From Anaerolineae bacterium (GTDB taxonomy: Bacteria > Chloroflexota > Anaerolineae > Promineifilales > Promineifilaceae): a DNA stretch of 64,000 nucleotides. Position 1 is the stretch's first letter, and each line of letters opens with the position of its first letter. The notes under the pieces were generated by a model. That model searched no databases, was not told where the DNA came from, and worked only from the letters and a program-made list of their open reading frames with translations. The position numbers and the translations under genes were made by a program. The stretch covers positions 1 through 64,000 of the forward strand of contig SLGK01000042.1 in assembly GCA_007123775.1 (NCBI GenBank). Reading direction: 5' to 3'. This document shows, piece after piece, positions 1-64,000 of the stretch.

Positions 1-1
1 C

Positions 2-1033
2 TCACGTTGCCGGAATGGCGTAGTTGCGGGCAATGCCGCGCAGCAGCCGCCCCAAAATATCTGACCCGGTAATAATGCGCCGCTCTTCGGCCGTCCACAC
101 CAGGATCAAATCTTTGTCAACCACGTCATCCTCCGGCCCTTCTGGCTGCACCGTTAGCAGACCCAACACCTGACCCAACGGCCGTTTGCCATCACGAATG
201 ATCAGCGGATGGTGGTATTTGCGAGCCGGTTCAAACGTTTCGTCGCCAAACAGCGCCTCGCGCAAAAAGGCGTGGGTATTCAGGACGAAACGGGGCTGGC
301 CCGCTTCATCCACCAGGACGACCCACTTTTTACGCGAGGCGGCCAACTGCTGCAAAAACGGATCGTCCACGTGGCGCTCAAAAGGTGGAAATTGAGGATG
401 CCCGTTTTGCACCGGCACCGTGACAATGCTGTCCGGGTCTATCGGCTCTCCTTCATGACTGGCCGGCAAATCATCCAGCGCCAGGAAGTTGATGGCCCCG
501 ATGGCTTCTAGCCGGCCCAGTTCGGTGTCGCCCTCACGCGCATGATGGCGCAGTACCTCGCTTAGCTCCTCCTCACGGAACCAGGGAATCGCTTCCGGCC
601 CCACCCAAATATCCAGCATCTTGCTGACCGGCTTGGCAACCGGCCACAGCAAAATCTGGTAAAAGCGCAGCAGTGGCGACAGCAGCGAGGCCACCCGCAG
701 CGCGTGGCGCGAAAAATAAGCCTGGGGAATGATTTCGCCGATAAAGGTGATGACCACCGTCGAGAAGAGAAAAGCGGCCACGCCCACCAAAACCGAGTCG
801 GCCAGCAGCGTCAGCAGGACGTTGATGGCCACGTTGCCCCACAAGATTGTTACCAGCGTGTAGTTAGCATCTTGCCGCAGGGCCATCACGCGCAGGGCGT
901 CCCGGTTGCCCGATTGGGCGGCCGCCTCCAGGCGCAGCCGGCTGATGCTAAACACGGCCAGGTTCAGCCCGGAGAAGGTGGCCGACTGGCTGATACAGAT
1001 GAGAATGCCTATCCAGATCAATGTTTCGTTCAT
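2..1033 (-). CDS. CNNM (DUF21)-domain membrane transport protein, HlyC/CorC-like
   Basis: The N-terminal half has the three or four hydrophobic helices of the CNNM/DUF21 fold, including the hallmark GNVAINVLL and GEIIPQ segments at about residues 65-105. This family is linked to divalent cation (Mg/Co) efflux in the inner membrane. The C-terminal half should carry a CBS pair; only weak resemblance is visible (VVLVDEAGQPRFVL and later). No separate CorC_HlyC domain is evident. I chose the ATG at 1033 because the family begins just before the first helix; an ATG at 1063 would add ten residues and neither start has a clear ribosome binding site. The stop is three bases from the window edge, so the gene is complete. 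It is transcribed away from the neighbouring membrane-protein gene. The family is reasonably sure; the transported ion is unknown. Confidence 0.8.
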   Translation of the reverse strand: MNETLIWIGILICISQSATFSGLNLAVFSISRLRLEAAAQSGNRDALRVMALRQDANYTLVTILWGNVAINVLLTLLADSVLVGVAAFLFSTVVITFIGEIIPQAYFSRHALRVASLLSPLLRFYQILLWPVAKPVSKMLDIWVGPEAIPWFREEELSEVLRHHAREGDTELGRLEAIGAINFLALDDLPASHEGEPIDPDSIVTVPVQNGHPQFPPFERHVDDPFLQQLAASRKKWVVLVDEAGQPRFVLNTHAFLREALFGDETFEPARKYHHPLIIRDGKRPLGQVLGLLTVQPEGPEDDVVDKDLILVWTAEERRIITGSDILGRLLRGIARNYAIPAT

Positions 1034-1146
1034 GGTGCAGATTGTAACAGAGTTGTAGATCATCTTGTAATTGAGGCTGATGGTAGCCTAAACGTTGGGG
1101 AAGCGGTGTCGCCAAACGGCCGTATTCTCAGTACAATCGGCCCCCT

Positions 1147-3699
1147 ATGAGTGAACAAACCTGTCGTCGCTGGCTGGCGCTGATTCTTATTGCCTATACA
1201 CTGCTGGGCGTCACCTACGCCCTGACCACACCCCCTTTTGAAGCCTCCGACGAACTTTGGCATTATCCCATGATCCGCCACCTGGCCGACGGCAATCCGC
1301 TGCCGGTGCAGGTGTTTGACCCGGCTGAGGCCGGCCCCTGGAATCAGGAAGCCAGCCAGCCGCCGCTCTACTACTATCTGGGTGCGGCGCTGACTTTTTG
1401 GGTTGACACCAGCGACATGGAGCAGGTGCGCTGGCTCAATCCCCACGTGGACACGGGCGTGTTGACCAAAGACGGCAATATCAATCTGGCCATTCACCCC
1501 CCAGACGCCAATCCCTGGCAGGGGACACTGCTGGCGGTCTACATCGTGCGCCTGTTTTCGGTCCTGTTGGGATTGGTGACGGTTTATTTGACCTTTCGCA
1601 TAGCGAGTTTGGTGGTTAGCGCAGACCTGACAGGTTGGCAATCGCAGATTACACCAAACTTGTCAGGTCTCCCGCTGGCACTAGGCGCAACGGCCGTTAC
1701 CGCCTTTCTGCCCATGTTTATCTTCATAAGCGGGGCGGTCAACAATGACAACCTGGTTATTCCCCTGGTGGCGCTGGCGCTGCTGTTGCTGATTTGGGCG
1801 GTAAAAGAAGGGCCAGTTGTTAAACAAAAAAATCCGCGTTCATCTGCGTTAATCAGCGTCCCATTATCTTACAAATTGCCGTGGGGAAATACGGCCGTTT
1901 CCGAAACCACCTACTGGCTCATTTTGGGCGTGGTTATCGGGCTGGCGGCGCTGACCAAGATCAGCGGCGTGGGGCTGTTGGGGCTGGCCTGGGGTACGCT
2001 GGTCGTCACCCGCTGGCAGGCGTGGCAGGCCGAGGCTGACCCCGACGCGCTGATCACCCCGGCCGTTCTTAGCCGCTGGATCATGCAGGCTACCGGCCGC
2101 TTCTTGCTGCTGCTTCTGCCCGTGCTGCTTATTGCCGGTTGGTGGTACTGGCGCAATATTCAGCTTTACGGCGACTGGACCGGCTGGAACGCCTTTGTGG
2201 CCGTCTTGGGGCAGCGGGCGCAGCCGGCCAGCCTGGCCCAACTATGGGGCGAACGCTGGGGCTTTATGCTCTCCTATTGGGGTCTCTTCGGCGGCGTCAA
2301 TGTGCCTATGCCCACCTGGATTTACCGCCTGCTCAACGGCGTTGCCATTATCTCATTCATTGGCCTGCTGTTCCACCTGGCCAGACTTATTTGGGGCTGG
2401 CCAAAGATTTTTACCGCCAAGACGCAAAGAACGCCAAGAGAGAACGAGAAAACTTTGCGCTCTTGGCGTCTTAGCGGTGAACCACTGTTCCACACGGCCG
2501 TTTCTCACATCTTCCGCTTTGCCCAACACCACTTTGGCCTGGTTGTCTGCCTGTTGTGGGTGGCGGCCACCATTATTGGCCTGATTCAGTGGGCCACTAC
2601 CACCTGGTCCTCCCAGGGGCGGCTGGTTTTTTCCGCGCTGCCCGCCATCAGCACCCTCATGGTGGTCGGGTTGGTCGGCTGGCTGCCGCCGCGCCCGGCC
2701 CGCCTCACCCTGGCCGGATTGGGCGGCTTTCTGTTTCTGATCGCCGCGCTGGCTCCTTTTTTGTGGATTCGGCCGGCCTATCAGCCGGCACTCTACCAAC
2801 CTACGACCCATGAACCCGCAGCTTTTCAGCCCCCGGCCTACCAGCCCCCGCTGACCCAATCTGTTGATTACAACTTCAACGACCAGATTCGGCTTACTGG
2901 CTATCAAATCGAACCGGCATTAAGAAGAATTGCATTACAGCCCGGCCACGCCGTTTGGATTCGCCTCTCCTGGGAAGTGTTGGCCCCGATGGAGCGGAAT
3001 TGGAGCCTCTTCTTGCACCTGAACGATCCCGTCTTGCAACGGCCGATTGCCCAGCGTGATATGTATTTGGGGCGTGGGTTGTTGGCTACCAGCTTCTTGC
3101 AGCCGGGGCAGCGCATTATTGACAGCCATTACCTGGAGATTCCGGCGACGACCATCGCCCCGGCCGAGTTAGAGATAGCGGTGGGCCTTTATGATTTTTA
3201 CACCTGGGAGCGGCTGCCCTTAACCAGCGGCGGCGATACGGCCGTATTGACCACGCTCCCCCTATCGCCCCTTGCCGGTGACTACCCCAACCCGGTCGAT
3301 TTCAACTTTGAGAACCGGCTGCGGCTGCGCGGCTTTGAGGTCACACCCCGTCTGACCGCGCCCGGCGAGACGGTAACGTTGACGCTCTATTGGGAGGCGA
3401 TACGGCCGTTAAACCAAAACTACACCCTCTTCGCCCAAATTGTAGACGCCGACACCACCCGCTGGGCCAGCCAGGATTTAGGGCCAGAGCCGCCCACCTC
3501 CGCCTGGCAGCCGGGCCAGGTAGAAACGATAACGATGCAGTTGACCCTCGACGAAGCCACGCCCGCCGAACTGTACCCGCTCATCATCGGGGCCTATATC
3601 CTGACCGACGCCGGTGAGTTTGTCCGCTTGCAGCTTCTAACGCCAGATGGACGGCTAACTGATAATTTCTTACAATTGACGCAGATACGAGTAGATTAG
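1147..3699 (+). CDS. Large multispanning membrane protein, DUF2142/GT39-like glycosyltransferase
   Basis: This 850-residue protein has about a dozen hydrophobic segments. After helix 1 comes an acidic motif (PPFEASDELWHY) and a QPPLYYYLG motif, as in polyprenyl-phosphate-dependent GT-C glycosyltransferases and DUF2142 proteins; the acidic loop is where such enzymes bind metal and lipid-linked sugar. The C-terminal third (from about residue 575) is soluble and contains two related beta-sandwich repeats, each opening with a DFNFxNxxRL-type strand. Three fold-back phrases lie in frame inside the gene (residues about 159-175, 228-239 and 422-445) without breaking it. The next gene, an O-antigen-ligase-like protein, follows on the same strand after a hairpin, so both may serve surface glycan assembly. 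The exact substrate cannot be told from the sequence. Confidence 0.7.
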   Translation: MSEQTCRRWLALILIAYTLLGVTYALTTPPFEASDELWHYPMIRHLADGNPLPVQVFDPAEAGPWNQEASQPPLYYYLGAALTFWVDTSDMEQVRWLNPHVDTGVLTKDGNINLAIHPPDANPWQGTLLAVYIVRLFSVLLGLVTVYLTFRIASLVVSADLTGWQSQITPNLSGLPLALGATAVTAFLPMFIFISGAVNNDNLVIPLVALALLLLIWAVKEGPVVKQKNPRSSALISVPLSYKLPWGNTAVSETTYWLILGVVIGLAALTKISGVGLLGLAWGTLVVTRWQAWQAEADPDALITPAVLSRWIMQATGRFLLLLLPVLLIAGWWYWRNIQLYGDWTGWNAFVAVLGQRAQPASLAQLWGERWGFMLSYWGLFGGVNVPMPTWIYRLLNGVAIISFIGLLFHLARLIWGWPKIFTAKTQRTPRENEKTLRSWRLSGEPLFHTAVSHIFRFAQHHFGLVVCLLWVAATIIGLIQWATTTWSSQGRLVFSALPAISTLMVVGLVGWLPPRPARLTLAGLGGFLFLIAALAPFLWIRPAYQPALYQPTTHEPAAFQPPAYQPPLTQSVDYNFNDQIRLTGYQIEPALRRIALQPGHAVWIRLSWEVLAPMERNWSLFLHLNDPVLQRPIAQRDMYLGRGLLATSFLQPGQRIIDSHYLEIPATTIAPAELEIAVGLYDFYTWERLPLTSGGDTAVLTTLPLSPLAGDYPNPVDFNFENRLRLRGFEVTPRLTAPGETVTLTLYWEAIRPLNQNYTLFAQIVDADTTRWASQDLGPEPPTSAWQPGQVETITMQLTLDEATPAELYPLIIGAYILTDAGEFVRLQLLTPDGRLTDNFLQLTQIRVD
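1623..1670. repeat. In-frame fold-back phrase (AGACCTGACAGGTT type)
   Basis: Fourteen-base arms (1623-1636 and 1657-1670) are inverted copies with one mismatch, separated by a 20-base loop. The element lies wholly inside the membrane-protein gene and is translated without interrupting it. The same class occurs between genes at 31872-31932. Confidence 0.75.
1830..1861. repeat. In-frame phrase AATCCGCGTTCATCTGCGTT
   Basis: This is a coding copy of the phrase that reads, on the opposite strand, in the dispersed repeats at 10951 and 49760 (GGACGCAGATTAACGCGG). It is translated as part of the membrane protein. Confidence 0.6.
2413..2478. repeat. In-frame fold-back phrase (ACCGCCAAGACGC type)
   Basis: The outer 13-base arms at 2413-2425 and 2466-2478 are complementary with one mismatch, and inner segments (CGCCAAGAG against CTCTTGGCG) also pair. 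It resembles the intergenic element at 27010-27082 and is translated in frame as a basic, hydrophilic loop. Confidence 0.75.
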
Positions 3700-3750
3700 A
3701 CGTAAAACGTAAAACGTAAGGCGTAATGGCAAGCCTTACGTTTTACGCAT
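3700..3750. repeat. Intergenic fold-back, CGTAAAACGTAAGGC class
   Basis: Perfect 15-base arms (3708-3722 and 3733-3747) flank a 10-base loop. It begins directly after the stop codon of the upstream gene and ends just before the start of the next. It could act as a transcript hairpin but lacks a T-run. Confidence 0.85.
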
Positions 3751-3755
3751 CACTT

Positions 3756-5228
3756 ATGAGCATACCACTTAACCAACCACAAGAAATTCGCCCCAGAGGG
3801 CTGCGTTACAATCCCTTGACTGTAGGGCTGCTATGTGGCGCAACGGCCGTTATTGGCGGCATTGTGTTGGGGGTAGGCGGCCCGTTGGCCGCGCTGGCCG
3901 TCGTGTTGGGGTTGGGAACGGCCGTTGTTGTTTTGCGTAACATCGAAATTGGCTTTTGGGGTATTATCGCCGTTATCTGCCTGCTTCCCTTTGCCACCAT
4001 ACCCATCGACATTGGCCTGACGCCCACCTTCTTAGACATGGCCCTGGGCGCGGTTGTCGGTGTCTGGGTGCTGCGGTTAGCTACCGGCCAGCAGCGGCGC
4101 GTGGTGCTGTCGCCTATTACCCTGCCGATTATCCTCTTTATTATTGTGGCTATTTTCGCCTTCATTTTTGGCCTGGCCAACGGGCCGCTGACCCCCACCC
4201 TGCTGCGAAAATTTGCCGAACTGCTGCTCAGCATCGGCTTTGTCATCGTCGTTGTCGATTATTGTCGCCATTGGGTGCGGCTAGAGCGGTTGGTCAAGGT
4301 GCTGCTGCTGGCGGGTGCGGCTGCTTCGGCCATTGGTATTGGCCTCTGGCTGCTGCCCGACCAGTTAACCAACGACATTTTGAACAGCCTACAGCGCATC
4401 GGCTATCCCGGTGGCTGGGTAGTGCGTTACATTGAAGAAAATCCCGAACTGGCCGAGCGGGCCATTGCTACCTCGGTGGACCCTAACGTGCTGGGCGGCC
4501 TGCTGCTGATGATCGGGGCGCTGGCCGGACCGCAGTTGGTTTCCCGCCGCCCGCTCTTTCCGCGCTGGCTGACCTACGCTATTTTTGGCCTCGTTTTCGT
4601 CTGCCTGGTGCTAACCTTCTCGCGGGGGGCGATGGTCGGGCTGGTGGCCGGGTTAGGCTTCATTGCCCTGGTCCGCTACCGGCGCATCATTCCCTACATG
4701 GGGGTGGCCGGGTTAGGACTGCTGCTGTTACCGGTGGCTCAAGAATATATCGGCCGTTTTGTCGAAGGCTTTCAGGGCGGCGATCTGGCCACCCAGATGC
4801 GCTTTGGCGAGTACCGGGATGCCCTGACCCTGATTGAGCGTTATCCTGTCTTTGGCGTCGGTTTTGCCGGTTCGCCCGACGTAGACATTTATCTCGGTGT
4901 GGCCAACGTTTACTTTACGATTGCCCAGATTATGGGGTTGGTGGGGCTGTCTTTCTTCTTTTTGGTGATTGGTACGTTATTTGTCTACGCCTTTCTAAAC
5001 CGCCACATCTTTAAGGAAAGAGAAGAGATGGACGCCATTTGGCTGGGGCTCCACGGCGCGTTGGTGGGCGGTCTGGTGGCCGGTGTGTTTGACCATTACT
5101 TGTTTAACATGCAGTTTCATCACGCCGTCACCATTTTCTGGCTGCTGGTGGGCATGGCGGTGGCGGCTACCCGGTTGGGGGTGGAAACGGCCGCTTCCAC
5201 CCCCAGTACCCAACCCGACCGAACGTAA
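3756..5228 (+). CDS. O-antigen ligase family membrane protein (Wzy_C-like)
   Basis: About 490 residues with roughly 12 transmembrane segments. The block from LTFSRGAMVGLVAGL (near residue 290) through the later GEYRDALTLIERYPVFGVGFAGSPD motif is typical of the Wzy_C/O-antigen ligase fold, where the SRG segment and the periplasmic G-V-G-x-G loop lie near the lipid-linked glycan. The ATG at 3726 would place the start inside a hairpin, so the ATG at 3756 (MSIPLNQ) is preferred. The gene probably acts with the preceding glycosyltransferase-like protein, from which it is separated only by a fold-back element. Two further members of this family occur in the window (44178-47366 and 55382-56980). Whether it ligates or polymerises glycan cannot be decided. 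Confidence 0.75.
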   Translation: MSIPLNQPQEIRPRGLRYNPLTVGLLCGATAVIGGIVLGVGGPLAALAVVLGLGTAVVVLRNIEIGFWGIIAVICLLPFATIPIDIGLTPTFLDMALGAVVGVWVLRLATGQQRRVVLSPITLPIILFIIVAIFAFIFGLANGPLTPTLLRKFAELLLSIGFVIVVVDYCRHWVRLERLVKVLLLAGAAASAIGIGLWLLPDQLTNDILNSLQRIGYPGGWVVRYIEENPELAERAIATSVDPNVLGGLLLMIGALAGPQLVSRRPLFPRWLTYAIFGLVFVCLVLTFSRGAMVGLVAGLGFIALVRYRRIIPYMGVAGLGLLLLPVAQEYIGRFVEGFQGGDLATQMRFGEYRDALTLIERYPVFGVGFAGSPDVDIYLGVANVYFTIAQIMGLVGLSFFFLVIGTLFVYAFLNRHIFKEREEMDAIWLGLHGALVGGLVAGVFDHYLFNMQFHHAVTIFWLLVGMAVAATRLGVETAASTPSTQPDRT

Positions 5229-5263
5229 CTCCTGCCACGATGCCCAGGTGAATGGGCAAGGAG

Positions 5264-5293
5264 TTTTCGTAACGGCCGTTGCTCTGCTATAAT
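5264..5293 (+). promoter_or_regulatory. Probable promoter of the LysM lipoprotein gene
   Basis: A perfect TATAAT lies at 5288-5293, with a poor -35 (TTTTCG or TTTCGT) 17-18 bases upstream. An ACGGCCGT palindrome occupies the spacer. The transcript would start about 35 bases before the start codon, in front of the GGAGGAGG tract. Confidence 0.55.
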
Positions 5294-5334
5294 GGCTCTT
5301 TGGAGGAGGAATCCGTTCAACAAAGGAAGCGAAC

Positions 5335-5736
5335 ATGAAAAAGATATGGTTGGTTTTCCTGATAGCACTGGTAGCGGTAGCATGTAGCAGCGGTGGTGGC
5401 GGTAGCGAAGTCTTGCCAGAACGACTTCAACCGGCCGACTTAGAGCAGCCCGCCGATTCACCGCGCAGTGAAGCCACCCCGGACCCTGGTTTGCCCCCTA
5501 CCTGGACGCCTGCCCCGTTGACCGGCGAGGGCCACGTGTTCGACGTGCGTGGCGCAAACGCGGACAGCCCAGCGGTGACTATTAGCGGGACGCGCACCAT
5601 TTACATCGTGCAGCGTGGTGATACGTTAGGCGAAATTGCGCAGCGGTTCGGGGTTTCGGTGGCTGATATTGCCCGCATCAACAACATTGAAAACATCGAC
5701 ATTATCGAAGTGGGTGATGAGTTGATTATTCCCTAA
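5335..5736 (+). CDS. LysM-domain lipoprotein
   Basis: The 133-residue product begins with a short basic N-terminus, a hydrophobic stretch and a lipobox-like LVAVAC, so Cys17 is the likely lipidated residue of an exported lipoprotein. A low-complexity Ser/Gly/Pro linker leads to a single C-terminal LysM module at about residues 87-131 (YIVQRGDTLGEIAQRFGVSV then NNIENIDIIEVGDELIIP), which binds N-acetylglucosamine polymers such as peptidoglycan. The start is supported by an upstream purine tract (AAAGGAAGCG) and the length is complete. A TATAAT box lies 42 bases upstream, so it is probably its own transcription unit, ending at the shared hairpin after 5827. No catalytic domain is present; a cell-wall anchoring or sensing role is inferred. 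Confidence 0.85.
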   Translation: MKKIWLVFLIALVAVACSSGGGGSEVLPERLQPADLEQPADSPRSEATPDPGLPPTWTPAPLTGEGHVFDVRGANADSPAVTISGTRTIYIVQRGDTLGEIAQRFGVSVADIARINNIENIDIIEVGDELIIP

Positions 5737-5826
5737 AACGAGAGCGATTGGACTTATGCGCGTCGGGCGAGATGAAAGGAGTCACGCCGACTATTGTCGT
5801 TTGACAACCGCGTAACGCCAGACAAT

Positions 5827-5867
5827 GAAAAAAGCCAGACTTTGTGCTAAAAGCCTGGCTCTTTTAT
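5827..5867. terminator. Bidirectional terminator between the LysM gene and clpC
   Basis: The hairpin AGCCAG/CTGGCT at 5833-5860 is flanked by A-rich sequence on the left and CTTTTATTT on the right, so it can stop both the rightward lipoprotein transcript and the leftward clpC transcript. Confidence 0.8.
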
Positions 5868-5888
5868 TTCTGTAAGCGGGCGGTAGAA

Positions 5889-8471
5889 TCAAACGGTGGG
5901 CATGGCGTTGCCCAGCAGCTCATCTTCTGGTGCTTCGCTTTCGTCGCTTTCTTCGTCGCCTTCGTCTTTGTGCCGTAAAACGAGATGCTCTTCGGCATCG
6001 CCGTTGCTATCGCCGGTGGTAGCAACGTCAATCAAAACGCCCTCACCCTCATCAAATTCACCCGACAGCACCGCGTCAGAAAGCTGATCTTCAACTTCTT
6101 TTTGAATGAGGCGACGTAACGGCCGTGCCCCAAATTCGGCATCATACCCGTGCTGCGCCAGCCAATCTTTCGCTTCCATCGTGGCTTCGATAGTCAGATT
6201 GTGGTCAACCAGCCGCTCATTGATTTCACTCAGGTTAATGTCCACAATATAGCGAATATCTTCTTTGGACAGCTCGCGGAATACGATGATACTGTCTACC
6301 CGGTTGATGAACTCTGGCCGGAACTGCCGCTTCAGTTCATCCATTAGCTTTTTGCGCATCTCATTGTAATACTGGTCTGATTCGGCCGTTTCATCGCGCT
6401 GGAAAGCAAAGCCCAGGTTGGGACCACGTTTAATTGTTTCGGCCCCCACGTTAGAGGTCATGATGATAATGGCGTTGCGGAAGTTGACCTTTTGCCCTTT
6501 GGCGTCTGACAGATGGCCTTCCTCCATAATTTGCAACAGCATATTGAAGACATCAGGGTGGGCTTTTTCGATCTCGTCAAAGACCACGATAGAGTAAGGG
6601 CGACGGCGCACCGCTTCGGTTAACTGACCGGCATCTTCGTAGCCGACATAGCCGGGCGGGGAACCAACCAGCCGGGCCACGCTGTGCCGCTCCATAAATT
6701 CCGACATATCGAGCTGTACTAATGACTCTTCGCTGCCGAACAGGAAGCGGGCCAGCGTCTTAGTAAGCTCTGTTTTGCCCACGCCAGTCGGGCCGAGGAA
6801 GATGAACGAACCAATGGGGCGTTGAGGGTCTTTCAGGCCGGCTCGTGAGCGACGTACCGCTTTGGAGATGGCCACAATGGCCTCACTCTGGCCCACGATG
6901 GTTCTCTTCATCTCATCTTCCATACGCAACAAGCGGGCCGATTCTTGCTCGGTGAACTGGTAAATGGGGATACCGGTCCACATCGATAGCACCTCGGCAA
7001 TGTCATCGGCCGTTACGCTGGTCGAATCGTCAGCCAGGCCAGCGGTAGCCCCGCCGCCGGAAAAGGCGCGTAGCTGGTCCAGCTTACGCTGAATCTCATC
7101 CTCGCGTACCCGCAGCTTTTTGGCGTCCTCGAAGCGACCTTCATCCAGGGCAGTTTCGCGCTCATCGCGGATGTCGCGCAGTTCATCGTAAGCATCATCC
7201 ACGTCGGCCGGCTGCGGAATGCGGTACATTCGCACCCGTGACGCGCTTTCGTCAATCAAGTCGATGGCTTTGTCGGGTAGAAAACGATCGGTCACGTAGC
7301 GCGTTGACAGATTAACGGCCGCTTCAATGGCTGCATCCGTTATAAACAAATTATGATGTTGCTCGTACGCGCTCTTAATACCGCGCAAAATCTGAACCGC
7401 TTCTTCCGGCGAAGGTTCATCAACGTGAACCGGCTGGAAGCGCCGCTCTAAGGCCGCATCACTTTCGATATATTTGCGGTACTCATCCAGTGTCGTAGCT
7501 CCAATACATTGTAGTTCGCCCCGGGCCAGTGAAGGCTTCAGGATATTAGCCGCGTCAACTGAGCTGCCGGCCGAACCGGCCCCCACCAGCATGTGGACTT
7601 CATCAATGAATAAAATGCTCTCGCTAGATTTTAGTTCCTCGATAACTCGTTTGAGTCGTTCCTCAAACTGGCCACGATACATTGTACCCGCCACCAGGCT
7701 GCCTACGTCCAACTGCAATACGCGCTTGTTTTGCAGCGTATCGGGCACTTTGCCGGCGACAATGCGTTGGGCCAACCCTTCGATGATGGCGGTTTTACCG
7801 ACGCCCGGCTCACCAATCAGCGCCGGGTTGTTCTTGGTGCGGCGAGCTAAAATCTGGATGACGCGCTCAATTTCAGTCTGACGGCCGATTACTGGGTCCA
7901 GCCGGTTGTCCTCAGCCAGCGCGGTCAGGTCAGTCGCCAGTTGATCCACCACGGGCGTTTTGCTCTTTTCTTTGCGATTGCGCCGCCGGGTAGGTGAAGC
8001 CGCTTCACCGGCCGTAACCGGATTTTCCTTGAGCATCCGCCGCGTTTGGCGCCGAATCTGCTCGCTGTTAATGCCGAATTTACGCAGCACGTCAATGGCC
8101 AGCCCTTCATTTTGGCGAGCTAAACCAAGCAGCAGATGCTCCGTGCTAATGTAATGTTGACCCATGCTGCGGGCCTCTTCGACTGCTAATTCTAATACAC
8201 GTTTGGTGCTGGGGGACAGTTCAACTTTGGAGAAGGGGGTGCGGCTGCCCGGCCCCCCTGATAGGCGCTCGACCATTGCCTGCACCCGGTTGACGTCTAA
8301 ACCGAGTTCGCGAAGTACGCGGCCAGCAACGCCACCTTCCTCGCGCAGCAACCCAATCAGGAGATGCTCACTGCCAATATAGCTGTGGTTTAACCGTTCA
8401 GCCTCTTCTTGTGCCAGACTTAAGACACGGCGTGCCCGCTGTGTAAAACGTTCCCAATTTTTTGAGTTCAC
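5889..8471 (-). CDS. clpC: ATP-dependent Clp protease ATP-binding subunit ClpC
   Basis: At 860 residues this is a full-length class I Hsp100 unfoldase. The N-terminal double Clp repeat (residues 1-145) binds substrates or adaptors. NBD1 has Walker A GEPGVGKT near residue 222 and Walker B ILFIDEVH. The short middle domain carries a UVR-like segment ([16 protein letters not shown]), which separates ClpC from ClpB. NBD2 has [10 protein letters not shown] near residue 560 and [10 protein letters not shown]. It would feed unfolded proteins to ClpP, encoded at 37889 with tig. The GTG start at 8471 has a GAGGTG ribosome binding site. No mcsA, mcsB or ctsR genes lie beside it. The acidic, low-complexity C-terminal tail is longer than usual. 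Confidence 0.97.
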
Positions 8472-8646
8472 CGGTGTTCACCTCGGTTCATTACAGAGTC
8501 AAATAGTATAAAGGTTACAGATGGTAACTTAATTATTACCTCACTGCATTATGGACGTACAATAATTGGTCGAGATGTTTAACAACGCTTAATGATAATT
8601 GGGCAGGGCGCAATGATAAGGTGCAGTTTACTTTAAGCAGTCAGCA

Positions 8647-8682
8647 GCAGAGGGTAACGGCCGTTTTGGTCTCACCCTCTGC
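8647..8682. other. Strong hairpin downstream of rpsA, palindrome in the loop
   Basis: Perfect 9-base arms GCAGAGGGT/ACCCTCTGC (8647-8655, 8674-8682) enclose a loop that contains ACGGCCGT. It lies just after the rpsA stop. There is no T-run on the leftward side, so termination is possible but not proven. Confidence 0.5.
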
Positions 8683-8690
8683 TTGCTCTC

Positions 8691-9839
8691 TTATTCTGTG
8701 GCTAACAGTGAAAAGTCTGCTTCTAAGTACTCGGCCGAAGCAACTTGTTTCAGGCTCAGGCCAAGTTGCCTTTGGTCAGCGTCTATCCGGATAACACGTA
8801 CCATAACGTTTTCCGATGATTTGACCACTTCCCGAGGATGCTCCACATGCCCATCTGATAATTCAGAAATATGGATAAGGCCCTCCAGCCCGTACTGGTC
8901 ATTTAGCCGGGCAAAGGCCCCAAATTTGGTCAGCCGGGTAACTTTGGCTTCAAGGAGCTGACCTTCTTCATAAAGTTCGTCAATCATTGTCCACGGGTCT
9001 GGCTCAAGCCGTTTGATGCTGAGTGCGATGCGCTGGCGATCCTGGTCAATGCTGAGGACGCTGACCTGAACGTCATCGCCAACCTTCAGAATATCACCGG
9101 GATTGCTTACGCGCTTCCAGCTTAACTCAGACAGATGGACCAGCCCTTCTACGCCGCCAATGTCTACGAAAGCCCCATAGTTGGTCAGATTGATGACACG
9201 GCCGTCGTACTCATCCCCTTCTTGAATTTCTTCAAGCAGGCGGGCGCGGCGCTCTTCGCGGATTTCTTTGCTGGCAGCACGTTCAGACATGATGAGCCGA
9301 TTCCGTTCCTGGTCAACTTCGATCACCTTCACGGACACCGTTTCGTTAATCAGTTTTTGCAACTGTTCATTGGTGGGACGCCGGTTGGCAAAACGACGGG
9401 GATTGATCTGGGAATTGGGTAAGAAACCGCGCAAAAGGCCCAATGAAACCAGAAGACCGCCGCGATTACAGCCAATAACCTGTGTTTTGTATATATCCTG
9501 GCTTTCGAGCAGGCCGTTGGCCAATTGCCAATCCCTGTCCTCTAACGCCCTGTTGTATGAAACAATGATGTTGCCATCTTGGTCCTCAATGTTCGAGATA
9601 TAGACGGCAACTTCGTTACCAACAGCCAGTTTGGTGCGGGTCTCTTTGTCAAAACTGGACAATTCCTCGTTGTCAATAATGCCTTCTGATTTGGCACCAA
9701 TGTCAATGAGAATCAGATTGCTCCGATTTTCTACAACCCATCCTGTACGAATCTCGCCAACAGCAGGCAGGTTTAACTCTTCTTCTAACAAATACTCCAT
9801 GGGATGGCTGGTGTCACCAGCGTCCGTTTGCATCAACAT
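8691..9839 (-). CDS. rpsA: 30S ribosomal protein S1 (four S1 repeats)
   Basis: The 382-residue product contains four S1 OB-fold repeats at about residues 28-100, 115-185, 200-270 and 285-358. The last two have canonical signatures such as GRVINLTNYGAFVDIGG and GLEGLIHISELS. S1 binds mRNA on the small ribosomal subunit and helps initiation. Four repeats rather than the six of E. coli is the usual length in Gram-positive bacteria and related phyla. The ATG at 9839 follows GGAGGAAAAATCGAGGTG; an in-frame ATG two codons later is an alternative. It lies 219 bases upstream of clpC on the same strand, with a hairpin between them, so the two are probably separate units. General RNA-binding S1 proteins look similar, but the four-repeat layout favours RpsA. 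Confidence 0.88.
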   Translation of the reverse strand: MLMQTDAGDTSHPMEYLLEEELNLPAVGEIRTGWVVENRSNLILIDIGAKSEGIIDNEELSSFDKETRTKLAVGNEVAVYISNIEDQDGNIIVSYNRALEDRDWQLANGLLESQDIYKTQVIGCNRGGLLVSLGLLRGFLPNSQINPRRFANRRPTNEQLQKLINETVSVKVIEVDQERNRLIMSERAASKEIREERRARLLEEIQEGDEYDGRVINLTNYGAFVDIGGVEGLVHLSELSWKRVSNPGDILKVGDDVQVSVLSIDQDRQRIALSIKRLEPDPWTMIDELYEEGQLLEAKVTRLTKFGAFARLNDQYGLEGLIHISELSDGHVEHPREVVKSSENVMVRVIRIDADQRQLGLSLKQVASAEYLEADFSLLATE

Positions 9840-9922
9840 ATTTCTAAAACACCTCGATTTTTCCTCCGTTCCAGGGAGGGGATTTTGCCTGATTATACTT
9901 TGTTTGATTGTATTGGCAATAG

Positions 9923-10930
9923 CTATGCGACGACGTCGGCCAGAGTAACCTGGTTGTCAACACGGCCGTTATGGGCAAAGCTGGTGATGTTGTTGATCGT
10001 GGTATTGGCAATGTTATACATGGCGGTGTCGGTAAAAAAGGCCTGGTGACCCGTGACCAGCACGTTGGGCAGCGTCAGCAGCCGGGCAAAGACGTCATCC
10101 TGGATCACCTGGTTCGATAAATCCTCGAAGAAGAGATCGGCCTCTTCCTCGTAGACATCCAGCCCCAAATGGCCGATCTGACCCGTTTTTAAGCCTTCGA
10201 TAACGGCCGTTGTATCAATCAATGCGCCACGGCTGGTATTCAGCAGCACAGCCCCAGGTTTCATCTGGCTAATCGACTCCGGGTTAATCAGGTGGTATGT
10301 TTCCGGCGTCAGCGGGCAGTGCAGCGTGATGATGTCTGACTGGGCAAACAGTTCGGGCAGGGTGGTGTAGGTGACGCCAATTTCGCGGCAGGTCTCGTTG
10401 GGGTATAGATCGTAAGCCAGCAGTTCGCAGCCGAAGCCGCGCATCAGTTTGGCTACCTCGATGCCTATTCGACCGGTGCCCACAATGCCCACCGTTTTAC
10501 CATGCACATCAAAGCCCAACAGCCCGTCGAGCGACAGGTTGCCATCACGCACGCGGGAGTAGGCTTTGTGGATTTTGCGGTTCAGCGTCAGCAGCAGAGC
10601 CACGGTATGCTCGGCGACGGCGTGGGGGGAATAGGCCGGGACGCGCGCCACGGTCAGGCCGTGTTGCTCGGCCGCTTCCAGGTCAACGTTGTTGAAACCG
10701 GCGCAGCGCAGAGCGATCAATTTGGTGCCGCCCGCGGCCAGGGCCTCGATGGCTTGGGCGTTGAGCTGATCGTTGACGAAGATACAAACGGCCGTATAGC
10801 CTACGGCCAGCGGCATCGTTTCCAGAGTCAGACGTGGCTCAAAGAAGGTCAGTTCGTGACTGTGCCCTTCGTTGGCTCTGGTCAAAAAAGTTTGATCATA
10901 CGGTTTGGTGCTAAAGACGGCTACTTTCAT
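9923..10930 (-). CDS. ldhA: D-2-hydroxyacid dehydrogenase, D-lactate dehydrogenase type
   Basis: The 335-residue protein matches the NAD-dependent D-isomer 2-hydroxyacid dehydrogenases throughout. The NAD-binding Rossmann motif GIVGTGRIG lies at about residues 148-156. The active-site Arg is in NTSRGALID, the Glu in the [10 protein letters not shown] region, and the catalytic His in [10 protein letters not shown]. The [15 protein letters not shown] loop is characteristic of the D-lactate dehydrogenase (LdhA) subgroup, which reduces pyruvate to D-lactate in fermentation. The ATG has AAGGAG seven bases upstream. The upstream intergenic space is occupied by a dispersed repeat that also forms the end of the MFS gene. 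Alternative 2-ketoacid substrates cannot be excluded. Confidence 0.88.
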
Positions 10931-10950
10931 AGATTTGGTTCTCCTTCGGA

Positions 10951-11026
10951 AATAGGACGCAGATTAACGCGGATAAACGCAGATAATTTTCATTTATCGT
11001 GGTGCGCTGCGCCCATGTGGAACTCC
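10951..11026. repeat. Dispersed repeat, copy 1 (GGACGCAGATTAACGCGG type)
   Basis: About 76 bases matching the copy at 49760-49860 almost perfectly, apart from a 25-base insertion in the other copy and a few substitutions. The right part (10994-11026) encodes the last codons and stop of the MFS transporter gene. Confidence 0.85.
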
Positions 11027-12442
11027 TCTGTGATTTGCCCGTTGCGTTAACGTCTGGCGCACGCGGGCCATATCGGCAGCTACATGACGTCTAAGTCCAA
11101 GATAGCAAAGCCCGGCCGGAATAGCAACAATTTGAAAGATAGCCAGGCCGACGGCGTAATTATCAGGTGAATCATAAACGGCCGTTAGCCAGGCAAAAAC
11201 AAAGCCGGTTAGACCTACGCTGATAGCGCTGCCCACCGAGCGGAAGACGCGGCTAATCCCCAGCATTGTGCCCCGGTGTTCCGGCAGATTGACGTCAGCC
11301 ACAATGGCCGACCAGGCAGGCGTAGCCGCCGCTAACAATCCCACACCGGCCGTGGCCACGGCAAAAGCCAAGAAGACATACCCGTTGGTAAAGATAGCCA
11401 GCAGCGCTCCCCAGGCGATAGCCAGCACATTCCCTTCGGTCGGGATAGTCACGTTCCGCAGGGGCAAAAAGAACAGCAAAACCAAAAATGGGATAGAGCC
11501 GAGCGTGCCCAGTGCCCCCATGTTAGCCCGGCCACGCTCTGAACGTCGCTGCCATTTATCGGCCAGATGGCCGGCCGGAATGGCCAGCAGCGCGCCGGCG
11601 TTAAACAAAATGACGAAGATGTTGCCTACAATGGTAGCTGTTTCTAAGCCGTAGCCTTCGGCCTGAACGCGAGCAATGGCCCAGCGCGGAATCCAGATGG
11701 TGGAGCCGAAGGCGAGTGAAAAAAAGAAGGATTGCCACAACAGCCAGCGGTTGCTGGGATGGCGCAGTAGCGCCCATATGTCCTGGAATTTGATGCGGTA
11801 ATCGTAGCTCTGGCCTCTGGCAAAGAGGGGAGAAAGTTCCGGGTCGCGCCGGCCGCGTTGGGGTTCGCGCGTAAACAAGTAGAGCAAGGCAAACAGCAGA
11901 CCGGCGGCAGCAATTATGAAGAAGGGCATGCGCCAGTTGAGGGCGCCTACCGTACCGGCCAGCAAAGCACCTACACCACTGCCCAGCAGTTGGGAGAGAC
12001 TCCATAAACTGAGGGCCACCCCACGCCGCCCGGCGGGAATGTAGTCATTGACGACACTAAAACCGATAGAACTTATGCTGCCGACGCCAACGGCCGTTAT
12101 TGCCTGGAAAACAACCAATTGCGTAAAGCTGGTGGCCAGGCCGCTGCCAATCATGGCCCCGCTCCATAGCAGCGTTCCCAACAGCAGCAGTCGTTTGCGC
12201 TGCCCCCGGTCGCCATAATAACCCCAGAAAGCAGCCGAACCGGCTACCAGCAAAATATAGCCCGATGTGACTAGCCCCAAACTGGCCTCGGATGCGTTGA
12301 GGGCGCGGGCAATCAAGGCGTACAATGGGGGCAGTACGCTGGCAGCCGCGTTGTCCAGTGAGGCCAGGACAATGAAGATGGCGAAGGAAGCGGTTGGCCC
12401 AAAACGTTGCTTTAGGCCAAAGCGGAGCTGATAACTGGACAA
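10994..12442 (-). CDS. MFS transporter
   Basis: A 482-residue protein with about 12 predicted membrane helices. The loop after helix 2 (GYYGDRGQRKRLLLLG) is the MFS motif A, and GVGSISSIGFSVVNDYIPAGRRGVALSL is typical of drug-efflux-type MFS proteins. The central loop is long and basic. The likely start is a TTG at 12442, one base after the stop of the upstream lipoprotein gene, suggesting translational coupling. The last ten or so residues (VPHGRSAPR) and the stop are encoded by the dispersed repeat at 10951-11026, so the ancestral C-terminus was probably replaced. The substrate is unknown. Confidence 0.8.
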   Translation of the reverse strand: MSSYQLRFGLKQRFGPTASFAIFIVLASLDNAAASVLPPLYALIARALNASEASLGLVTSGYILLVAGSAAFWGYYGDRGQRKRLLLLGTLLWSGAMIGSGLATSFTQLVVFQAITAVGVGSISSIGFSVVNDYIPAGRRGVALSLWSLSQLLGSGVGALLAGTVGALNWRMPFFIIAAAGLLFALLYLFTREPQRGRRDPELSPLFARGQSYDYRIKFQDIWALLRHPSNRWLLWQSFFFSLAFGSTIWIPRWAIARVQAEGYGLETATIVGNIFVILFNAGALLAIPAGHLADKWQRRSERGRANMGALGTLGSIPFLVLLFFLPLRNVTIPTEGNVLAIAWGALLAIFTNGYVFLAFAVATAGVGLLAAATPAWSAIVADVNLPEHRGTMLGISRVFRSVGSAISVGLTGFVFAWLTAVYDSPDNYAVGLAIFQIVAIPAGLCYLGLRRHVAADMARVRQTLTQRANHRGVPHGRSAPR

Positions 12443-12443
12443 G

Positions 12444-12935
12444 TTAGAAGGGTATTTCGCCGGACGCGCTGATAATATAGATATAAGGACCGCTGCAATA
12501 AGGTGGTAACTGTGCTTCTATTTTGTCCGGAACGTCTTCAGCAATTTCGCCAGCTACCCAGATAAAGTCGCCAACCGTGCCTACCGGTCGGCCTCCGCCG
12601 TCGAGCATGACGATGAATTGCTCGCGTCGTTCCAGGCTGTAGTCAGGTGGCAAAATGGCCAGGAAGCTGGCCATAGGCGCGTTCAGGTCGGCTGAATCCG
12701 GTATATCGACGTGGATGCAGCCGCTGTGCCCGCTTAAAATGCCGACAAAATCCCGTACTTCCACATCTGGTTCGCCATCATGGCGCAGGGTGAAGGCGAC
12801 GTCCGGGCTGCCAACGGCCGTTTGCTGGGGCGCGGGTGGTGTTTCTGTCTCAGCGTCCGGCGTGTCCTGACAGGCTACCAGGCCGTACAGCACGAATAGC
12901 GAAAGTATGGTGACATAAATGAGGGTTTTTTTCAT
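12444..12935 (-). CDS. Hypothetical lipoprotein
   Basis: A 163-residue product with a Lys-rich N-terminus, one hydrophobic segment and a lipobox-like YGLVAC, giving Cys22 as the probable lipid attachment point. The mature part has a Pro/Glu/Thr linker followed by about 110 residues with mixed beta-strand character and two further Cys (in GCIHVD and PPYCSG) that could form a disulfide. I do not recognise the family. It precedes the MFS gene with one base between stop and start, so the two are probably co-transcribed and may act together at the membrane. Confidence 0.65.
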   Translation of the reverse strand: MKKTLIYVTILSLFVLYGLVACQDTPDAETETPPAPQQTAVGSPDVAFTLRHDGEPDVEVRDFVGILSGHSGCIHVDIPDSADLNAPMASFLAILPPDYSLERREQFIVMLDGGGRPVGTVGDFIWVAGEIAEDVPDKIEAQLPPYCSGPYIYIISASGEIPF

Positions 12936-12956
12936 AGTCGTTTCACCTTTGTGTAC

Positions 12957-13025
12957 GGAGTGTAGAGATAGAGTGTAGAGGGAAAGTCTGCTTTTCCTCT
13001 AGCTCTAGCTCTGGCTCTAGCTTTC
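12957..13025. repeat. Fold-back of TAGAG/CTCTAG phrases
   Basis: GTAGAGATAGAGTGTAGAGG on the left is answered by CCTCTAGCTCTAGCTCTGG on the right, with an inner AGAGGGAAAG/CTTTTCCTCT stem. A related phrase lies at 53260-53308. The rest of the 233-base gap to 13168 holds nothing I recognise. Confidence 0.7.
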
Positions 13026-13168
13026 CGCGCCAGTTTACCTTGCTCTAATGGTCGTTTCCAGATAATGCTGCTCAATCTGAGTTGTTTATTATATTCGAGC
13101 AGGGCTGCTGACCAAAATCTGAAGGCAAATCAACAGTGCAACCCTTTTCGTGCGCACAACAAACCAGT

Positions 13169-15019
13169 TTAACTGGTCCGCATGACACAGCCTAAGGCGC
13201 ACATTGCCTCATGGGTGGTCAGGAAAATATGGTCACGACCTACGTGGTCAATAAACCCGACCCGTTCCAGCCGGTCCATTACTGGCCCTTTGATGTCTGT
13301 CAGGTGAAAATCGACCCCCGCATCACGCAGCCGGTCCACCAACGCTTCCAGCGTCTCCAGGGCGCTGGCGTCAATGAAGTTGATGGCCGAGCCGATCAGT
13401 ACCACGTGGTCAATATCCGGCCGCTCGCTCACCAGATGCAAAATCGTATCTTCCAGAAAGCGGCTGTTGGCAAAGTAAAGGCTCTCGTCGATGCGAATGG
13501 CGGCCACCCCCGGATAGGTCTGCACCGGATGGCGCAGCACGTTGCGATAAGTCTCCCCATCTAAACGGCCGACTTCGGCCACGTGGGGACGGCTGGTGCG
13601 CCACAGGTAGAGGCCCAGGCTGGCTAATACGCCAATCAAGATGCCCATCTCGACACTGATGACCAGAACAGCACCAAAAGTAACTGCCCAGGACGCGGCG
13701 TCAGCTTTGTTATAGGCCCAGGTTTGGCGCAGCGTACTCAGGTCGACCAGCCCCATGACGGCCACCAGAATAATGGCCGCCAGCACGGCCTGGGGTAGAA
13801 AATAGAAGAGGGGCATCAGGAATATAAGGGTGAGGGCTACGAGAACGGCCGTTATAATCGACGAAAGTCCCGTATTAGCCCCGGCCGCAAAATTGACCAC
13901 CGAGCGACTAATTCCTCCCGTAACCGGATAGCCACCGGTAAAGCTCGCCCCCAAATTGGCCAGCCCCAGCGCAGCCAATTCCTGGTTGGGGCTGACTTTT
14001 TGTCGCCGCTTACTGGCCAGCGATTTGGCCACCGAAATGCTTTCCGTATAGCCCACCAGACTGATGGCCAGGGCCGTTGGCAGGAGTAACTGCCACAGAT
14101 CCAGGTCAAAAGTGGGCGCGGTCAGCGGAGGCAAACCGGCGGGTACGTCCCCCACGATGCGTACGCCGGCCGTTTCATGTAGCCCCAGCAGCCAGACCAG
14201 CAGCGTACCTAACAAAACGACGACCAATGGCGCACTTTTGGCCAGGGGCACACGCCACTTTTCGGCCACGCCCCAGGCGGCCAGTTGGGTGGCAAAGCTG
14301 TACTTAAAGTAGAGCAGCAAAGCCACACTGCCCAGCCCAATAGCCAGGGTGATTAGATTTGATTGGGGGATGGCAACGGCCGTATACCAGGCCGCCCCCA
14401 CAAAATTCTCGCTCGCGGGCAGGGAAACTCCCAGCAGATGGCGCACCTGGCTTAGCCCAATCACCAGCGCCACCCCGTTGGTAAAGCCGGACAGGACGGG
14501 ATGGCTTAGAAAGTTAACCAGAAAGCCCAGCCGTGCCAGCCCCATGACCGCCTGGATAATACCCGACAGTAGGGCCAGAACCAGGGCTAACTGAACGTAA
14601 TCGACGCTGCCCGGCTCGGCCAATGGCGTCAGGGCCGTCGCCACCAACAATGAGACGATGGCTACGGGACCAACGGCCAGGGTGCGGCTGCTGCCCAGCA
14701 GCCCATACAAGGCGACTGGCACAATGCTGGCGTATAGGCCCACCTGAGGCGGCAGCCCGGCCAGCAGCGCGTAGGCCATCGCCTGCGGCACCAGCATAAT
14801 GGCCACGATCAGGCCCGCCAGCAGGTCACCAGGCAGGTCTTCGCGTTGGTAGTTGAGCAGGGGGGAAGAGGCGAAGAGGCGGAGTGGCGCAGTGGCAAAG
14901 TGGCGAAGCGCATTGTCCGCTACCTCGCCACTTCGTTCCTTTGCCACTTTGTTAAGCGGGGATGGCTTCACTTCGTTCAAAGTAATCTTCAGAGCAAAAG
15001 GCGAATGTGTCCAGATCAT
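13169..15019 (-). CDS. SulP family anion permease with STAS domain
   Basis: The core has the 10-14 helices of SLC26/SulP transporters, starting with LLNYQREDLPGDLLAGLIVAIMLVPQ and the QAMAYALLAGLPPQVGLYAS signature. A cytoplasmic STAS domain covers roughly residues 495-600 (AIRIDESLYFANSRFLEDTI, then IGSAINFIDASALETLE). SulP proteins move sulfate, bicarbonate or other anions across the inner membrane. It is the last gene of the sulfur operon, so sulfite or sulfate movement is a fair guess. The start is uncertain: the ATG at 15019 overlaps the upstream gene by 68 bases, and GTG codons at 14971 and 14947 are alternatives. The first 45 residues are translated from a fold-back repeat and do not look like SulP sequence. 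Confidence 0.85.
   Translation of the reverse strand: MIWTHSPFALKITLNEVKPSPLNKVAKERSGEVADNALRHFATAPLRLFASSPLLNYQREDLPGDLLAGLIVAIMLVPQAMAYALLAGLPPQVGLYASIVPVALYGLLGSSRTLAVGPVAIVSLLVATALTPLAEPGSVDYVQLALVLALLSGIIQAVMGLARLGFLVNFLSHPVLSGFTNGVALVIGLSQVRHLLGVSLPASENFVGAAWYTAVAIPQSNLITLAIGLGSVALLLYFKYSFATQLAAWGVAEKWRVPLAKSAPLVVVLLGTLLVWLLGLHETAGVRIVGDVPAGLPPLTAPTFDLDLWQLLLPTALAISLVGYTESISVAKSLASKRRQKVSPNQELAALGLANLGASFTGGYPVTGGISRSVVNFAAGANTGLSSIITAVLVALTLIFLMPLFYFLPQAVLAAIILVAVMGLVDLSTLRQTWAYNKADAASWAVTFGAVLVISVEMGILIGVLASLGLYLWRTSRPHVAEVGRLDGETYRNVLRHPVQTYPGVAAIRIDESLYFANSRFLEDTILHLVSERPDIDHVVLIGSAINFIDASALETLEALVDRLRDAGVDFHLTDIKGPVMDRLERVGFIDHVGRDHIFLTTHEAMCALGCVMRTS
14868..14952. repeat. Fold-back of GTGGCGAAGTGGC phrases at the SulP 5' end
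   Basis: GGCGGAGTGGCGCAGTGGCA on the left is answered by CGCCACTTCGTTCCTTTGCC on the right, giving imperfect inverted arms. It lies across the likely start region of the permease gene. The same phrase class occurs at 19481, 34556, 36040 and 56993. Confidence 0.7.
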
Positions 15020-15455
15020 CTTCGTCGTAACCGGCTTCTACCAGCTCTTCTTCGGCTGCTTCTTGAGTCCAGCCTTCGTTGAGCATCCGGTGCAGCATCC
15101 ATATCAGACCCACGCGGGAGCCGGTGCGACAGTGGATGAGGACTTTTTGGTCTTTCATCTGGGCGATCACATCCTGAAACTCCTGGATATGCTCTGGTTC
15201 TAGTTCGTAGGCGGGCAGGTTAAGATGGGTGTATGACAGCCCGGCCCGGCGGGCGTTCTCACCCTGCTCGGCGGCCCGTTCCGGGTCGCTCCGCATGTTA
15301 ATCACGGCGTCAAAGCCATCTTCGACCAGCCGGTCCCAGTCGTCAATCTGGGGCTGACCGGCGAGAATGAATTCGGCCGTTACGGGATGAAACACAAGCT
15401 GCGATTGGCCGCTGGCCACGTACTGTTGCAGCTTGGTGCAATATGGTTTTTTCAA
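14952..15455 (-). CDS. DUF442/BLH-type phosphatase-like protein
   Basis: A 167-residue protein of the dual-specificity-phosphatase-like DUF442 group, seen as the phosphatase half of beta-lactamase-hydrolase-like (BLH) proteins. The P-loop is HCRTGSR with Cys109 and Arg114, that is C-X4-R as in this group rather than the C-X5-R of classic PTPs. Upstream INMRSDPERAAEQGENA and LNLPAYELEPE match the family core. BLH phosphatase domains are often encoded with sulfide and persulfide metabolism genes, as here. The start is a TTG at 15455 with AAGGAG eight bases upstream. A fold-back separates it from the DsrE2 gene. Its substrate is unknown, and the C-terminal 45 residues have no family I recognise. 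Confidence 0.75.
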   Translation of the reverse strand: MKKPYCTKLQQYVASGQSQLVFHPVTAEFILAGQPQIDDWDRLVEDGFDAVINMRSDPERAAEQGENARRAGLSYTHLNLPAYELEPEHIQEFQDVIAQMKDQKVLIHCRTGSRVGLIWMLHRMLNEGWTQEAAEEELVEAGYDEDDLDTFAFCSEDYFERSEAIPA

Positions 15456-15471
15456 GGGTTTGGCTCCTTTG

Positions 15472-15536
15472 GGACGGAGGACGGAGGACCGACGACGGAG
15501 AGTCTATTTCCGTCCTCCATCCTTCGTCTTCCGTCA
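15472..15536. repeat. Fold-back of GACGGAGGACGGAGGACC class
   Basis: The left arm GACGGAGGACGGAGGAC is answered by GTCCTCCATCC...TTCCGTC. The class recurs at 55305, 58313, 59468 and 60587, each time between genes. Confidence 0.8.
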
Positions 15537-15540
15537 TTTC

Positions 15541-16146
15541 TTAGATAAACAGGGCCGCTTTCGCGCTACCAGCATCGCCCAGGAAAGTGGCTACACCGCC
15601 CAATTCCAGGCCGTCGATTAGTTCGTCGTCGTGGACGCCCAGCAGTTCGCGGGACATTTCGCAGACAACCATTCGCACGCCTAACTCTTGGGCCATTTCG
15701 AATAGCTCCTCCACCGAGGCGACTTCGTGGTCGTTCATCAGTTTGCGGATGATTTTGGCCCCGGCCCCAAAAAAGTTCATCTGGGAAAGTCCTAAACCGC
15801 CGGTTCCGGCCGGCAGCATGGCGGTGAAGCCTTTTTCCAGGATGTTTTTCTGGTCATACGATTTCTTTTTCTTGACCACGCTGAGGCCCCAGAAGGTGTA
15901 GAACATAGAGACTTCCATACCCATGGCGGCCGCGCCGGTGGCGATAATCAGGGAGGCAATCGCTTTGTCCAGGTCGCCAGAAAAGACGACCATCGCCAGA
16001 CGGTCTTCGATGTCTTGGGCCGGAGATTCTTCTAACGCTTCAACCCGCGCTTCCAGCGCGGCGATTTTTTCCAGTAGGCTTTTGGTGTCTAGCGGGGCGT
16101 GGCCGTTGCCATTTACGCTGACGGCATCTGCTGTTTGTACGCTCAT
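15541..16146 (-). CDS. DsrE2-like sulfur-carrier protein
   Basis: About 201 residues. After a short coiled-coil N-terminus (LLEKIAALEARVEALEE) the protein is a DsrE/DsrF-like domain of the DsrE2 type: MVVFSGDLDKAIASLIIATG, AAAMGMEVSMFYTFWGL and the VCEMSRELLG segment with a conserved Cys. DsrE2 proteins pass sulfane sulfur with TusA and rhodaneses. The hydrophobic central helices suggest membrane association. The ATG at 16146 is preferred over one 13 codons upstream because GGAGAG lies just before it, and the upstream part falls near a fold-back. It sits between the tusA-like and BLH genes in a leftward operon. Confidence 0.85.
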   Translation of the reverse strand: MSVQTADAVSVNGNGHAPLDTKSLLEKIAALEARVEALEESPAQDIEDRLAMVVFSGDLDKAIASLIIATGAAAMGMEVSMFYTFWGLSVVKKKKSYDQKNILEKGFTAMLPAGTGGLGLSQMNFFGAGAKIIRKLMNDHEVASVEELFEMAQELGVRMVVCEMSRELLGVHDDELIDGLELGGVATFLGDAGSAKAALFI

Positions 16147-16167
16147 TTTTCTCTCCTCATTTGTTAG

Positions 16168-16202
16168 AAGAAACCGAGTTTTCACAAAAAACTCGGTTTC
16201 TC
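16168..16202. repeat. Fold-back of GAAACCGAGTTTT class
   Basis: Thirteen-base perfect arms GAAACCGAGTTTT/AAAACTCGGTTTC with a short loop. It lies between the tusA-like and DsrE2 genes. A related element is inside a coding sequence at 56417-56478. Confidence 0.85.
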
Positions 16203-16213
16203 AACGATTCCTT

Positions 16214-16465
16214 TTATTTGGTCCGCTTCAGGTAGTGGACATACAGGTCTTCGCCATTCTCCTGGACAGTTTCTTGCTCCAGCAGTTCCATGTTTTTGGC
16301 TGTTTTAGCCCAGCCCTGGAAGTCAGCGATGGAACCCCGGTCGGTGGCAATTACTTTTAACACATTGCCCACACCGAGGGTGTTGACCGCTTTACGGCTT
16401 TTAACTAAGGGCATGGGGCATTTGGCCCCTTTTACGTCTAGTACTTCATCAAATTGGATGCTCAT
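16214..16465 (-). CDS. tusA: TusA-like sulfurtransferase
   Basis: An 83-residue protein with the SirA/TusA fold. The signature KCPMPLVKSRKAV places the sulfur-carrying Cys at residue 16, and ATDRGSIADFQGWAKTA matches the second half of the family. TusA proteins accept persulfide sulfur from rhodaneses and hand it to DsrE-type proteins, which fits its place between the rhodanese fusion and the DsrE2 gene. AAGGAG lies about six bases before the ATG. In this setting dissimilatory sulfur transfer is more likely than a tRNA-thiolation role. Confidence 0.9.
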   Translation of the reverse strand: MSIQFDEVLDVKGAKCPMPLVKSRKAVNTLGVGNVLKVIATDRGSIADFQGWAKTAKNMELLEQETVQENGEDLYVHYLKRTK

Positions 16466-16477
16466 TTCTAACTCCTT

Positions 16478-16539
16478 AAATTATGAATTTTGAAGGATGA
16501 ATTATGAAGAAAAGTTGTTCATAATTCGTAATTCATCCC
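16478..16539. repeat. Fold-back of GGATGAATTATGAA phrases
   Basis: GGATGAATTATGAA is followed by the inverted phrase TTCATAATTCGTAATTCATC. It fills the gap between the tusA-like gene and the rhodanese fusion. A similar phrase occurs at 58090-58118. Confidence 0.7.
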
Positions 16540-16549
16540 TCACAATTAT

Positions 16550-17761
16550 TTACGATAGGGCGCAGATATTTTTGCCTAATTCTAGCTCGCTGGCGGCTTC
16601 TTCGTCGGGTTGGCTGAGGCCAGCGTTGACTCGTTTGATTTCCACGTACTCTTCGGGGAAGTGGGGCAGGCTGCCCAGTACGTAGTCGGTAAATTCTTCG
16701 AGTGAACGAGGCTTGAGGGCGTCGTTCTGACCCTTGACGGTGGCGTAGGTCTCGACAAAGATGCCGTTGCCGCCGTCTTCATCTTGCTGGCTAAAATGGG
16801 CGGGCAAGATGTAGGTGTCATCGGTGAGATGGGGCGGCAGCCGGTGGAACATGCTCTCGTAGAGAATGGGTGTCCAGCGTTCGCCCTGGCCGCCCAGGTC
16901 AGGCCGGCCGAATGATTGTAAGAAGATGCCATCGCCCGTGAACAGGTAGCGGCCGCCGTCGGGGGTGGTGGCCAGGTAGTTGACCTGCCCCAGGGTATGG
17001 CCGGGGAACCAGATGGTTTTGATGGTCATCTGACCGACCTGGAAGGTTTGCCCGTCGTGCAGATAGTTGTAGCTGATGGTGGCGGGCAGCATGTCCAGAG
17101 GGTGGATGGCGTCGTAGGGGTGCATGTAGTAGTTGGCTCCGGTAGCTGCTTTAAGGGCTGGCCCGCCGCTAATGTGGTCGGCGTGGGCGTGGGTGTCCAG
17201 GATGTGGGTCAGGGTGGCCCCGGCTTCGTTGATACTGTTCAGGTAATAGTCGATGTGGCGCAGCGGGTCTACAATGGCAGCCTGGCCGTCGCTGATCAGG
17301 ACGAAACTGAGGTCGCCACGGGCGGGACGGGCAATCTGGATAATACGGCCGTATTCCCCATCAACCACATCGCGCACATCGTACAGGTCGCCCCAACTGG
17401 TGATTCCTTCTTTGAGGTAGCTGACGCTGTACCCATTGTCACGCAAAATTTCGGCCACATATTGGGCTGAGCCTTCTTTGGCGCAAACGACTAAAATCTC
17501 TTCTTCGGTGGAGACATGTTTGGCCAACGTTTCCAGGCTGGCTTCTTCATCTTCAATAAACTCAAAATAGGGCAGGTTGAGGATGTTCATGCTGGCCCGG
17601 CCTTCAACGCGCCAGCGGTCGAAGTCGTCTTCGTTGCGAACGTCCAGAATAAAGGGGACGCTGCCGTCTAAAATAGCGGCGTACAGTTCGGCGGCGGACA
17701 CGGGCGCAATTGCGCTTGCGGCTTCATTGGTAACGGCCGTTTCTTCCATAACTAAGGTCAT
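16550..17761 (-). CDS. Rhodanese / persulfide-dioxygenase-type metallo-beta-lactamase fusion
   Basis: Residues 20-125 form a rhodanese domain with catalytic Cys93 in VVCAKEGS. Residues 137-375 form a metallo-beta-lactamase fold of the ETHE1 persulfide dioxygenase class: HAHADH at 191-196, the third metal His at about 255 in FPGHTLGQ, Asp277 in FTGDGIF, and the GRPDLGG loop. ETHE1 enzymes oxidise glutathione persulfide to sulfite with O2. Rhodanese in front of the MBL domain is the reverse of the order in many fusions. The ATG has AAGGAG nine bases upstream. It heads the leftward operon with TusA, DsrE2, BLH and SulP proteins, which suggests persulfide oxidation, sulfur relay and anion transport in one unit. 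Confidence 0.88.
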   Translation of the reverse strand: MTLVMEETAVTNEAASAIAPVSAAELYAAILDGSVPFILDVRNEDDFDRWRVEGRASMNILNLPYFEFIEDEEASLETLAKHVSTEEEILVVCAKEGSAQYVAEILRDNGYSVSYLKEGITSWGDLYDVRDVVDGEYGRIIQIARPARGDLSFVLISDGQAAIVDPLRHIDYYLNSINEAGATLTHILDTHAHADHISGGPALKAATGANYYMHPYDAIHPLDMLPATISYNYLHDGQTFQVGQMTIKTIWFPGHTLGQVNYLATTPDGGRYLFTGDGIFLQSFGRPDLGGQGERWTPILYESMFHRLPPHLTDDTYILPAHFSQQDEDGGNGIFVETYATVKGQNDALKPRSLEEFTDYVLGSLPHFPEEYVEIKRVNAGLSQPDEEAASELELGKNICALS

Positions 17762-17782
17762 CGGTCTTTCACTCCTTTGAAC

Positions 17783-17855
17783 GTGATAAGTGATTCTTGA
17801 AACGCAGTGCGTAGTGCATACTGACTACTGTCAACTGCTTACTGCATACTACACT
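17783..17855. repeat. Phrase repeat GCGTAGTGCATACTG / ACTGCATACTAC
   Basis: Left phrases (GCAGTGCGTAGTGCATACTG) and right phrases (ACTGCTTACTGCATACTAC) are loosely inverted. The class resembles the in-frame element at 46169. The remaining bases to 17920 show nothing further. Confidence 0.55.
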
Positions 17856-17920
17856 TAGGAGTATAGGCCGAGACTTTAAGGGGCGTGTAAAGGGAATGTA
17901 AGGATTGTGTAAGGATGAGC

Positions 17921-17949
17921 AAAATGTCCCCGCGCCCAGGCGCGGGGAC
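17921..17949 (-). terminator. Likely terminator of the GH13 gene
   Basis: A very GC-rich hairpin (GTCCCCGCGC/GCGCGGGGAC) is followed on the leftward strand by ATTTT. It lies 36 bases after the glycosidase stop. Confidence 0.6.
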
Positions 17950-17984
17950 GTGGCATGGTACAAATGTTGGGAATAAGCAGTGGG

Positions 17985-19466
17985 TTATACCCCTAGCACC
18001 ATTCCACTACGGCCGGGCAAGGAAAGGGCGATCTGGCCGGGTTCAGCGGTGACTGTGATTGCGCCCTGCCCGTAGAGTGGTTGCAACGTCTGGGGGTCTG
18101 GGACCAAATCGGCCGTTTCCAAAATAACCGTCTGATCCTTTTCCGCGACGTTAACGGCCACCAGCAGCACCTCCGTTTCATAGCGACGGGCAAAGGCGTA
18201 AACGTCTCCGACGGCATAGCGGTGCTGGTAGCTACCGCGCCGCAGAGCAGCATGGTTGTGGCGCAGGGCGATCAGCTCCTTGAAGCTGGCCAACATCCCT
18301 TTGTCCCAGGTGGCCTCATCCTGCCAGGGGAAGGTCCAGCGGGCGTCTTTGTCATGATGTTCGGCTTCATACTCAGTCGTGCCCCGAATGGCGATCTCGT
18401 TGCCGTAGTAGACGCAGGGCGCGCCGGGGAAAGTCATCTGTAGCAGCGTGGCCAGCAGGACCGAGCGCTTATCGCCGCGCACCAGGCTCAAAATACGCGG
18501 TGTGTCGTGGCTGTCGAGTAGATTAAGCTGCGCCTGGGTAATTTCCCAATCATAGGCTTCTAGCAACTGCTGGATTTCTTCGGCATAGCCGGCCGCATCC
18601 AGCGCGGGATAGGGTTGGTAGGAGCGGTTGCCTGCCAGCGGCCGGCTGACCCGATCTCCGGCAGCAAAGGCCACAATGGCCGAAGTCAGGGGGTAGTTCA
18701 TCAGGGCGTCAAAGCGGTCGCCTTGCAGCCAGTCGGGAGCTACCTCCCAGATTTCGCCCACGATGTAGGCTTCGGGATTGACGGCCCGCACCCGCTGCCG
18801 AAACTCTTCCCAAAAACCGGGGGTACTGATTTCGGCCGGTACGTCCAGCCGCCAGCCGTCAATGTCATATTCACGCAGCCAATATTCGGCAATCTGCATA
18901 ATGTACTCGCGCACCTGAGGGTTGTCGGTGTTGAAGTTGGGCAGGGCGCGGTTGCCCACCCAACTATCGTAGTTGGCCGGTCTGTCGCCGTCGTAGGGGG
19001 CCAGGGGCCAATCCTCGACCCTGAACCAATCCAGCCAGGCGGAGTAAGGACCGTTCTCCAGAATGTCGTTGAACTGGAAGAAGCCGCGGCTGGCGTGGTT
19101 GAAGACGCCGTCAAGGACAATGGCAATGCCCCGATTGTGGGCCTCATCGACCAGCTCGCGCAGGGCGGCGTTGCCCCCCAGCAGCGGGTCTACCTGGTAG
19201 TAGTCGTGGGTGTGATAGCGGTGGTTGCAGGCGGATTGGAAAATGGGATTGAGGTAGAGCGCGGTGATGCCCAAATCCTGGATATAGTCGAGCCGTTCCA
19301 CAATGCCGGGCAGGTCGCCGCCTTTGTAGCCCTGGCCGGTAGGTGGTTCGTCCCACGGTTCGATATTGGTGGGCTTTTGCACCCGTGTGCTTTTGGCAAA
19401 GCGGTCGGGGAATATCTGGTAGAATACGGCGTCTTTAACCCAGTCAGGGGTGTTTATGTTGGTCAT
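17985..19466 (-). CDS. GH13 alpha-amylase family glycosidase (neopullulanase/cyclomaltodextrinase-like)
   Basis: A 493-residue cytoplasmic protein (no signal peptide) with the GH13 barrel: DAVFYQIFPDRF at the start, LDGVFNHAS (region I), DGWRLDVPAE with the nucleophile Asp near residue 205 (region II), YIVGEIWE with the acid/base Glu near 235 (region III) and LLDSHDTPRI with the third Asp near 320 (region IV). The IFPDRF opening and loop lengths resemble the maltogenic amylase/neopullulanase group, which degrades maltooligosaccharides or cyclodextrins. The ATG is preceded by AGGAG. The C-terminal beta domain covers about residues 405-493. The precise linkage specificity is not visible. Confidence 0.9.
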   Translation of the reverse strand: MTNINTPDWVKDAVFYQIFPDRFAKSTRVQKPTNIEPWDEPPTGQGYKGGDLPGIVERLDYIQDLGITALYLNPIFQSACNHRYHTHDYYQVDPLLGGNAALRELVDEAHNRGIAIVLDGVFNHASRGFFQFNDILENGPYSAWLDWFRVEDWPLAPYDGDRPANYDSWVGNRALPNFNTDNPQVREYIMQIAEYWLREYDIDGWRLDVPAEISTPGFWEEFRQRVRAVNPEAYIVGEIWEVAPDWLQGDRFDALMNYPLTSAIVAFAAGDRVSRPLAGNRSYQPYPALDAAGYAEEIQQLLEAYDWEITQAQLNLLDSHDTPRILSLVRGDKRSVLLATLLQMTFPGAPCVYYGNEIAIRGTTEYEAEHHDKDARWTFPWQDEATWDKGMLASFKELIALRHNHAALRRGSYQHRYAVGDVYAFARRYETEVLLVAVNVAEKDQTVILETADLVPDPQTLQPLYGQGAITVTAEPGQIALSLPGRSGMVLGV

Positions 19467-19480
19467 GGTTTTCTCCTAAA

Positions 19481-19550
19481 GGTGGCGGGGTGGCGAAGTG
19501 GCGAAGTCGCCCACCACTCATCATGTTTCACGTTTTACGCTTTACGCTTG
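19481..19550. repeat. Mixed phrase repeat at the end of the aldo/keto reductase gene
   Basis: GGTGGCGGGGTGGCGAAGTG phrases are followed by ACGTTTTACGCTTTACGC. The right part supplies the last codons (Lys-Arg-Lys-Ala) and TAA stop of the aldo/keto reductase gene. Confidence 0.65.
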
Positions 19551-20482
19551 TTGTCTAAAATGGTCTCGATTTCGTCTAGCTCTACGGCCGTTAATTCCCA
19601 ATCGGCCGCTTTGGCGTTGGCTTGCAGGTGTTCCAGCCGGGTCAGGCCAGAGATGACGGAGCAGACCTGGGGTTGGGCCAGCAGCCAGGCGTGGGCCAGT
19701 TCGGCCAGCGTGCGCTCGCGGGCTGCGGCCCAGGCGGCCAACTGCTCGATGCGGTCGTAGTTGACGTCAGTCAGGTAGCCCTGCACGTAGCTGCTCCGCT
19801 CCCCACGCGAGCCGGCCGGAGCGGCTTTGCCTCGTTTGTATTTGCCGGTCAAAAAGCCGCCGGCCAGGGGAAAGTAGGGAATGAAGCCGATATTGCGGTA
19901 TTGGCAGTAGGGGATGACTTCCCGCTCCACCTCCCGTTCCAGCATATGGTAATGAGACTGCACAGAGACGAAGGCTGACCAACGGTTGAACTCGGCTAGC
20001 AAATTGGCCTGGGCCAACTGCCAGGCAGCAAAGTTAGAGGCTCCCACGTAACGCACCTTGCCGCTGCTGACCAGGTCGTCCAGCGCCCGCATGGTTTCTT
20101 CGATAGGGGTGTCGGTATCCCAACGGTGGAGCTGGTAAAGGTCTATGTGATCCGTTTGCAGGCGGTGCAGGCTGGCTTCGACGCCGTTCATGATGTGGTA
20201 GCGGGACGAACCGTAGTCGTTGGGGCCGTCGCCCACTTTGAAGTGGACCTTGGTGGCCAGGACAAAACGGTCCCAGCGCCCTTTGAGAGCTGCACCGAGG
20301 GCTTCTTCGGAACGGCCGTTTTGGTAGATATCGGCCGTATCAATGAAGTTAATGCCCAAATCGAGGGCCGCATCCAGAATGGCGGGCACGGCTGATTTCT
20401 CCACCTTGCCGCCAAACTGATTGGTGCCCATGCCGATGACCGACACGCGCACGCCTGAATGGCCGAGTTGACGATAGTTCAT
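19535..20482 (-). CDS. Aldo/keto reductase
   Basis: The 315-residue protein follows the AKR barrel: INFIDTADIYQNGRSEE with catalytic Asp48 and Tyr53, Lys78 in LATKVHF, and the His region in YQLHRWD. The C-terminal VCSVISGLTRLEHLQANAKA is the NADPH-binding part. It is similar to YghZ/MocA-like AKRs that reduce small carbonyls in the cytoplasm. The ATG is preceded by AAGGAG. The last codons and the stop lie in a GCGTAAAGCGTAAAACG phrase, so the C-terminus has been remodelled by a repeat. The substrate is unknown. Confidence 0.9.
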   Translation of the reverse strand: MNYRQLGHSGVRVSVIGMGTNQFGGKVEKSAVPAILDAALDLGINFIDTADIYQNGRSEEALGAALKGRWDRFVLATKVHFKVGDGPNDYGSSRYHIMNGVEASLHRLQTDHIDLYQLHRWDTDTPIEETMRALDDLVSSGKVRYVGASNFAAWQLAQANLLAEFNRWSAFVSVQSHYHMLEREVEREVIPYCQYRNIGFIPYFPLAGGFLTGKYKRGKAAPAGSRGERSSYVQGYLTDVNYDRIEQLAAWAAARERTLAELAHAWLLAQPQVCSVISGLTRLEHLQANAKAADWELTAVELDEIETILDNKRKA

Positions 20483-20491
20483 GAAGGCTCC

Positions 20492-20560
20492 TTGATGCTT
20501 GAAGTGTGATGGGCTGAGCCAATGGTCACGTACGCATCACGCTTCACGTATCACGTTTTG
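20492..20560. repeat. Fold-back of GATGCTTGAAGTGTGATG class
   Basis: The left phrase GATGCTTGAAGTGTGATG is answered by CATCACGCTTCACGTATCAC. It fills the gap before the isochorismatase-like gene. Confidence 0.65.
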
Positions 20561-21106
20561 TTAAATTTCGTTGAGTATAGCGGCGGTTGGGCGAACTGTA
20601 CAGAATTCGCCGTGGAGGCTGGCCAGGTTGGTCTGGTGGATTTCGTCGGCGGTGTAGTAACGGCCGTTATACTTCCGATCAAAGGTGGCGGTGGCATCCT
20701 CAACCAGCGTGACCGTAAAGCCCAGGTTGGCTGCCATGCGTGTGGTGGTAGAGACGCAATGGTCGGTCGTCAGCCCCACAATCACCAGATCGGTAATCAC
20801 TTGCTCACGCAGGTAGGCTTCCAGATCGGTGCCGATAAAAGCGCTGTTCACTGTCTTGCTAAACTGTATTTCGCCGGGCAGGGGCTGCGCTTCATCTTTG
20901 AAAGCGTTACCCGGCCGTTCCGGGCGCAGCGGGGAGTTGGGTTCGGTTGAACAGTGACGGACGTGGATAATCGGCCGTTGAGCCTGCCGCCAAGCCGCCA
21001 GCAGCCGGGCGATATGGGCTTCCGCATGGGGGTTGTTGCGCTGGCCCCAGTACGGCTCGTCAAATCCTTTTTGCACGTCAATTAACAACAAGGCAGGTTT
21101 GCTCAT
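20561..21106 (-). CDS. Isochorismatase-family cysteine hydrolase
   Basis: A 181-residue alpha/beta protein with the triad of the family: Asp10 in LLLIDVQKGF, Lys84 in QFSKTVNSAF and nucleophile Cys117 in GLTTDHCVSTT. These enzymes hydrolyse amides or related bonds (nicotinamidase, ureidoacrylate and similar substrates). Its start ATG overlaps the stop of the upstream Nudix gene (ATGA), so translation is coupled. With the Nudix and nitroreductase genes it may belong to nicotinamide or nucleotide salvage, but nothing in the sequence fixes the substrate. Confidence 0.88.
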   Translation of the reverse strand: MSKPALLLIDVQKGFDEPYWGQRNNPHAEAHIARLLAAWRQAQRPIIHVRHCSTEPNSPLRPERPGNAFKDEAQPLPGEIQFSKTVNSAFIGTDLEAYLREQVITDLVIVGLTTDHCVSTTTRMAANLGFTVTLVEDATATFDRKYNGRYYTADEIHQTNLASLHGEFCTVRPTAAILNEI

Positions 21107-21699
21107 GTCCGTGAATTTCCATCTGAATCCAGATAATTTAAAGCAATAGCGACAACGGCTGACCAGGCCAATATCTTGAATTCACCGTCTTTCAGCGCAT
21201 TCTCGATTTCATCTCGACTGAGCAATAATAGCTCCTGGTCTTCCAGGTCGTCACTGTTTGGTTCCGCCACTCGTTTGGCATTCAAGGCCAGGAACAGGTG
21301 CATGGTCGCTATGCCTCGATTTGGATCTAAAATGTAACTACCGAGGTTGACCCAATCGGTCGCTTCGTATCCCGTTTCCTCAAGTAATTCTCGTTTGGCC
21401 GCCTTAATCGGTGTTTCGTCTGGCTCGAGCATGCCGCCAACGGGTGCTAAGGTCGTGCCCGCCACGGCATATTTTGTCTGCCGAAAGCAAAGATAGTAGT
21501 TATTTTCCGTGACAGCCAGGATGATAGCGGCGCTTGGAATAACAAGCCAGGCCCAGTCGGGGATGATTTTGCCATCGGGCAGTCTTACCGTATGGCTTTC
21601 TACCGTCAAAAATTGATTGTGTTTGAGAACGGTTTTTCGGGATACGGTTTCCCAAACGCGCAGTTCTTTTTTACCCACGTCTTGCCCCCTAATCACCAT
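21103..21699 (-). CDS. Nudix hydrolase, ADP-ribose pyrophosphatase-like
   Basis: A 198-residue protein. The Nudix box GGMLEPDE-(x)7-RELLEETG near residues 90-115 is complete, including the metal-binding REXXEE glutamates. The preceding strand (PVGGMLEP) and the VWETVSRKTVLKHNQFLTVESHTV beginning resemble ADP-ribose or NDP-sugar pyrophosphatases of the NudF group. The ATG overlaps the stop of the nitroreductase remnant upstream, and the stop overlaps the start of the next gene, so it is part of a coupled string after selB. Confidence 0.85.
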   Translation of the reverse strand: MVIRGQDVGKKELRVWETVSRKTVLKHNQFLTVESHTVRLPDGKIIPDWAWLVIPSAAIILAVTENNYYLCFRQTKYAVAGTTLAPVGGMLEPDETPIKAAKRELLEETGYEATDWVNLGSYILDPNRGIATMHLFLALNAKRVAEPNSDDLEDQELLLLSRDEIENALKDGEFKILAWSAVVAIALNYLDSDGNSRT

Positions 21700-22049
21700 T
21701 GCTCACGATGGATAACGTCTGTCTGTGGATGCCGGCCGCGCTTTAATGAAGGGGAGCGTTTGTCGGGGGCCGCGTAGCCGATGGGAATAACGCCGACCGG
21801 CGTCACTTCTTCGGGAATGCCCAGCAGCTCACGACAGCTATCCAGGTCCCACATACCGGCGAAACCGGCGGCCAGGCCCTCGTTGACCACCGCCAGCAGC
21901 AGGAGCATGACGGCAAAGCCGGCGCTTGGCCCCCGGCGTGCCAGGTCGAGAATGTGCATGATGGTTTCATCGGGAACAGGGGTTGGCTGAAAATTGCGGA
22001 CCATGCGTCTGGCCCGCACGACTTCTTCAAATTCCATAGCTGGCCTCAA
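21693..22049 (-). pseudogene. Nitroreductase-family protein with an internal in-frame deletion
   Basis: Only 118 residues, against about 190-210 for the family. The N-terminal FMN-binding part is present (MEFEEVVRARRMVRNFQPTPV, then LDLARRGPSAGF), and the C-terminal part resumes directly at AVMLLLLAVVNEGLAAGF and ends with SPSLKRGRHP. The roughly 80 residues between GPSAGF and AVMLLLL, which hold part of the FMN site and dimer surface, are missing without a frameshift. The start is TTG at 22049 with AAGGAG close upstream, or ATG at 22037. It lies 11 bases after selB. It is probably non-functional as a nitroreductase, although the frame is intact and it may still couple translation of the Nudix gene. 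Confidence 0.75.
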
Positions 22050-22060
22050 TTTTACTCCTT

Positions 22061-23929
22061 TTACGGCCGTACCAACACCCGTTCATCCCCCACCCGTTTT
22101 GTGATGCGCTCCTCGTCCAGGTGTTCCAGGATGGCGATGGCGTATTTGCGACTGGTTTGCAGCAGGTCGCGGGTCTGGCCGGCGTCAATGGCGTCTTTTT
22201 GGCGCAGATAGGTTGTGACCTGAGCCACAATCTGTTCATATTGGGCCGGGGCGTAGACGACGTCCTGGCTTAGCTGGCGCAGTTGGCCCAGCTCGACCAG
22301 GGCCAGGTAAACATCCTCGCCTACGGCCGCCTGGCACTCCTTGACGCTGGGGGATTCGATGCCGGCCTGGGCAAAACGGTCTAACAATTGGTCAACGGCC
22401 GTTTGCTGCTGCGGGTTGAATTTGACTTCGTGGCCAGGCAACCGGACCAGCGATCCTGCTTCTGCCAATCGTCCGGCGGTCACGGCCGTTGCCAGCAGCG
22501 CGTTAAACAGGGGCGGCGTCACGTTGAGACGGCTACGTAACTCCTCCCGCGACAGGCCCAGGCGCAGCGGGTGCGTGGCATGAAAACGGCCTACCAGCCG
22601 TTCCGCCTCGTCCATCAGGTCAGCCTGGCGGCCGGCGGTCAGGATGTGGCCGTTGTGGTTGAAGATGGTTCCCTCAGCGGCCAGTTGGTTCAGGGCGGAT
22701 ACGGCCGTTTCTCCATCCAGCCCCACTTCCTTCAATAGCTTCTTTTCTGTGGTTGGCTCGCGGCGGCGAATAGTTTGCAGCAGCAGTTCGGCCGGGTTGC
22801 CCTCGGCCAGCGTTTGCAGCCGCTCAACTACCTCCGGCCGGAAACGGCGGTGACGGCGGCCGGGATGGGGATCGAGAACGCGCCCGCCCCCCAGCGTGGC
22901 CCCTGGCGAGGGGCGGCGCAGAATAAAGCGGTCGCCGCGAGCCACGGCCACCGGTTCGGCCAGCGCCAGTTGCAGCCAGCCTTCCGCGCCCGGCTCAATC
23001 TGTTTACTGCCGATGATGCGGGTACGGGCCACCACTTCGGCCGCGCCAGTAAACAGCTTGACTTCGACGTTGTGTTTCAGGGGAGCATCGGCGCTGGCCA
23101 GATGGCGGTAGGCTACGTCGAGCAAAATCGTGCCGCGCAGAACGCCCGGTCGGGCGATGACGTCGCCCCGCTTGACCTCATCCTTATCAATGCCGGTCAG
23201 GTTGACGGCCACGCGGCTGCCGGGCTGGACCACTTCTCGTTTGGTTTTGTGGGTTTGCAGGCCGCGAATACGGCCGTTTATCTCCCCTGGCTGAATTTCA
23301 ATCGCATCGCCGGTGTGGAAACGGCCGTCGAGCAGCGTGCCCGTCACCACCGTGCCAAAGCCGGTCAGCGTAAAGACCCGGTCTACCGGCAGGCGCGGCC
23401 GCCCCAGGTCAGGACGGGCTTCCACCCCGGCCAACTGAGCCTGCATGACCTGTTTTAGTTCATCCAATCCCTGCCCGCTATGGGCCGAAACGGGCACAAT
23501 GGGCGCGTCGGCCAGGACTGTACCTGCCAGCGTGTCGCTCAGCTCCAGCGTGACCAGTTCCAACCAGTCGGGGTCGTCAATCAGGTCCACCTTGGTCAGG
23601 GCCACCACCCCGCTGCGAATTTCCAGCAGGTCCAGAATGGCCAGATGTTCTTCCGTCTGGGGCATTACCCCTTCGTCGGCGGCGACCACGAAGAGGGCCA
23701 GGTCAATGCCGCCCACGCCCGCCAGCATATTCTCGATGAAGTCGCGGTGGCCGGGCACGTCCACCACGCCCACCTCTTCCTCGCCTAGCGTCAGCCAGGC
23801 AAAGCCGAGGTCAATCGTCAGGGCACGTTCTTTTTCCTCGGCCAGCCGATCCGGATCAATCCCGGTCAGGGCCTGAACTAAAGTTGATTTGCCGTGATCG
23901 ACGTGACCGGCAGTACCGATTACAAACAT
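22061..23929 (-). CDS. selB: Selenocysteine-specific elongation factor SelB
   Basis: The 622-residue length and order fit SelB: a GTPase domain with GHVDHGKST (residues 8-16), DVPGH, ALTKVDL and VPVSAHSGQG, two beta-barrel domains (FTLTGFGTVVTGTLLDGRF and following), and a C-terminal set of winged helices from about residue 380 that binds the SECIS hairpin in mRNA. SelB brings Sec-tRNA to in-frame UGA codons. The last codons and the stop are formed by an ACGGCCGTAA palindrome (Val-Arg-Pro-stop). No selA, selD, tRNA-Sec or recognisable selenoprotein gene lies in the window. The start ATG directly follows a CGTAAAGCG phrase, so no ribosome binding site is visible. Confidence 0.93.
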   Translation of the reverse strand: MFVIGTAGHVDHGKSTLVQALTGIDPDRLAEEKERALTIDLGFAWLTLGEEEVGVVDVPGHRDFIENMLAGVGGIDLALFVVAADEGVMPQTEEHLAILDLLEIRSGVVALTKVDLIDDPDWLELVTLELSDTLAGTVLADAPIVPVSAHSGQGLDELKQVMQAQLAGVEARPDLGRPRLPVDRVFTLTGFGTVVTGTLLDGRFHTGDAIEIQPGEINGRIRGLQTHKTKREVVQPGSRVAVNLTGIDKDEVKRGDVIARPGVLRGTILLDVAYRHLASADAPLKHNVEVKLFTGAAEVVARTRIIGSKQIEPGAEGWLQLALAEPVAVARGDRFILRRPSPGATLGGGRVLDPHPGRRHRRFRPEVVERLQTLAEGNPAELLLQTIRRREPTTEKKLLKEVGLDGETAVSALNQLAAEGTIFNHNGHILTAGRQADLMDEAERLVGRFHATHPLRLGLSREELRSRLNVTPPLFNALLATAVTAGRLAEAGSLVRLPGHEVKFNPQQQTAVDQLLDRFAQAGIESPSVKECQAAVGEDVYLALVELGQLRQLSQDVVYAPAQYEQIVAQVTTYLRQKDAIDAGQTRDLLQTSRKYAIAILEHLDEERITKRVGDERVLVRP

Positions 23930-23930
23930 A

Positions 23931-23997
23931 GCGTAAAGCGTGAACCGTGAAACGTGACGGGCTATTTACGCATCACGTTTTACGTTTTATGTAGTTA
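23931..23997. repeat. Fold-back of GCGTAAAGCGTGAA / TTACGCATCACG class
   Basis: GCGTAAAGCGTGAACCGTGAAACGTGA on the left pairs imperfectly with TTTACGCATCACGTTTTACG on the right. It fills the space between selB and the coiled-coil gene. Confidence 0.75.
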
Positions 23998-25254
23998 CTC
24001 TTCGCGGACGGGAACGAGCGCAGCTGCCCGGCGACGTTCCGGGTCCTGGGTTATCGCTTTTTCCACTTCTTCCAGCCAGATAAGCGGGATTTTCTTGATG
24101 GCGTCGGACTGAGCATTCTGGACCCGTTGTAAGGTAGCTTTTTCGTTTTGCAGTTCTTTCAGGAATCCTTCTAGCTCTTGAATTTGTTCCTGAACCTGTC
24201 GCTCCTGACGAGAGATGTTTTGCCAACGCTGCTCGATTTCCATCTCTAAACCGCGCCACCTCTTTTCATTTTCCTGCGTAAAATTGTCCCAGCGGGACTG
24301 CATCCGGTGAGAGTCGATCCGCATGATTTCGGTTGCTTCTTGCTGCTGCTGCTCTATCTGGCGCTGCCAGCCGCCCAACGTATCCACGGCCATTTTGGCC
24401 TCTTTATACTGGTCAGAAAAGGTGATCCACTCTTTGCGAAAATGGTCTAAGGTGCGGTTGTGTTCTTCGAGGGTATCGCGCCATTTCTCCAGTTTTTTGT
24501 TGCGTTCGTGCTCCCCAATTTGCACCTGCTCCATCCAGCTTTTGACGCTGTCTTCCACTTTGACCAGGTTTTCTTGAATCGATTGATAGGTGGTTTCCAA
24601 GCGGGCTACTTTGCTGGCCAGGACGTCGGTGCGGTCGTTAAAAGGTCCCCAGCGTTTATTGATTTCAATGATGCTGTTTTGCAGATCGGCAATGGCGCGA
24701 CTGTTTTGCTTCTCCTTTTCTTCCAGGAACGGTAAAGTACGCTGCAACTCTTCTACCCGATTGCCTATGGTCGAGATCTGGTTTTTTTGCTGGCCAATCA
24801 GGTTAGCTAAACGGGCTTCTTCGGTGCGGCGCAGCTCCATCTCTTGTTCGAGGCGACCAATGGCGGGCAGCTCCTTACGGATGTCGGCCAGTTCGCGGCC
24901 CACCGTTTCATGTTCCACGCGGCGTATGCGCTCCTGCTCGTCGTTGGCCTTGACGCGGCGCTGGTCATACTGGTCAATCATCTGCACCATTTCATCTTTG
25001 AACTGGCCGAGCTTGACGTCGATTTGAGGAATACGGGTAATTTGCGCCGTCACCAGGGCCAGTTGTTTTTCCAGTTCTTGGATGCGCTGCTCACGGCCGC
25101 TGATTTCCCGCTGTTGCAGGCCATATTTCTGCTCAATTTCTGCCAACTGGCGGTTGACTTTGCGTCGCTCCTGGTCAAGCCATTCAACCTGATTGCGAAG
25201 CTGTTCGACTTCCTGGAGCGCGTTGCTATTGGTGCTGCTGGTTGTTTTAGCCAT
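23995..25254 (-). CDS. Coiled-coil protein of unknown function
   Basis: The 419-residue protein is almost entirely alpha-helical coiled coil from about residue 12 to 400, rich in Glu, Gln, Arg and Lys heptads (LQEVEQLRNQVEWLDQERRK at the start). There is no signal peptide, membrane segment or recognisable catalytic domain, so it is probably a cytoplasmic structural or scaffolding protein, loosely similar to SMC-like or myosin-tail helices. The C-terminal tail (LVPVREE) is short. The ATG at 25254 is preceded by AGGAG. It lies between prfC and selB, separated from both by fold-back repeats. No function can be assigned. Confidence 0.75.
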   Translation of the reverse strand: MAKTTSSTNSNALQEVEQLRNQVEWLDQERRKVNRQLAEIEQKYGLQQREISGREQRIQELEKQLALVTAQITRIPQIDVKLGQFKDEMVQMIDQYDQRRVKANDEQERIRRVEHETVGRELADIRKELPAIGRLEQEMELRRTEEARLANLIGQQKNQISTIGNRVEELQRTLPFLEEKEKQNSRAIADLQNSIIEINKRWGPFNDRTDVLASKVARLETTYQSIQENLVKVEDSVKSWMEQVQIGEHERNKKLEKWRDTLEEHNRTLDHFRKEWITFSDQYKEAKMAVDTLGGWQRQIEQQQQEATEIMRIDSHRMQSRWDNFTQENEKRWRGLEMEIEQRWQNISRQERQVQEQIQELEGFLKELQNEKATLQRVQNAQSDAIKKIPLIWLEEVEKAITQDPERRRAAALVPVREE

Positions 25255-25264
25255 AGGGGTCTCC

Positions 25265-25319
25265 TATTGCGTATTGGGTATTGCGTAGTTTGAAGTTGTT
25301 ACGCAACACGCAATACGGA

Positions 25320-25325
<6 letters not shown>
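25265..25325. repeat. Fold-back of ATTGCGTATTGGGTATTGCG class at the prfC stop
   Basis: ATTGCGTATTGGGTATTGCG is answered by ACGCAACACGCAATACGGAC. Its right edge includes the TAG stop of prfC. Another copy of the class is at 63262. Confidence 0.7.
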
Positions 25326-26930
<1,605 letters not shown>

Positions 26931-26941
26931 ATTGGCTCTGG

Positions 26942-26993
26942 AGACCGGCGAGGTTTTGCGCTTTGTTTATGGCCAACTAAACCTCGCAGGTCC
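26942..26993. repeat. Fold-back of ACCGGCGAGGTTT class
   Basis: ACCGGCGAGGTTT (26944-26956) is answered by AAACCTCGCAGGT (26979-26991). It is closely related to the perfect copy at 31872-31932. Confidence 0.75.
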
Positions 26994-27009
26994 GTATAAT
27001 TACTTGATT

Positions 27010-27082
27010 TTACCGCAGAGGGCGCAAAGTACACAGAGTTTTTATGCTCTGCACTCCTTGCGCTTTCTGCGGTTGGTTTTTT
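27010..27082. repeat. Fold-back of ACCGCAGAGGGCGCAAAG class
   Basis: ACCGCAGAGGGCGCAAAG on the left is answered by CTTGCGCTTTCTGCGGT on the right, followed by TTGGTTTTTT. The class matches the in-frame element at 2413-2478. The rest of the 26931-27175 gap holds one ACGGCCGT and nothing else recognised. Confidence 0.75.
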
Positions 27083-27163
27083 CCGGTGGCTTGTAAATTT
27101 TGTCAGACGGGGCGTGAGGATAGCATGAAACGGCCGTTTTGCGTAATCAATTCAGCAAACGCC

Positions 27164-27187
27164 AAGCCAGCTACCTTAGGCTGGCTT
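27164..27187 (-). terminator. Hairpin overlapping the stop of the C39/glycosidase gene
   Basis: AAGCCAGC and GCTGGCTT (27164-27171, 27180-27187) form an 8-base stem across the stop codon. No T-run follows, so it may slow or protect the transcript rather than end it. Confidence 0.35.
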
Positions 27188-29980
27188 ATGATAAACCAGC
27201 GACGACTTGATGGCATTGCGTAAATTCTCCGCATGAGAACGAGACGGATTGGGACGGCCGTATTTGGCCATCATGGAACGAGGTTGGGTGTTGGTCTGGT
27301 TGGCGGGCGTCAGGGGATCGATCATTAGATAATCGCTGCCGTCCGGCGTGCGCTTGACCAGGACCACCCAGTGCTGCACGTGGTTACTGGTGTTGGGTTC
27401 ATTGTCCACCTGGGCCAGGACGATATTGCCCGCCGCCAGCTCGGTGTCAATACGCTCAATCGGGTCGCGCCCGGTCCAAATGCTGTGTTCAATCCGGCTG
27501 TTCTCCCAGGAGCGCAGGTTGCCTTTGTGCTGTAGACCAGCGATCAGTTGGGGGGCGGCGAACTGAATGGCCGATCCCACAATGGCCTGATTGCCCTGGT
27601 TGCGTACGCGCTGGTTCATCTCTTTAGGGTCGATACGTGTGCCAAAGGCAGAGAGGCCCATGGCCATGCAGGTCAACAGACAGCCCCAGGAGCCGATCGT
27701 TTCCTCCCCAAATCCCAGTTTGTCGCCCGACCAGGCGGAATCAAGTTGGGAATACCAGAGAGATGAGTCGTTGAGTAAGCGGTCGAGGGCTGTATTGTGG
27801 CCAGGCGTAACAGAAACGGCCGTGGTGGAGACAATCGTGACCCATAAAGCATCGCCGAACCAGTCGTTCCGGTCATCCTGCATACGCCACAGCGTTTTGT
27901 ACACCGTGGGCTGGCCGTTGCGGGCCGGGGGGGCGGTCATGGGAATGGTCAGGGTGACGGTTTCACCCGGTTTGGCGTTGGGGACCTGGTGGCTGACCAG
28001 GCCGCGAGCCATCGGCAAATCTCCCTCAATGTAGTTGAGACGGAAGCCATCCCCCCAGTGGCGGCTGCCCGTGTTTCTGACTAGCCACTGCTTGTCAAAG
28101 TCGGTACCGGCCACCAGGCGCGTGTTATCGGCAATGGTGTGGTCGGCCACGAAGACCATATCGGCCGCCCGTACGCCCGTACCGGCCGTAGGGGCGGGGA
28201 TGGTGGTGATTTCTTGAAACACAAAACCGAGCCGCTTATCCTGAGGATCGCGCAGTTCCCACTGGCTGCGATAGGTGCGGCCGGCCGCAGCGGGCGCGGT
28301 CATATCTAGCTTAATGGTGGTGGTCTGACCGGGCCGCAGCCTGGTGAAGTCGGCCACCTCGGTCAGCTGGTAGCGCGTCTGGCCAGTCATAGGGGCCGGA
28401 TTGGGGCCAGTAGGTAAGTAGACAAAGCTGTAGCGCTCGTCCCAGTTGGTGTTGCCGCTGTTTTTGAAGGTCCACTGGCTGGTAAAGGTGGAGCCGGTAG
28501 GAACGGCGTTGTGGTTGGTCAGGCTGGTGGCAAAGGAAAGGAATTGGGCATCCGGCCTGGGGACAGCCGGTTCTTCAGCGTCGGGGGGCGGTGGTGGTGG
28601 GGGTGTGGACGGCCGTTCCTGATTCTTCATCGCCTCAAAGGCAGCGTAGATATGGGCTTTGGGCTGGTTGTCAATGGTGTTGACCCCGGCATTCCGCATC
28701 AGGTCGGTCCAGCCGAACCAGATGAGCGCGGCCACGTAGTCGTTGAAGTTGGTGGCCAGCTCCTCGGTCACTTCGCGCATGTAGGTGGCGATACTCTGGT
28801 AATGCTCTGGCCCGATGTGGCTGTCGGCGGCCACGCCCACCTCGGTAATCCAGAGGGGCAGGTTAGGGAAGGCGTTTTTGAACTGGTTGAGCGCATCCCC
28901 CAAACGGCCGATACTGCCAAAGTTGAAGAAGGGGGTTGTGACGAAACGGCCGTAGGGATGGTAAGCCATAGCGTCCACCGGCAGGCTGCCCCCTAGCGCC
29001 TGCTGCACCTGTTGGGCGTAGGGGATGGCGTCGTTGGGACCCGTTTTGAGGCCGCCAAAGACCATTTTGGCCCCCGGATGGGCGGCGCGAATACCGGCTA
29101 CCGCCTTGTCCAAAACCTGGGCATAGTTAGCCGGGGCGATGCCAATGGCCGAGGGGTTGGGGTTGCCGGCATCGCTGCCAAAGCCGCTGTCTTGCTCATT
29201 GTAAATCTGGTAGGCAACCTTGTCGCCAAATTCGGCGCACATGCGGGCCACGCGGCCGCATTCCCGGCCAAAGGCTGCGGCGTAATCAGCCCAGCCGCCG
29301 TTGTCCCAGGGCCCATTGCCCCAGAAGGTGTCCTGATGCAAGATAATCAGAGAACCGATCCCGGCGCTGGCGTAGCTCTGGATGATGTGGCGGTAGCGCT
29401 GTTGGTAAGCTTCCTCAGGCGTTATGCCTTCGCGTGAGGCCCAGAAGACGTAGCGCACCCAATTAAGGCCGGTCAGTCGATCCACGTCCAGCGGATGGCC
29501 GCCAGGGTTGGGATTGACGTTCATGCCAAACTGGACCGTGTCCGCCGCAGGGGTCGTTCGCGGCGTGGGGGCCACTACAGGGGCCACGACAGAAGCCACG
29601 ACGCCGATGCGGAGCCAGTGGGTGTGGCTGCGTGCCTGGCCGTTTTGCTGTATTTGCCAGTGAAAGGCGTAAGCACCGGCCTGGGTGGGGGCCACCAGGT
29701 TAAAACGAATCTGGACGGTGGTGCCAGGGTGGATTTCCGGCCGGCCGGTCATTTCTTGGAGGGTGATGGTGGCTGGTGCGCCCATAGGATGGGCCACGGC
29801 CGTTTCCGTATCAGATGTGTTGGTCTCTACATAGACGATTTGCAGGTTGCCCGGCCAAACCTCGCCGCTTGTGTTGCGCAGCGTCCAGGTGCCGGTGAAC
29901 TGCTGACCGGGCTGCATATTGTTGAAGTTGGCCACGCTGTTAGTGAATTGGACCATCTGGTAGGTAAGTGGGTTGCTCAT
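27176..29980 (-). CDS. Multidomain NBR1-Ig / glycoside-hydrolase-like / peptidase C39-like protein
   Basis: The 934-residue protein has at least five modules. Residues about 8-130: an NBR1-type Ig domain (FTGTWTLRNTSGEVWP). Residues about 150-450: a TIM-barrel glycosidase-like domain with candidate catalytic Glu near 262 (QIYNEQDS) and near 377 (LWITEVGV). A proline run follows, then two more NBR1-like Ig domains at about 470-580 and 600-715 (QWTFKNSGNTNWD, QWLVRNTGSRHWGD). The C-terminus (about 735-930) is papain-like C39-type with Cys near 763 (GSWGCLLTC), His in HWVVLVKR and Asp in MIDPL. There is no signal peptide, so the site of action is unclear. AGGAG precedes the ATG. A role in surface glycan or peptide processing is inference. 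Confidence 0.75.
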   Translation of the reverse strand: MSNPLTYQMVQFTNSVANFNNMQPGQQFTGTWTLRNTSGEVWPGNLQIVYVETNTSDTETAVAHPMGAPATITLQEMTGRPEIHPGTTVQIRFNLVAPTQAGAYAFHWQIQQNGQARSHTHWLRIGVVASVVAPVVAPTPRTTPAADTVQFGMNVNPNPGGHPLDVDRLTGLNWVRYVFWASREGITPEEAYQQRYRHIIQSYASAGIGSLIILHQDTFWGNGPWDNGGWADYAAAFGRECGRVARMCAEFGDKVAYQIYNEQDSGFGSDAGNPNPSAIGIAPANYAQVLDKAVAGIRAAHPGAKMVFGGLKTGPNDAIPYAQQVQQALGGSLPVDAMAYHPYGRFVTTPFFNFGSIGRLGDALNQFKNAFPNLPLWITEVGVAADSHIGPEHYQSIATYMREVTEELATNFNDYVAALIWFGWTDLMRNAGVNTIDNQPKAHIYAAFEAMKNQERPSTPPPPPPPDAEEPAVPRPDAQFLSFATSLTNHNAVPTGSTFTSQWTFKNSGNTNWDERYSFVYLPTGPNPAPMTGQTRYQLTEVADFTRLRPGQTTTIKLDMTAPAAAGRTYRSQWELRDPQDKRLGFVFQEITTIPAPTAGTGVRAADMVFVADHTIADNTRLVAGTDFDKQWLVRNTGSRHWGDGFRLNYIEGDLPMARGLVSHQVPNAKPGETVTLTIPMTAPPARNGQPTVYKTLWRMQDDRNDWFGDALWVTIVSTTAVSVTPGHNTALDRLLNDSSLWYSQLDSAWSGDKLGFGEETIGSWGCLLTCMAMGLSAFGTRIDPKEMNQRVRNQGNQAIVGSAIQFAAPQLIAGLQHKGNLRSWENSRIEHSIWTGRDPIERIDTELAAGNIVLAQVDNEPNTSNHVQHWVVLVKRTPDGSDYLMIDPLTPANQTNTQPRSMMAKYGRPNPSRSHAENLRNAIKSSLVYHKPA

Positions 29981-30112
29981 CGGGTTCTCCTCGTGTAAAT
30001 AGCGACGAAGTACACAAATTTCAGGAATTCGTGTTCATCCGTGAAACTCGTGGGTCACAGTTTATGTCATTGGGCCGGTGGCTGTCAACCACCAATTTCA
30101 CCTGTCTTTGCG

Positions 30113-31012
30113 TCACGTCTTTGCCTGTGTGTCCGCGTGTAATAGCGTGGCGCGACACCATTGGTGTAAAGGAGGATCGTCTTGGGCAAAAGACCAGAAG
30201 GCGGCCAGCCAGCGGCGGGTGGGCTGATAATGTTGGGCCAAACCGCGCTCAGCCAGCCATGCCTGGGCCAGTTGGCGATCTTGCTCAGTGGCGGTGGGGG
30301 TGATGGGCGGGTCAAGGTAAACGGCCGCTGCCACCGGGTCCAGCCGCGCATCGCCCATAATGGCCACCACGCCGAAGTCGAGAACGGCCGTTATCTCTCC
30401 CGCCTCATTTGCCAGCATATTGCCAGGAAAGGCGTCCAGATGGACCAATACGGGCACGTCCGGTTCCGGCAGGGCGTTGGCCAGCGCGGTAGCTGAGACA
30501 TGGGCAAAATCGGCCCCGGCTGCGGCCAGATTGCGAGCGGCTCGCCGGGCCAGATAGTCGCGGTAGGTGGCCGTGCGCATGGCGTCCGGTCCGTCTAGCA
30601 GTTCCCCGTACCAGGGGCGGACTATGCCAAGCCGGTGAATGGCCGCTGCTGCTTCCAGGTAGGCTACGATGAGCCGCTTGCGGTTGGGGCCACGCACTTC
30701 GGCCAGCAGATCAATTAACGGCCGTCCTGCCAACCGCTGCTCAATCGTAACTAAATGCCCGCCAACCGCTCGTTTGTCTAGCACGGTGGGAATAGCAAAG
30801 GGAACCCGGTCAGCGTTGACGGCCATTTCCCGGAGCAGGGAGATACGGCCGTTGACTCCCTCTACTACTGTACCTGGCCGATAAACACGAGCCACCCGCG
30901 CCCCATCCAGCGCATATACCCAGGTTTCACCTCCCTGACCCAGCAGCGCGTCTGGGCCAATGCCCAAAGCGTACAAAACAGGATCGGGTGCCACACGAGC
31001 AGCTTCCTTCAT
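30113..31012 (-). CDS. Aminoglycoside phosphotransferase (APH)-family kinase
   Basis: A 299-residue protein with the APH/choline-kinase fold. The nucleotide loop is GQGGETWVYALDG near residues 25-37, the catalytic loop is VLVHLDAFPGNML (a variant of HGDxxxxN, with Asp and Asn kept) and the metal-binding loop is AVLDFGV. Members phosphorylate small molecules or sugars. Nothing indicates antibiotic resistance specifically. AAGGAA precedes the ATG. The C-terminal residues (DTQAKT) lie close to a repeat-like phrase, and the region 30000-30060 upstream of the next gene holds a TTCGTGTTCATCCGTG phrase. Confidence 0.75.
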   Translation of the reverse strand: MKEAARVAPDPVLYALGIGPDALLGQGGETWVYALDGARVARVYRPGTVVEGVNGRISLLREMAVNADRVPFAIPTVLDKRAVGGHLVTIEQRLAGRPLIDLLAEVRGPNRKRLIVAYLEAAAAIHRLGIVRPWYGELLDGPDAMRTATYRDYLARRAARNLAAAGADFAHVSATALANALPEPDVPVLVHLDAFPGNMLANEAGEITAVLDFGVVAIMGDARLDPVAAAVYLDPPITPTATEQDRQLAQAWLAERGLAQHYQPTRRWLAAFWSFAQDDPPLHQWCRATLLHADTQAKT

Positions 31013-31070
31013 CTGTTCCTTTACCTATTTGTATCAAATCCGTATACGACGTCATTTCACCTTTTCTAGC

Positions 31071-31823
31071 TTACGTCTTTTCGTGGCCCCAGTTGGCCAG
31101 CCAGCGGTCGGTGTGGGGCATACCGCTGGCGCGGGTGATCTCGGCCACGCGCCTGGTATTGTAAGGTACGCGGTGTAGTTGGATGGTGATACGGCCGTTT
31201 TCCCACCGAACCAGCCCATACTCTGCCCCATGGGGTCGCCGGATGGTGCCGTCCGGCGTGAACTCGTGGGGCACGCCAACGCTGCCGGGATTGACGAGCC
31301 AGGATTGGTGGAACCGGCGCACCAGTTGGGCATGGGTGTGACCACCAGCCAGGACGGTGGCCGTGTGACCGGCTAAAAATTTGGCCAGGTCTTCGTCCGG
31401 CGTCATGGCCTGAATGATGTCGTCATAGGAGCGCGGCGAGCCGTGGTAGCAGAGAACCTCTACGTCTGCGGCCAGGGAGATGGTTATGATGGGCTGGAAC
31501 GTTTGCAGGAATTGGCGGTGAACGGCCGTGATCTGTGCCGCGCCCCACAGTTCAACCTCATTAATAAAATTGGTTTGCTCATCTCGTTCAGGATGAGGCT
31601 GCGGGTCCAACAGCCAGGCATCGGTGTTGCCCATAACCACCGGGATGGCCAGTACCTGCAGCCGGTCCAGAACGGCAGCGGGCTGCGGTCCGAAAACGGC
31701 TACATCTCCCAGGCAAACCATATTGGCAACGCCGAGGCGATCCAGGTCGGCCAGGACCGCTTCCAAGGCAGTCAAATTGCCGTGAATGTCAGACAAAAGA
31801 GCCAGCGTTTTCGTTTCGTTCAT
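31071..31823 (-). CDS. Metallophosphoesterase (YfcE-like)
   Basis: About 250 residues. The five metal motifs are present in order: SDIHGN (residues 11-16), GDVAVFG, GNTD, the HGSPRSYDD His motif, and GHTHAQL followed by NPGSVGVP. This places it among YfcE/MJ0936-type phosphodiesterases that act on cyclic nucleotides or phosphodiesters in the cytoplasm. An upstream ATG 15 codons earlier would fall beside a fold-back, so the ATG at 31823 is preferred. It lies between the APH-like kinase and a hypothetical protein on the same strand, with no obvious shared pathway. Confidence 0.85.
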   Translation of the reverse strand: MNETKTLALLSDIHGNLTALEAVLADLDRLGVANMVCLGDVAVFGPQPAAVLDRLQVLAIPVVMGNTDAWLLDPQPHPERDEQTNFINEVELWGAAQITAVHRQFLQTFQPIITISLAADVEVLCYHGSPRSYDDIIQAMTPDEDLAKFLAGHTATVLAGGHTHAQLVRRFHQSWLVNPGSVGVPHEFTPDGTIRRPHGAEYGLVRWENGRITIQLHRVPYNTRRVAEITRASGMPHTDRWLANWGHEKT

Positions 31824-31871
31824 GGTGATTGTCTGCCGCCAGGACGCGAAGGTTTGTTCTGAGTTCACTGA

Positions 31872-31932
31872 AGACCTGCGAGGTTTTGACTCCCGTTTAT
31901 TGCGACACTCCTGGCGTAAACCTCGCAGGTCT
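31872..31932. repeat. Fold-back AGACCTGCGAGGTTT, perfect arms
   Basis: Perfect 15-base inverted arms (31872-31886 and 31918-31932) flank a 31-base loop. It lies between the metallophosphoesterase and the next gene. The in-frame copy at 1623-1670 is of the same class. Confidence 0.85.
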
Positions 31933-31939
31933 GCTTATT

Positions 31940-33631
31940 TTACCCCAGCCCCGTTTTCGCCTGTTCCTTTTTAGCCCAGTTGCGAATCGCTTTGGATTCA
32001 TCCTGAAGGGCCTGATCCAGATATTTGTGGCCGAACAGCGTCACCGATGCTCTGAAGAAGGCGTGGCGCGTTTGGTAAGCCCCGTTTTTTATGCCTTGCT
32101 CAACATAATGTTGTATGTCATCTTGGGGTAGTTGGTCCTTAAATTCAACCAGCGCATCGGCTATGCCCTGATGAACCAGGCTGGCATCTATTTCGCTGTT
32201 CCAATAAAGGGCGGTCAACTGGTCCAGCGATTCGCCCAGGCGCACCAGTTCGGGGATAGCCAATCGCTTAAGGTAAGGGGGTGTGTAGGTTATGCTGCCC
32301 AACTGCTGCCGAATGAAAAAGAGCGGGTCTTCATACATTGACTGAATGGTTTCGACATGCGCTTCTAAAAATTCCAGTTCATCTTCGGTGGGGGTGATGC
32401 CGGCTTGCTCGTAAAGGGCCAGTAATTTTTCGATGTCGCCACTGTTTTGGGCATCCGACATTTGCCAGGCCAGCGGTGCCCTGCCCACCGACTTTTGACC
32501 GTTGAGCCAGATGTGCAGCAGTTGTTTTTTAGTATCATCGGAAACATCGCTGGCGCACCAGGTGGCGGCCAGGGCTTTGCCCCAACTGTGATGGACCTCA
32601 TGGCACATGGTGCTGAAACGCCAGAACCACCAGAGCAGCTCATCTTCTTCCACCTCTTTTTGCCGCACGAGCCATGCCAGCAAGTCAACCAGTTCTGACT
32701 TGTTAGACAGGTCTTCTAGCCAGTTGTATGAGCCAAACAGGCCTCTCTGGGCATAGTCTAGCGTAAAGAGCAGCAGACTATAGACGGGCATGACGAGCAT
32801 CCCTTCACGGGCCAAAAAGGCGAGCATGTTGACCAGTCCAAAGGGGATACCATATTCCTCTTGAGGGTCCATTTCGTCCAGCGCGTATTGGCACAGTTTA
32901 ATTTTGGTCAGACGGCTGATTTTGGGGTTGTTTAGTACCTCTACCAGCGCATAGCCAAAAATAAAGGGAAAAGCCAACTGATATTTCATGAAGGCGCTGA
33001 CCGGCAGGTTATCGGTGAATCCGTGATCCTCGTTATAGGCATGTCTGCTCTGGCGCAGGGTCCGCAGGAGTCGTTTCCGTTGATCATCGGGTATTTGCAG
33101 TCGATCTGCCAGTTCATCAAAGTCAAATATGCCCCAGTGGGCATCATCCTCGTCCTCTTCGTCATATTCATCATAATCGTCGTCATCAAAGATAAGTGAC
33201 AACTCCTCCTCTTCGATGAATTCTTCAACCAGATCGTCAAAGTCGAGGTCCGGCGCGTCGTCATAATAATCATTCATTTCGACGACAAAGGAGGGGGCGG
33301 ACAGGAAGTTAGGGGTTACGCCCTGCTCGCGCAGCCGTTGGCAAAAGGCGTCGAACCAATCATCCTCTTTGTCGCGGGCGCGGCGGGGTTGCAGGGCTTT
33401 GGCCTCTAGCTCCATGCAAGACCAGTCTTCGCCCGTTTCGATCCAGCTGGCGATGACCCAGCCGGGGATGGCGTCGATGGTGGGTTTGTCCCAGCGGACC
33501 AGGTAGTCGTTTTCTTGTACCTGGCCCACGATACGGCCGCTCCACTGACCAATATCCAGGTCAAACGGCTCATATTTTGTGCCGCTCTTGACGGTTACTG
33601 GGGTGTTGGGTGTAAGCAGTTGTCGTGACAT
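31940..33631 (-). CDS. Uncharacterised acidic protein
   Basis: The 563-residue protein has three visible parts: an N-terminal 75 residues with small beta-barrel character (VKSGTKYEPFDLDIGQWSGRI, VRWDKPTIDAIPGWVI), an extremely acidic linker at about residues 115-165 (DDDDYDEYDEEDEDD), and a helical C-terminal half rich in Trp and Leu (LLWWFWRFSTMCHEVHHSW) that resembles HEAT-like repeats. No signal peptide or catalytic motif is evident, although CHEVHHSW could be a metal site. AGGAGG precedes the ATG. The family is not recognised. Confidence 0.7.
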   Translation of the reverse strand: MSRQLLTPNTPVTVKSGTKYEPFDLDIGQWSGRIVGQVQENDYLVRWDKPTIDAIPGWVIASWIETGEDWSCMELEAKALQPRRARDKEDDWFDAFCQRLREQGVTPNFLSAPSFVVEMNDYYDDAPDLDFDDLVEEFIEEEELSLIFDDDDYDEYDEEDEDDAHWGIFDFDELADRLQIPDDQRKRLLRTLRQSRHAYNEDHGFTDNLPVSAFMKYQLAFPFIFGYALVEVLNNPKISRLTKIKLCQYALDEMDPQEEYGIPFGLVNMLAFLAREGMLVMPVYSLLLFTLDYAQRGLFGSYNWLEDLSNKSELVDLLAWLVRQKEVEEDELLWWFWRFSTMCHEVHHSWGKALAATWCASDVSDDTKKQLLHIWLNGQKSVGRAPLAWQMSDAQNSGDIEKLLALYEQAGITPTEDELEFLEAHVETIQSMYEDPLFFIRQQLGSITYTPPYLKRLAIPELVRLGESLDQLTALYWNSEIDASLVHQGIADALVEFKDQLPQDDIQHYVEQGIKNGAYQTRHAFFRASVTLFGHKYLDQALQDESKAIRNWAKKEQAKTGLG

Positions 33632-33648
33632 GATTTGCCTCCTCTTTG

Positions 33649-34545
33649 CTACTGATAACGAAAAACGGTCTCTGTGCGGTCAGCAACCGCATCCGTGACC
33701 TTTTGGCGGTGTTGGCGAACGCAGTTTTCCGGCGGCTGATCGGGTGGATGATAGGCTATGTTGGCCGTGTCTTGGGGCTGATTGTGCGGGGCAACGGCCG
33801 TAAACATCAGCACCATCTCCGCCTCATTCTCCGTGACGTAAACGCCGGTCAGGTCCTCTAGTTGGATGGTCAGCCCGGTCTGCTGTTGGGTGCGGGCAAC
33901 GGCCGTTTCCCACGGCGCTTCATCCTTACCACAAGGACCACCCGGCAGCCCCCAACGGCCGTCCGCCTGTTTGACCCACAGAATTTCATCAGGCTCCTTT
34001 CGTATAGCCACATGCGCGGCCACGCGCCAGGGCGGAGCCGGCACAAAAGGGGCTTCTCCGCGCCAGCGGCGCCGCAAATTTTTCCACGGATAGACAACGC
34101 GCTGGATAATCAGCTTGCCGAGCCGGCCCCAAACCGACAGCTTCTGCCGCTTCCAGATGGGTGGGCCGCCCTGATGGTGCCACGCTTCCAGCACGCGCTC
34201 TCGCTGGATGTTGATCAACGAACGTGGCAGGGGATCGACGCTAAAAAAGCCCACCTGGAGCGATTCGGGCGACGTTTGTAGCTGTCCCCCGCGTTGGATG
34301 CAGCGAAACGTAAAATTCAGCATGGGCATATCGGCCGTCCACTGCCAGAAGTAAAGGCCGGTCAGACGCACCGGTAGGGCCATCAGGCCCGTCTCTTCCC
34401 GAATCTCGCGGGCGGCGTTGTCGGTAGGCAGTTCGCCCGCCTCAATGCCGCCGCCGGGCGGGGCCAGCGTGCGCGTGTCGTCCCGCTGAATCATCAGGAC
34501 GTGGCCGTACTCGTTGATGACAATGCCGTTGGTAGATAGTTTCAT
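33649..34545 (-). CDS. Double-Nudix protein, second domain catalytically degenerate
   Basis: About 298 residues with two Nudix folds. The first has a normal box, GGGIEAGE-(x)7-REIREETG, near residues 31-53. The second (about residues 170-280) keeps the fold (ADGRWGLPGGPCG) but reads RTQQQTG where REXXEETG is expected, so the metal-binding glutamates are lost. It probably has one active and one regulatory or structural domain. The ATG at 34545 is preferred because the 16 residues before it are encoded by a GTGGCGAGG fold-back. Substrates could be nucleoside triphosphates or damaged nucleotides. The next gene upstream looks like an 8-oxoguanine deaminase, which would fit oxidised-purine handling, but this is inference. 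Confidence 0.8.
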   Translation of the reverse strand: MKLSTNGIVINEYGHVLMIQRDDTRTLAPPGGGIEAGELPTDNAAREIREETGLMALPVRLTGLYFWQWTADMPMLNFTFRCIQRGGQLQTSPESLQVGFFSVDPLPRSLINIQRERVLEAWHHQGGPPIWKRQKLSVWGRLGKLIIQRVVYPWKNLRRRWRGEAPFVPAPPWRVAAHVAIRKEPDEILWVKQADGRWGLPGGPCGKDEAPWETAVARTQQQTGLTIQLEDLTGVYVTENEAEMVLMFTAVAPHNQPQDTANIAYHPPDQPPENCVRQHRQKVTDAVADRTETVFRYQ

Positions 34546-34555
34546 TGTGCAAAAG

Positions 34556-34624
34556 GGCGCAGTGGCGAGGCGGCGCAGTGGCAACCTCGCCACCCCGCCA
34601 CTTCGCCACTCTGCTACCCGGCTA
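34556..34624. repeat. Fold-back of GTGGCGAGGCGGCGCAGTGG class
   Basis: GTGGCGAGGCGGCGCAGTGGC is answered by GCCACCCCGCCACTTCGCC. It separates the double-Nudix gene from the amidohydrolase gene. Confidence 0.7.
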
Positions 34625-36023
34625 TCATCGCCGCCGCAATCTGGTTGTGGCGTTGGCGGATCGGTTCGAGGTCGAGGGTGGTAAGCTGACTACGGCCGTA
34701 TCCATCCGGCTCAACCACTACCTTACCGTTAATAATCGCATAATCGACCCAGGGCGGCTGGCAGAAGACAAGTGCCGACAGCGGGTCGTGCAGTGCCCCG
34801 GCAAACTCAAGACGATTGAGGTTGACGGCGATGCAGTCCGCGCTCATGCCAGGGGCCAGATAGCCAATGTCGTCGCGGCCTAAAACGGCTGCGCCGCCCC
34901 GCGTGGCCAGTTCCAGCGCTTGCCGGGCCGACATAGCCCCGGCGTCCCCCGCAAAGCCGCCGCGCCCACCAGGGGTTTCGCTCAGGTAGCGGGCTGGGGC
35001 CACGCGCTGCAACAGCATTGCCTGCCGCGCTTCGGCCAGCATGTGGCTGCTGTCGTTGGAGGCCGAGCCATCCACGCCCAGGCCGACCGGTACGTTGGCC
35101 GCCCGCCAGGCCAACACGGGAGCGATGCCGCTGGCCAGGCGCATGTTGCTGCACGGGCAGTGGGCTACACCAGTGCCCGTGCGGCCGAAAAGCTCAATCT
35201 CAGGGCTGCTCATATGGACGCAGTGGGCGTGCCACACGTCGTCGCCGGTCCAGCCCAGCGACTCGACGTAGGCGACCGGTCGCTGGCCAAAGGTTGCCAG
35301 GCAAAATTCTTCCTCTTCCAGTGTTTCGGCCAGATGGGTGTGCAGACGGACCTGGTAGCTGCGGGCAAGATCGGCCGTTTCGCGCATCAAATCGGGTGTG
35401 ACGGAAAAGGGGGAACAAGGGGCCAGCACCACGCGCAGCATGGCATGGCGGCTGCCGTCGTGGTAGGTTTCGATCAATCGCTGGCTGTCCCGGAGGATAA
35501 ATGGCTCTTTTTCCGTGACGCGGTCGGGGGGCAGCCCGCCCTGGCTTTCGCCCAATGACATCGACCCCCGCGCCGCATGAAAACGGACGCCAATCTCCTG
35601 GGCGGCTCGAATCTGGCTGTCGAGGGTGCAGTCGTTGGGGTAAATGTACAAATGGTCGCTGCTGGTGGTGCAGCCGGAGAGGGCCAGTTCGGCCAGGCCA
35701 GTCAGGGTGCTGATGTAGATCGCCTCGTCGGTCAGGTTGGCCCAAATGGGGTAGAGGGTTTTGAGCCAGGTGAACAGGTCGGCGTCAGGGGCCAGGGCGC
35801 GGGTCAGCGTTTGATAAAGATGATGGTGCGTGTTGACCAGACCCGGTAGCAAAACGTGGTCGGTGAGGTCGATGATGGTATCGGCCGTGGCGGGTAATTC
35901 GGCCGTTGGTCCTACCTGTTCGATCACATTGTGGCGGACAAACAGGCCACCATCGACGATTTCCCGCCGTTTGTCATCCATTGTGGCCAGTAACCTGGCG
36001 TTTTTGAGTAGTAACGTGGACAT
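34614..36023 (-). CDS. 8-oxoguanine deaminase-like amidohydrolase (TRZ/ATZ family)
   Basis: A 469-residue metal-dependent deaminase. Metal ligands are in LVNTHHHLYQTLTR, HTHLAETLEEE, HAHCVHMSS and GLGVDGSASNDSS. The THHHLYQTLTRA signature together with GLGVDGSASND is characteristic of the 8-oxoguanine deaminase/hydroxyatrazine hydrolase branch, which converts 8-oxoguanine to urate. The ATG has AGGAG close upstream. The gene is followed by the double-Nudix gene and preceded by a fold-back, with tRNA-Leu beyond on the opposite strand. Related deaminases (guanine, S-adenosylhomocysteine) are possible, but the THHHLYQ pattern favours 8-oxoguanine. Confidence 0.8.
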   Translation of the reverse strand: MSTLLLKNARLLATMDDKRREIVDGGLFVRHNVIEQVGPTAELPATADTIIDLTDHVLLPGLVNTHHHLYQTLTRALAPDADLFTWLKTLYPIWANLTDEAIYISTLTGLAELALSGCTTSSDHLYIYPNDCTLDSQIRAAQEIGVRFHAARGSMSLGESQGGLPPDRVTEKEPFILRDSQRLIETYHDGSRHAMLRVVLAPCSPFSVTPDLMRETADLARSYQVRLHTHLAETLEEEEFCLATFGQRPVAYVESLGWTGDDVWHAHCVHMSSPEIELFGRTGTGVAHCPCSNMRLASGIAPVLAWRAANVPVGLGVDGSASNDSSHMLAEARQAMLLQRVAPARYLSETPGGRGGFAGDAGAMSARQALELATRGGAAVLGRDDIGYLAPGMSADCIAVNLNRLEFAGALHDPLSALVFCQPPWVDYAIINGKVVVEPDGYGRSQLTTLDLEPIRQRHNQIAAAMIAG

Positions 36024-36039
36024 AGTTGGTCTCCTCGTG

Positions 36040-36116
36040 CAAAGTTACACAGTGGCGACGTGGCTAAGCTGGCTTGCTGCCACGCCACCTGGCAACCTCG
36101 CCACCTTGCTCCACTT
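36040..36116. repeat. Fold-back of AGTGGCGACGTGGC class
   Basis: AAAGTTACACAGTGGCGACG and CGCCACCTTGCTCCACTTT form imperfect inverted arms, with a second GCCACGCCACC phrase in between. It lies just upstream of the tRNA-Leu promoter. Confidence 0.65.
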
Positions 36117-36134
36117 TAACACTTTCATAATTGC

Positions 36135-36162
36135 TTGGCAACGGATTAGCCATTGGTATAAT
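36135..36162 (+). promoter_or_regulatory. Promoter of tRNA-Leu
   Basis: TTGGCA at 36135-36140 and TATAAT at 36157-36162 are separated by 16 bases, a near-consensus sigma-70 promoter. The predicted start is about six bases before the tRNA. Confidence 0.8.
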
Positions 36163-36174
36163 AGAACCCTGGCT

Positions 36175-36256
36175 GGGGATGTGGCGGAACTGGCAGACGC
36201 GCATGACTTAGAATCATGTGCCGCAAGGCGTGTGGGTTCGAGTCCCTCCATCCCCA
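36175..36256 (+). tRNA. tRNA-Leu (UAG)
   Basis: Eighty-two bases with acceptor stem GGGGATG/CATCCCC, T-loop GGTTCGAGTCC and a seven-base anticodon loop CTTAGAA giving anticodon UAG. The long variable arm (TGCCGCAAGGCG region) is typical of leucine tRNA. CCA is not encoded. A strong hairpin with a T-run follows at 36288. Confidence 0.95.
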
Positions 36257-36287
36257 CTTTCAGACTTAATTTTTTATAAACTCGAAG

Positions 36288-36313
36288 AAGCGTTGCCCTG
36301 GCAACGCTTTTTT
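36288..36313 (+). terminator. Rho-independent terminator after tRNA-Leu
   Basis: AAGCGTTGC/GCAACGCTT with a four-base loop, followed by TTTTTT. It lies 32 bases after the tRNA and 21 bases before tig. Confidence 0.9.
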
Positions 36314-36333
36314 GTAGTAAAAAGAGGTAATTC

Positions 36334-37737
36334 GTGACGCTACAAGTTCATACAGAGCAAAATGATCAACGAGAAGTAATTATGCGGGTGGAAGTAGCCG
36401 AGGAGCGTGTGGAAGCTGCCATGCGTCAAAAGGCCCGTGAGTTGGCCCGAGAAGTAAATATTCCTGGCTTTCGGCGGGGCAAAGCGCCTTATCAGGTCGT
36501 GCTGCGCCGAGTCGGTCGTCAATCCCTGCGTTATGAGGTAATTGAAGATATGGTTCCGCAACTGTTCGAAGAAGCCTTGACGCAGACGGATCTCACGCAG
36601 GAAGAGCTATATGCTCGTCCTGAACTGGACGATATGATTGAGGAACCGTTGGCACTCACTTTTAAGCTGCCGCTTCAGCCGGTGGCCACGCTGGGTGACT
36701 ACCGCACGCTGCGCCGCGACGTTGAGCCGGTTCAGGTGAGTGAAGAGGCGGTTGATGAGGCGCTGGCTCGAATACAGGCTCGTTATGCCAAGACTGAAGA
36801 GGTAGAACGGCCGGCCGAAGCCGGTGATCTGATGACGATTGGGGGTGTGGGCAAACTGTCGCCTTTGCCTCCCGCTGAGACCGATGAAGCCGATGGCGAA
36901 GCGACGGCTGAGCTGGCCGACGAAATTTTGTTTGACCAGGAACGCATCAACGTGGTGCTTGACAGCGAGCAGACATTTCCGGGCACGCCTTTTGTTGATA
37001 ACCTGATCGGTTTGAGCGCAGGTGATGACGCCACCTTTATCTTTACTTTCCCTGATGATTATGAGGATGAAGAGCTGGCCGGCCGTGAAGCCAGCATTGA
37101 GGTGACAGTGCGACAGGTACAGAGTCGTGAATTGCCACCCATTGATGACGAGTTGGCCCAGAAAGAGGGTGCTGAAACGCTGGCTGAATTGCGGGCGAAG
37201 CTGCAACAGGAGCTGCACAATGAGGCTGAGGAGACGGCCAAGAATGAGTTGCTTGAGTACATGGTGGGCGAACTACGCCAAGAGGCTGTGTTAGCCTACC
37301 CGCCGGCTGCTGTGGAACAAGAAGTTGATGACATGGTGGAAGCCATGAAGGAGCAGGCGAGCCGCGCCGGCTGGGAGTGGGACGATTACCTGATGCTGCG
37401 TGGTGAGACTGATGACAGTCTACGGGTGAGTTTCCGGGAAACGGCCGTAAAACGACTGGAAAACAGAACGTTGTTAACCGAACTGCTGACGCAGGAGAAA
37501 ATTAGGGTCTCACCTGAAGACATCGACGCCGCCCTGGATGAGCAGTTGGCTAAGTATGAAGATGAACGGCTGCGCGAAGGGATGCGCGAATACTTCATGC
37601 AAGGCGATGGCTTCACCAATCTGGCCACCGGGCTGCTCAATGAGAAATTGTACCAACGGGTACAAGAGATTTTGACCGGCAACGCCCCCGATCTGAGTGA
37701 GTTGCAACTTATTCCGCTCGAAGACGAAGAAGAATGA
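36334..37737 (+). CDS. tig: Trigger factor
   Basis: The 467-residue ribosome-associated chaperone and prolyl isomerase. The N-terminal ribosome-binding domain includes REVNIPGFRRGKAPYQVV (near residues 38-55), the signature loop that contacts L23. The middle domain (about 155-250) is the FKBP-like PPIase, with an acidic insertion (ETDEADGEATAELADE). The rest is the helical substrate-binding arms (LPPIDDELAQKEGAETLAEL and following). The start is GTG at 36334 after AAGAGG. clpP lies 151 bases downstream on the same strand, the usual tig-clpP order. Confidence 0.95.
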   Translation: MTLQVHTEQNDQREVIMRVEVAEERVEAAMRQKARELAREVNIPGFRRGKAPYQVVLRRVGRQSLRYEVIEDMVPQLFEEALTQTDLTQEELYARPELDDMIEEPLALTFKLPLQPVATLGDYRTLRRDVEPVQVSEEAVDEALARIQARYAKTEEVERPAEAGDLMTIGGVGKLSPLPPAETDEADGEATAELADEILFDQERINVVLDSEQTFPGTPFVDNLIGLSAGDDATFIFTFPDDYEDEELAGREASIEVTVRQVQSRELPPIDDELAQKEGAETLAELRAKLQQELHNEAEETAKNELLEYMVGELRQEAVLAYPPAAVEQEVDDMVEAMKEQASRAGWEWDDYLMLRGETDDSLRVSFRETAVKRLENRTLLTELLTQEKIRVSPEDIDAALDEQLAKYEDERLREGMREYFMQGDGFTNLATGLLNEKLYQRVQEILTGNAPDLSELQLIPLEDEEE

Positions 37738-37744
37738 TGTCGAT

Positions 37745-37772
37745 TTGACAGGTTGGTGCCCCGGTCTATCAA
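37745..37772 (+). promoter_or_regulatory. Possible clpP promoter
   Basis: A perfect TTGACA at 37745-37750 is followed after 16 bases by TATCAA. A second TATACT lies at 37808 without a clear -35. Either could drive clpP in addition to read-through from tig. Confidence 0.4.
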
Positions 37773-37888
37773 ATCGGAAATGTTAACGCAAAACTAATAG
37801 AGATGGGCTATACTGCTAGAATAAGTTACGCTGATAGCAAAGTCATTCGACATAATTTTGCAACTGCATCACTAAGGAGAAGCAATTG

Positions 37889-38542
37889 ATGAATCTTCCA
37901 ACCTCATTGGTCCCCATGGTCATTGAGTCTACCGGTCGGGGTGAGCGAGCCTACGACATTTACTCGCTACTGCTCAAAGAGCGTATCATTGTCTTAGGAA
38001 CGCCTATCAATGATCAGATAGCCAATCTCATTGTGGCCCAGCTTCTTTATCTGGCCCGTGAAGATGATAGTAAGCCGATTCAAATGTATATCAATTCGCC
38101 CGGCGGTATGGTTTATGCGGGCATGGCCATCTATGACACCATCCAGCAGGTGAAGTGCCCGGTTTCGACGGTCGCTGTTGGTTTTACGGCCAGCTTTGGC
38201 ACCATTCTGTTGACCGCTGGCACCAAAGGGATGCGTTATGCCTTACCTAATGCCACTGTCCACATGCACCAGCCGTTGGGCGGAGCGCAGGGTCAGGCGA
38301 CCGACATTGCCATCCAGGCGCAAGAGATTCTGCGGCTGCGAACCACGCTGAACCAGATTTTGAGTTTTCACACTGGCCAGCCCGTGGAGCAAATCGCCAA
38401 GGACACAGATCGGGATATTTACATGAGTGCGACTGAAGCCAAAGCGTATGGTTTGGTGGATGAGGTGCTGGGTAATGACGTCTCGCAGGTAGTGGCCAAC
38501 GTGGGGGAAGCAGCGCCCAGTAGAGAAAACGGCCGTAGCTAA
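37889..38542 (+). CDS. clpP: ATP-dependent Clp protease proteolytic subunit
   Basis: A 217-residue serine peptidase of normal length. The triad is Ser102 in GFTASFGT, His127 in HMHQPLGG, and the Asp of [35 protein letters not shown] and YGLVDEV also match. It forms the tetradecameric barrel of the ClpCP protease; its ATPase partner ClpC is encoded at 5889-8471. The ATG at 37889 is preferred over the TTG just before it, since AAGGAGA lies eight bases upstream. The penultimate codons contain an ACGGCCGT palindrome. Confidence 0.97.
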
Positions 38543-38586
38543 CGGCTGTCGTCAACAATTCAGGCGTTAATAAGATTGCTGTGGCT

Positions 38587-38621
38587 GGGTGTTCCACCCC
38601 GTGTGGGACACCCGCTTTTTT
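38587..38621 (+). terminator. Terminator after clpP
   Basis: GGGTGTTCC and GGGACACCC pair with a nine-base loop and one wobble, followed by GCTTTTTT. It lies 45 bases after the clpP stop. Confidence 0.85.
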
Positions 38622-38627
38622 GTCAAT

Positions 38628-38656
38628 TTGCGTGCATATACCACACCTCATATAAT
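38628..38656 (+). promoter_or_regulatory. Promoter of the Calx-beta/PPC surface protein gene
   Basis: TTGCGT at 38628-38633 and TATAAT at 38651-38656 are spaced by 17 bases. The leader of about 50 bases contains an ACGGCCGT palindrome. Confidence 0.75.
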
Positions 38657-38711
38657 CCAGCACATCTATGGTAACGGCCGTAATATATCAAGTTACCAAC
38701 AGAGGTTAAGC

Positions 38712-40517
38712 ATGTTCGATATAAAAATGCGGCGATTACTCCTTTTCTGCGCTGGCCTGATGCTGATAGCTGTTGTTGGCTACTGGTTATCCGCGTCGCC
38801 CGTATCAGATGTAGCCCAGGCCCAAAACCGGACCATCTTTTTCTCGGCCGGTAATTACTCGGTGGCTGAGGGGAACAACCAGACCGTTACAGTTCGCATC
38901 AATCCTCCCCTGACCGGTAATAATACCGCCAGCGTACAATACACCACGCTTGATAGAACGGCCGTGGCCGGTGTCAACTATATTAGTACCAGCGGCGTCC
39001 TCACCTTTACGGCCACCGTGTCTGAGCGGACCTTCGTTGTAGAAACGTTGCGCGACAACGTATTTACCGAAAACCTGATTGCTGACCTCATATTGCAGCA
39101 AGCCACCAATGCCGATCTGGGCACACCCAACATTGCTACTCTTACCATCGTCAATATTGACGATCCGCCCACGCCCACGCCATCGCCCACAGTAGGTGGC
39201 CCCCCCATTTATGCCGACCAGTACGAGCCGAACAACACTTTCCAGACAGCTTACACCTTTAATGCGGCCGGGCCTGCTCTTTGCAACATTACCCTCTGGC
39301 CCAGAGGGGACATCGACTTTTTCCGCTTCCATGCCAAAGCCAACACCGTTTACCAGGTAGGTACGACCAATCTTTCCCCAGGTCTGGATACGCTGTTAAC
39401 CGTTTATGGCCCGAACGGGAACTTCATCGACCAAAACGACGATATTGACCCGCCCAATCGTCGGTCTGAAGTCACTTTCTTTGCCAATCAGGCCGGTTTC
39501 TATTATGTGCGCGTTGTCAACCAGGATCCATCTGATCCAACAAACAAAACCTACTGTCTGGACGTTCAAGAAACGGCCGCACCTACTCCCACGCCTACCC
39601 AAACGCCCATCCCTGGTGATGATTGTGAGTTTAACAGCACGATAGAAACAGCCTGCACCATAGCGGTTGACCAGATCGTGCAGGCTGATTTTGTGCCTGT
39701 CTTTGGTAGCCTACAAGACACAGACGTCTATCGTTTGTGGGTCAAGTCAGGTGTTACCTACAGATGCGATACGATCAACCTGTCAGCTTTTGCCGATACC
39801 AACATGATATTCCTCAATCAGTTTGGGGGTGATTTTGATCCGATGTTGGGTAACGAAGACAGAGATCGTCTGGCTGGTGACTTTGGCAGCACCCTGACGT
39901 GGCGGGCTACTTACACGGGTTGGCTCCACATCATGGTTGGCCCGGTCAATCCCCCTCCCTATGAGGAGTCGCCTTTACATACCTACGATTTGTTGTGTAC
40001 GATACTTGATGTAACGCCAACCCCTACGGCGACCAATACGGTGCCGGCGCCGCCGGGCACGGGTCCTGGCATTGCGCCTACCTGGACGCCGACACCTGAC
40101 GTGACGCCGGAACCGACCATTACGCCCTTCGATTTTTCGTTCCTGACGCCAGAGCCAACGGCCACGCTCCCGGCTGTACAGTTCCAACCGTTGCCCACTT
40201 CTACCCCGGTCAGTGGTGGACCGCGCAATGTGACGATTGATGTCACGCTTTACTATGACATCAATAATAACTTTACACCTGATCCCAATGAAGGAATTGA
40301 GGACGTAGCTGTGGCTTTGTATGAAAGCAGCAGCGGCCGTTTACTGGCTTTTGGTTATACCAACGGAGCCGGTATGGTTAGCTTTGACGGCATTGCCGCC
40401 ACCGGGCCGGTTCGCGTTGTCGTGCCCTTCTTTAACTACAGTCAGGTAGTTGTAGGCGAGCAGACAGCTATTCTGTTGCGTATTGCCCCGCAGCCGTTGC
40501 CCATTGGTGTGCCTTAA
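38712..40517 (+). CDS. Secreted Calx-beta / PPC-domain protein with Thr/Pro linkers
   Basis: About 601 residues. A signal-anchor-like hydrophobic segment (RRLLLFCAGLMLIAVVGYWL) is followed by a Calx-beta domain (about residues 40-150: NYSVAEGNNQTVTVRI, TAVAGVNYIS, VNIDDPP). Two PPC-type domains follow (YEPNNTFQTAYTF and ECEFN-like DCEFNSTIETACTI starts), then Thr/Pro/Ala linkers, then a C-terminal SdrD/Cna-B-like module (VTLYYDINNNFTPDPNEGIE). All are extracellular adhesive or stabilising folds, so the product is probably a surface-exposed protein. No protease domain is present. The ATG at 38712 is chosen because an AGAGG tract and a strong promoter precede it. Confidence 0.8.
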   Translation: MFDIKMRRLLLFCAGLMLIAVVGYWLSASPVSDVAQAQNRTIFFSAGNYSVAEGNNQTVTVRINPPLTGNNTASVQYTTLDRTAVAGVNYISTSGVLTFTATVSERTFVVETLRDNVFTENLIADLILQQATNADLGTPNIATLTIVNIDDPPTPTPSPTVGGPPIYADQYEPNNTFQTAYTFNAAGPALCNITLWPRGDIDFFRFHAKANTVYQVGTTNLSPGLDTLLTVYGPNGNFIDQNDDIDPPNRRSEVTFFANQAGFYYVRVVNQDPSDPTNKTYCLDVQETAAPTPTPTQTPIPGDDCEFNSTIETACTIAVDQIVQADFVPVFGSLQDTDVYRLWVKSGVTYRCDTINLSAFADTNMIFLNQFGGDFDPMLGNEDRDRLAGDFGSTLTWRATYTGWLHIMVGPVNPPPYEESPLHTYDLLCTILDVTPTPTATNTVPAPPGTGPGIAPTWTPTPDVTPEPTITPFDFSFLTPEPTATLPAVQFQPLPTSTPVSGGPRNVTIDVTLYYDINNNFTPDPNEGIEDVAVALYESSSGRLLAFGYTNGAGMVSFDGIAATGPVRVVVPFFNYSQVVVGEQTAILLRIAPQPLPIGVP

Positions 40518-40580
40518 GCTCTGGCGGACGAGACTGCCTGGCCTGACAAACCGGGCCGGTTGGTTTAACTAAGGATTTTC

Positions 40581-41960
40581 ATGGCAGAAGCAGAAACACA
40601 GCAGGGCTTTTTACAAGAACTATGGGCCACACGGCCGGGTTTAGTTGTTGCTGTTGGCCTGATGTTTGTGCTGTTTTTGTGTCTGGCATGTGGTGCGTTA
40701 AGCGTCGCGGTGTGGCAGACCGTAACGGATAGCAGCCGTGTTGTTACGGCCGATCCCACCCCATTCCCGGACAGTAACGGGCTGCCTTTGTCCGAGCCGC
40801 TGGTGGTCGGCATCAGTGAATCGGAAACCGTCTCGGTGACGCTTGACCTGCCGGCGACGCTCAATCTGGCCGGACAAACCTTCCCCGTACAAGCGCAGGT
40901 GGTGACGGCCGATGGCCTGTGGTCGCCCCAATTGACTGACCAGGAAACGGCCGTTTGGGTCTACGGCACCATCATCAATTATGTGGTCGGTTTGCCGTCC
41001 TCTGCTGAAAACCGCGCACTTCTCACCGAACTGGCACCTGGCAACGATATCCGCCTGACTACACGCGGTGGCGTTGATTTTACCTTTACCGTAGACAGCC
41101 GGCGCACCGTGCCCGTCACCGAACGCCAAATCTTCGCCCAAAATAGGCCGGGCATTACGCTGGTGTTGCTTGGTGACCGGGCAGATGGGGCCGACCAGCG
41201 CCTCGTTGTCGAGGGCAGCTATGTGGTTGGTGAGACAGGCGTGTTTGGCGCGGACGACTCGGTTGAGCTGGGCGAACCGGCTCGGCTTGACGATTTGCAG
41301 ATTACGGTTACGGGGGCGACCTATCTGCCCGATCGGCCGGAAGTGCCGTCTGGCTTCGCCTTTTACATGGTTGATTTTGAAGTGCAGAATATGGGTTTAA
41401 CGGCCGTTGATACCGCCCAATATCAGTTCACCTTACGTGACGAAATTGGCAATCAATTCGCGGCCAGCCCGGTGGCCAGCCAGTTGGGTAACTATCCACC
41501 TCTATCCAGCTTTATTAACGCTGGTCAGACGCGCCAGGCCACGGCCGGTTATCAGATACCGCGCGGTTTGCTCAGCCCCACGCTCAACTGGGTAGTGGCC
41601 CGCAGCGGTGCCACCGGTCAGATACAGGTGAGCATACCGTTTAGCGGTAGCCCGCAGGCGGCGCGGGGCGCGGTGGTGTCGCTGCTAGAAGTCACGGTTA
41701 GCGAAGACCGCACCGGCCTGATTGTTACCGGTGAAGTGGCCAATATGGGCCAACAACCATTGGTTATTAGCGAGGAAAACGTTTCGCTGCGTACGGCTGA
41801 CGGGGCGTCCTATCTACTTCTCTCCACCAATCCTGCTTTTCCCTGGAGCGTACCCTCTGGCCAGACGCTTCAATTTCGCGTTACTTACCAACGTCCGCCA
41901 GGGGATAGCGCGATTTTTACCGTGCTTAATCAACCCTTCCAGTTGACCAATTTACGTTAG
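40581..41960 (+). CDS. Membrane-anchored protein with sortase-like and DUF4352-like domains
   Basis: 459 residues. Residues about 20-45 are one transmembrane helix (VVAVGLMFVLFLCLACGALSV), so the rest is extracytoplasmic. Residues about 85-215 resemble a sortase barrel in order and spacing (TAVWVYGTIINYVVGLP, LLTELAPGNDIRLTT, RPGITLVLLGDRADGADQRL), but the expected Cys in the TLxTC motif is Leu (TLVLLG) and no matching His is seen, so it would be inactive. Residues about 230-345 resemble a DUF4352 immunoglobulin-like domain (FYMVDFEVQNMGLTAV), repeated partly at 360-455. AAGGA precedes the ATG. The stop overlaps the convergent next gene by four bases. The sortase resemblance is inference. Confidence 0.65.
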   Translation: MAEAETQQGFLQELWATRPGLVVAVGLMFVLFLCLACGALSVAVWQTVTDSSRVVTADPTPFPDSNGLPLSEPLVVGISESETVSVTLDLPATLNLAGQTFPVQAQVVTADGLWSPQLTDQETAVWVYGTIINYVVGLPSSAENRALLTELAPGNDIRLTTRGGVDFTFTVDSRRTVPVTERQIFAQNRPGITLVLLGDRADGADQRLVVEGSYVVGETGVFGADDSVELGEPARLDDLQITVTGATYLPDRPEVPSGFAFYMVDFEVQNMGLTAVDTAQYQFTLRDEIGNQFAASPVASQLGNYPPLSSFINAGQTRQATAGYQIPRGLLSPTLNWVVARSGATGQIQVSIPFSGSPQAARGAVVSLLEVTVSEDRTGLIVTGEVANMGQQPLVISEENVSLRTADGASYLLLSTNPAFPWSVPSGQTLQFRVTYQRPPGDSAIFTVLNQPFQLTNLR

Positions 41961-42442
41961 GTTTCCTCTTCCTGTTTGGTAATAAAATCGAGTGAGGAGT
42001 CGTGTTCGCCATTGCGGCTGCTGTAGTAGAGGTACAGGCCAACGATGATACATAACACACCTAATCCCATGCCGCCTAATTGTAAGGGACCGACAAACGG
42101 CCGTTCAAAGTCAGGCTGTATGTGCGTTCCAATCCCAATCAAATCGGCCAATCCGGCCACGTAGGCCAATACCAGCCCCGTCGCTCCCAAACGGACGCCA
42201 ATGTCTGCTTGCAGTGATCGCGGCGCATTCGTTCCACGCAGTCCATATACATAGCCGTAAAGCGCTACCGTAATGCAGGTCATCCCGATCAGCAGCACCA
42301 CCATTTGCAAAATGCCGAAACCGGGCGTCAGGTCCAGCCCAATATAGTCGGCCAGCAGCGAGAGAACGCTTAGCGTAAGGCCAAGCCCAAATAGAACGTA
42401 AATAGTGATATGACGCACTCTGACTGTTTGTTCACGGCTCAT
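41957..42442 (-). CDS. Four-helix membrane protein of unknown function
   Basis: A 161-residue protein with four hydrophobic segments (around residues 13-32, 42-65, 85-103 and 122-141) and an acidic C-terminal tail. The order and short loops suggest an integral inner-membrane protein. I recognise no family motif. It overlaps the end of the upstream rightward gene by four bases and lies just after tRNA-Pro on the leftward strand, beyond a terminator. Its start lacks a clear ribosome binding site. Confidence 0.6.
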   Translation of the reverse strand: MSREQTVRVRHITIYVLFGLGLTLSVLSLLADYIGLDLTPGFGILQMVVLLIGMTCITVALYGYVYGLRGTNAPRSLQADIGVRLGATGLVLAYVAGLADLIGIGTHIQPDFERPFVGPLQLGGMGLGVLCIIVGLYLYYSSRNGEHDSSLDFITKQEEET

Positions 42443-42468
42443 AGCTTAATTCATCCTAATGGCTGCAA

Positions 42469-42502
42469 CAAAAAAAACGCCACGTAACAATACGCGGCGT
42501 TC
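42469..42502 (-). terminator. Terminator of tRNA-Pro
   Basis: On the leftward strand AACGCCGCGTA and TACGTGGCGTT form an 11-base stem with one wobble and a four-base loop, followed by TTTTTTTT. Confidence 0.9.
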
Positions 42503-42514
42503 CTCTCTTTCTTC

Positions 42515-42591
42515 TGGTCGGGGCAGCGGGATTCGAACCCACGACCTCTTCAACCCCATTGAAGCGCGCTACCAGGCTGCGCCATGCCCCG
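42515..42591 (-). tRNA. tRNA-Pro (GGG), CCA encoded
   Basis: On the leftward strand the acceptor stem is CGGGGCA/TGCCCCG with discriminator A and encoded CCA. The anticodon loop ATGGGGT gives anticodon GGG. The D-arm GCGCAGCCTGGTAGCGC and T-loop GGTTCGAATCC are standard. Confidence 0.95.
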
Positions 42592-42629
42592 ACAGGATGC
42601 GGATTATAACAAAAGGTAGGGTGGGAAGC

Positions 42630-42716
42630 AAATTGGAGCGAGGTGGCGGCGTGGCAACTTGATTACCCGCTACTTGCCTGCCACCTGCTACTTGCTACCC
42701 GCCACCCGCTTGCTTT
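42630..42716. repeat. Phrase repeat GAGGTGGCGGCGTGGC / GCTACTTGCTACCCGCC
   Basis: Left GTGGC phrases are followed by repeated GCTACTTGC and GCCACC phrases. The right part provides the C-terminal Ala-Gly-Gly-Gly codons and TAG stop of the DEDDh exonuclease-like gene. Confidence 0.65.
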
Positions 42717-43969
42717 TTTTGCAGGCGGTCCAGCCGGTGTAGCAGATCATCTTTGACCAGGCGGGCCTGGGCTGGTGACCAACGGTCAATAAGGCCAAGC
42801 GCCGCCTCGGTCCAGCGTTGGGCCTGGGGCAGGTCGTGGGCGTGCCATTCGTAATGTTTGGCCAACTCCACGTGGGCGCTAACGTCATCATAGCTGGTGG
42901 CGGCGATTTGCTGCCAAAGGGGAACTGCTTCTTCGCGCCGTTCAGCACGCTTTAACAGCAGTGCCAGCCGGTGTAGGCTTTGCTGGTACAGGTCGAGGGG
43001 CAAATCGGCCGCCGCAGCCTGGCGCAATGTCATTTCGGCCGTTTCCGTCAGTCCTAAATCGGCTTGCCATTTGCCCAGGCTCAGCAGGTCTACGGGATGG
43101 AGATCAGACCGGCTTTGTTCCAGGTAAGCCATGACCTCAGTAGCCAGTGTCACCATGGAAAGCATATCGATGTGATTGTGGTAAAAGACGCGCTCTATCT
43201 CGTCGGTGTTGCCGTTGAGCAGGTATTGGTGGTAGAGCGTGGGGATAAGCCAACCAGGAACGTCAGCCTGAGTCCGGTTAACCCGCAGCAACCTGCTTTC
43301 CAGGGCACTCAAAGCGCAGGAGCCAAGCCGTTGCCGCCAGAGCCGGCGGGCAGGCGGTAACAGGTCGAGATGGGGCTTTTGCAGTACGTCGCTGGCCATG
43401 CGATTCATCAAATAGCGACGGTCGAGTAGGGGCAGATCGAAGGAACGGCCGTTAAACGTAATCAAGCCTGCTTTTTCAGCTAATAGCTCATCAAGCAGCA
43501 GCAGCATAGCCGGTTCGTCGCCGTGGTCACGCAGGAAATATTGACGCACCACAAAAGCGTTCTCTTCAAAAAACCCGGCCCCAACCATGAAGGCGATGGT
43601 GCCGGCCCCGGCCAGACCGGTTGTTTCGGTATCAATGAACAAAAAGTCGCGGAACTGGCAGTTGTCAAAGCGTGGCTCAGCACAAAAGGTGGCGGCGGCG
43701 GCGGGGTTATGGTCAAGCAGGGCGGCCAGGTCAGCACTGCCGTGTTGAAAATGCAGCGGGTAGACCTTATCTACGACAAAGCAAGGACCAACGGCCGTTT
43801 CTTCCAGGCGACCACCCGGCATTAGCGGTTGGGGTATATCTGCCGGGGCAGGTCGGCCAGGAAGCGGCCCTTTGACCTGAACCGACCGGTCCGGATAGGT
43901 GGATTTAAGGTGGCGTGCCCCTTTGACAACCCCTAAACGGCGTAACTTATTCTGCCATGCTTCACTCAT
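42695..43969 (-). CDS. DEDDh ribonuclease H-like exonuclease with helical repeat tail (YprB-like)
   Basis: About 424 residues. The nuclease half has the DEDDh set: FIDTETTGL (Asp and Glu) near residue 112, the second Asp in TFNGRSFDLPLL, and the final His/Asp in YHNHIDMLSM near 270. This matches the RNase_H_2/YprB-type family, which acts on DNA or RNA 3' ends. The C-terminal 130 residues are TPR-like helices (SLGKWQADLGLTETAEMTLRQ). The ATG at 43969 is preferred over one 17 codons upstream because the fold starts just after it. The terminal Gly-rich residues come from a repeat phrase. Confidence 0.75.
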   Translation of the reverse strand: MSEAWQNKLRRLGVVKGARHLKSTYPDRSVQVKGPLPGRPAPADIPQPLMPGGRLEETAVGPCFVVDKVYPLHFQHGSADLAALLDHNPAAAATFCAEPRFDNCQFRDFLFIDTETTGLAGAGTIAFMVGAGFFEENAFVVRQYFLRDHGDEPAMLLLLDELLAEKAGLITFNGRSFDLPLLDRRYLMNRMASDVLQKPHLDLLPPARRLWRQRLGSCALSALESRLLRVNRTQADVPGWLIPTLYHQYLLNGNTDEIERVFYHNHIDMLSMVTLATEVMAYLEQSRSDLHPVDLLSLGKWQADLGLTETAEMTLRQAAAADLPLDLYQQSLHRLALLLKRAERREEAVPLWQQIAATSYDDVSAHVELAKHYEWHAHDLPQAQRWTEAALGLIDRWSPAQARLVKDDLLHRLDRLQKKQAGGG

Positions 43970-44177
43970 AGGTCTGTCTTTTCGCAGTAAATCACAAACG
44001 CTCCCAACAGGTGACAACAAGCGCGGATTTCGTTAGTAATCTTGCCAGTGTACCATGAAAGGGGGGATAAGAACATGGTTTCGATTGGCGGTAACCACAT
44101 AATGTTGTCATAGAGTAGGGCAATAGTTTGCTAACAACCATTGGTCAACGGCCGTTTTCCTCATAAAATAGCCCCCT

Positions 44178-47100
44178 ATGACCAACCGGTATCGAATTCT
44201 GACAGCAGCGGGACTGCTAACGGCCGCTTTAGCCTTGCTGCTAATGGGTGCTTTGCACACCCGCCAGCTGGAACTGACACGCGGCCTGCCCGACGGCCTA
44301 CCCCAGCCAATTGCCCATGCGGGGGTGCAGCCCGGCCTCAACCTCGATCTGGCGGCGTATGATGAGCAAAAACTGGCCGACAATCTGGCCCAAATCAAAG
44401 GGTTGGGTGTTAATTATGTCAAGCACTCCTTTTACTACGATGAGAATTTTGATTGGGCTGAGAGCGATAGGCTAGTAACGGCCGTATCCCACCACAACCT
44501 CACCCTAATCCCCCTGCTAGACGGCAGCCCCCATGACAACTTTGCCCCCGTACCGCCGGCCGACTTTGCTGCCTGGGCCGGGGATTTTGCCCAACGCTAC
44601 GGCTCGCAATTTCCGGTCTATATCATCTGGGACGAACCCAACATCACCAGCCATTGGGGCGGCCAGCCCGTCAACGCCGCCGAATATGCCGCTATTCTCA
44701 GCGCGGCCAGCGCCGCCATTCGCGCCGCCGATAGCGAAGCCCTGATCAGCGCCGCTCCCTTAGCCCCCACCATCGAAACCGGCCCCCAAAACCTGGCCGA
44801 CCCGCTCTACTTGCAGCGATTGTACGAAGCCGACGTGGCCCACGCTTTCGACATCGTGATGGCCAAGCCGTATGGCTTTGACTACTCACCCCACGACCGG
44901 CGCGTCGATCAGAACATTACCAACTTCAGCCGGGCCATTCTGCTGCGGGAGGTGATGGAACGGAATGGCGACGGCCACAAGCCGATCTGGGCCGGTAACT
45001 GGGGCTGGAACGCGCTGCCCGCCGGCTGGACTGGTCCGCCCTCCATCTGGGGGGATGCCACGCCAGCGCAGCAGGCCGACTGGACGGTAGCCGCCCTGGA
45101 ACGGGCGCGGCAAGAGTGGCCCTGGATGGGGCTGATGTTCCTGGAAAACTGGCAACCCGGTACGCACGAGGCGGACCCGCGCTGGGGCTTTAGCATTGCC
45201 GGACGGGAAACGGCCGTTACCCTGCAACAGACCATCGCCCAATGGGATGAGGCCATCGCCTATCCCGGCTTCCACCTGGCCCGCCCCGACCATCCGGCCC
45301 AGCAATACCAGGGCAACTGGCGCTTCTCGCCTGAATTTGGGGCCGACATCAGCCAGTCGGAGCCACCCGACAGCCTGACCTTCACCTTCTGGGGCACCGA
45401 CGTGGGGCTGCGCGTGCGCCGGGCCGATTTTCGCGCCCGACTTTACATCACCATCAACGGCCAGCCAGCCAACGCCCTGCCCCAGGACGAATTTGGCAGT
45501 ATGTTGATTCTGACCAGCGCCGACCCGGACGAAGATTACATCAGCCTGGAATGGGTTGCCCGCAACCTGAAGCCGGGTATTCACACCATGACCATCACGG
45601 CCAGCCGGGGCTGGGACCAGTGGGCCTTGCACGGCTTTAGCGTGGCCTATCATCCGCCTGATCGGGGTTATCGCTGGGCCATGGCGGGGCTGGGGTTAAC
45701 GGCCGTTCTTGCCCTATTCCTCGCTTTCTACGGCGCCCGCCGGGTTGATTGGGGTGCCTGGGATGCAAGATGGCGGGTTAGATACGGCCGTTTCTCCGAC
45801 CAGACCCAACTCCTTTTAACCGCGCTGGCCGGGGCCATCGTGGCCCTCACCGGCTGGCTCACCTGGGGCAGCGAAGCGGCCGGCCTCTACCGCCGCCTGG
45901 GGGATGCCGGGCAGTTGGCCCTCACCGCCGCCACCGCCTCTATTTTCTACGTAGCCCCCAGCTTCTACGTCTATGCCCTGGCGCTGGTGGTTCTGCTGCT
46001 GCTCATCCGGCTGCGGCCGGCCTGGGGACTGGTCCTGATCGCCTTCTGCTTCCCCTTCTACGTCCCCGACATAACCAAGCCCATCTTCAGCTACCGCTTC
46101 TCGCCCGTCGAAATATTCGCCCTGGTCACGCTGGCAGCCTATTTGTTGAAAGCGATCCCGGAACGGGCATCTCAGTATGCAGTAGCCAGTAGTCAGTATG
46201 CAGTAGACAATAAAAAAGACTCACCACGCACTACGCACTACGCACTACGCACTACGCATCACGCATCACGCATCACGCAACCCGCAACCCGCAGCCTACA
46301 CGCAGCCGATTACGCCGCCATTGCCCTCCTGTTGGTAGCCACCCTCTCCCTCTTCTTTACAGAACGGCTGGGGTTGGCCCTGACGGAGTACCGGGTGGTT
46401 ATCGTAGAGCCAATCATCTTTTACTTCTTACTGCGGGCTATCCGGCCAAGCGGCCGGGAGATGTGGCGGCTGCTGGATGGCTTTGTGCTGGGCGGGCTGA
46501 TAGTGGCCGGGATTGGGCTGTGGCAGTATGGTACGGGCCACGAGGCGCTGATTACGGCCGAAGAAGGATTGATGCGACTGCGCTCGATTTATGGCTCACC
46601 CAACAACGTGGCCCTTTATCTGGGCCGAATTTTGCCCCTGCTGCTGGCGCTGGCCTGGTTGGGTGGGCCAACACACGGCCGACGACGTTGGCTGTACGGG
46701 GCAGCGGCCGTTCCTGTCGGGCTGGCGATTTTGCTGACGTTTAGCCGGGGTGGGCTGCTGCTGGGCGTCCCGGTCGGCTTTCTGGTGATTTTCTGGGTAT
46801 GGCAAAAGCGCAACGGCCGTTCCCCCTGGCCCTGGCTGATACTCTTTGCCGCTGCGGGCGCGATTGGCCTGCTCATCGCCCAACGCATACCGGCCCTGGC
46901 CGGGCGCATGGACCTGACCAGCGCCACCAGCTTTTTCCGCATCAACCTGTGGCGGGCCAGCCTCAGCATGATTGCCGACCATCCCCTGACCGGCGTGGGG
47001 CTAGACAACTTCCTCTATGCCTATCGCGGCCGCTACATTTTTGACGCCGCCTGGCAAGAACCCAATCTAAACCATCCCCACAATATTGTGCTGGATTTTG

Positions 47101-47366
47101 CCACACGCCTGGGGCTGTTGGGGCTGCTGGTTGGGGGCTGGCTTTTTTACAGCCTGGGCCGCACGCTGCGCCGGGCCATGCACCGCGTGACGGCCGAATG
47201 GCAGCCGGTGGCCGTAGGGCTGGCCGGGTCACTGGCGGCCATTCTGGCCCACGGGCTGGTGGACCACAGCTTCTTTTTGATTGACCTGGCGTATGCCTTC
47301 TTTTTGTTGTTGGGAACGGCCGTTTGGTTGGAGCAAAACAAGCGTACTACCGGTGCGTCATCATGA
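44178..47366 (+). CDS. Fusion of glycosidase-like TIM barrel and O-antigen ligase-like membrane domain
   Basis: The 1062-residue protein starts with a signal-anchor helix (residues 8-25). Residues about 45-380 resemble a GH5/GH39-type barrel with candidate acid/base Glu near 153 (YIIWDEPNI) and a Glu near 318 (MFLENWQPG). A beta-sandwich module follows (about 385-490). From about 495 to the end there are 10 or more helices with O-antigen ligase features (LLTFSRGGLLLG, ADHPLTGVGLDNFLYAYRGRY). A fold-back phrase lies in frame at about residues 664-708. The gene ends convergently with the Nmad3 gene. Probably it cuts or modifies a glycan and ligates or polymerises it on the outer face; this is inference. 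Confidence 0.72.
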   Translation: MTNRYRILTAAGLLTAALALLLMGALHTRQLELTRGLPDGLPQPIAHAGVQPGLNLDLAAYDEQKLADNLAQIKGLGVNYVKHSFYYDENFDWAESDRLVTAVSHHNLTLIPLLDGSPHDNFAPVPPADFAAWAGDFAQRYGSQFPVYIIWDEPNITSHWGGQPVNAAEYAAILSAASAAIRAADSEALISAAPLAPTIETGPQNLADPLYLQRLYEADVAHAFDIVMAKPYGFDYSPHDRRVDQNITNFSRAILLREVMERNGDGHKPIWAGNWGWNALPAGWTGPPSIWGDATPAQQADWTVAALERARQEWPWMGLMFLENWQPGTHEADPRWGFSIAGRETAVTLQQTIAQWDEAIAYPGFHLARPDHPAQQYQGNWRFSPEFGADISQSEPPDSLTFTFWGTDVGLRVRRADFRARLYITINGQPANALPQDEFGSMLILTSADPDEDYISLEWVARNLKPGIHTMTITASRGWDQWALHGFSVAYHPPDRGYRWAMAGLGLTAVLALFLAFYGARRVDWGAWDARWRVRYGRFSDQTQLLLTALAGAIVALTGWLTWGSEAAGLYRRLGDAGQLALTAATASIFYVAPSFYVYALALVVLLLLIRLRPAWGLVLIAFCFPFYVPDITKPIFSYRFSPVEIFALVTLAAYLLKAIPERASQYAVASSQYAVDNKKDSPRTTHYALRTTHHASRITQPATRSLHAADYAAIALLLVATLSLFFTERLGLALTEYRVVIVEPIIFYFLLRAIRPSGREMWRLLDGFVLGGLIVAGIGLWQYGTGHEALITAEEGLMRLRSIYGSPNNVALYLGRILPLLLALAWLGGPTHGRRRWLYGAAAVPVGLAILLTFSRGGLLLGVPVGFLVIFWVWQKRNGRSPWPWLILFAAAGAIGLLIAQRIPALAGRMDLTSATSFFRINLWRASLSMIADHPLTGVGLDNFLYAYRGRYIFDAAWQEPNLNHPHNIVLDFATRLGLLGLLVGGWLFYSLGRTLRRAMHRVTAEWQPVAVGLAGSLAAILAHGLVDHSFFLIDLAYAFFLLLGTAVWLEQNKRTTGASS
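46169..46301. repeat. In-frame phrase array (CAGTATGCAGTAG and CACTACGCACTACG phrases)
   Basis: Repeated CAGTATGCAGTAG phrases are followed by GCACTACGCACTACGCATC and CACGCATCACGCA phrases. The same phrases occur in intergenic elements (17783, 63262). They are translated in frame inside the glycosidase/ligase gene as a basic, His/Thr-rich loop between membrane helices. Confidence 0.8.
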
Positions 47367-47372
47367 GATTTA

Positions 47373-48224
47373 TCATCTGGCAAATAGGCTGCCTGCCCAC
47401 TGGATTGCCTCTGGATAATCGCCACAGTCTAAAACAAATTCCTGGCCCGGACTGGCAGTCTGCAACAAAACGTGATCATCCTGTCTGCGCCACTTGTTTA
47501 ACTTCCCATGGTAACTCAGGGCTGAGGCTTTGCCTTCGGGACACATCCATAAGGGCAGTTTCCAGTAGCTTACCGATGAATTGGGCGCAGTTAATTGTAG
47601 TTTGGGCATAAACCGGGGAAAAATGCCCCCACCCGCAATCTGTTGTTCAGCCAGACCGGGTAGGTCAAGTTGTTCACGGGCAATGTATACCGTATTGGAC
47701 GACCGCTGTAACTGAAAATGAAAATGGGGATGGTATTGTGCCCAGGGCCACTGAACGACGGCCGTTTCATCTACGGCCGTTTTCGCTTCAATCTGAAGCC
47801 AGCCCCAAATAATATGTTTGGCTGGCGAATCAGGCTTGAACTGAATCTGATTCTCGGCCACGATCACTTCTCGAAACAAGCCAAAGAAGAGGAACAAGTC
47901 CCCAGGACCAACGCCCTGATTTCTCAAATGGCCTTGGGCTGCATTGGCCTGGCCAAAGATTGGTCGCCAGCCTTCTGGTCGGGGAATGCTGTTGGCATCA
48001 AGGTCCGGGTCTAAGTGGGCCCGATAATCAGGTTTGATACGGCCGTTGGTCAAGCTCGTTACAATTTCACCCAAATTGTATTCTCCCCAAGCGATATCCT
48101 TGTAAGCAATCGGTGATTCGTCCCCCGGGATTGGTAATGATAGCAAACGGCCGTTGGGCCAAATAGGACTGGGGCAACGACCGGCACTGCTATCAAACCC
48201 TTTTCTACTAAAAATTATTCTCAT
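47373..48224 (-). CDS. Nmad3-family putative nucleotide-modification protein
   Basis: About 283 residues matching the Nmad3 family (nucleotide modification associated domain 3) along its length: MRIIFSRKGFDSSAG, CPSPIWPNGRLLSLPIPGDES, AHLDPDLD, GWRPIFGQANAAQGHL and the GVGPGDLFLFFGLFR motif. Such proteins were predicted from gene neighbourhoods to take part in base modification; no biochemical activity is established. The ATG at 48224 overlaps the stop of the Nmad2 gene (ATGA), so the two are translationally coupled. Two adjacent ACGGCCGT palindromes give a TAVDETAV segment. It ends seven bases from the convergent O-antigen-ligase-like gene. Confidence 0.82.
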   Translation of the reverse strand: MRIIFSRKGFDSSAGRCPSPIWPNGRLLSLPIPGDESPIAYKDIAWGEYNLGEIVTSLTNGRIKPDYRAHLDPDLDANSIPRPEGWRPIFGQANAAQGHLRNQGVGPGDLFLFFGLFREVIVAENQIQFKPDSPAKHIIWGWLQIEAKTAVDETAVVQWPWAQYHPHFHFQLQRSSNTVYIAREQLDLPGLAEQQIAGGGIFPRFMPKLQLTAPNSSVSYWKLPLWMCPEGKASALSYHGKLNKWRRQDDHVLLQTASPGQEFVLDCGDYPEAIQWAGSLFAR

Positions 48225-48856
48225 AGAGCCTCCCAACTAACATCGTTGCTGGACCAAAAATGAGGAGCGTTGTGAACACCTATGCTAAACTTCTCTGTCA
48301 CAAAATTGACGAACTGCTCTGCTCGTTCAATATCGTGCGTTAAAACACCATAATGCGTTTGGCTAACTGGCACTTTAGGTCTCATAGCTCGAGGAATCTG
48401 TTCTGGCCCATTACCAAAAGCTAACGGCCTGCCGCCAAAATAGTAAAACCGGTCTGAAACCAACACAAATTCACCAGACAAATCGCGTTGTTGATGTTTG
48501 CTGGCGTGGTTTTTGTTTTCAAGCTGAATGAATTCCCCATCTACTGGCTTGTAGATATTATCGCCCGCTTTATAGACGATCTGACTATGACCCAGATCAG
48601 GAATCTTGTTCTGAAATTTCGGATGGGAGTAATAGCTGGACATGGGAATCTTATCAGTTACTTGCATCAAGAAAACAAGCCGTTCTTCACCGATCTCATC
48701 CCCACATAATTCTTTCGAGGTAAAGCCAGCTATCGAATCACCCTGTCTTTTTGATTTCCGCATTCCGGGTTTACAGGTTGCCATCGTCAATACGCCAAAA
48801 AAGGGATTGGGGGCAAAGCCTGAATCATTGGTCATTTTGTAAGAGAATAATCTCAT
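48221..48856 (-). CDS. Nmad2-family putative nucleotide-modification protein
   Basis: The 211-residue protein fits Nmad2: MRLFSYKMTNDSGFAPNPFFGVLTMATCKPGMR, a MQVTDKIPMSSYYSHPKF segment, GDNIYKP and the FVLVSDRFYYFGG motif. The family was defined by predicted association with base-modification genes; no mechanism is proven. AAGGAG lies eight bases before the ATG. It overlaps the XRE regulator upstream by 32 bases and Nmad3 downstream by four, indicating one transcript. The sequence here looks somewhat less GC-rich than the neighbours, which could reflect transfer, but this was judged by eye only. Confidence 0.82.
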   Translation of the reverse strand: MRLFSYKMTNDSGFAPNPFFGVLTMATCKPGMRKSKRQGDSIAGFTSKELCGDEIGEERLVFLMQVTDKIPMSSYYSHPKFQNKIPDLGHSQIVYKAGDNIYKPVDGEFIQLENKNHASKHQQRDLSGEFVLVSDRFYYFGGRPLAFGNGPEQIPRAMRPKVPVSQTHYGVLTHDIERAEQFVNFVTEKFSIGVHNAPHFWSSNDVSWEAL

Positions 48857-49100
48857 GTTTCATGCTCCTTCTCAACCACTCAGGCCAACTGCGTATATAC
48901 CTGCGGATGTTCTCAACAATCCGCAGCAAGAACTTAGCCGGACCACTTGGCTCCCGCCGCCCCTGTTTCCAATCCTGTAAAGTGTGGACACTAACACCCA
49001 TCAAACTGGCAAATGCTACCTGCGATAACTGCAACCGGTGTCGAATTTCTTGAACGGGTGCCGGCTTAGTACGGCGGCTTGGCCGGACCTGAATAGCCAC
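48825..49100 (-). CDS. XRE-family helix-turn-helix regulator (NadS/HigA-like)
   Basis: About 91 residues. The DNA-binding core is IRHRLQLSQVAFASLMGVSVHTLQDWKQGRREPSG, followed by PAKFLLRIVENIRRY, typical of NadS/HigA-type regulators often encoded in stress or toxin-antitoxin loci. No toxin lies beside it. The start is not certain: GTG at 49100 gives a normal length; an ATG at 49181 would overlap the upstream gene by 115 bases and add residues with no resemblance. It overlaps both neighbours in the operon, so it may autoregulate the Nmad genes; this is inference. Confidence 0.75.
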   Translation of the reverse strand: MAIQVRPSRRTKPAPVQEIRHRLQLSQVAFASLMGVSVHTLQDWKQGRREPSGPAKFLLRIVENIRRYIRSWPEWLRRSMKHEIILLQNDQ

Positions 49101-49743
49101 ACATACCCACTCGCGGCGAGTTGTACAATTCCACAGGCTCACCATAGTCATGGTGCGGATGACTGTCAGCATGTTTGTCACAGAGTGTGCCCGCTATGTC
49201 CTCTTCATATAGGCATTCCATACAGAGCCAACCGGCCGGCTGGTCACATTCAATGCAGGTAACTTCCGGGGCCAGATTGCGGGCCATGAGCGTCATGGGC
49301 TGTTTGGTCACAGGCTTGCCCTTGCGGGCATCGACAAACTTGATCAATGTTTCGGACGATGTGCCAAAGTCATAGATGTGGGTCAGTTCCACATCGGGCG
49401 CAAACACGCGCTCAATGTGGCGAGACTTAGGAATTTCACGTCCCGACCAGCCACCGACGGAGAACTGGCTCATGTGGCCGCAGCATTCCAGCCAGATGGC
49501 CCGCAGGTAATGGTCCAAATCTTGCAGCCGGGCCGAGCCGCGCACCTCCAAATCGAGCCAGAAATCGTTGCTCCAACTATCCTGCACCCGCAAATGGTAA
49601 AGCGTCTCGCCGCCGCTTATGCCGGCTTTCTCAATCGCATCTCCCCTCTTTGAACAAGCACGCAAATGGCGAATCATGCCTCCCTTAGCATATTCTTTCT
49701 GGCAATAGTGACAAATGCCTCTTGATTGTTTTCTGGCAGTCAT
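49066..49743 (-). CDS. Plasmid pRiA4b ORF-3-like protein with zinc-finger ends
   Basis: About 225 residues. An N-terminal C2H2-like finger (CHYCQKEYAKGGMIRHLRAC, residues about 11-30) precedes a pRiA4b ORF-3-like domain (YHLRVQDSWSNDFWLDLEV, LRAIWLECCGHMSQF, HIYDFGTSSETLIKF). The C-terminal 60 residues hold several Cys and His (CIECDQPAGWLCMEC, CDKHADSHPHHDYG), likely a zinc ribbon. Function is unknown; the family is found on plasmids and in mobile contexts. GGAGGT lies six bases before the ATG at 49743. It heads the four-gene overlapping operon with the XRE regulator, Nmad2 and Nmad3. Upstream is a dispersed repeat. Confidence 0.78.
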   Translation of the reverse strand: MTARKQSRGICHYCQKEYAKGGMIRHLRACSKRGDAIEKAGISGGETLYHLRVQDSWSNDFWLDLEVRGSARLQDLDHYLRAIWLECCGHMSQFSVGGWSGREIPKSRHIERVFAPDVELTHIYDFGTSSETLIKFVDARKGKPVTKQPMTLMARNLAPEVTCIECDQPAGWLCMECLYEEDIAGTLCDKHADSHPHHDYGEPVELYNSPRVGMCGYSGPAKPPY

Positions 49744-49759
49744 TTTGACCTCCTGCAAA

Positions 49760-49860
49760 AATAGGACGCAGATTAACGCGGACTTCGTCGTGAGCTCAGC
49801 CGAACGATAAACGCAGATAGTTTTCATTTATTGTGGTGCGCTGCGCCCATGTTGAACTCC
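49760..49860. repeat. Dispersed repeat, copy 2, with 25-base nested insertion
   Basis: Matches copy 1 at 10951-11026 on both sides of a 25-base insertion at 49782-49806 (core GTGAGCTCAGCCGAACG). The outer parts differ by only a few bases. The rest of the 428-base gene-free stretch to 50171 holds a short phrase at 49908-49945 and the acpP leader; no clear promoter or RNA was seen there. Confidence 0.85.
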
Positions 49861-49907
49861 AATCCAAATGGAACGCCAGCATCCCTGTTGGCAATAGGCC
49901 GGCTGCA

Positions 49908-49945
49908 AAGCCATCACGCATTACGTTTCACGCTTCACGATAAAC
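49908..49945. repeat. Short phrase CATCACGCATTACGTTTCACG
   Basis: A single arm of the CGTAAAACG/ACGTTTTACG-like phrase class without an obvious partner arm nearby. Confidence 0.45.
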
Positions 49946-50171
49946 GCCACACTATCCTGAAGCCTTACTCTTTTTCTGCAAGTATACATCAACACAAAAT
50001 TTGACGAAATGGGCAAGTTGAGGCACGATAGGGGGGGATTGTGTAAACATTGGGACAAGTCGCCCACGCAAACCTTGTAAGAGCGAAACTTCCCACACCC
50101 TCCGGTGTTTCCACTACAAACACGGTGTAATTTTCCAATATACCCAAGCATAACTGAAGGAGAAATGACTT

Positions 50172-50411
50172 ATGAGTGATACAGAAGCTCGCGTGCGTGA
50201 AATTATCGTCGATTTGCTCGGCGTGGATGAAGAGGAAGTGGTAGCTGAAGCCCGTTTCCGTGAAGATTTGGAAGCTGATTCACTTGATCTGGTTGAGCTG
50301 ATTATGGCCTTTGAAGAAGAATTCGCGGGGGAGATTTCTGACGAGGAAGCGCAGAAAATCACGACGGTGGGTGAAGCAGTAGCGTACATTGATACGCATA
50401 TGAAAGATTAG
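50172..50411 (+). CDS. acpP: Acyl carrier protein
   Basis: A 79-residue acidic helical protein of standard ACP length. The phosphopantetheine attachment site is Ser37 in [10 protein letters not shown], and [30 protein letters not shown] match fatty-acid ACPs. It carries growing acyl chains in the cytoplasm. GAAGGAGA precedes the ATG. It is a single-gene unit ending at the hairpin at 50484, with no other fab genes in the window. A specialised ACP is possible but nothing marks it as such. Confidence 0.95.
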
Positions 50412-50472
50412 TTCTCGGCAGCCCCTATTTGCGTTTTAGTGGGCAGGAAACTGATTGCTAGATACGGTTCTA

Positions 50473-51162
50473 TTAACCTGAAGGGCGATGCAGCGCATCG
50501 CCTTTTTGCGTTGGCAAGAGTTGGCGCAGAGCGATCAGGGCTACCAGGAGATGTCCTAGCGTATTGAGCCAGACGCCAGGACCGACCCCTAGCGGAACCC
50601 CAATGACCTGACTGAAATACGGCCGTATCTCCCCCAGATAATACCAGAGCGGCAGCACGCCCCCGACCAGTCCCACCACAAACAGCAACAACCAGGGCAG
50701 CCAGCCCACCACGGCCGTTTCGCGCCAATGAGCCGCTACGCCACAAACACCTGCCACCAAGACTACCAGCCCAATCAACTGCACCCGCAGTAGATATTCG
50801 TGTCGCACCGGGCCGGTCAGGTCGGCAATTGCCGGGAAAGCCAGCAGGCTGACGGCTACGGCCAGACCGCGCATGAACCACGTCTGCCAACGGCCGTTCT
50901 GCCAGCGCATCGTCCATAGAGCCAGCAACAGTCCCAGCGTTATGGGCGGCAGGTAGAAAATGTCCCGCCGCGCCCCTACGCCGAGAAATTTGAGCCACTC
51001 GCCCATCTCTACGCCGATAAGAGTAAGACCCGCCGCCGGGCCGGGCAGCCAGACGGTCAGGTAGCCCACAAAAACGGCCGTAAAACCCAGCAGCAAACCC
51101 CAATACTCCCCATCAGCCAACAACTGCCACAGATAACGCCATAACCACTTGACCCTATCCAC
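50473..51162 (-). CDS. Membrane protein of unknown function
   Basis: A 229-residue protein with about six hydrophobic helices (for example ITLGLLLALWTM, LLRVQLIGLVVLVAGVCGVAA, WLLLFVVGLVGGVLP). No motif is recognised. The GTG start at 51162 lies two bases after the stop of the BchI-like gene, so translation is coupled. The last codons (QKGDALHRPSG) are encoded by the acpP terminator hairpin on the other strand, so the terminator and this C-terminus share DNA. It may assist the upstream ATPase, but this is speculation. Confidence 0.65.
   Translation of the reverse strand: MDRVKWLWRYLWQLLADGEYWGLLLGFTAVFVGYLTVWLPGPAAGLTLIGVEMGEWLKFLGVGARRDIFYLPPITLGLLLALWTMRWQNGRWQTWFMRGLAVAVSLLAFPAIADLTGPVRHEYLLRVQLIGLVVLVAGVCGVAAHWRETAVVGWLPWLLLFVVGLVGGVLPLWYYLGEIRPYFSQVIGVPLGVGPGVWLNTLGHLLVALIALRQLLPTQKGDALHRPSG
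50484..50507 (+). terminator. acpP terminator within the convergent gene
   Basis: GGCGATGC/GCATCGCC with a three-base loop, followed by TTTTT. It stops the rightward acpP transcript and is also coding sequence for the leftward membrane protein. Confidence 0.9.
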
Positions 51163-51164
51163 GC

Positions 51165-52319
51165 TCAGTCTGCCTCGCCCTTTGCCAGGAAATCGGCCGT
51201 TAACTGCGCCACGCGCTCATCCTCATGCCCCTGTTCAGCAAAATAACGTGTGAGCATCTCACTCTGCCGCAGCCGCAGCGCCAGCAGCGATACTGCCTGA
51301 ACATCGCTGGTCGTCACTTCCTCTCGCTCATCGGCCGCGGCATGGGCACGGGCCGCCTCAAAGAGAGTCATATCAGCCCGATTGGAATCAATAGCCAGCG
51401 ATTGGATGAGCGTCAGGCCCAGATTGCGAGCCGCATCACCCACGTAGACACGTTCCAAACGTTCGCGGGCGGCCTGCAAGTCAGACGCCAGTTGCAGCGT
51501 CTCATGGGCATACAGGCTGGCAAATTGGGTTGGATTGCGCTGGTAGTTAAGCGCGTTTTGATAAGCACGGTAGCGGTCCTCGGCGACGCACAGTCCCTTG
51601 ACCAGCACCCGCAGGCCAAAGCGGTCCATAATCTGTGGGCGCAGCCGCCCTTCTTCGGGGTTCATCGAACCAATCAGCATGAAGCGGGCGCGGTAGCGCA
51701 ATCTGAGCGGACCACGTCGCACCGTGTAAAAGCCCTGGGCGGCAGCATCCAGAATGGCGTCGGTGATGGCGTCTTCGAGCAGATTGACCTCGTCGATGTA
51801 GAGAATTTGACCGTCAGCGTGACCCAAAATACCACGCTCTAGGCGTACCCGCTGCTGCTCCAGGGCGACGCGCTCGTTGATGCCGCCGACAACATCTTCC
51901 AGGCGGGCATTAAGCGGCAGTTCCAGCATTCGCACCCTATCCTCGATGGTAAGGGGTTGGCGGTAGCCGTATTTTTCGGCGCAGGCAGTACAAATGGCGG
52001 CCAGACCTTCTTCTTCGGCCAGTATTTCGGTACAGCCGTGGCTGCACAGGCTGCGGCGGACGGTAGGGAGTAGATCGGTAAGACCACGAACGGCCGTTGT
52101 TTTGGCTGTGCCGCGAGGTCCTAGCAACAAGACGCCGCCTACTTTGGGATTGATGAGCGCGAGCAACAGCGCCAGCTTCATTTCTTCCTGGCCGACGATA
52201 GCCAAAAAAGGAAAAGGTTCTTCTACAGACAGGCCCAAATCTGCGTCGGGCAACTGCTTGATTTTGACGGCAGGCGCTTGCAGCAACAGGTCAAGCAATC
52301 GGGAACGGGGCTGGCTCAT
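51165..52319 (-). CDS. Magnesium-chelatase-subunit-I-like AAA+ ATPase
   Basis: A 384-residue AAA+ protein: IVGQEEMKLALLLALINPKVGGVLLLGPRGTAKTT (Walker A GPRGTAKT) and ILYIDEVNLL (Walker B), then SMNPEEGRLRPQIMDRFGLRV, all typical of BchI/ChlI. An insertion at about residues 86-115 carries four Cys (LCSHGC and ICTAC) that could bind zinc. BchI-like ATPases drive metal insertion into tetrapyrroles with ChlD/ChlH or CobN partners; neither partner is present here. It lies between a hotdog thioesterase gene and a coupled membrane protein. The substrate system is uncertain. Confidence 0.85.
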   Translation of the reverse strand: MSQPRSRLLDLLLQAPAVKIKQLPDADLGLSVEEPFPFLAIVGQEEMKLALLLALINPKVGGVLLLGPRGTAKTTAVRGLTDLLPTVRRSLCSHGCTEILAEEEGLAAICTACAEKYGYRQPLTIEDRVRMLELPLNARLEDVVGGINERVALEQQRVRLERGILGHADGQILYIDEVNLLEDAITDAILDAAAQGFYTVRRGPLRLRYRARFMLIGSMNPEEGRLRPQIMDRFGLRVLVKGLCVAEDRYRAYQNALNYQRNPTQFASLYAHETLQLASDLQAARERLERVYVGDAARNLGLTLIQSLAIDSNRADMTLFEAARAHAAADEREEVTTSDVQAVSLLALRLRQSEMLTRYFAEQGHEDERVAQLTADFLAKGEAD

Positions 52320-52322
52320 GGA

Positions 52323-52799
52323 TCAGTGAACCTCTTGCTGGCGCATTTTCAGCCGGTGGGCCTGACGAGCGGCGCCGCGGTCGAAGCGGAGTCGCTCTGC
52401 CTCGGTTTCTAAAATAAGGCGGGGAACGGGGACGGGACGGCCGTCATCGCCCAGGGCTACATAGACAAAGTAGGCGGTATTGGTGTGGGTGACGCTGCCG
52501 GTCAAAACGTCTTCGGCGGTCACGGTCACACGGGTTTCCATCGAGGAACGGCCGATCCAGCTTAATTCCGCTTTAACTGTGAGTAGATTCCCAATCTGAA
52601 CCGGCGAGTGGAACGACATAGAATCTACGGCCACTGTGACCGACGGACGGCTCGCGTGTTTGGTAGCTGTCATACCACCGGCCTCATCACACAACTTCAT
52701 GATCAGGCCGCCGTGGACATTACCCATCGTATTGGCGTGGCCCGGTCCCATCAATTGGGTCAGGGTCACGCTAGAGTCGCTAATTCGTTTATCGGTCAT
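52323..52799 (-). CDS. Hotdog-fold acyl-CoA thioesterase
   Basis: A 158-residue protein with the hotdog fold of acyl-CoA hydrolases (YciA/BACH-like). The core LMGPGHANTMGNVHGGLIMKLCDEAGG has the Asn/His/Asp cluster near residues 24-40 where the thioester is cleaved, and MSFHSPVQIGNLLTV follows. It hydrolyses acyl-CoA in the cytoplasm; chain preference is not visible. It is transcribed leftward, with the BchI-like gene starting three bases after its stop. The ribosome binding site is weak. Confidence 0.88.
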   Translation of the reverse strand: MTDKRISDSSVTLTQLMGPGHANTMGNVHGGLIMKLCDEAGGMTATKHASRPSVTVAVDSMSFHSPVQIGNLLTVKAELSWIGRSSMETRVTVTAEDVLTGSVTHTNTAYFVYVALGDDGRPVPVPRLILETEAERLRFDRGAARQAHRLKMRQQEVH

Positions 52800-52892
52800 G
52801 GTTAGCTTGATACGCAGCTACCTTTTCAATAACCAGGTGTAAGGGCAGGCCGGTGCGCCTGCCTGCTACTGGGCGAACCCATAGATTTGCCC

Positions 52893-53243
52893 TCATTCCA
52901 TATCAGGCCGGGTTTCCGAAATATACGTCAGTCGTTCGGGATATGCCTCAAACATATCAATTATCTGGTAGGGTAGATTACGCAGCAGCGGGGCCAGGGG
53001 CATACTGGCCGGAATAATAGGCCGCTTGGGCTGGGGTGGCGGTTGTAGGCGTGGGCGTTTAATGGGATTTGAACGCTTACGTAACAGACGGCGATCATCA
53101 CTCAAAAAACCTATATAAAGGCCGCTGGTATCAAAAACTTCACGCCCGCGGACAAAGCCAATCCATTCGCCATCCACGTTGAACAGGTGTCCGTCCTTGT
53201 AAACGGCTACCCAGGCACCATCACTGCGATAGATTGGTTGCAT
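52893..53243 (-). CDS. Small protein resembling the 4-fold beta flower family
   Basis: A 116-residue protein. The first 55 residues contain four short repeats of the form aromatic-x-Gly/Asp (AWVAVYKDGHLFNV, EWIGFVRGREVF, LYIGFLSDDRRLL), consistent with the small 4-fold beta flower proteins. A Pro/Arg linker (KRPRLQPPPQPKRP) and a helical tail follow. No function is known. GGGAGA precedes the ATG. Downstream is a TAGAG phrase repeat. Confidence 0.55.
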   Translation of the reverse strand: MQPIYRSDGAWVAVYKDGHLFNVDGEWIGFVRGREVFDTSGLYIGFLSDDRRLLRKRSNPIKRPRLQPPPQPKRPIIPASMPLAPLLRNLPYQIIDMFEAYPERLTYISETRPDME

Positions 53244-53259
53244 GTGTGTTCTCCCTTTG

Positions 53260-53308
53260 CCCTAGAGCTAGAGCTAGAGTGTAGAGTGTAGAGATAGAGT
53301 ATAGAGTT
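53260..53308. repeat. TAGAG/CTAGAG phrase repeat
   Basis: CTAGAGCTAGAGCTAGAGTG is followed by GTAGAGTGTAGAGATAGAG. It is the unpaired relative of the fold-back at 12957. The rest up to 53404 has nothing recognised. Confidence 0.6.
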
Positions 53309-53404
53309 TGTGGAATAGATGATCAAATGTTTGCCTGGTATCATGGTATTGTCGGCTGTTGGGGAATGCGGAGCTGGCCTTGTGCTTGCCGCAGGAATGG
53401 GCGG

Positions 53405-54571
53405 CTATGTTAACAGGCGCTGGTAGAGGTGGGTAAGCTGCCGGGCGGCGCGTGCCCAGGTGAAGTGGGCAATCTGTGTCTGGCCAGCCTGGCGCCAATG
53501 AGCGCGTACCGCCGCATCGGTCAGGAGGTGGTGTATGGCCGTTTGCCACGCCTGTGCATCGTGGGGGGAGAGTAAAACGGCCGTTTCCTCCCCCGTCTCC
53601 TTATCCACCACCACCTCTGGCAAGCAAGAGGCATTCGAGGTGAGTACCGGTACGCCACAGGCCATGGCTTCCAGCAGGGGCAGGCCAAAGCCCTCATACA
53701 GGCTGGGGAAGAGAAAGAGGTCGGCCCCGGTATAGAGAGCGGGTAAGTCGGCATCATCCACAAAGCCGATGAAGCGAACACGGCCGTTTAACTGTTGTCG
53801 CTCAATTTCGGCCAGCATCTCGTCGTAGAGCCAGCCCTTGCCGCCGGCGATAGCCAGCGTGTGGGGCCATTGGGCGGCCACGCCCGCAAAAGCCTGAATG
53901 AGCATCTGGTAGTTTTTGCGCGGCTGCACCGTGCCCACGCTGAGCAGATAGGGCGCGTCATCTAACCCGTAACGCTGGCGAACGGCCGTTACTGTCTCCC
54001 GATCCGCAGGGTGAAAGGAGGCATTGACGCCACTATACAGCACCGTCACCTTCTCCGCCGGCACCTGCCACAAATCGAGCAAATCCTGCCGCGTGGCTTC
54101 GGAATCGGCCAGAATGTGCGTGGCTCGCTGCACCGACCAGGGCACGACCCGGTTGAGGTAGTTGACCAGCACGTCAGGAAAGGTGTGGGGGTAATGGATA
54201 AAGGAGAGGTCGTGGACGGTGAGGACGGTGGGGATACGGCCGTAAACCGGCGGCAGCACAAAGTCAGGCGAGTGAAACAGGTCCAGCCCACCCGTCACCA
54301 ATTGGACCGGCAGCGGCAGCCGTAGCCGGTACCACAGCCGGTAGAGCCATTTTTCGGACAGCGGCGCAGGGTGGTGGCTGACGTGGCTGGCCTGGGGCAG
54401 CGGATCGGGAACGGGCAGTTGGTCAGGTGGGCGGGCGGAAAAGAGCCGGTATTGGAAGGGGGTGTCGCTGGCTACCACAGCCCGAATCAGCTCACGAACG
54501 TAACGGCCGATTCCCCCACCCTGCGCCAAAGCGGCCGTTACGTCAATGCCAATGCGGGGTCGATTATCCAT
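53405..54571 (-). CDS. Family 4 glycosyltransferase (GT-B)
   Basis: A 388-residue GT-B enzyme. The N-terminal domain includes IGIDVTAALAQGGGIGRYVREL and TVHDLSFIHYPHTF; the C-terminal domain has VGTVQPRKNY and the donor-binding EGFGLPLLEAMACGVPVLTSN with the E-x7-E pair. It transfers a sugar from an activated donor to a growing chain on the cytoplasmic face. It belongs to the leftward surface-polysaccharide group with GtrA, an O-antigen ligase and UDP-glucuronate decarboxylase, suggesting exopolysaccharide assembly. Its donor and acceptor are not known. Confidence 0.88.
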   Translation of the reverse strand: MDNRPRIGIDVTAALAQGGGIGRYVRELIRAVVASDTPFQYRLFSARPPDQLPVPDPLPQASHVSHHPAPLSEKWLYRLWYRLRLPLPVQLVTGGLDLFHSPDFVLPPVYGRIPTVLTVHDLSFIHYPHTFPDVLVNYLNRVVPWSVQRATHILADSEATRQDLLDLWQVPAEKVTVLYSGVNASFHPADRETVTAVRQRYGLDDAPYLLSVGTVQPRKNYQMLIQAFAGVAAQWPHTLAIAGGKGWLYDEMLAEIERQQLNGRVRFIGFVDDADLPALYTGADLFLFPSLYEGFGLPLLEAMACGVPVLTSNASCLPEVVVDKETGEETAVLLSPHDAQAWQTAIHHLLTDAAVRAHWRQAGQTQIAHFTWARAARQLTHLYQRLLT

Positions 54572-54604
54572 GATGATTGGGAGTCTTTCGGGTCTTAGGG
54601 GGCC

Positions 54605-54664
54605 TGGCGTAAAACGTAATGCGTAATGCGTAAGATCTCTCTGGTTACGTTTTACGCTTTACGC
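54605..54664. repeat. Fold-back GCGTAAAACGTAA class at the gtrA stop
   Basis: GCGTAAAACGTAA (54607-54619) is answered by TTACGTTTTACGC (54645-54657). The right arm encodes the Arg-Lys-Ala-stop of the GtrA-family gene. Confidence 0.8.
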
Positions 54665-55245
54665 TCATATTTACTATCAACGTCATTATAAGTCCAATAG
54701 CGGTTGACAAAGAAATTCCAGAACATGACAATCAGCACGGCCAAAATCAAGGCCATGTTGTCACCAATGCGCCCGGCATATGGGGCCAACAGGTCTACCT
54801 GCGCTACCAAATCGGTGAAGGGATAGTGGGTATAATAAACAATGGGTACACGAATGAGAATACCGGCCACGCTGACCAGAACAAACATAACAAACTGACG
54901 CCGCACCGACTTCGCCCGCGAATCGGGGTAAGTCCAGTAGCGGTTCCAGGTAAAGTTGCTCATAATGGCGGCGATAAAAGAGATAGCACTGGCCAGGGTG
55001 GTGGAAAAGGTGCGGGCACTGTCAAATGGCAGGCCCAGGCCAACCACGTACTGAAAGGCACTGCTCCCCTCAGTAAACACGGCGTTGAGCGGACCCAGCA
55101 AAATATTAAAAATGCCAAAGTCAACGACGAAGCCAATGCTGCCCACCACCGCAAACTTGATAAACCGCTTGGTTTCCAGGGGGTTTACGCCAAAACGTAC
55201 CAGCGTATCAACCACCATTGCTCTCATAGCTGAATCTTTCAACAT
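54652..55245 (-). CDS. GtrA family membrane protein
   Basis: About 197 residues with four transmembrane helices in the GtrA pattern: FIKFAVVGSIGFVVDFGIF, then ASAISFIAAIMSNFTWNRYWTY, and a repeat of the NRYWTY motif at the end. GtrA proteins are linked to undecaprenyl-linked sugar movement in surface polysaccharide modification. The ATG at 55245 is preferred over a TTG at 55257. The last residues and stop come from a CGTAAAGCG repeat. It belongs with the neighbouring GT4, O-antigen ligase and UXS genes. The exact role is not settled in the family. Confidence 0.85.
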   Translation of the reverse strand: MLKDSAMRAMVVDTLVRFGVNPLETKRFIKFAVVGSIGFVVDFGIFNILLGPLNAVFTEGSSAFQYVVGLGLPFDSARTFSTTLASAISFIAAIMSNFTWNRYWTYPDSRAKSVRRQFVMFVLVSVAGILIRVPIVYYTHYPFTDLVAQVDLLAPYAGRIGDNMALILAVLIVMFWNFFVNRYWTYNDVDSKYERKA

Positions 55246-55304
55246 CAGATTTCCCAATCCTGATTTGGATTATTTGGTATGGTTCAAGTCAGTTTGACAA
55301 TTCG

Positions 55305-55385
55305 CTGACCGATGACGGAAGACAAAGGACCGATGGGCCGATAGGCTAAGAGCAATTCCGTCCTTCGTCTTCGGTCCTCCGTCAA
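55305..55385. repeat. Fold-back of GACGGAAGACAAAGGACCG class
   Basis: ACGGAAGACAAAGGACCGAT is answered by GTCCTTCGTCTTCGGTCC. Its right end supplies the TGA stop of the O-antigen ligase gene. Confidence 0.7.
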
Positions 55386-56980
55386 AATTTGTAAAGTTGG
55401 CTGCCAGGAAGCAGTGAACCATGCCGATTATTTTTGTGGAGTAAGTGTAACAAAGCCAACATCAGGCCCAAATGGATATACAGATTATTCACATACAGCT
55501 TGTCAACCAGGTGATGGACACTCAATCCTACCCAGGCTGCCAGTAGGCCAAGAGCCAGCCCGCGCCAGGGCCAATCCAGACGACGGACCACGACAAGCGT
55601 GTAGCCTATAATAATACTCCAAAATAGGATATAGCCTAATAAGCCAATGATGCCGGTTTCGGCCAGCAGGTTGATGTAATAATTGTGGGCGTGACCCAGG
55701 GCATAGGGCCAGTTGAGCAGAGCGTAATCGGCGTAAGCCGGCCCGTAATTGCCAAAGCCCACGCCCAGCCAGGGATAGTCGCGGGCCATGTCCAGACCGG
55801 ACTGCCAGAAGGCCAGTCGTTCCAGGACGGCGTAGTTGGCGTCGTGGATGTTGGCCCCACGCACGTCGGTCAGAGTCAGGTCGTCGGCAAAACTGATGAC
55901 GCGCTCGCTGAGAACGGCCGTTCCCGGCAGATTCAACTGTACCGCCAACCCCAATAAACCGGCCGCCAATCCCAGCACCACGACGCCCTGCCACAAACGG
56001 CGCGGCCAGGTCAGCAGCAGCACGGCCAGCCCCGCCCCAAAACCAAGCCACGCCCCCCGGCTCCAGGAAAAGATGAGGGCCAGGCTGAGTGCCCCGGCAC
56101 AGAGTGCGGTAAATAACAGCCAGAAGGTGTAAACGGCCGTTAGCCGATACCCCGTCTCGTCCTGCCGCCCCGCCCACAGCGCCAGCAGCCCATACGTCAC
56201 CAGACCCAACAGCAGCCCCAGCGCCAGCAAGCCGACCATATTCATAAACCCGCCGAACGGGTTCGGCTGGCCAAACGTACCAAAGGCGCGATAAAAGCGT
56301 CCCAAAATTCTAAAATGCTCCGGCGCGTCGGGCCAAAAAGCGAACTGCCAGATGCCAATAAGCGCCTGACTCAGCCCGGACAGCAGCAGGGCCGCCAGCA
56401 ACCATTGAACGCTGAGAGAAACCGGGCTTTTGCCCTGAATCATCGGGCGTTGTTTAGGAACAGAAAAGCCCGGTTTCTGATCCCCTTCAACCATATCGAC
56501 CACCAGCCAGACTACCAGCCCCATCTGCACCCACTTGACCACCTCTTTGAAGCCGGTGAACAGGTCGTAGCTGTTGAGCAGGGTCAGCAGCATGAGGTAA
56601 AGGAAGAGGGCCAGCGGCAAATTGAGAAAGGTATGGGGAATGCGTATCTGGCGGCGCAGCAGACCACGCGCCAGCCAGGCGGCTACCGTCAGCAGTAGCA
56701 AAATTTGGCCGCTGTTGAACAGCCCGCCGCCGGGCAGCAGCGAACCGAACAACACGTTTTCCAGCGCGGCCAGCGGGGCAAATACCAGGGTCAGCCCCAG
56801 CCCCACCAGCGGTTGTCTGAGGATGAGCAGAATAACGGCCGTTGCCCCCAGCGCCCCCACCACCAGCCATACCGGACCGAGCGCCAGCGACAGCCCCAGC
56901 CCAACCGCCAGCAGCCAGACCCACCAGGGCTGCCAGGCCCGGCGTGGTTCATGGAGCAAGAGGGTCACTGTTCTATTCAT
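55382..56980 (-). CDS. O-antigen ligase family protein
   Basis: A 532-residue protein with about 12 helices. The core matches Wzy_C/O-antigen ligase: FSWSRGAWLGFGAGLAVLLL and the YPWLGVGFGNYGPAY periplasmic motif. A GAAACCGGGCTTTT fold-back is translated in frame at about residues 168-188 as a basic loop (PGFSVPKQRPMIQGKSP). The stop codon lies in another repeat. The gene is part of the leftward polysaccharide group and probably polymerises or ligates glycan in the outer leaflet. It is the third member of this family in the window. Confidence 0.78.
   Translation of the reverse strand: MNRTVTLLLHEPRRAWQPWWVWLLAVGLGLSLALGPVWLVVGALGATAVILLILRQPLVGLGLTLVFAPLAALENVLFGSLLPGGGLFNSGQILLLLTVAAWLARGLLRRQIRIPHTFLNLPLALFLYLMLLTLLNSYDLFTGFKEVVKWVQMGLVVWLVVDMVEGDQKPGFSVPKQRPMIQGKSPVSLSVQWLLAALLLSGLSQALIGIWQFAFWPDAPEHFRILGRFYRAFGTFGQPNPFGGFMNMVGLLALGLLLGLVTYGLLALWAGRQDETGYRLTAVYTFWLLFTALCAGALSLALIFSWSRGAWLGFGAGLAVLLLTWPRRLWQGVVVLGLAAGLLGLAVQLNLPGTAVLSERVISFADDLTLTDVRGANIHDANYAVLERLAFWQSGLDMARDYPWLGVGFGNYGPAYADYALLNWPYALGHAHNYYINLLAETGIIGLLGYILFWSIIIGYTLVVVRRLDWPWRGLALGLLAAWVGLSVHHLVDKLYVNNLYIHLGLMLALLHLLHKNNRHGSLLPGSQLYKF
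56417..56478. repeat. In-frame fold-back AGAAACCGGGCTTTT, perfect arms
   Basis: Perfect 15-base arms (56417-56431 and 56464-56478) flank a loop with a smaller GCCC/GGGC stem. It is translated inside the O-antigen ligase gene. The intergenic relative is at 16168-16202. Confidence 0.85.
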
Positions 56981-56992
56981 GGTTCATGGGGG

Positions 56993-57134
56993 CGAAGTGG
57001 CGAGGGTGCGAGGGTGCGAGGTGGCGAGGATGCGAGGTGGCGAGGTGGCGAGGTGGCGAAGTAAGTTTTTACCCCGCCACTTCGCCATTCTGCCACTTCG
57101 CCACTCCGCCACTTCGCCACTCCGCCACCCCGCC
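56993..57134. repeat. Long fold-back of GTGGCGAAGTGGC phrases
   Basis: Eight or more tandem GAGGTGGCGAGG-type phrases on the left are answered by GCCACTTCGCCACTCCGCC phrases on the right, giving one long imperfect hairpin between the UXS and O-antigen ligase genes. Confidence 0.8.
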
Positions 57135-58076
57135 TCACACTCTATCGCGAAAATAGTCTACCGTTTGCGCCAGGCCGTCGGCCAGCTTGACCTTTGGCTC
57201 CCAACCAAGAATCTCACGTGCTTTGGTAATGTCCGGCCGGCGCACCTTGGGATCATCCGTCACGCGCTCATCCTTCGGCTGCACAAACACAATCTCCGAG
57301 TTGCTGCCCGACACTTCAATCACGGCATGGGCAAAATCCAGGATGCTCATCTCGCTGGGGTTGCCGATATTGACCGGCAGCTTCTCGTCTGACACGAGCA
57401 GCCGGTAAATCCCCTCAATCAAATCGGTATAATACTGGAAGGAGCGGGTCTGGCTGCCGTCGCCGTAAACAGTTAGCGGCTGGCCGGTCAACGCCTGGTG
57501 GATAAAGTTGGGCACAACACGGCCGTCATTCAGCCGCATTCGGGGGCCATAGGTGTTAAAAATACGCACAATGCGCGTTTCCAGGCCGTGAAAGCGCTGA
57601 TAGGCCAGCGTCATCGCCTCGGCAAAACGTTTGGCCTCGTCATAGACACCGCGCGGCCCGATGGGGTTTACGTGCCCCCAATAGGTTTCCGGCTGCGGAT
57701 TGACCTGGGGATCGCCATAGACTTCGGAAGTAGAGGCCAACAGGTAGCGGGCGCCTTTGTGCTTGGCCAGCCCCAGCGTATTGTGTGTGCCCAGCGAGCC
57801 GACTTTTAACGTGGGGATGGGATGCTCCAGATAGTCAATCGGGCTGGCGGGTGACGCAAAGTGGAGTACGGCATCCAGTTCGCCTGACACATGGATATAG
57901 TTGCTGACGTCATGTTTGATAAAGCTAAAGCGCTCGTGGCCAAACAAATGGGCCAGATTGTCCATATTGCCGGTAATCAAATTGTCCATACCGACAACGG
58001 TATGCCCCTCAGCAATATAGCGATCACATAGATGGGAACCAAGAAAGCCGGCCGCTCCCGTAATTAGTACACGCAT
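57135..58076 (-). CDS. UDP-glucuronate decarboxylase (UDP-xylose synthase)
   Basis: A 313-residue short-chain dehydrogenase of the extended type. GAAGFLGSH (residues 7-15) binds NAD; the active site has Tyr145 and Lys149 in [11 protein letters not shown] with the preceding TSEVYGDP. The [11 protein letters not shown] and [12 protein letters not shown] blocks are characteristic of UDP-glucuronate decarboxylases, which make UDP-xylose. AGGAG precedes the ATG. It opens the surface-polysaccharide group and would provide xylose for the glycan. Other NDP-sugar epimerases are less likely. Confidence 0.9.
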
Positions 58077-58089
58077 AAGGTCTCCTGTC

Positions 58090-58195
58090 TAAATTATGAA
58101 TTAGGAAGGATGAATTTCATTCCTTGCCACATGCAACATGCCACTTGCTACCTGCAACGTGCCAGATTTTACCGTAGCCACTGGCAGCGTGCGAG
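58090..58195. repeat. Phrase repeats upstream of the UXS gene
   Basis: A TTATGAATTAGGAAGGATGA phrase is followed by GCCACTTGCTACCTGCAACG phrases. An ACGGCCGT copy lies just beyond. With the element at 58313, this occupies most of the 320-base gap to fni; no gene or RNA was seen there. Confidence 0.6.
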
Positions 58196-58312
58196 TTTAC
58201 GGCCGTTTTCGCCCGACAATCATTAGCCAATCGTAGTCTTAACGTCACCTGGTTCAAACTCGCACATCGGCGTTGACCATAGTATACTCATTATCTGTCA
58301 GAAGAGATTACG

Positions 58313-58382
58313 AAATTACGTTGACCGGAGACGGATGACCGAGGATGGAGAAGCCATCTCCGTCTTCCGTCTTCTGTCTTGA
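58313..58382. repeat. Fold-back of GACCGGAGACGGATGACC class
   Basis: GACCGGAGACGGATGACCGA is answered by ATCTCCGTCTTCCGTCTTC. It ends directly before the fni ribosome binding site. Confidence 0.7.
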
Positions 58383-58396
58383 GCAAGGAGACGCTG

Positions 58397-59461
58397 ATGA
58401 GTACACCCCCCCAGCCCATCGTGGCTGATGAGCAAATCCACGAGCGGCGCAAGGCCGACCACATTCGCATCAACCTGGAAGAGGACGTCTTTTTCAAACA
58501 ACTGACCACCGGCCTGGAACGCTACCGCTTTCTGCACCAGGCCCTACCGGAGCTAGACCTGGCCAGTATTGACGTCACGACAGAACTGTTGGGCAAGCGG
58601 TTAAAACGGCCGTTGCTCATCTCCTCCATGACCGGCGGCACCGGCGAAGCCCGTACCATCAACCGCACCCTGGCCGAAGCCGCCCAAATCAGCGGCATGG
58701 CCATGGGCCTCGGCTCCATGCGGGCCGCCATCGAAGACGACAGTCTGGCCGACACTTACCGGGTGCGCGACGTGGCCCCAGACATTCCCCTGTACGCCAA
58801 TCTGGGCGCGGTGCAGCTTAATTACGGCTACGGACTCGACCAATGCCGCCGCGCCGTTGACATGTGCGAAGGGGACGCCCTCATTCTCCACTTCAACGCC
58901 TTGCAGGAAGCGGTCCAGCCCGAAGGAGACGGCAACTTTGCCGATCTGCTGCCCAAAATTGAAGCCATCTGCCGCGATCTGGACGTGCCCGTGATTGCCA
59001 AAGAGGTCGGCTGGGGCTTCTCACGAGAAGCGGCTCTCCACCTGTACAACGCCGGCGTGGCCGCCATCGACGTGGCCGGGGCCGGCGGTACCTCCTGGAG
59101 CCAGGTAGAGATGTACCGCGCTCCCACGGCTCGCCTGGCCCGCGTTGCCGGAGCCTTCATCGACTGGGGTATCCCCACGGCCGATTCGATTGTCTACTGT
59201 CGCGAAGCCGCGCCGGAAATCCCCATCATCGCCAGTGGCGGCATAAAGAACGGCATTGACGTGGCCAAGTGCATTGCCCTGGGGGCTGTCGTGGGCGGCT
59301 TGGCCGGTGACTTTTTACGCGCCGCCGACAAAAACGGCGTTGAGGGCGTGGTCGAATTGGCCGAAACGATTACCGACGAACTGCGCGTGGCTATGTTTTG
59401 CGCCGGCGTGCCGGACCTGAACGTGCTGGCCCACACGCACCTCATTACCAAATCAGCGTAG
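58397..59461 (+). CDS. fni: Type 2 isopentenyl-diphosphate delta-isomerase
   Basis: A 354-residue FMN/NADPH-dependent isomerase that interconverts isopentenyl and dimethylallyl diphosphate. Typical parts are [10 protein letters not shown] at the start, [25 protein letters not shown], and the FMN-binding [14 protein letters not shown] and [21 protein letters not shown] segments. The ATG at 58397 follows AAGGAG; a TTG six codons earlier is less likely. A polyprenyl synthase gene follows, so both supply isoprenoids. Length is normal. Confidence 0.95.
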
Positions 59462-59467
59462 CTGTTT

Positions 59468-59538
59468 ACCGACCGATGACGGCGGCCCAAAGACCGACAG
59501 CTACAAACAATCCGTCCTCCGTCCTCGGTCTTCTGTCA
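59468..59538. repeat. Fold-back of GACCGATGACGGCGG class
   Basis: ACCGACCGATGACGGCGG is answered by CCGTCCTCCGTCCTCGGTC. It lies between fni and the polyprenyl synthase gene. Confidence 0.65.
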
Positions 59539-59560
59539 ATCAACTGACTGTCTGCGAACT

Positions 59561-60586
59561 ATGACAACAGAACTACAAACCTACTACCAAACAATGATCC
59601 CCGCCCTCGAAGCGGAAATGCGGACCGTGCTGCAAGCCAGCGGGGAGCAGCCCGATCTGTTTTACGGGATGATGCACTATCACATGGGCTGGGTGGACAG
59701 TGCGTTCAACCCGGCCGACATCAACGGCGGTAAACGGATTCGTCCCATTCTCTGTCTGCTGGCCTGCGCTGCGGCCGGCGGGCAATGGGAGCAAGCAGTC
59801 CCCGCCGCAGCGGCCATTGAGCTGCTGCACAACTTCTCGCTGATCCATGATGATATTGAAGACGCCAGCCCTACGCGGCGCGGCCGGCCGACCCTGTGGC
59901 AGTTGTGGGGTATCGAGCAGGCCATCAATAGCGGCGACGCCATGTTTGCCATTGCCCATCTGGCCATGAACCGGCTGATTGAGCGGGGCGTGCCCGCCGA
60001 GCGAGTAGTCACAGCCTTGCGCCGCTTTGACGAGACGTGCGTGGCCCTCACTGTCGGCCAGCACCACGACATGGACTTTGAAAATCGCGCCGAAGTGATG
60101 GTGGCTGAATATCTGGCGATGATTGAGGGGAAAACGGCCGTTCTACTCTCCCTGTGTGCTGAATTAGGCGCGTTGATTGCCGGACAGGATGAGACCACCA
60201 TCGCCCACTACGCCACCTTCGGCCGCGATTTGGGGCTGGCCTTCCAGGTGCAGGATGATATTTTAGGCATCTGGGGTGATGAGACCCGCACCGGCAAATC
60301 GGCCGCCACCGACATCATCACCAAAAAGAAGACGCTGCCGGTGCTGTACGGCCTGAGCCAGAGCGACGACCTGCGCCAACTGTACGCGGCGTCAGAGGGG
60401 GATGAGGCGTTTGTTACGGCCGTTATCGACCACCTCGACCACAACGGCGCTTACGAATTCGCCAAAGAAAAGGCCAGCCAATACTCCCAAAGCGCCCTGT
60501 ACCACCTGACTACCGCCCAGCCCACCGGTCCCGCCAAAACTGCCTTGCACCAGTTGACCGATATGCTCCTCAAGCGAGATTTTTAG
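59561..60586 (+). CDS. Polyprenyl (farnesyl/geranylgeranyl) diphosphate synthase
   Basis: A 341-residue trans-prenyltransferase. The first Asp-rich motif is HDDIED (Asp97, Asp98) and the second is DDILGIWGD near residue 233. INGGKRIRPIL and the GKTAVLLSLCAELGA helix are also typical. It condenses IPP units into C15-C20 or longer chains; product length is set by residues before the first Asp motif, which I cannot read with certainty. The gene follows fni and precedes an ABC-2 permease. No clear ribosome binding site is seen. Confidence 0.9.
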   Translation: MTTELQTYYQTMIPALEAEMRTVLQASGEQPDLFYGMMHYHMGWVDSAFNPADINGGKRIRPILCLLACAAAGGQWEQAVPAAAAIELLHNFSLIHDDIEDASPTRRGRPTLWQLWGIEQAINSGDAMFAIAHLAMNRLIERGVPAERVVTALRRFDETCVALTVGQHHDMDFENRAEVMVAEYLAMIEGKTAVLLSLCAELGALIAGQDETTIAHYATFGRDLGLAFQVQDDILGIWGDETRTGKSAATDIITKKKTLPVLYGLSQSDDLRQLYAASEGDEAFVTAVIDHLDHNGAYEFAKEKASQYSQSALYHLTTAQPTGPAKTALHQLTDMLLKRDF

Positions 60587-60658
60587 ATGACGGAAGACCG
60601 ACGACGGATGACCGCTGACGGCTTTTTCGGTCCTCCCTCCTTCGTCCTCGGTCACAAC
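60587..60658. repeat. Fold-back of GACGGAAGACCGACGACGG class
   Basis: GACGGAAGACCGACGACGGA is answered by TCGGTCCTCCCTCCTTCGTC. It starts directly after the stop codon of the polyprenyl synthase gene. Confidence 0.7.
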
Positions 60659-60663
60659 AAGCT

Positions 60664-61590
60664 ATGAGCGAAACCGCCCTACCCCAACCCGCCTCACGCT
60701 GGCACATCCTGACCCAAAACCCGGTCATGGTCAAGGAGCTGCGCGGCCGGATGCGCGGCCGGCGAGCCTTTGTGGTGCTGACCATCTATCTGCTGGCCAT
60801 GTCTGGCCTGATCAGCCTGGTGTATGCTGCCTACGCCTCAGCGGCAGCTACCCCTTACGGCCCGGACCCCAGCCAGGCGGGTAAGGTGGTTTTTGCCGTC
60901 GTCATTGGTGTTCAGGGCGTTTTGGTTCTCTTTATCGGCCCCGCTTTTACGGCCGCGGCCATCACTGGCGAGAGGGAGCGGCAGACGTATGAACTGCTGC
61001 AAACGACGCTGTTGACTCCGCGCTGGTTTGTGGTGGGCAAGTTAATGTCGGCCCTCAGCTATATTTTACTGCTGACGGTTGCCTCGATTCCCCTGCAAAG
61101 CATCGCTTTCTTGCTGGGCGGCCTCTCCTTTACGGAACTGGTGGTCGGACAACTATTGCTGGCGGTAACGGCCGTTGCTTTTGCTCTCTACGGCCTCTAC
61201 TGTTCCAGCATCATGCGCACCACCCTGGCTTCCAGCGTTGCTACCTTTGGCGGCACCCTGTTTGCCGTTGTGGGCTTTCCCTTGCTCATGCTGCTCATTT
61301 ATTGGGCTCTCGGCGCCACCTTCTTTTGGTACGAATTTAGCGACTTTTGGGAGTATGTGGCCGCTTACGGCGGCATGGGATTGGTCGCCACCAATCTACC
61401 CGCCACCGTCTTCGCCAGCGCCCTGATTTTGTTGGAAGAAGGTAGCCTCTTCTTTTTCGACAGCTTTGTCGCTGGCGGCACCGTGCGCCTTTTCTCCCCC
61501 TGGTGGGTCTACACCCTGCTCTACAGCCTCATTGCTGCCTTGCTCTATATGCTGTGTGTGCGGCGGGTACGGCGGACAAGTGAAACGTAA
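60664..61590 (+). CDS. ABC-2 type transporter permease
   Basis: A 308-residue membrane protein with about six helices. The start NPVMVKELRGRMRGRRAFVVLTIYLL and the ITGERERQTYELLQTTLLTPRWFVVGKLMSAL block are characteristic of ABC-2 permeases such as NatB/YhgE-like exporters. No ATPase gene lies beside it, so its partner is elsewhere or downstream of the window. The stop TAA is part of the GAAACGTAAAACG phrase. The next genes are a Gly/Asn-rich membrane protein and MoxR, a group often found together in these genomes. Substrate unknown. Confidence 0.82.
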   Translation: MSETALPQPASRWHILTQNPVMVKELRGRMRGRRAFVVLTIYLLAMSGLISLVYAAYASAAATPYGPDPSQAGKVVFAVVIGVQGVLVLFIGPAFTAAAITGERERQTYELLQTTLLTPRWFVVGKLMSALSYILLLTVASIPLQSIAFLLGGLSFTELVVGQLLLAVTAVAFALYGLYCSSIMRTTLASSVATFGGTLFAVVGFPLLMLLIYWALGATFFWYEFSDFWEYVAAYGGMGLVATNLPATVFASALILLEEGSLFFFDSFVAGGTVRLFSPWWVYTLLYSLIAALLYMLCVRRVRRTSET

Positions 61591-61648
61591 AACGTAAAGC
61601 GTAAAACATAAGGGCTGCTCATTACGTTTTACGCTTTACGTTTTGCGA
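61584..61648. repeat. Fold-back CGTAAAACGTAAAGCGTAAAAC, 26-base arms
   Basis: Arms of 26 bases (61586-61611 and about 61622-61647) pair with two mismatches. The left arm supplies the stop of the ABC-2 permease gene. It is the longest example of its class in the window. Confidence 0.85.
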
Positions 61649-61661
61649 CAATAGCAATCTA

Positions 61662-63260
61662 ATGAACAACACTTTCAACACCCTCACCACCCTCCTGACC
61701 ACCTACACCCGGCGGCGGCGCTGGCGGGATGGGTTGGTCTGGCTGCCGCGCGGACTGCTGGCCGGGCTGATGATGGCTGTTTTGGTGGCGACGGTGGCTC
61801 GACTACGGCCGTTTCTCACCAATCAAGAAGTCGCCTGGGTCAGTATCGGGTTGGCCGGATTGGGGCTGCTGGTCAGCGCCATTCTGCTGCTAGCCCAGCG
61901 TTATGATCTGGCGGCGCAGGCCCGCTTTGCCGACCATCATTTTGGGCTAAAGGAGCGGGTGCGAACGGCCGTTGACCTCCAACAAGGCCGCATCGAGGCC
62001 CCGCCCGAATTAGCCCGGCGGCAGTTGGACGACACAGTAGCAGCGATGGCCCAGGTGGACCTGAAAGCCGCCCTGCCGCTCAAGCTAATCCGGCGCGATT
62101 GGTTAGTGCTGGGGCTGGCGCTGGTGCTGTTGGGTGCGGCCGTTCTCCTCCCCAACCCCCAATCCGACATCCTCATCCAGAACCGGATCGTCGCCGAAAC
62201 CATCGCCGAGCAGGTCGAAGCCCTGGAAGAACTCCGGGAAGAAATCGAAGAAGACCCCGACCTGGACGAAGATTTGCGCGAGGAACTGCTGGCCCCCATC
62301 CAGAGCGCGTTAGAGCAACTGGCCCGGAGCGACATGAGCCAGGAAGAAGCATTGGCCGCTCTCTCTCAGGCCGAAAGTGAGCTGCGCGATCTGGCCCAGG
62401 CCCACAATCTGGACAGTTTGCAGCAAACGCTGGCCGACAGCAGCCTGGCGCAGCAGACTCAAAGTGACGGACTGGCTGAAACCGGCCAATCCCTGTCTGA
62501 ACTGGCGGGCCAATTGCCCAACCTGTCGGCCGAGCAGTTGGCCAGTCTGGCAAGCGCTTTGGCAGAAACGGCCGTTGACCTGCAAGCCATCGATCCCCAA
62601 CTGGCCCAACAACTGGCCGAAGCCGCGGCTGCCCTCAGCGCCGACGATTTGGCCGCCGCGCAGCAGGCCCTCAGCAATGCCGCCGCCACCCTGCAACAGC
62701 GCGACCGGCAGGCTCGTGCCGGGCAGCAGGCGCGGGCCGCCGCCGACCAGCTTGGTCAGGGCCGCCAGGAAGTAGCCCAGGCGGGCGAAGGCGCGGGTGA
62801 AAATGGCGCAAATGGGGAAAACGGCAATGGCGCGGGGCAAAACGGCGATCAGAACGGCGGTCCAAATGGGAACGGACAGCCGGGACCCAACGGCGGCAAT
62901 GGCGGTCAAAACGGCGGCCCTACGCCGCTGACACCGGACAGCGGTCAGGCAGGCGCGGGCGGCATTGGTGAAGGGGACGCCCCCAGCGGCGTCGATGTCT
63001 TTGTGCCGGACTGGGGCGACCTGAGCCAATTTGAAGGGCTGGACATCGAATTGCCCGCCGAATGTCGTCTCAATCCGCTGCTCTGCGGCGACCTGCTGGG
63101 CCAGTGGCCCTCGGAACTGCGCCCCCAGGCCAGCCAGGTCCCCTATGCTGACGTGTACGGCAACTACCGCGACGCCGCCAGTCAAGCCCTGGATGAGGGC
63201 TATATCCCCCTGGGAATGCGCGGCTTTATCCGGGATTATTTTTCGTCGTTAGAACCGTGA
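61662..63260 (+). CDS. Membrane protein with Gln/Ala-rich helices and Gly/Asn-rich linker
   Basis: A 532-residue protein with two N-terminal helices (about residues 28-46 and 58-78) and a third near 148-165. From about 180 to 370 it is acidic and Gln/Ala-rich coiled coil (EQVEALEELREEIEEDPDLDE, LAEAAAALSADDLAAAQQAL). A low-complexity linker at about 380-435 is rich in Gly, Asn and Gln (NGENGNGAGQNGDQNGG), then a folded tail. The layout is similar to DUF4175-type proteins, but I am not sure. It stands before a moxR gene, as proteins of the MoxR/DUF58 system often do. Confidence 0.65.
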   Translation: MNNTFNTLTTLLTTYTRRRRWRDGLVWLPRGLLAGLMMAVLVATVARLRPFLTNQEVAWVSIGLAGLGLLVSAILLLAQRYDLAAQARFADHHFGLKERVRTAVDLQQGRIEAPPELARRQLDDTVAAMAQVDLKAALPLKLIRRDWLVLGLALVLLGAAVLLPNPQSDILIQNRIVAETIAEQVEALEELREEIEEDPDLDEDLREELLAPIQSALEQLARSDMSQEEALAALSQAESELRDLAQAHNLDSLQQTLADSSLAQQTQSDGLAETGQSLSELAGQLPNLSAEQLASLASALAETAVDLQAIDPQLAQQLAEAAAALSADDLAAAQQALSNAAATLQQRDRQARAGQQARAAADQLGQGRQEVAQAGEGAGENGANGENGNGAGQNGDQNGGPNGNGQPGPNGGNGGQNGGPTPLTPDSGQAGAGGIGEGDAPSGVDVFVPDWGDLSQFEGLDIELPAECRLNPLLCGDLLGQWPSELRPQASQVPYADVYGNYRDAASQALDEGYIPLGMRGFIRDYFSSLEP

Positions 63261-63261
63261 G

Positions 63262-63326
63262 ATTATTGCGTAGTGCGTAGTGCGTAATGGTGCGCCTACT
63301 ACGCACTACGCAATACGCACTACGGA
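63262..63326. repeat. Fold-back of TTGCGTAGTGCGTAGTGCG class
   Basis: ATTGCGTAGTGCGTAGTGCG is answered by CTACGCACTACGCAATACGC. It lies between the Gly/Asn-rich gene and moxR. The in-frame array at 46169 contains the same CACTACGCACTACG phrase. Confidence 0.8.
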
Positions 63327-63333
63327 GTCATCT

Positions 63334-64000
63334 ATGTCAGAATTATCAGTCGAGCAATTCCGAGAAACGGCCGTATCTATCGAAAGTGAAATAGCCAACG
63401 TCATCGTCGGTCAGCGGCAAGTGGTGCGGACGGTGTTGGTGGGTATTCTGGCGAGTGGTCACGTCCTGCTGGAAGGTGTGCCTGGTCTGGGCAAAACGAT
63501 GCTTATCCGCACCCTGGCCCAGGCATTAGAGCTAGACTTTAGCCGCATCCAGTTTACGCCCGACCTGATGCCGGCCGACATCACCGGCACCGACATCATG
63601 GAGGAGCAGGCGACCGGTCAACGCGGCTTTCGCTTCCAGCCCGGCCCTATTTTCGCCAACCTGGTCCTGGCCGATGAAATCAACCGGGCCACGCCCAAAA
63701 CCCAATCCGCCCTACTGGAAGCGATGCAGGAGCGGACGGTCACGGTGTCTAACACGACCTATCCCCTGCCCGCCCCCTTCTTTGTGCTGGCCACGCAAAA
63801 CCCCATCGAGCAGGAAGGAACCTACCCGCTGCCCGAAGCCCAACTGGACCGCTTTTTGTTCAAAATCGACGTGGGTTTCCCCTCGGCCGAGGAGCTGAAC
63901 GAGATTCTGGCCCGCACCACCGGCCATGACAACCCGGCGGCGAGCCAGGCGGCTGACGGGCCGCGCCTGCTGGCGATGCAGGCATTGGCCCGCCAGGTCC
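63334..64000 (+). CDS. MoxR-family AAA+ ATPase (3' end beyond the window)
   Basis: The open frame runs from the ATG at 63334 off the end of the window, so about 220 residues are visible. They include the Walker A GVPGLGKT (near residue 50), the [24 protein letters not shown] Walker B/sensor block and [25 protein letters not shown]. MoxR ATPases act as chaperones for maturing metal- or VWA-containing complexes, usually with DUF58 and VWA proteins encoded downstream. An ACGGCCGT palindrome near the start gives a Glu-Thr-Ala-Val. The sequence stops because the window ends; nothing suggests a broken gene. Confidence 0.92.

Follow-up and report, generated by a model that had tools for sequence, protein, structure and literature searches.

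Three short repeat elements in frame within loops of a GT-C-like membrane protein gene from an Anaerolineae bacterium

Introduction

Protein-coding palindromes are best known so far from Rickettsia, and after that from Wolbachia. The Rickettsia palindromic elements (RPEs) are 105–146 bp long and have been seen in 19 reading frames, including that of a functional guanylate kinase (PMC2229807), and one RPE-bearing enzyme is both translated and active (PMC2229807; PMC3733652). REP and BIME sequences are short (20–40 bp) high-copy palindromes that carry a GTAG or CGTC tag and go together with RAYT transposases (PMC3733652). In the P6b stem-loop of the Nostoc tRNA-Leu intron, the stem is composed of 7-nt motifs whose class has been replaced several times at one and the same site (PMC4476775).

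Here we describe three repeat elements, E1, E2 and E3, inside a single membrane protein gene in a 64-kb stretch of DNA from an Anaerolineae bacterium (64,000 nucleotides, hereafter the window). As in Rickettsia and Wolbachia, palindromic repeats sit in intergenic DNA and also, in frame, within genes for conserved proteins. Compared to the RPEs, which are 105–146 bp long and occur in Rickettsiales (PMC2229807), the elements are shorter (33–69 nt) and belong to Chloroflexota, several unrelated classes share one gene, one class is not palindromic, and one loop holds different classes in different relatives. They resemble REP/BIME sequences in being short high-copy palindromes, but the ends of E1 have neither a GTAG nor a CGTC tag, no E1 lies beside the two Y1 transposases of the bacterium's genome, and in-frame genic copies of E1 are frequent. 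The class turnover in the loops of orthologues is a close parallel to the heptanucleotide repeats of Nostoc, and 7-nt phrases do occur in relatives; the Nostoc repeats, however, reside in intron RNA, whereas here the loops are apparently translated, and E1, E2 and E3 in the window have no 7-nt tandem period. In the literature searched, a body outside which the original RPE papers fall, none of the three sequences appears as a described repeat, and the four string matches led to unrelated papers.

Results

The host gene and its protein model

The coordinates of the host gene, the three elements and a fourth loop discussed below are given in Table 1.

Table 1 Host gene, repeat elements and additional loop in the window
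Feature	Position	Strand	Description
Host gene	1147–3699	+	850-aa membrane protein, GT-C glycosyltransferase-like predicted fold and C-terminal beta-sandwiches
E1	1623–1670	+	48-nt palindromic element, apparently translated as ADLTGWQSQITPNLSGL (aa 159–175)
E2	1830–1861	+	One-armed 10-nt direct repeat, apparently translated as ~KNPRSSALISV (aa 229–239)
E3	2413–2478	+	66-nt palindromic element, apparently translated as TAKTQRTPRENEKTLRSWRLSG (aa 423–444)
Fourth loop, ~aa 291–310	2017–2076	+	Without element in the window; between predicted helices 272–296 and 305–341

The reading frame of the host gene is open across 850 codons, with E1, E2 and E3 included, which bears out the first-pass annotation both in the frame and in the positions of the elements. 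A Pfam search matched no family to the protein. Orthologues with 39–61% identity are nevertheless present throughout the family and the class; every relative searched gives matches, many of them near full length with 48–61% identity. The AlphaFold2 model, made from 54 sequences, has a mean pLDDT of 89.2 and a pTM of 0.90, and its Foldseek matches include the GT-C enzymes Pmt4, ArnT and ALG9. In this model all three elements are predicted to lie in low-pLDDT loops between membrane helices, in agreement with the loop placement proposed earlier: E1 between helices 126–160 and 175–186, E2 between helices 201–220 and 253–268, and E3 between helices 390–416 and 447–461. From the GT-C topology we infer that these three loops, together with the loop near aa 296–305, would be on the cytoplasmic side and away from the face with the conserved residues D35 and E36. 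Judging from the intact frame, the elements appear to be translated as stretches of the protein. The suggestion that these stretches are hydrophilic fits the E3 peptide well and the E1 peptide only moderately.

Sequence, folding and abundance of the elements

E1 is built from outer arms, AGACCTGACAGGTT and AACTTGTCAGGTCT, that enclose an inner hairpin. Its ends are sharp, with the termini AGACC...GGTCT and no conservation of the bases outside them, and it has two chief sizes, a 33-nt form (AGACCTGACAGGTTTnnnAAACCTGTCAGGTCT) and a 48-nt form that contains the inner hairpin; across the elements the sizes are 33, 48 and 57–69 nt. E1 copies in one other genome (G013) are embedded in a longer repeat. 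The two bases that directly flank E1 form a Watson-Crick pair in 0/35 copies (L300–L334) of genome G034, where about 10 would be expected, and in 3/39 copies of the bacterium's own genome (G000).

Three fold-backs had been claimed for the gene. RNA folding supports two of them, E1 (z −5.9) and E3 (z −4.0). E2 does not fold back (z −0.75) and is therefore classed as a one-armed 10-nt direct repeat, with the units ATCCGCGTTC ATCTGCGTTA ATCAGCGTCC. With respect to the stem-loop form of the RPEs, the three elements are a mixed set.

In the bacterium's own 5.59-Mb genome, the E1 arm AGACCTGACAGGTT has 131 matches with at most one mismatch, and with at most two mismatches the E3 arm ACCGCCAAGACGCAAAG has 60 and the E2 phrase CATCTGCGTTAATCAGCGT has 41, compared to 0 for the reversed-pattern control in each case. 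These repeat numbers are far beyond chance. That each class is also found between genes is true genome-wide; within the window, further close copies exist for E2 only (10957–10984 and 49766–49783). The window also contains a variant E1 hairpin with compensatory arm changes, GACCTGCGAGGTT...AACCTCGCAGGTC (31873–31931, in the stretch 31836–31931), which sits between two called genes and adjoins an E3-like arm.

The elements are insertions relative to orthologues

We aligned 80 orthologues with MAFFT and inspected up to 66 of them per stretch. E1, E2 and E3 all correspond to gaps in the orthologues inspected, and are thus insertions, a trait shared with the RPEs; one orthologue (L040) is extended at the E1 site by unrelated sequence. 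Since the length of the E2 loop varies in all relatives, the statement is weaker for E2. This was the check suggested in the first-pass annotation, and the residues are not common to the orthologues inspected. Judged by the alignment, the elements are lineage-specific insertions in the loops of a GT-C-like membrane protein, less securely so for E2. An open frame in an otherwise well conserved protein could also mean that the residues are ancestral, resemble repeats by accident and were lost in relatives. We consider this barely credible: the orthologues inspected have gaps at all three positions, and the same DNA is present dozens of times elsewhere, between genes too. The ancestral reading is refuted for E1 and E3, and less firmly for E2. 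In near relatives of the orthologous locus, a comparison for empty sites yielded 8 indels only, with no clean E1 or E3 among them.

In-gene copies keep length and phase

A census of copies was made with a purpose-written codon-score gene caller and rests mainly on the bacterium's own genome. Of 48 complete E1 copies, 21 are intergenic, 5 are at gene edges and 22 are in genes, the last count including one compound array twice. All 22 in-gene copies have lengths that are multiples of three, compared to 17/21 intergenic copies (Fisher p 0.048), a contrast that is marginal. The in-gene copies are read as DLTG...NLSGL (or the variant DLSG...NLTGL) in 18/22 cases and as RPDR...PVRS in 4/22; the third phase, which contains TGA, is used by none of the 22. 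For E3, the in-gene lengths are 63, 66, 66, 66 and 69 nt (5/5 multiples of three), whereas intergenic copies span 57–68 nt and are multiples of three in 3/14 cases (Fisher p 0.005). Overall E1 avoids coding DNA, with 22/48 copies in genes compared to ~82% coding sequence (p 2e-8). Most intergenic E1 copies measure 33 or 48 nt in the own genome and 34 nt in other genomes, G034 among them, with 16/63 multiples of three in these others (p 1e-5 for the difference). The E1 stock of the own genome thus looks coding-compatible.

According to Pfam, the genes with in-frame copies encode real proteins, among them a YjeF/NAD(P)H-hydrate repair enzyme, a CCA-adding enzyme and GH94 (all three with E1), an HSP70-like protein, PMT-type glycosyltransferases, an Eco57I-type methylase and others. 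E1 occupies ~aa 171–187 of the NAD(P)H-hydrate repair enzyme, and it is there that the alignment to TM0922 breaks (query 162–192 against 148–154). One PMT-like gene (L237) has both E1 and E3 in frame.

Other repeat classes occupy the same loops in relatives

In relatives, other phrases are common in the E2 loop, the E3 loop and the loop at aa 291–310; all of them are in frame, and many have an inverted partner. Segments with a 7-nt period in the orthologues (n = 30) fall in the E2 loop (11), the E3 loop (8) and the aa 291–310 loop (9); outside these loops there is one genuine case (L061), and the remaining segment consists of N only. With that segment set aside, other periods yield 0–2 segments. 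The E3 loop has a strong hairpin (z < −2.5) in 13/53 cases and the E2 loop in 6/59, compared to 0–2 of ~60 in each of five control stretches. Several orthologues have no phrase at all in these loops. As far as these sequences go, the loops of the host protein that hold elements in the window hold different phrase classes in other lineages.

Repeats can cause wrong contig joins, and the genome is fragmented (344 contigs) with a contamination estimate of 5%. An assembly artefact inside the gene is still very unlikely. On both sides of each element the protein carries on in the same frame, three times in this one gene, many in-gene copies elsewhere keep the frame, and the independent assemblies of relatives have phrases in the same loops.

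Two further genes in the window contain in-frame phrases. An O-antigen ligase-like protein of 1062 aa (44178–47366, plus strand; PF04932) has two 7-nt-period phrases in frame at 46173–46291, SQYAVASSQYAV and RTTHYALRTTHHASRITQPATR. A SulP-type sulfate permease (13169–15019, minus strand) has an 8-nt-period fold-back at 14862–14960, read near the N-terminus ahead of the Sulfate_transp domain.

Stems covary and repeat classes are exchanged

The outer arms of E1 are nearly invariant in 21 copies of 48 nt, yet they covary at positions 8/41 (A-T, T-A, C-G) and 9/40 (C-G, G-C). The inner stem is paired in 16–19 of 19 copies with covarying sequence, and the triloop of the 48-nt copies is hypervariable. 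At orthologous sites of the sister genomes G034 and G021 we find a reverse-complemented loop in two cases, one compensatory arm change, and a different phrase class at three sites. When the joined flanks of 19 G034 elements were searched in G021, no clean empty site was seen; where an orthologous site was found, it was mostly occupied, either by the same element or by a phrase of a different class. The paralogues L128 and L146 have 47/48 element bases in common, with flanks that are 62% and 84% identical. Stems are conserved between genes as well.

This behaviour of the stems is consistent with hairpin-templated correction, and selection is also possible. Under selection, the elements would have been recruited for a function, with mRNA hairpins that pause translation or stabilize the message, or with a peptide that binds a partner. 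Stems that covary and persist while loops vary, the near identity of the element in the two paralogues, and the retention of other-class hairpins in the same loops by relatives would all agree with such a role. We nonetheless judge recruitment unlikely, because several orthologues manage without any phrase in these loops, different lineages have different repeat classes, E1 is depleted in coding DNA as a whole, and the conservation of stems holds between genes too and is explicable by hairpin-templated correction without selection on the host.

Distribution and search for a mobilizer

The E1 arm is present in 89/298 genomes of the class Anaerolineae, with a patchy distribution and a maximum of 482 arm matches per genome. 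Complete E1 was not found outside Anaerolineae in 301 genomes drawn from Chloroflexota. E1 also occurs in nine IMG/VR contigs. A Y1/RAYT transposase was considered as mobilizer and rejected: no E1 lies within ~1.5 kb of the two PF01797 genes of the own genome, and a single weak E3-like match near one of them was shown not to be an element. A target-site duplication of the kind seen in MITEs was not found for E1: in 35 G034 copies, direct matches between the two flanks are not clearly enriched.

The palindromic octamer ACGGCCGT occurs 394 times in a 298-kb sample of the own genome that includes the window (1 per 756 bp), and the next commonest palindromic octamer occurs 55 times in the same sample. 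In its over-abundance it is like the HIP1 octamer of cyanobacteria. It is found 20–30 nt or less past each of E1, E2 and E3, but a link between elements and octamer was discarded, since genome-wide there is no enrichment (5/73 elements compared to 10.4% at random).

Discussion

The first-pass annotation had likened the elements to RPEs, and the likeness holds in the way they work: all in-gene copies of E1 keep the reading frame and, like RPE insertions, the elements of the host gene are absent from orthologues. RPEs are a sequence family of Rickettsiales, and E1 is set apart from them by its host. As the elements differ from RPEs in size and host, and apparently in sequence, we do not file them as RPEs; they work like RPEs but are no members of that family.

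The explanation that we favor, and consider likely, is that E1, E3 and the one-armed E2 each belong to a family of short interspersed repeats of Anaerolineae and have entered a protein gene, where they are tolerated. The elements would arrive by a mobilizer or a copying process, and purifying selection would remove insertions that break the frame, that are in the TGA-containing phase or that strike structured parts of a protein. Those that remain would be translated, with little effect, into disordered extensions of loops that are probably cytoplasmic. The arms would be kept complementary and the loops flipped by hairpin-templated correction, or by template switching in the course of replication, and repeat classes may be swapped in place in the same way. 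On this view the elements are selfish or structural DNA; the protein puts up with them, and they have no function in it.

We also put forward, tentatively and with some doubt, that fixed docking loops and intergenic spots are repeatedly overwritten by other hairpin classes via template switching, as in an exchange of cassettes. If this is true, protein loops would be rewritten wholesale by events driven by DNA structure, sometimes with no change in protein length.

The elements provide an independent case, from environmental Chloroflexota, of repeats that appear to become protein. They are much shorter than the RPEs, several classes occupy one gene, and the frame preference is clear. For annotators, the lesson is that loops of this kind should not be taken for conserved protein. 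With the E1 arm in 89/298 genomes of the class, the family offers a large natural data set on how repeat DNA may become protein and where proteins tolerate repeats.

Follow-up and report, generated by a model that had tools for sequence, protein, structure and literature searches.

The locus studied here raises the question of which of four tightly packed genes belong together, and what they do. It lies in a stretch of 64,000 nucleotides (the window) from contig SLGK01000042.1 of an Anaerolineae bacterium of the Chloroflexota, where a first-pass annotation had proposed a system made up of a pRiA4b ORF-3-like gene, an XRE regulator, Nmad2 and Nmad3. The Pfam names of Nmad2 (PF18753) and Nmad3 (PF18754) mark a predicted association with nucleotide modification, and both are families without known activity. 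The Nmad families were reportedly defined in a 2013 paper. Our search of the literature returned no description of Nmad2 or Nmad3, and what is said here of their pairing and predicted fold comes from the present data.

The four leftward ORFs are found on the minus strand at the positions given in Table 1. They overlap by 35 nt (pRiA4b-like/XRE), 32 nt (XRE/Nmad2) and 4 nt (Nmad2/Nmad3), the last through an ATGA junction, which agrees with the tight coupling that had been proposed. A GGAGG motif precedes the first and the last gene of the block, those for the pRiA4b-like protein and Nmad3. The Nmad assignments are borne out by profile searches, which place both window proteins clearly in their families, far over the Pfam cut-offs: Nmad2 matches PF18753 with an E-value of 5.7e-46 over profile positions 3-198 of 200 (157 bits, cut-off 26.1), and Nmad3 matches PF18754 with 1.4e-77 over the entire profile, 1-247 of 247 (261 bits, cut-off 27). 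The genome holds a single copy of each. Within the block no nuclease or methylase gene was found among the ORFs or by Pfam and PADLOC searches, as a restriction-modification or Type IV system would have, and the pair is accompanied in the window by no effector. Nmad2 and Nmad3 match none of the PADLOC models of catalogued anti-phage systems. An Rfam search gave no match, promoter-like sites were as numerous as in shuffled sequence, and terminator-like sites were uninformative.

Table 1. Coordinates of the features of the four-gene block, as positions in the window.
Feature	Position	Strand	Basis
Inserted low-GC block between wzy-like gene and acyl-carrier-protein gene	47367-50171		GC and flank comparison
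pRiA4b ORF-3-like Cys-rich protein	49066-49743	-	PF07929, 17.8 bits, below cut-off
XRE/NadS-like small HTH protein	48825-49100 (GTG start assumed)	-	HTH_3, 21.2 bits, below cut-off; phrog_2104, 2.4e-18
Nmad2, 211 aa, first gene of conserved pair	48221-48856	-	PF18753, 157 bits
ATGA stop-start overlap, Nmad2/Nmad3 coupling	48221-48224	-	Sequence
Nmad3, 283 aa, second gene of conserved pair	47373-48224	-	PF18754, 261 bits

The whole four-gene block is a low-GC insertion that has jumped into this bacterium. This follows from two observations: GC content is 0.45-0.54 over 47.4-50.2 kb, the wzy-like gene having about 0.60-0.65, and the wzy-like and acyl carrier protein genes, which are 2.8 kb apart in the window (intergenic spot 47366-50172), lie only 16-195 bp from each other in four genomes of the same family (L211, L212, L214 and L215). 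No integrase was seen at the insertion site in the window, and no convincing terminal repeats bound the block.

The first two genes are not conserved partners of the other two. The pRiA4b-like protein scores under the PF07929 cut-off of 26.6 bits, and the label is nevertheless plausible, because full-length relatives in Deinococcus (31-32%) bear that name, and a 47% relative in Herpetosiphon adds to its support. Homologues of this protein are present in 22 of 301 genomes of the phylum, and the window has the only one that adjoins Nmad2 or Nmad3. The XRE protein, which also falls short of its Pfam threshold (23 bits for HTH_3), does not qualify as a NadS antitoxin either (NadS 38.7 versus 60), and it lacks a toxin partner, the gene upstream being the pRiA4b-like one and not a RelE/HigB-like one. 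Among the other pair loci examined there is no adjoining pRiA4b homologue and no XRE protein close to that of the window, the nearest being a divergent one upstream of the pair in L094. The XRE protein is a local passenger or regulator. The proposal of a conserved four-gene system, for which the first-pass annotation had itself named non-recurrence of the gene order as refutation, is accordingly rejected, the quartet being found nowhere else among the loci examined; its Nmad2-Nmad3 part recurs in at least 27 places. The conserved unit is the Nmad2-Nmad3 pair.

Recurrence of this pair was surveyed with our own HMMs, using one genome per species and taking the best 80 Nmad3 loci. Nmad2 directly adjoins Nmad3 in 19 of these 80 although just 6 of 399 Pseudomonadota genomes carry Nmad2, and adjacency therefore recurs far beyond chance. 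In the class of the window, Nmad2 is similarly rare (5 of 199 genomes). The at least 27 distinct pairs, from at least eight phyla (Chloroflexota, Planctomycetota, Nitrospirota, Thermodesulfobacteriota, Pseudomonadota, Acidobacteriota, Binatota and Actinomycetota), comprise the 19 survey loci, the window and seven from other sources, without overlap: a Burkholderia locus with a broken Nmad2, two random Pseudomonadota, two Chloroflexota (G092 and G514) and two viral contigs. The two genes nearly always overlap or abut, and where Nmad2 comes first nearly all pairs overlap by 1-20 nt. The reverse order, Nmad3 before Nmad2, occurs in at least four pairs, and the existence of both orders argues for function and not for frozen ancestry. 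Distances between Nmad2 sequences covary with those between their Nmad3 partners (Mantel r 0.65, p 1e-4, 18 pairs), a correlation that shared organismal history alone could yield.

Some individual loci show further features. On a megaplasmid of Burkholderia stagnalis (L034:7974-9150), an unannotated Nmad3 precedes a truncated or frameshifted Nmad2, which is the reverse order. The proteobacterial genome JA1.bin11 (L153, L154 and L155) has four copies of Nmad2, more than one Nmad3 and transposase remnants. In Desulfofustis sp. PB-SRB1 (L089:4198-8858), the pair stands directly after Cas1-Cas2 and a CRISPR array of 17 repeats. Single pairs lie near AbiEii (L151) and HigBA (L094). Across 112 neighbours of pairs, PADLOC and Pfam found scattered AbiE, Cas1, WYL and HTH genes, and no constant partner or defence gene. 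The idea that the pair came from GenBank phages was rejected, since no such phage matches it; some IMG/VR contigs do match the pair genes.

Each gene is also found without the other. Among 50 genomes with Nmad3, 20 have Nmad2, adjacent in 19 of them, and 30 have none. Solo Nmad3 is frequent, and ten loci of the Halomonas group share one chromosomal neighbourhood, a setting unlike that of a defence cassette. The claim that no methylase, restriction or phage gene adjoins the block is true of the window and fails among relatives: on phage contigs, Nmad3 adjoins a ParB-N6/N4 DNA methylase at L166:2870-5136, with a similar layout, judged by sequence likeness, at L168:3320-5585, and at L169:4836-8951 such a methylase lies 2 kb away. 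In addition, a protein of about 200 aa without a Pfam family follows Nmad3 on two viral contigs (L169:5560-6222 and L170:2778-3368) and may replace Nmad2 there.

On plasmids and viral contigs, Nmad2 keeps other company. It stands after a Thoeris-type TIR gene (ThsB_TIR) and before either MazG_C and UDG or a 5hmdU kinase (HMUDK) and a radical SAM gene. These cassettes recur at L036-L042, L160 and L163, in the order ThsB-like TIR, Nmad2, MazG_C, UDG or, as in L037, TIR, Nmad2, 5hmdU kinase, radical SAM. These TIR-Nmad2 cassettes often lie amid other TIR or CBASS genes, and in L148 Nmad2 neighbours TIR-SLOG. At L152:6108-8875, genes for a ParA-like ATPase and a SIR2-like protein come after Nmad2, possibly a separate defence cassette. 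The type of partner is strongly clustered on the Nmad2 tree, where the Nmad3-partner label changes 5 times compared with 15.4 expected. In the cassettes, as in the window, Nmad2 is translationally coupled to its neighbour; the window differs in that it has no TIR, MazG_C, UDG or kinase, the neighbours of Nmad2 being the XRE gene and Nmad3, the latter in the partner's place.

Structure prediction offers a view of what the two proteins may bind. AlphaFold2 models, built from alignments of 54 (Nmad3) and 31 (Nmad2) sequences that leave out those from plasmids, are confident (pLDDT 94.4 for Nmad3 and 95.6 for Nmad2). No sequence homology to PDB chains was found, and Foldseek gave no PDB match at an E-value of 0.001 for Nmad2, Nmad3 or the viral models. 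About 40 of the top 50 matches of the Nmad2 model are PUA-like by our reading, with a best E-value of 0.056 and none significant singly. They include ASCH (5y6b, 5guq), EVE (2eve, and THYN1 with 5mC DNA, 5j3e) and YTH (4u8t, 6fpx) domains, TRIP4, McrB N-domains and the PUA-like domain of ATP sulfurylase; the best one, below significance, is an ASCH protein from Zymomonas. Viral models give a like pattern of ASCH, DUF3850, EVE and SRA. The resemblance is weaker for Nmad3, whose best match, not significant (E 0.16), is the McrB N-terminal domain with modified DNA, followed lower down by EVE, YTH and EOLA1-type ASCH. Both models thus appear, as predictions, to resemble the PUA-like (ASCH/EVE/YTH/McrB-N) superfamily that binds modified bases. 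Sequence profiles do not link the two proteins to EVE or ASCH: hhalign gives probabilities of 0.1-1.7% for Nmad2 or Nmad3 against either, and likewise nothing for Nmad2 against Nmad3; what we propose is therefore a resemblance in fold, not family membership.

The best reading of these data, which we hold with about even confidence, is that Nmad2 and Nmad3 together sense modified nucleic acid, as a mobile pair that serves in genetic conflict, probably with mobile DNA or phages. The first-pass annotation had listed recognition of modified DNA or RNA and phage defence among the possible roles, and both are retained here on the basis of the predicted folds and the genomic contexts. From these we infer the ligand, the immune role and the division of labour between Nmad2 and Nmad3. 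The functional unit would be the translationally coupled pair, moving horizontally as a module, and both proteins, through their PUA-superfamily folds, would most likely bind a base of foreign DNA or RNA that is modified, or that wrongly lacks a modification. The task of recognition would fall to Nmad2, in line with its other contexts, in which it would feed Thoeris-type TIR or nucleotide-processing partners; Nmad3 would either read as well or be the subunit that acts. Local repression of the block may come from the XRE protein, and the pRiA4b-like protein would be a passenger. In favour of this reading are the recurrent adjacency in both orders, the covarying distances, the PUA-like matches, the low-GC insertion and the TIR, SIR2, methylase and other conflict-related genes near Nmad2, Nmad3 or single pairs; against it stand the Foldseek and profile results without a significant match, the absence of an effector or nuclease gene beside the window's pair, the scatter of defence genes among pair neighbours, and the shared setting of solo Nmad3 in the Halomonas group.

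Nmad3 has an invariant cluster formed by R7, K8, D11, H70-x-D72-P-D74, H137, H165-P-H167, Q261 and E262, and among its 54 sequences about 20 positions, polar or Trp/Tyr, show conservation of 95% or more. R7, D11, H70, D72, H165 and H167 are kept in most of the diverged members. This polar set could be a catalytic site. A more speculative and rather unlikely form of the sensor proposal would see the pair as an immune module that works on its own: Nmad2 would recognise a hypermodified base, and Nmad3, as a new enzyme of PUA-like fold with its His/Asp/Gln-Glu cluster, would act on the base or strand without a classic nuclease; TIR-coupled Nmad2 would then serve as that sensor with another output.

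The same residues underlie the main rival explanation, somewhat improbable in our judgement, that the pair is an enzyme system making, removing or cleaning up a modified nucleoside of the cell itself, in its DNA, its RNA or its nucleotide pool, with the Nmad3 cluster as active site. It can be likened to YqfB, an ASCH protein that is an N4-acetylcytidine amidohydrolase. The conserved positions of Nmad3 exceed what a plain binding pocket needs, the Nmad2 partners MazG_C, UDG and HMUDK are nucleotide-processing enzymes, and Halomonas-group genomes stably keep solo Nmad3. However, patchy distribution, the insertion and the TIR and SIR2 partners suit conflict better than housekeeping.

It is less probable still that four unrelated genes gathered in a variable spot, with nothing in common but an operon formed by chance. 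Low GC content, the insertion and the non-recurrent pRiA4b and XRE partners are in line with such an origin, which holds for the first two genes but leaves the adjacency of Nmad2 and Nmad3, so frequent and in both orders, unexplained. Least likely of all is a two-gene toxin-antitoxin-like module on mobile DNA with an ASCH-type ribonuclease as one member: the small overlapping genes, their mobility, the TA genes near some loci and the Zymomonas ASCH protein, reported as an ssRNA nuclease, would fit it, but both proteins exceed the usual TA size, and the solo Nmad3 genes and the TIR cassettes with Nmad2 alone imply that neither protein needs the other.

A sensor of modified nucleic acid would have known counterparts. 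EVE, YTH and McrB-N domains are modified-base readers of Type IV restriction (PMC7641849, PMC11090510). The Nmad pair would resemble them in its predicted PUA-like fold and proposed modified-base recognition, and differs in having no nuclease or GTPase partner and no sequence-level similarity. An NMAD domain of unspecified family appears in legends of the DefensePredictor study, among validated (Fig. 3C) and predicted (Fig. 6F) systems (PMC13092281); those legends do not state which Nmad family is meant and do not mention an Nmad2-Nmad3 pair. For comparison with that work, two queries found no copies in E. coli.

Taken together, a coupled pair that crosses phyla, a predicted reader fold, and an Nmad2 common to TIR and modified-nucleotide cassettes replace a vague name with an idea that can be put to the test. 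They raise the questions of which base Nmad2 and Nmad3 bind and how Nmad3 acts. If the idea is true, the pair would represent a new class of sensor for hypermodified phage DNA.
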